From Prevotella sp. UBA4341 (GTDB lineage Bacteria; Bacteroidota; Bacteroidia; Bacteroidales; Bacteroidaceae), in NCBI GenBank assembly GCA_002393705.1, contig DGTH01000076.1, positions 8,165 to 18,191 of the forward strand: a stretch of 10,027 nt of DNA, read 5' to 3'. The notes under the pieces were generated by a model, which saw only the letters and a list, made by a program, of their open reading frames with translations, searched no databases and was not told the origin of the DNA. This document shows, piece after piece, positions 1 to 10,027 of the stretch. Position 1 is the stretch's first letter. The number at the start of each line of letters is the position of its first letter. The translations under genes and the position numbers were made by a program.

Positions 1-48
1 CCCCGAGAGCCTCTCCCCCGACCCCTCTCCCAAGGAGAGGGGGGATTA
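1..48. repeat. Family B GC-rich hairpin repeat, copy 1 (at window edge)
   Basis: This matches 721-768 at 47 of 48 bases; the single difference is at position 7. Its core is a perfect hairpin, CCCCTCTCC (22-30), loop CAA, GGAGAGGGG (34-42), 21 bp in all. It is preceded by a CTCTCCCCCGA-type unit. It lies in frame in the MFS gene, immediately after the predicted ninth membrane segment, and encodes IPPLLGRGVGGEALG. The left boundary is cut by the window. Confidence 0.9.
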
Positions 49-1081
49 GGGTGAAGACTAACATGAGCAGGAGGCCCTTGAGCCAGCCGGTCCACTGGCA
101 GAGAAAACCGCCGAAGGCCTTGCCCAGCATGGCCACCGTGGCAGCCATGAGCACGGCCCACGTGCCCGTGCCTAAAGCCTGCGTGAACACCGTACTGACG
201 CCAGAACGGAAAGCGACGAAGAGGAGGAGGAACCCCACCCAAACTCCCCAAAGGAGAGGAGTGGTTTCTTTTCGAGGTACGAGGTGCGAGGTACGAGGTA
301 CGGTTTCTTTTCGAGGTACGAGGTACGAGGTACGAGGTACGAGATGACCTTGCACGCCCTCCTCTGCCTCCGAACTATTCTCGTACCTCGCACCTCGTAC
401 CTCGCACCTCGAAGAATCCTCGCACCTCGAAGAATCCTCGTACCTCGCACCTCGTACCTCGCACCTCGAAGAATCCGCGCACCTCGAAGAATCCACGTAC
501 CTCGAAGAAACAAGACAATACGCCAACAGCATGACCATGAGCAGGGGCACAGAGGCGTAGAGCATGCCGACGGCCAAGCCGAGGGCTCCGGTAGAAACGA
601 AGATGCCAAGGGCGCGCATGTCGTTACCCGTGGTCACGGCCACCTGTTTGCCGCCCCAGGTGTGGAAAAGACTGTTGCCAAGGCCGAGGAAGAAGGCCGC
701 GACTCCCCCGAAAGCCTCTCCCCCGACAGCCTCTCCCCCGACCCCTCTCCCAAGGAGAGGGGGGATTATGAGGAGGGCTACGGCTATGGTCAACAGGAGC
801 ATGGAGGCTAAGAGCTGCCAGTGCTTGTGAGCAATGCGGTCGGCCAGCCAGCCCGTCAGGGGCTGCGTCAGGAAGGCCAGCACGTTGTAGAGTATGAAGA
901 CCCAAAGCAGGTCGCCCAAGCCGCCAGACCTGAGCAGCAGGTACAGCGAACAGGCACACACCCCGTCAACCAGGAAGTGCTGCAGGGCCAACAGGCCCAC
1001 AGCGTACCACGCGCCGCGAACCATCCCCGCACCTCGTACCTCGTGCCTCGTACCTCGTAGTTCGGAAAATCGTTGCTTCAT
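1..1081 (-). CDS. MFS-type membrane transporter, 3' end beyond the window, carrying in-frame repeat insertions
   Basis: The minus frame is open from an upstream stop near 1108 to the left edge: about 360 codons with no in-frame stop, checked line by line. Outside the repeats it reads as a multi-pass transporter. TM1 follows GAWYAVGLLALQHFLV, TM2 is around LLWVFILYNVLAFLTQPLTG ending in the WLADR motif typical of MFS loop 2-3, and TM3 is around LLASMLLLTIAVALLI. TM4-6 follow (FFLGLGNSLFHTWGG, ALGIFVSTGALGLAVG, LLMVMLLAYCLV), then TM7-9 of the second half (WGVWVGFLLLFVAF, AVLMAATVAMLGKAFGG, LLLMLVFTL). Repeat-derived residues lie at about 1-19, 105-126, 191-273 and from 345. Starts at 1087 (ATG ACA ATG), 1081 or 1024 are possible; 1024 begins MVRGAWYAV just after the first repeat and may be the ancestral start. 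The substrate is not recognisable. A decaying pseudogene cannot be excluded, but no frameshift or stop is seen. Confidence 0.72.
   Translation of the reverse strand, partial: MKQRFSELRGTRHEVRGAGMVRGAWYAVGLLALQHFLVDGVCACSLYLLLRSGGLGDLLWVFILYNVLAFLTQPLTGWLADRIAHKHWQLLASMLLLTIAVALLIIPPLLGRGVGGEAVGGEAFGGVAAFFLGLGNSLFHTWGGKQVAVTTGNDMRALGIFVSTGALGLAVGMLYASVPLLMVMLLAYCLVSSRYVDSSRCADSSRCEVRGARYEDSSRCEDSSRCEVRGARYENSSEAEEGVQGHLVPRTSYLVPRKETVPRTSHLVPRKETTPLLWGVWVGFLLLFVAFRSGVSTVFTQALGTGTWAVLMAATVAMLGKAFGGFLCQWTGWLKGLLLMLVFTLIPPLLGRGVGGEALG
263..509. repeat. Family A heptamer array (CGAGGTA)n in both orientations, inside the MFS gene
   Basis: The basic unit is the heptamer CGAGGTA or CGAGGTG. Left part: two 39-bp tandem units (263-301 and 302-340), each GGTTTCTTTT followed by four heptamers. 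Right part: the inverse orientation (TACCTCG/CACCTCG) joined by GAAGAATC spacers, with an identical 39-bp block at 380-418 and 437-475. Positions 312-343 and 380-411 form a near-perfect inverted repeat (30 of 32 pairs) around a 36-nt loop. The array encodes about 82 residues in frame between the predicted TM6 and TM7, where MFS proteins have their long central cytoplasmic loop. Confidence 0.92.
706..768. repeat. Family B GC-rich hairpin repeat, copy 2, with tandem 15-bp units
   Basis: This is the second copy of the element at 1-48, exactly 720 bp away and therefore in the same codon phase. The perfect 9-bp stems are at 742-750 and 754-762. On the left it has extra tandem units of the form CCCCCGA(A/C)AGCCTCT, about 15 bp each. 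In the MFS gene it encodes a Gly/Glu-rich segment (GRGVGGEAVGGEAFGG) between the predicted TM3 and TM4. Confidence 0.9.
1028..1060. repeat. Family A heptamer array at the 5' end of the MFS gene
   Basis: Four heptamers (CGCACCT, CGTACCT, CGTGCCT, CGTACCT on the plus strand) and a partial fifth. They lie between the upstream ATGs (1081/1087) and the internal ATG at 1024 of the minus-strand MFS gene. They are therefore either the 5' leader or a short N-terminal extension reading RGTRHEVRGAG. The frame is open through the array. Confidence 0.88.
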
Positions 1082-1095
1082 TGTCATCGTATTTG

Positions 1096-1103
1096 CAAAA
1101 GTA
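1096..1103 (-). promoter_or_regulatory. Possible Bacteroidetes-type -7 box for the MFS gene
   Basis: The minus strand reads TACTTTTG, matching the Bacteroidetes -7 consensus TAnnTTTG, in the AT-rich divergent spacer. No clear TTTG -33 element is seen about 20 bp upstream. Transcription from here would begin within a few bases of the ATG at 1087, which favours 1081 or 1024 as the start. Confidence 0.4.
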
Positions 1104-1147
1104 GTTAATTATTCGCTAACTTGCATACACTTTTCGGAAAAAAGAAG

Positions 1148-1155
1148 TATTTTTG
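1148..1155 (+). promoter_or_regulatory. Possible Bacteroidetes-type -7 box for the GH97 gene
   Basis: The plus strand reads TATTTTTG (TAnnTTTG), 36 bp before the GH97 ATG. This would give a leader of roughly 30 nt. A -33 element is not convincing; only a TTG at 1121-1123 with over-long spacing is seen. The box overlaps a TTG codon that would otherwise extend the GH97 frame upstream. Confidence 0.42.
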
Positions 1156-1191
1156 CAGAAAAATAACAAAAACCCAAAAACATACAAGAGA

Positions 1192-3141
1192 ATGAAGAAG
1201 ACCCTTACCACCCTCGTGCTGCTCGCGGCCATGCTCGCGGCAACGGCACAAACGCGCACCGTCACGTCGCCCGACGGCCACCTCACGATGACCGTCAGCC
1301 TGGCCGACGGACGGGCTACCTACTCGATTGCCTACGACGGCCACACCATGCTGGAACCGTCGGCCCTCGGACTTGAGACGAGCATGGGCGACTTTACCCA
1401 AGGGCTCAGGCTCGACGGCTTTGACGAACAGCCCGTCAGCTGGCGCTACACCCTGCGCCAGGGCAAGAAGAGAGACATCAGCTTCGAGGCCCGCCGGCTG
1501 GCCGTGAACGTGCAGAACCAGAAGCGCCAGCCCATGACCATCGAGTTCTACGTAGCCAATAACGACGTGGCCTTCCGCTACCTGCTGCCCCAGACGGGCG
1601 ACACGGCTTGCGTCACCATAGACCGCGAGACCACGGCCTTCCGGCTGCCCGCCGAGACTACCACATTCCTGACACCGCAGAGCGACCCCATGGTGGGCTG
1701 GATGCAGTCGAAACCCAGCTACGAGGAGGAGTACCGGCCGGACCGCCCCCTGAGCGAGCGCTCGCAGTTTGGCCACGGCTACACCTTCCCCTGTCTGTTC
1801 CGCATGGGCCAGAAGGGCTGGCTGCTCTTGAGCGAGACGGGCACGGACGGCCGCTACCCTGGCTGCCGGCTGAGCGACTGGAGCGAGCGTGAGGGCTACA
1901 CCGTCAGCTTCCCCATGGAGGGCGAGTGCCGGGGCTGGGGCAGCAGCACCGCCGCCATGGTGCTGCCGGGGGCCACGGCCTTCCGCACCATCACCGTGGG
2001 CAGCACGCTAAGCCCCATCGTCGAGACTACCATAGCCACCGACGTGGTGGAGCCGAAGTACGAGCCGTCGTGCGACTATAAGGCCGGCCGCTACACCTGG
2101 TCGTGGCTCGTCTGGCAGGACGAGTCCATCAACTGGGACGACCAGGTGCAGTTCATCGACGTAGCCTCGGCCATGGGCTTCGAGTACTGTCTGGTTGACT
2201 GCGCGTGGGACCAGAACATAGGCTACGAGCGCATGGAGCAGCTCGCGGCCTACGCCCGAGGGAAGGGCGTAAGCCTGCTCTTGTGGTACAACAGCAACGG
2301 CTTCGGCAACGATGCGCCACAGACGCCGAAGCACAAGATGAGCACCAGCGCCGCAAGGCGCAAGGAGATGGCGTGGCTCAAGAGCATCGGCGCGGCCGGC
2401 ATCAAGGTAGATTTCTTCCAGGGCGACAAGCAGCACACCATGCAGCTCTACGAAGACATACTCCGCGACGCCAACGACTTCGGCCTGCAGGTCATCTTCC
2501 ACGGCTGCACGCTGCCCCGTGGCTGGGAGCGCATGTTCCCCAACTTCGTGGCTGCCGAGGCCGTGCTGGCCAGCGAGAACGTCTATTTCACCGACTACCA
2601 CGCCCAGAAGGAGGCCTTCGAACTGACCATGCACCCCTTCTGCCGCAACGCCGTAGCCTCCATGGACTGGGGCGGAACCATCATGAACCAGTACCTCTCG
2701 AAGGACAACAAGAGCCGCCACAAGCGCTACACCACCGACACCTTCGAGATGGCCGCCGCCATCACCATACAGACCAGCCTGCAGTGCATAGCCATGCAGC
2801 CTAACAACCTCACTGACCTGCCGCAGCACGAGCGCGACCTGCTGAGCCGCGTACCCACCACGTGGCAGCAGACGCGCCTGCTCGAGGGCTACCCCGGGCG
2901 CTACGTCCTGCTGGCCCGCCAGAGCAGCGCGGGGCGCTGGTACGTGGCCGGCCTCAATGCTGAGGGCGAAGCCCGCGAGCTGACCGTCAGCCTGCCCGAA
3001 CTGGCAGGACAGGCCGTCAACTACTACTACGACGACGCACGCAAGGGTCCGCAGCTCAGACAGCTCACCGTAAGCAAGAAGGGCACGGCCCGCGTCACGC
3101 TGCAGCCCAACGGCGGCATCATTCTGGAGCAGGCTCAGTAG
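1192..3141 (+). CDS. Secreted glycoside hydrolase family 97, probably a retaining alpha-galactosidase
   Basis: A 649-residue protein starting at the ATG of MKKTLTTL. The open frame reaches back to a TTG at 1153, but that lies in the putative promoter, and only 1192 gives a clean signal peptide (cleavage probably after Ala19, ATA|QT). There is no lipobox, so it is likely periplasmic. Residues of about 20-290 fit the N-terminal beta-sandwich, 290-560 the (beta/alpha)8 barrel (WSWLVWQDESINWDDQ, VDCAWDQNIGYERM, GIKVDFFQGD), and the rest the C-terminal beta domain. Asp407 in KVDFF and Glu462 in LASEN are 55 residues apart. This is the same spacing as the nucleophile and acid/base I recall for the retaining B. 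thetaiotaomicron alpha-galactosidase (Asp415/Glu470). Inverting SusB-type alpha-glucosidases lack the Asp and are longer (about 738 aa). Family membership is firm; the substrate is inference. It would release sugars from oligosaccharides in the periplasm, and the divergent MFS gene is a possible partner for uptake. Confidence 0.9.
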   Translation: MKKTLTTLVLLAAMLAATAQTRTVTSPDGHLTMTVSLADGRATYSIAYDGHTMLEPSALGLETSMGDFTQGLRLDGFDEQPVSWRYTLRQGKKRDISFEARRLAVNVQNQKRQPMTIEFYVANNDVAFRYLLPQTGDTACVTIDRETTAFRLPAETTTFLTPQSDPMVGWMQSKPSYEEEYRPDRPLSERSQFGHGYTFPCLFRMGQKGWLLLSETGTDGRYPGCRLSDWSEREGYTVSFPMEGECRGWGSSTAAMVLPGATAFRTITVGSTLSPIVETTIATDVVEPKYEPSCDYKAGRYTWSWLVWQDESINWDDQVQFIDVASAMGFEYCLVDCAWDQNIGYERMEQLAAYARGKGVSLLLWYNSNGFGNDAPQTPKHKMSTSAARRKEMAWLKSIGAAGIKVDFFQGDKQHTMQLYEDILRDANDFGLQVIFHGCTLPRGWERMFPNFVAAEAVLASENVYFTDYHAQKEAFELTMHPFCRNAVASMDWGGTIMNQYLSKDNKSRHKRYTTDTFEMAAAITIQTSLQCIAMQPNNLTDLPQHERDLLSRVPTTWQQTRLLEGYPGRYVLLARQSSAGRWYVAGLNAEGEARELTVSLPELAGQAVNYYYDDARKGPQLRQLTVSKKGTARVTLQPNGGIILEQAQ

Positions 3142-4823
3142 GCCTGCTCGTGCACACCTCTGACAGCACGCCCGCTGGGGTCGTCAAGCCCCCGGAAGGC
3201 AGCATCCCACTCTAACGCCGTGGCGGTAGAGCAAGCCACGCTGACCTCGCTCGGCACGCTGCGGGCCGCCGAGTCGCTGGGGAAGTGTTCGGCAAAGATG
3301 GAGCGGTAGTAGTACTCCTCCTTGTTACGCGGCGGGTTAATGGGGAAGCGCTCAGCCGCCCTGGCCATCTGCTCATCGGTGACGGCCTCGGCGGTCAGCT
3401 GCTTGAGCGAGTCAATCCAGGAGTAGCCTACGCCGTCAGAAAACTGTTCCTTCTGTCGCCAGGCCACCTCGGGTGGCAGCAGGTGGGCAAAGGCTTCACG
3501 CAGGATGCGCTTCTCTATAGCTCCGTACCTCGTACCCCGTACCTCGGACTCCGCCGAACGGCACATCTTGGCCTCAGGGTTCAGCCGCATGGCCACGTCG
3601 AGAAACTCCTTGTCCAAGAAGGGCACGCGGCCCTCCACGCCCCAGGCCGCAAGACTCTTGTTTGCCCGCAGACAGTCGTAGAGGTGCAGCTTGGAGAGCT
3701 TGCGCACGGTCTCCTCGTGGAAGTCGCGGGCCGAGGGCGCTTTGTGGAAGTAGAGGTAGCCGCCAAACACCTCGTCGGCACCCTCGCCCGAGAGCACCAT
3801 CTTGATGCCCATGGACTTGATGACGCGGGCCAGCAGATACATGGGCGTAGAGGCACGCACAGTAGTCACGTCGTAGGTCTCAATGAAGTAAATCACGTCG
3901 CGCAGGGCGTCAAGCCCCTCCTGAATGGTGTAGTTGATTTCGTGATGCACGGTGCCGATGTGGTCAGCCACGAGGCGCGCTTTCTGCAGGTCAGGGGCAC
4001 CCTTCAGGCCAACGGCAAAACTGTGCAGGCGGGGCCAGTAGGCGCGCGTCTGGGAGTTGTCTTCTATGCGGTGCTCGCTAAACCGCTCGGCAATGGCCGA
4101 AATGATGCTCGAGTCCAAGCCCCCGCTGAGCAGCACGCCGTAGGGCACGTCGCTCATGAGCTGCCGACGGACGGCAGCCTCCAGTGCGTCGCGGACGGCC
4201 TCGCTGCTGGCTTCGTTGTCCTTTACGGCGTCGTAGCTGAACCAGTCGCGGTGGTAATATCTTCTTAACTCTCCACTCCAAAGATAGTGGCCCGGCGGGA
4301 AAGGCTCGTAACGCTCACACTGGCCCTCAAGGGCTTTCAGTTCGCTGGCCACATAGACGGTGCCGTCAGCGTCGTAGCCTATATAAAGCGGAATGACGCC
4401 TATGGGGTCGCGGGCTACGAGGAAGGCATCCTTCGCCTCGTCGTAAAGCACGAAGGCGAAGATGCCGTTGAGGTCTTCGAGAAAGCGGGTGCCTTTTTCG
4501 CGGTAGAGCGTCAGGATAACCTCGCAGTCGCTACCCGTCTGGAAGTCGTAACGCCCGTGGTACTGCTGGCGCAGGAGCTGATGATTGTAGATTTCGCCAT
4601 TGACGGCCAACACCTGTTTCTTATCAGGCGAATACAGGGGCTGACCGCCCGACTCCGGATCGACGATGCTCAGACGCTCATGGGCGAGGATGGCACTACC
4701 GCCACAATAGATGCCGCTCCAGTCGGGGCCACGATGGCGTATTTTCTGACTCATGCGCAGGGCTTTCTCGCGGAGTGCCTGCGACTGTTGCTTCACGTTT
4801 AGAATTGCTACTATTCCACACAT
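3135..4823 (-). CDS. asnB: Asparagine synthetase B, glutamine-hydrolysing
   Basis: A 562-residue cytoplasmic enzyme converting aspartate, glutamine and ATP to asparagine, glutamate, AMP and PPi. The start gives MCG, so after Met removal Cys2 is the N-terminal nucleophile of the class II glutaminase domain (about 2-190; RHRGPD 29-34, NGEIYN 75-80). The synthetase domain has the pyrophosphate loop SGGLDSS at 233-239, SGEGADEVFGGY at 345-356 and GRVPFLD at 398-404. The carboxy end (SVACSTATALEWD, DPSGRAV) closely resembles E. coli AsnB (554 aa). Odd feature: between KMC (419-421) and IEK there is a segment about 10 residues longer than in E. coli, and its EVRGTRY (427-433) is encoded by three copies of the heptamer repeat. 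It is the last gene of the minus-strand nitrogen cluster, 101 bp after the PurF-like gene. Its stop lies inside the end of the convergent GH97 gene (7-bp overlap). Confidence 0.96.
   Translation of the reverse strand: MCGIVAILNVKQQSQALREKALRMSQKIRHRGPDWSGIYCGGSAILAHERLSIVDPESGGQPLYSPDKKQVLAVNGEIYNHQLLRQQYHGRYDFQTGSDCEVILTLYREKGTRFLEDLNGIFAFVLYDEAKDAFLVARDPIGVIPLYIGYDADGTVYVASELKALEGQCERYEPFPPGHYLWSGELRRYYHRDWFSYDAVKDNEASSEAVRDALEAAVRRQLMSDVPYGVLLSGGLDSSIISAIAERFSEHRIEDNSQTRAYWPRLHSFAVGLKGAPDLQKARLVADHIGTVHHEINYTIQEGLDALRDVIYFIETYDVTTVRASTPMYLLARVIKSMGIKMVLSGEGADEVFGGYLYFHKAPSARDFHEETVRKLSKLHLYDCLRANKSLAAWGVEGRVPFLDKEFLDVAMRLNPEAKMCRSAESEVRGTRYGAIEKRILREAFAHLLPPEVAWRQKEQFSDGVGYSWIDSLKQLTAEAVTDEQMARAAERFPINPPRNKEEYYYRSIFAEHFPSDSAARSVPSEVSVACSTATALEWDAAFRGLDDPSGRAVRGVHEQAY
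3525..3545. repeat. Family A heptamer repeat (three units, 21 bp) inside asnB
   Basis: Three 7-bp units (GTACCTC, GTACCCC, GTACCTC on the plus strand) lie exactly in codon phase and encode EVRGTRY, AsnB residues 427-433. The same unit builds the arrays at 263-509 and 1028-1060. The flanks (CTCC on the left, GGACTCC on the right) are not heptamer units. Confidence 0.88.
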
Positions 4824-4830
4824 AATACAT

Positions 4831-4921
4831 ATTTACGATTTACGGATTTTCGATTTTCGATTGATTGGGCAATTGACATAAACTAATTTACGATTTACGG
4901 ATTTTCGATTTTCGATTGATT
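4831..4921. repeat. Family C AT-rich heptamer repeat, two 36-bp copies between the PurF-like gene and asnB
   Basis: Identical 36-bp copies lie at 4831-4866 and 4886-4921, separated by 19 bp. Each is itself built of heptamers: ATTTACG twice, G, ATTTTCG twice, then ATTGATT. It fills nearly all of the 101-bp spacer, starting 4 bp after the PurF-like stop codon and ending 8 bp before the asnB start. I see no TAnnTTTG box or terminator-like hairpin with a T run in this spacer, so it is not clear whether asnB has its own promoter. Confidence 0.93.
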
Positions 4922-4924
4922 CGT

Positions 4925-6664
4925 TTATAGCTTTAGACCCAGGACGTTCTCTACATAAGTAACGAAGGACCGATTGACTAAGCGTATGCCTCCCGGGGTA
5001 GGATAATGGCCTGTAAAATACCAGTCGCCGGGATGCTGCGGACAAGCCCTGTGAAGCCCCTCAATGCTCTGAAACACCAGTTCAACGGGCGACTGCATTC
5101 CCTCAGGCCGAAGTATTCCGACTATCTTACAATTGATTTCGTCAACGGTAAACGGGGCATAGAGGCGGCGCACGTGATTCTGGCCCATGGGGTCACACTT
5201 GCACGCCTGATACACGTCGGTTATGAGCTGCTGCATGTTGCGCTCCCGAATAAGGGCAATGGCTGCACGGAAAGCGCAAAGCTCTTCAAGATGAGCCATG
5301 TCAATACCGTAGAAGTCGGGGTAGCGAATCTGGGGAGAGGAGCTGACCATGACAATCTTCCTGGGGTGCAGACGATCCAGTATTTTAAAGATGCTCTCGC
5401 GGAGCGTCGTACCGCGTACAATGCTGTCGTCGATGATGACAAGGTTGTCCTCGTAAGGCCGAAGCGAGCCATAGGTGATGTCATAGACATGGGACGCCAG
5501 GTCGTTACGTGCCGCGCCTCCGGTGATGAAGGTGCGCAGCTTGATGTCCTTCCACGCCACCTTCTCCATGCGCACCTCGTGGTGTTGACGGCGGAAGCCC
5601 TCCATCATGCCATAGAAAGCCACTTCGGCCGTATTCGGAATGTAGGAGAACACGGTGTTCTCCAGGTCGTAGGCCACAGCCTTCTCTACCTGGCTGACCA
5701 GCTGCTCGCCCAGCGTTTTGCGTTCCCGGTAGATGGCGGCATCGCTGCCCCGGCTGAAGTAAATGCGCTCGAAGGAGCAGGCAGACCAGGTCTGGGCAGG
5801 CTGAACGGGAAGGGAGCATACACTGCCGTCGCGGTGAACAACCAGCGACTGCCCCGGCTGCAGTTCCTGAATGCAGCAAGTGGAAAGGTTAAACGTCGTC
5901 TGCAGCACAGGGCGTTCGCTGGCAATGGCCACTATTTCGTCGTCTTGGTAATAGAAGGCAGGACGTATGCCCCACGGGTCGCGCACGGCAAACATCTCGC
6001 CGGAACCGGTCAGTCCACACATGACGTAACCGCCATCGTAGGCAGACAGCGTAGAGCGCAGCACCCGGCCCATGTCAAGATGCTCCTCTATGTAGCGCGT
6101 AATGGACAGCCCCTTGAGCCCCAGCAGCTTGGCTGCCTCGTAGTTGCGCTCCACCTCACGGTCTAAGCGGTGGCCCATCAGTTCGAGCGTGATGTAGGAG
6201 TCGCTATAGATGCGTGGAGACTGGCCCTGCTCCACCATGGTCTGAAAGATTTCGTCGATGTTGGTCAAGTTGAAGTTGCCACACAGACAGAGGTTCTTGG
6301 CCCGCCAGTTGTTTCTTCTGAGAAATGGGTGGACGTACTGCAACCCACTCTTGCCGGTCGTAGAATAACGCAGGTGGCCCATATAGAGTTCTCCGCCCAT
6401 TTCACGCCTGACGCGCGAGAATATCTCCGTGATGGCATCCTTACCCTCAGCCCTCTCTCGGAACATGTACTCCGTGCCCGGTTCATTGTTCAGGTTGACG
6501 GTGGCAAAACCGGCTCCCTCCTGCCCACGGTTATGCTGTTTCTCCATCATCAGATAGAGCTGATTAAAGCCGTAGGCCCACGTGCCGTACTTCTGCTCGT
6601 AGTACGACAGGGGCTTCAACAGGCGAATCATCGCCACACCGCACTCATGCTTCAACAGTTCCAT
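4925..6664 (-). CDS. PurF-like class II glutamine amidotransferase with phosphoribosyltransferase domain
   Basis: 579 residues from ATG 6664 (MELLKHECG). A GTG at 6670 would add two residues, but the ATG fits the relatives I recall and puts Cys8 in the HECGVA nucleophile position. The N-terminal glutaminase half has HNRGQEGAG (44-52), HLRYSTTG (97-104), CGNFNLTN (128-135) and RDPWGIRP (228-235). The second half has the PRPP-binding loop IIDDSIVRGTT (410-420) and YGIDM (452-456), as in amidophosphoribosyltransferase, the first enzyme of purine synthesis (PRPP plus glutamine to phosphoribosylamine). It is longer than classical PurF (about 470-505 aa) and has an additional carboxy-terminal region (about 500-579). 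Where PurF has NGN in the oxyanion region, this protein has NFN. It may be a Bacteroidetes-specific paralogue rather than the housekeeping PurF. It overlaps pyrG by 20 bp, implying translational coupling. Confidence 0.85.
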   Translation of the reverse strand: MELLKHECGVAMIRLLKPLSYYEQKYGTWAYGFNQLYLMMEKQHNRGQEGAGFATVNLNNEPGTEYMFRERAEGKDAITEIFSRVRREMGGELYMGHLRYSTTGKSGLQYVHPFLRRNNWRAKNLCLCGNFNLTNIDEIFQTMVEQGQSPRIYSDSYITLELMGHRLDREVERNYEAAKLLGLKGLSITRYIEEHLDMGRVLRSTLSAYDGGYVMCGLTGSGEMFAVRDPWGIRPAFYYQDDEIVAIASERPVLQTTFNLSTCCIQELQPGQSLVVHRDGSVCSLPVQPAQTWSACSFERIYFSRGSDAAIYRERKTLGEQLVSQVEKAVAYDLENTVFSYIPNTAEVAFYGMMEGFRRQHHEVRMEKVAWKDIKLRTFITGGAARNDLASHVYDITYGSLRPYEDNLVIIDDSIVRGTTLRESIFKILDRLHPRKIVMVSSSPQIRYPDFYGIDMAHLEELCAFRAAIALIRERNMQQLITDVYQACKCDPMGQNHVRRLYAPFTVDEINCKIVGILRPEGMQSPVELVFQSIEGLHRACPQHPGDWYFTGHYPTPGGIRLVNRSFVTYVENVLGLKL

Positions 6665-8276
6665 TGGCACAGGTCTTTACGAAGTCCATGAACAAGGGGT
6701 GTGGGTGAAGCACCGTCGAGGAGTACTCGGGGTGGAACTGGGTGCCTATGTACCAGCGCAGGGTGGGTATCTCGACAATCTCTACCAGGTCGGCAGCAGG
6801 ATTAGTGCCTGTGCAGTGCATGCCTGCAGCATCGAAAACCGGACGATAGGCATTGTTGAACTCATAGCGATGGCGGTGACGCTCGCACACCGTCGAGCGC
6901 CTTGCGGTTTTGTCGCAAGGGTTATAGGCCGCGTCAGCCCGGCTGCCTTCCGCAAGCTGACACTCGTAAGCCCCCAGACGCATGGTGCCGCCCATGTTGG
7001 TGATGTTCTTTTGCTCCTCCATCATGTCTATGACGGGGTGCGCCGTAGCCGCGTTCATCTCGGTGCTGTTGGCATCCTGGAATCCCAGCACGTTGCGTGC
7101 AAACTCAATGACCATCATCTGCATGCCCAGGCAAATGCCGAATGTGGGCACGTCGTGCGTACGGCAGTATTCAGCGGCGATGATCTTTCCCTCTATGCCC
7201 CGTTGTCCGAAACCAGGGCAGATGACGACACCGGCAAGTCCTGACAGCTGGTCTTCGACGGTCTCGGAGGTGATGTATTCGCTGTTGATGAAGGTTATTT
7301 CCACCTTACGGTCATTGTAGGTTCCGGCATGTGCTAAGCTCTCGCGTATGCTCTTGTAGGCATCTTGCAGTTCGTACTTGCCCACCAGCCCGATGGTGAC
7401 AGTCTTCCGGGCACGCTTGCGGCGCGCCAGAAAGCCGCGCCACGCATCCAGGTCGGGGGGTGCTGAGTCTGGCTCGACGCCCATCTTCCTGAGGCATATC
7501 GTGTCGAGCCCTTGGCTGAGCATGTTGAGCGGAACCTCATAGATGCTGGGCAGGTCCTGACTCTGGATGACCGCCTCTACATCGACATTGCAGAAGTGGG
7601 CCACCTTGGCCCGCAGCTCCACGCCCAACTCGTGTTCAGAGCGCAGCACCAGCACCTCAGGCTGAATGCCCAGCCCCTGCAACTGCTTCACGCTGGTCTG
7701 CGTAGGCTTGGTCTTAAGTTCGCCGGCAGCTGCCAAGTAGGGTACGTAGGTCAGATGGACACTCAGCGCACGCCCCTGGCCTAACTCCCACCTCAACTGT
7801 CGTATGGCCTCCAGGAAAGGCTGGCTCTCTATGTCGCCTATCGTACCGCCTATCTCGGTAATGATAAAGTCAAAGTCGCCCTCGCGCTTCGTCATCCGGC
7901 GTTTTATCTCGTCGGTAATGTGGGGCACCACCTGAATGGTCTTGCCCAAATAGTCGCCGCGACGCTCGCGCTCGATGACGCTGAGATAGATGCGCCCCGT
8001 AGTGACAGAGTTGTCGCGGGTTGTCTCAATACCCGTGAAGCGCTCGTAGTGGCCCAGGTCGAGGTCGGTCTCCATGCCGTCGGCCGTGACGTAGCACTCG
8101 CCGTGCTCGTAGGGATTGAGCGTGCCCGGGTCAATGTTGATGTAGGGGTCGAACTTCTGAATCGTAATACGGTAGCCCCGTGCCTGCAAGAGCTTTCCCA
8201 GCGATGCTGAGATGATGCCCTTGCCGAGCGACGAGGCTACTCCACCTGTAATAAAAATGTACTTTGTCTGCATCAT
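6645..8276 (-). CDS. pyrG: CTP synthase (glutamine-hydrolysing)
   Basis: 543 residues, the usual family length. It makes CTP from UTP, ATP and glutamine (or ammonia) in the cytoplasm. The synthetase domain begins KYIFITGGVASSLGKG (5-20; P-loop) and contains DPYINIDPGTLNP (43-55), GHYERF and EIGGTIGDIES (141-151). The class I glutaminase domain has PGFGQRG (354-360), nucleophile Cys382 in GICLGMQ, and His515/Glu517 in QFHPEYSS. ATGs at 8276 and 8273 are both possible. Odd feature: between YN (451-452) and ERHRHRYEFN, a segment of 12 residues replaces the 5 I recall in E. coli PyrG. The extra seven (PCDKTAR, 453-459) are encoded by a perfect 21-bp hairpin. The start lies 1 bp after the torF stop, and the 3' end overlaps the PurF-like gene, so these genes are surely cotranscribed. 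Confidence 0.97.
   Translation of the reverse strand: MMQTKYIFITGGVASSLGKGIISASLGKLLQARGYRITIQKFDPYINIDPGTLNPYEHGECYVTADGMETDLDLGHYERFTGIETTRDNSVTTGRIYLSVIERERRGDYLGKTIQVVPHITDEIKRRMTKREGDFDFIITEIGGTIGDIESQPFLEAIRQLRWELGQGRALSVHLTYVPYLAAAGELKTKPTQTSVKQLQGLGIQPEVLVLRSEHELGVELRAKVAHFCNVDVEAVIQSQDLPSIYEVPLNMLSQGLDTICLRKMGVEPDSAPPDLDAWRGFLARRKRARKTVTIGLVGKYELQDAYKSIRESLAHAGTYNDRKVEITFINSEYITSETVEDQLSGLAGVVICPGFGQRGIEGKIIAAEYCRTHDVPTFGICLGMQMMVIEFARNVLGFQDANSTEMNAATAHPVIDMMEEQKNITNMGGTMRLGAYECQLAEGSRADAAYNPCDKTARRSTVCERHRHRYEFNNAYRPVFDAAGMHCTGTNPAADLVEIVEIPTLRWYIGTQFHPEYSSTVLHPHPLFMDFVKTCANGTVEA
6900..6920. repeat. 21-bp perfect hairpin insertion in pyrG
   Basis: Stem CCTTGCG (6900-6906), 7-nt loop GTTTTGT, stem CGCAAGG (6914-6920). 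It occupies exactly codons 453-459 of pyrG, in phase, at a place where E. coli PyrG (from memory) has no counterpart residues. Only one copy is present in this window, so the term repeat element is inference. Confidence 0.7.
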
Positions 8277-8277
8277 A

Positions 8278-8982
8278 TTAGGGTTGTAGTGTAAATCCGA
8301 ACACCAAGTAGGCCTTCTCAGAACAAGGGTTGGCCGCCACCTGTCCGAAAACGGGAACGCTGAAGGAGTCAGTAATGTGTATGTCCTTGGTGGCCTTCAG
8401 CGACAGGTTTGTCACAGCAAATCCCGTCGTGTCATAGTAACTGGTGGCATAAGGAACGACGCCCACCTGGGCTGACCAGTCAATACTGGCAAGACGAAAG
8501 GGTACAGCCACTTCAGCATAGCTGCTGTAAGCACGCTTTCCGCCGCTGCCTACGCCGTCATTCCCCGCAAAGTTGGTAAACCACGTGGCGCTCAACGGGC
8601 CAAAGTCGTAGCCGGCAAAGGCTTCGAAAACATGGTTCGTACTGTGGGCATTATACATGAAGTAGCGGTTCTGCGAATCGAGTCCACTGCTGAACCAATA
8701 GTCTGTAACGCCCAGCGTCAACCCGCCTGTGCTGTAGCTAAGGGTGAGGTCGAATTCCTTGGTGTCTTCTGCGTTTGACAGTCCGACGCTTCCCCAGGCC
8801 GAGAGCGAGAGTCCCCGGTAAGCCACGCCTAACGTAGGCTGTAACGACACGTCGCCACAATTCTGGCCACGCCAGTAGTACGTCGTCACAACATCGGTAG
8901 CAACTGTGCCTTCCAGCTTATCCTGAGCAAAGACCATGCTGCTAAACAGCAGGCATAGAAACGAAGACAATATCTTTTTCAT
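8278..8982 (-). CDS. TorF-family putative outer-membrane porin-like protein
   Basis: 234 residues with a clear signal peptide (MKKILSSFLCLLFSS, cleavage after Ala19 in VFA|QD). The mature part shows alternating hydrophobic/polar strands rich in Tyr, Trp, Gly and Ser. Examples are TTYYWRGQNCGDVSLQPTLG near the start, the typical opening of TorF-family proteins, then SLSAWGSVGLS, LTLGVTDYWF, AFAGYDFG and a terminal AYLVFGFTLQP strand, consistent with a small outer-membrane beta-barrel. The family is often seen next to ammonium transporter and P-II genes in Bacteroidetes, suggesting a role in nitrogen-source passage across the outer membrane; this is inference, as the biochemical function is not established. 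It begins 25 bp after the amt stop, and its own stop is 1 bp from the pyrG start. A GA-rich AGAAGG lies directly before the ATG. Confidence 0.82.
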   Translation of the reverse strand: MKKILSSFLCLLFSSMVFAQDKLEGTVATDVVTTYYWRGQNCGDVSLQPTLGVAYRGLSLSAWGSVGLSNAEDTKEFDLTLSYSTGGLTLGVTDYWFSSGLDSQNRYFMYNAHSTNHVFEAFAGYDFGPLSATWFTNFAGNDGVGSGGKRAYSSYAEVAVPFRLASIDWSAQVGVVPYATSYYDTTGFAVTNLSLKATKDIHITDSFSVPVFGQVAANPCSEKAYLVFGFTLQP

Positions 8983-9007
8983 ACCTTCTAACTATTTTAC
9001 CTATCCT

Positions 9008-10027
9008 TTAATTATAACAACTTTCTCCATGCTCGTAGATGTCGAGCCCCTCCTCCTCAATGCGCGCATCGACTCGCAGACCATGCAACTTCTTGATACC
9101 AAAGAAGAGAACAACGCCACAGCCTGCGGCCCAGAGGTCAATGACCAAGACGCCAAACAGCTCGGCTCCGAAGAAGCCCCATCCGTGGCCATAGAGCGCA
9201 CCATTGCTGGTAGAGAGCAAGCCCGTCAGCAGCGTGCCGAGAATACCACACACGCCGTGCACAGACGAAGCACCCACAGGGTCGTCTATGTGCAGCCTGT
9301 GATCAATGAACTCAATGGCATACACCAAGACGATGCCGCAAAGAAGACCTATGACAACAGCCCCGAGAGGCGATACAAGGTCGCAACCGGCCGTAATGCC
9401 CACCAGCCCCGCCAGCACGCCGTTAAGCGTCAGCGAGAGCGAAGGCTTGCCATACTTGAAATAGGTGACGAACATGGTGGCCGTACCACCTGCCACGGCA
9501 GCCAGGTTGGTAGTGAGAAACACATGGCTGATGGCCACGCGGTTTACTTCGCCCGAAGCAGCCAACTGTGAGCCAGGGTTAAAGCCGAACCAGCCTAACC
9601 AGAGGATGAATACGCCAAGGGCAGCCATGGCCAGATTATGACCGGGAATGGCCCGGCTCTTGCCGTCGTTACCATACTTTCCAAGACGCGGGCCAAGGGC
9701 TAAGGCACCCACAAAGGCCAGCACACCGCCCACGCTATGAACAATGGCCGAACCCGCAAAGTCGTGAAACACGTCGCCAAAGGTCTGCATCATGAACGAA
9801 TCCTCAGCAACATTCGACAACCATCCCCCACCCCACGTCCAGTGACCTTCTACCGGGTAGATGAGCAACGAAATGACGGCGCTATATACAAGATACATAG
9901 AGAACTTGGTACGTTCAGCCATGGCACCACTCACAATGGTGGCACTGGTGGCACAAAAGACTGTTTCGAACATTAAGAAGCCCTCGACAGGCAGTTCACC
10001 CTTATAGAAAGAGAGGTCGCCCCAGTT
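9008..10027 (-). CDS. amt: Ammonium transporter Amt (5' end beyond the window)
   Basis: The visible part is 340 codons including the stop (339 residues), with the amino end cut by the right edge. The frame continues unbroken upstream of the internal Met at 9973 (NWGDLSFYKG), so that Met is not the start. Inner-membrane ammonium channel: FETVFCATSATIVSGAMAER is the conserved Amt segment. DFAGSAIVHSVGG carries the first pore histidine, with the conserved Asp eight residues before it. GWFGFNPGS is family-typical, and DPVGASSVHGVCGILGTLLTG carries the second pore histidine. The cytoplasmic tail ends GLDIYEHGESCYN, the conserved element that in homologues contacts the P-II protein GlnK. A glnK/glnB gene is a plausible neighbour just outside the window, but it is not visible. 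It is the first visible gene of the nitrogen cluster. Confidence 0.96.
   Translation of the reverse strand, partial: NWGDLSFYKGELPVEGFLMFETVFCATSATIVSGAMAERTKFSMYLVYSAVISLLIYPVEGHWTWGGGWLSNVAEDSFMMQTFGDVFHDFAGSAIVHSVGGVLAFVGALALGPRLGKYGNDGKSRAIPGHNLAMAALGVFILWLGWFGFNPGSQLAASGEVNRVAISHVFLTTNLAAVAGGTATMFVTYFKYGKPSLSLTLNGVLAGLVGITAGCDLVSPLGAVVIGLLCGIVLVYAIEFIDHRLHIDDPVGASSVHGVCGILGTLLTGLLSTSNGALYGHGWGFFGAELFGVLVIDLWAAGCGVVLFFGIKKLHGLRVDARIEEEGLDIYEHGESCYN

Follow-up and report, generated by a model that had tools for sequence, protein, structure and literature searches.

The transporter gene at the left end of the window is very probably one host of a dispersed, palindromic, coding-competent element of rumen Prevotellaceae, whose in-frame copies have been kept and whose frame-breaking copies have been removed. 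The window, the whole stretch of 10,027 nucleotides analyzed here, corresponds to positions 8165-18191 of contig C55 of genome G000 (DGTH01000076.1), an assembly of 194 contigs that is 62% complete. The initial annotation described "simple-repeat insertions" in this gene; tandem repeats are present, but the term falls short of a structured element that is palindromic and built around a core. The repeats of the transporter are copies of elements dispersed in many genes of several species and are not private to it. As the sequences read, the in-gene repeats are probably translated as extra flexible loops, with predicted host/repeat junction peptides such as those around ENSSEAEEGVQG and NLVPRTSHLAPR.

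The minus-strand frame from 1087 to 1, which had been reported as free of stops, was confirmed by a frame check, and its stop lay beyond the window, as had also been proposed; in the whole contig the frame closed at L031 7557 and comprised 564 codons in total. No break was found between the window and L031 7557, although continuity depends on the assembler's size for a 63-N scaffold gap (L031 8102-8164) located within the gene immediately to the left of the window. An identical 21-nt stretch of a 15-nt-type repeat flanked this gap on both sides. The heptamers GTACGAG and GTGCGAG contain no stop in any of the six frames by construction; therefore, an open frame alone is weak evidence over a heptamer array. 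The informative point, as judged from sequence, is that conserved coding sequence flanks the repeats in one frame on both sides. The features referred to below were as follows.

1..1024, minus strand: window part of the MFS-type transporter gene, with a likely ATG at 1024-1022 and the stop at L031 7557 (from homologues and the predicted model)
1025..1087, minus strand: in-frame upstream extension with a heptamer array at 1031-1059 (TRF), probably outside the protein and not present in homologues
703..762, minus strand: 15-nt array (703-751) and hairpin CCCCTCTCCCAAGGAGAGGGG (742-762), coding for PPLLGRGVGGEAVGGEAF in the loop after helix 88-111
263..509, minus strand: heptamer element with expansions of 18, 39, and 57 nt, coding for the greater part of the TM6-TM7 loop
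344..379, minus strand: 36-nt element core between inverted heptamer arms, coding for NSSEAEEGVQGH in the frame of the gene
22..42, minus strand: second hairpin copy, from which 15-nt-type units run leftward to and past the scaffold gap
3525..3545, minus strand: heptamer-coded EVRGTRY in asnB (gene 3135-4823), inside a 10-residue in-frame insertion

The identification as an MFS-type transporter was supported by many homologues that carry PF07690 and by the fold matches of the predicted model, all of which were transporters; on the other hand, these matches were weak (best E 0.024, none at or below 0.001), and Pfam MFS_1 scored 24.1 bits on the window fragment, under its cut-off of 33.4. A rough whole-gene Nei-Gojobori comparison with G222, one of six comparisons and with repeat columns counted, gave a dN of 0.30 and a dS of 0.88, a sign of purifying selection on the transporter. 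The C-terminal membrane domain of about 112 residues was a separate ORF adjacent to the transporter in five relatives (L002-L006), in four of which both ORFs shared one frame with a single stop between them. A hairpin repeat is present at the junction in G000. The hairpin repeat was ruled out as the cause of this fusion because P0014 and P0015 are fused without that repeat; both forms occur within the genus.

Three of the four repeat regions that had been reported in the gene, namely the first hairpin region at 703-762, the large heptamer-repeat loop between TM6 and TM7, and the second hairpin at 22-42, were all recovered within coding sequence. The N-terminal heptamer array was also found, at 1031-1059, but not as a coding repeat: homologues lacked residues 3-21, and the closest homologue began at the equivalent of residue 22, which is the ATG at 1024-1022. 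This array probably lies upstream of the true start, where it would not be coding. One further hairpin repeat of the gene was located left of the window (L062 position 1235). Tandem periods within the gene (TRF) were 7, 14, 15, 18, 39, and 57 nt, and those of 15, 18, 39, and 57 nt are whole codons, unlike 7 and 14.

The homologue comparison covered 16 aligned proteins of 120 listed. P0002 (466 aa, 96% identity) matched the membrane segments and had a much shorter repeat-coded TM6-TM7 loop; the aligned members of P0003-P0013 likewise had a repeat-coded loop at this position that was shorter than in the window protein, and P0014 and P0015 had no heptamer repeat in that loop. In an alignment of 68 sequences, residues 3-21, 116-120, 202-236, 242-256, and 266-270 of the window protein, which are its repeat stretches, were missing from most homologues. 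As had been predicted, homologues thus largely matched the membrane segments and lacked the repeat residues, except that the N-terminal array is probably upstream of the start and that some homologues carry shorter repeat-coded loops. The placement of the repeats outside the membrane segments held, as the alignments put repeat-coded residues in gaps that separate conserved membrane segments. Structure prediction for the window protein (mean pLDDT 73.4) gave helices on both sides of a stretch with pLDDT below 50 (residues 219-271), which covers the bulk of the central repeat loop; residues 112-122, from the first hairpin, were unstructured. The G222 orthologue had a heptamer-coded loop at the same TM6-TM7 place; insertion there may therefore be old. 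Homologues that lack the heptamer (P0017, P0027, P0036, and P0245) often had low-complexity residues of another kind in the corresponding loops, e.g., SPLTTHHSPLTTHL.

The element often consists of a plus-strand heptamer array followed by a minus-strand array, with a short core between them. The arm heptamer is GTRCGAG, and the arms form an inverted pair that can be written as (CGAGGTR)n and (YACCTCG)n. In the hydrophilic reading, the arms code for EVRGTRYE and LVPRTSYL and the core for N(S/T)S...GN. As RNA, the window copy had a folding energy of -157.9 kcal/mol, whereas shuffled sequences averaged -88.3 (z -14.2). An outer-end motif adjoined arrays, by coordinates, at twelve sites in G000; both outer ends, alike in inverted orientation, were found in seven of 15 copies listed, and some intergenic copies had conserved ends. 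These outer ends contain stops and were absent from the window copy and the compared in-gene copies. Inspection by eye of the flanks of copies with outer ends revealed no clear direct repeat that would represent a target-site duplication.

Exact array sites numbered 199 in G000 (control 0), with 56 array starts. In 39 loci, 48 array clusters were found; five clusters were at sequence edges, leaving 43 to be scored by a codon model that was correct for 55/55 chunks taken from the genes it was trained on. Where both flanks were open on one strand with a score of at least 0, the frame agreed in 11/11 clusters, the chance expectation being one third. Because the thresholds were picked after the scores had been seen, five are reported: agreement was 15/16 without a threshold, 10/10 at 0.04, 8/8 at 0.1, and 6/6 at 0.15. 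The remaining clusters were intergenic, at gene ends, or unclear. Ten host ORFs were scanned for domains. The dnaG, rsmA (two elements), and queA hosts each exceeded an NCBIfam cut-off (TIGR01391, TIGR00755, and TIGR00113, respectively), and others, assigned by Pfam or below NCBIfam cut-offs, included a RecD2-like helicase, a U32 peptidase, a Uup-like C-terminal domain, a WbqC protein, a GH43 enzyme, a THUMP-like protein, and a cellobiose-epimerase-like protein with only six repeat residues. Within the window, asnB aligned along its length with E. coli AsnB (PDB 1ct9), and the sole insertion of more than one residue was the 10-residue insertion that includes EVRGTRY. Two near copies of ATTTACGGATTTTCGATTTTCGATTGATT, another dispersed intergenic repeat, were observed between asnB and the next gene (about 4830-4920), and a sequence similar to ATTTACGGATTTTCGATTTTCGATTGATT flanks an element in L303.

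Such dispersal bears on the possibility that no element moves at all and that slippage repeats of several kinds that fit loops build up in place. Relatives do have low-complexity sequence of other kinds in these loops, and the arms are tandem arrays; however, within a single genome the same core occurs both in unrelated genes and between genes, which slippage cannot produce, and some intergenic copies have conserved outer ends. In-place slippage is consequently considered extremely unlikely, and a dispersing element is preferred.

The same behavior was seen in six other genomes. A search of nine heptamer-rich genomes with a pattern blind to length modulo 3 yielded 49 elements from six of them; no canonical core was found with this pattern in the heptamer-rich genomes G231, G222, and G197. 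Elements were of 11 lengths (32, 35, 38, 43, 44, 45, 46, 47, 50, 53, and 62), and length equaled 2 modulo 3 in 44/49 elements and in 36/39 distinct strings (binomial p 1.9e-14), distinct strings being counted because copies common to related genomes are not independent. In flank-frame calls made without a score threshold, the left flank coded in the core-set frame in 38/49 elements (both flanks in 34, the left alone in four), with a median ORF of 516.5 codons. None of these 38 broke the length rule, vs. five of the 11 others (Fisher p 2.4e-4); three of the five rule-breakers came from G116, with a length of 45, only the right flank in frame, and negative scores. The elements at L270, L318, and L271 were in host genes read from the opposite strand; L270 and L318 share a core and are probably a single site, so that the three possibly represent two independent cases and count against a single orientation. 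The canonical frame had no stop in any of the 36 distinct cores, compared with 40% of shuffled cores. Stop-freeness was not unique to this frame, as frame -1 was nearly as stop-free (a stop in 1/36 cores). With a mean hydropathy of -1.32, the canonical frame was more hydrophilic than four other frames in 36, 34, 35, and 29 of 36 cores, and the fifth alternative frame had a stop in every core. Selection for frame, which had been suggested for the transporter, is thus backed by the frame agreement and length rule of elements outside that gene as well.

These patterns also weigh on the idea that the hairpins are skipped by translational bypassing or RNA excision, so that the protein would lack the loop. 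The hairpin is strong, and bypassed palindromes have a precedent in a yeast mitochondrion, according to the accessible text of PMC6649704. Nevertheless, DNA that is skipped needs neither a frame, nor a codon-step length, nor a stop-free hydrophilic frame, and all three were observed, which makes skipping highly improbable compared with translation of the inserts.

Differences between alleles were found in rsmA, whose G000 copy was the sole match in its own genome and which matched in 36 of 39 other genomes searched. Among 11 aligned relatives, ten had no insert at site 1 and G022 had a different one; the site 2 element occurred in 0/11. Of 120 database proteins listed, 14, picked partly for extra length, were aligned. 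One of them, P0122, was 99% identical to the G000 protein outside gaps and lacked element 1, a difference of whole codons, and its element 2 was shorter by 6 and 7 residues. P0122 and P0242-P0244 are database entries without a source and so may depend on G000, and the absence of element 1 from P0122 may reflect repeat collapse in its assembly. Element-like inserts of other lengths, in some cases built from a variant heptamer, occupied the same loop in several other rsmA proteins. P0144, P0153, and P0154 carried a variant arm family in that loop, with the peptide RNEEGGT / LVPRSSFLLPR. For dnaG, 18 homologues of 120 listed were aligned; the G000 element recurred in three listed proteins on separate contigs, and the other 15 had a linker of different content there, sometimes as long. 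Accordingly, the element at this site took over a variable linker, which argues against pure insertion at the site and favors the view that elements survive in tolerant linkers.

The rsmA alleles speak to a contingency switch, in which gain or loss of 7-nt units would toggle host genes. Seven is not a multiple of three, so single-unit slippage shifts the frame; however, the hosts include replication and ribosome-modification genes, the higher-order periods of 15, 18, 39, and 57 nt are whole codons, and the rsmA alleles also differ by whole codons. We give this alternative very little credence. The dnaG proteins bear in turn on an assembly artefact, whereby repeats would have been wrongly joined into genes of a fragmented metagenome-assembled genome. 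The incompleteness of G000 (62%, 194 contigs) and the scaffold gap adjoining the transporter would suit this explanation. It is nonetheless very unlikely, as the dnaG insert is repeated in those three proteins, similar inserts exist in genomes of other species, and codon-step lengths are not expected from random stitching. The element reading remains preferred over both.

Across the genus, 21 of 299 genomes had at least one exact array site and 14 had at least 10; a reversed-pattern control gave 0 in most genomes, yet 19 in G222. Named genome contigs held at least 113 array stretches, many in rumen Prevotella MAGs. Other array carriers among the matches listed were Gammaproteobacteria, Streptomyces, Planctomycetota, and more, whereas arm-core-arm elements, as identified by a regular expression, were, among these matches, confined to records of Prevotella or Prevotellaceae. 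Arrays of plain GTGCGAG or GTACGAG were noted in Billgrantia, Imhoffiella, Photobacterium, Streptomyces, and Marinobacterium (L078, L104, L109, L129, L134, and others). No Y1 transposase (Y1_Tnp) was detected in the 62% of G000 that is assembled, and the family was present in 155/299 genus genomes; Y1 transposase as the mover is not supported. Viral contigs contained no exact match of the one pattern used for a phage vehicle.

The hairpin CCCCTCTCCCAAGGAGAGGGG represents a second family; when up to three mismatches were allowed, it occurred at 13 distinct places in G000 (control 1). With a looser pattern, seven of 13 sites tested had the same coding frame on both sides, namely three in the transporter gene and one each on C32, C77, C25, and C151, and the other six did not; the CCCCTCTCCCAAGGAGAGGGG place on C86 was outside this test. 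In L031 (1330-3897 and 3999-6548), L065, and L070, proteins end in SLTPAL(T/S)EGEGVYYDLSGRRV..., where the SLTPALxEGEG part looks hairpin-repeat-coded and directly precedes a conserved C-terminal stretch.

We infer from these observations that the element moves by copy and paste, reaching many new genomic sites. Copies that survive within genes would be those that fall in a flexible loop or linker and are oriented and phased so as to code for a hydrophilic peptide, and frame-breaking copies would be purged by purifying selection on the host. The insert would then persist as a translated loop, and later expansion or loss would be filtered for whole codons. A further proposal, to which we assign an even chance, is that the core itself has evolved under protein-level selection to make a suitably flexible loop. 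Such a translated mobile linker would enter core genes harmlessly and add or remove loops in essential proteins of several species, and its variable cores would amount to a natural library of tolerated protein inserts. Selection by the host only, i.e., plain survivorship, would also fit the present sequence data.

Coding palindromes have so far been described mainly in the intracellular bacteria Rickettsia and Wolbachia and in an archaeon, as far as the accessible literature goes, and the present hosts are rumen Bacteroidota; a literature search that most subscription papers lay beyond found no comparable element in Prevotella or Bacteroidota. In Prevotella, genes of replication, of the ribosome, and of tRNA modification are among the hosts; a genome can carry many copies, the cores vary, and near-identical proteins differ in their alleles. 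These natural alleles make protein lengthening by selfish DNA testable. Gene calling and domain searches may mis-describe proteins with such inserts.

Several known systems resemble the Prevotella element in part. The Correia/NEMIS elements of Neisseria have, in the accessible text of PMC2229807, a contiguous-frame form within ORFs and a longer, stop-rich form between genes; Prevotella copies with TIR-like ends likewise lie between genes, and, compared with that description, differ in their tandem heptamer arms. PARCEL are palindromic amphipathic repeat coding sequences that form intragenic tandem repeats, according to the part of PMC2996958 available; they share palindromic DNA that codes for protein, whereas most Prevotella copies are single inserts, located in genes unrelated to one another. 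In Magnusiomyces capitatus, mitochondrial genes are also interrupted by palindromes, which stay untranslated in the account excerpted from PMC6649704, whereas the Prevotella copies keep frame and codon-step length. The closest parallel in behavior is with the Rickettsia palindromic elements (RPE), described in the accessible portions of PMC2229807 and PMC10969869 as palindromes of 105-146 bp inserted in frame in conserved genes, with activity retained in guanylate kinase, the one host enzyme tested; PMC2996958, as available in part, also cites coding palindromes of Wolbachia and Methanocaldococcus jannaschii. Like these, as far as those texts describe them, the Prevotella element is palindromic, dispersed, and peptide-coding, with a long stem-loop (z -14.2) between inverted arms and with both intergenic copies and in-frame copies in conserved genes. 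In contrast to RPE, it resides in free-living Bacteroidota, and the named arm-core-arm carriers are rumen Prevotella or Prevotellaceae MAGs rather than Rickettsia; its arms are 7-nt tandem arrays, its cores vary in codon steps, and its arrays expand inside genes. By analogy of behavior, not of sequence, the Prevotella element appears to work like an RPE and is not classed as one.
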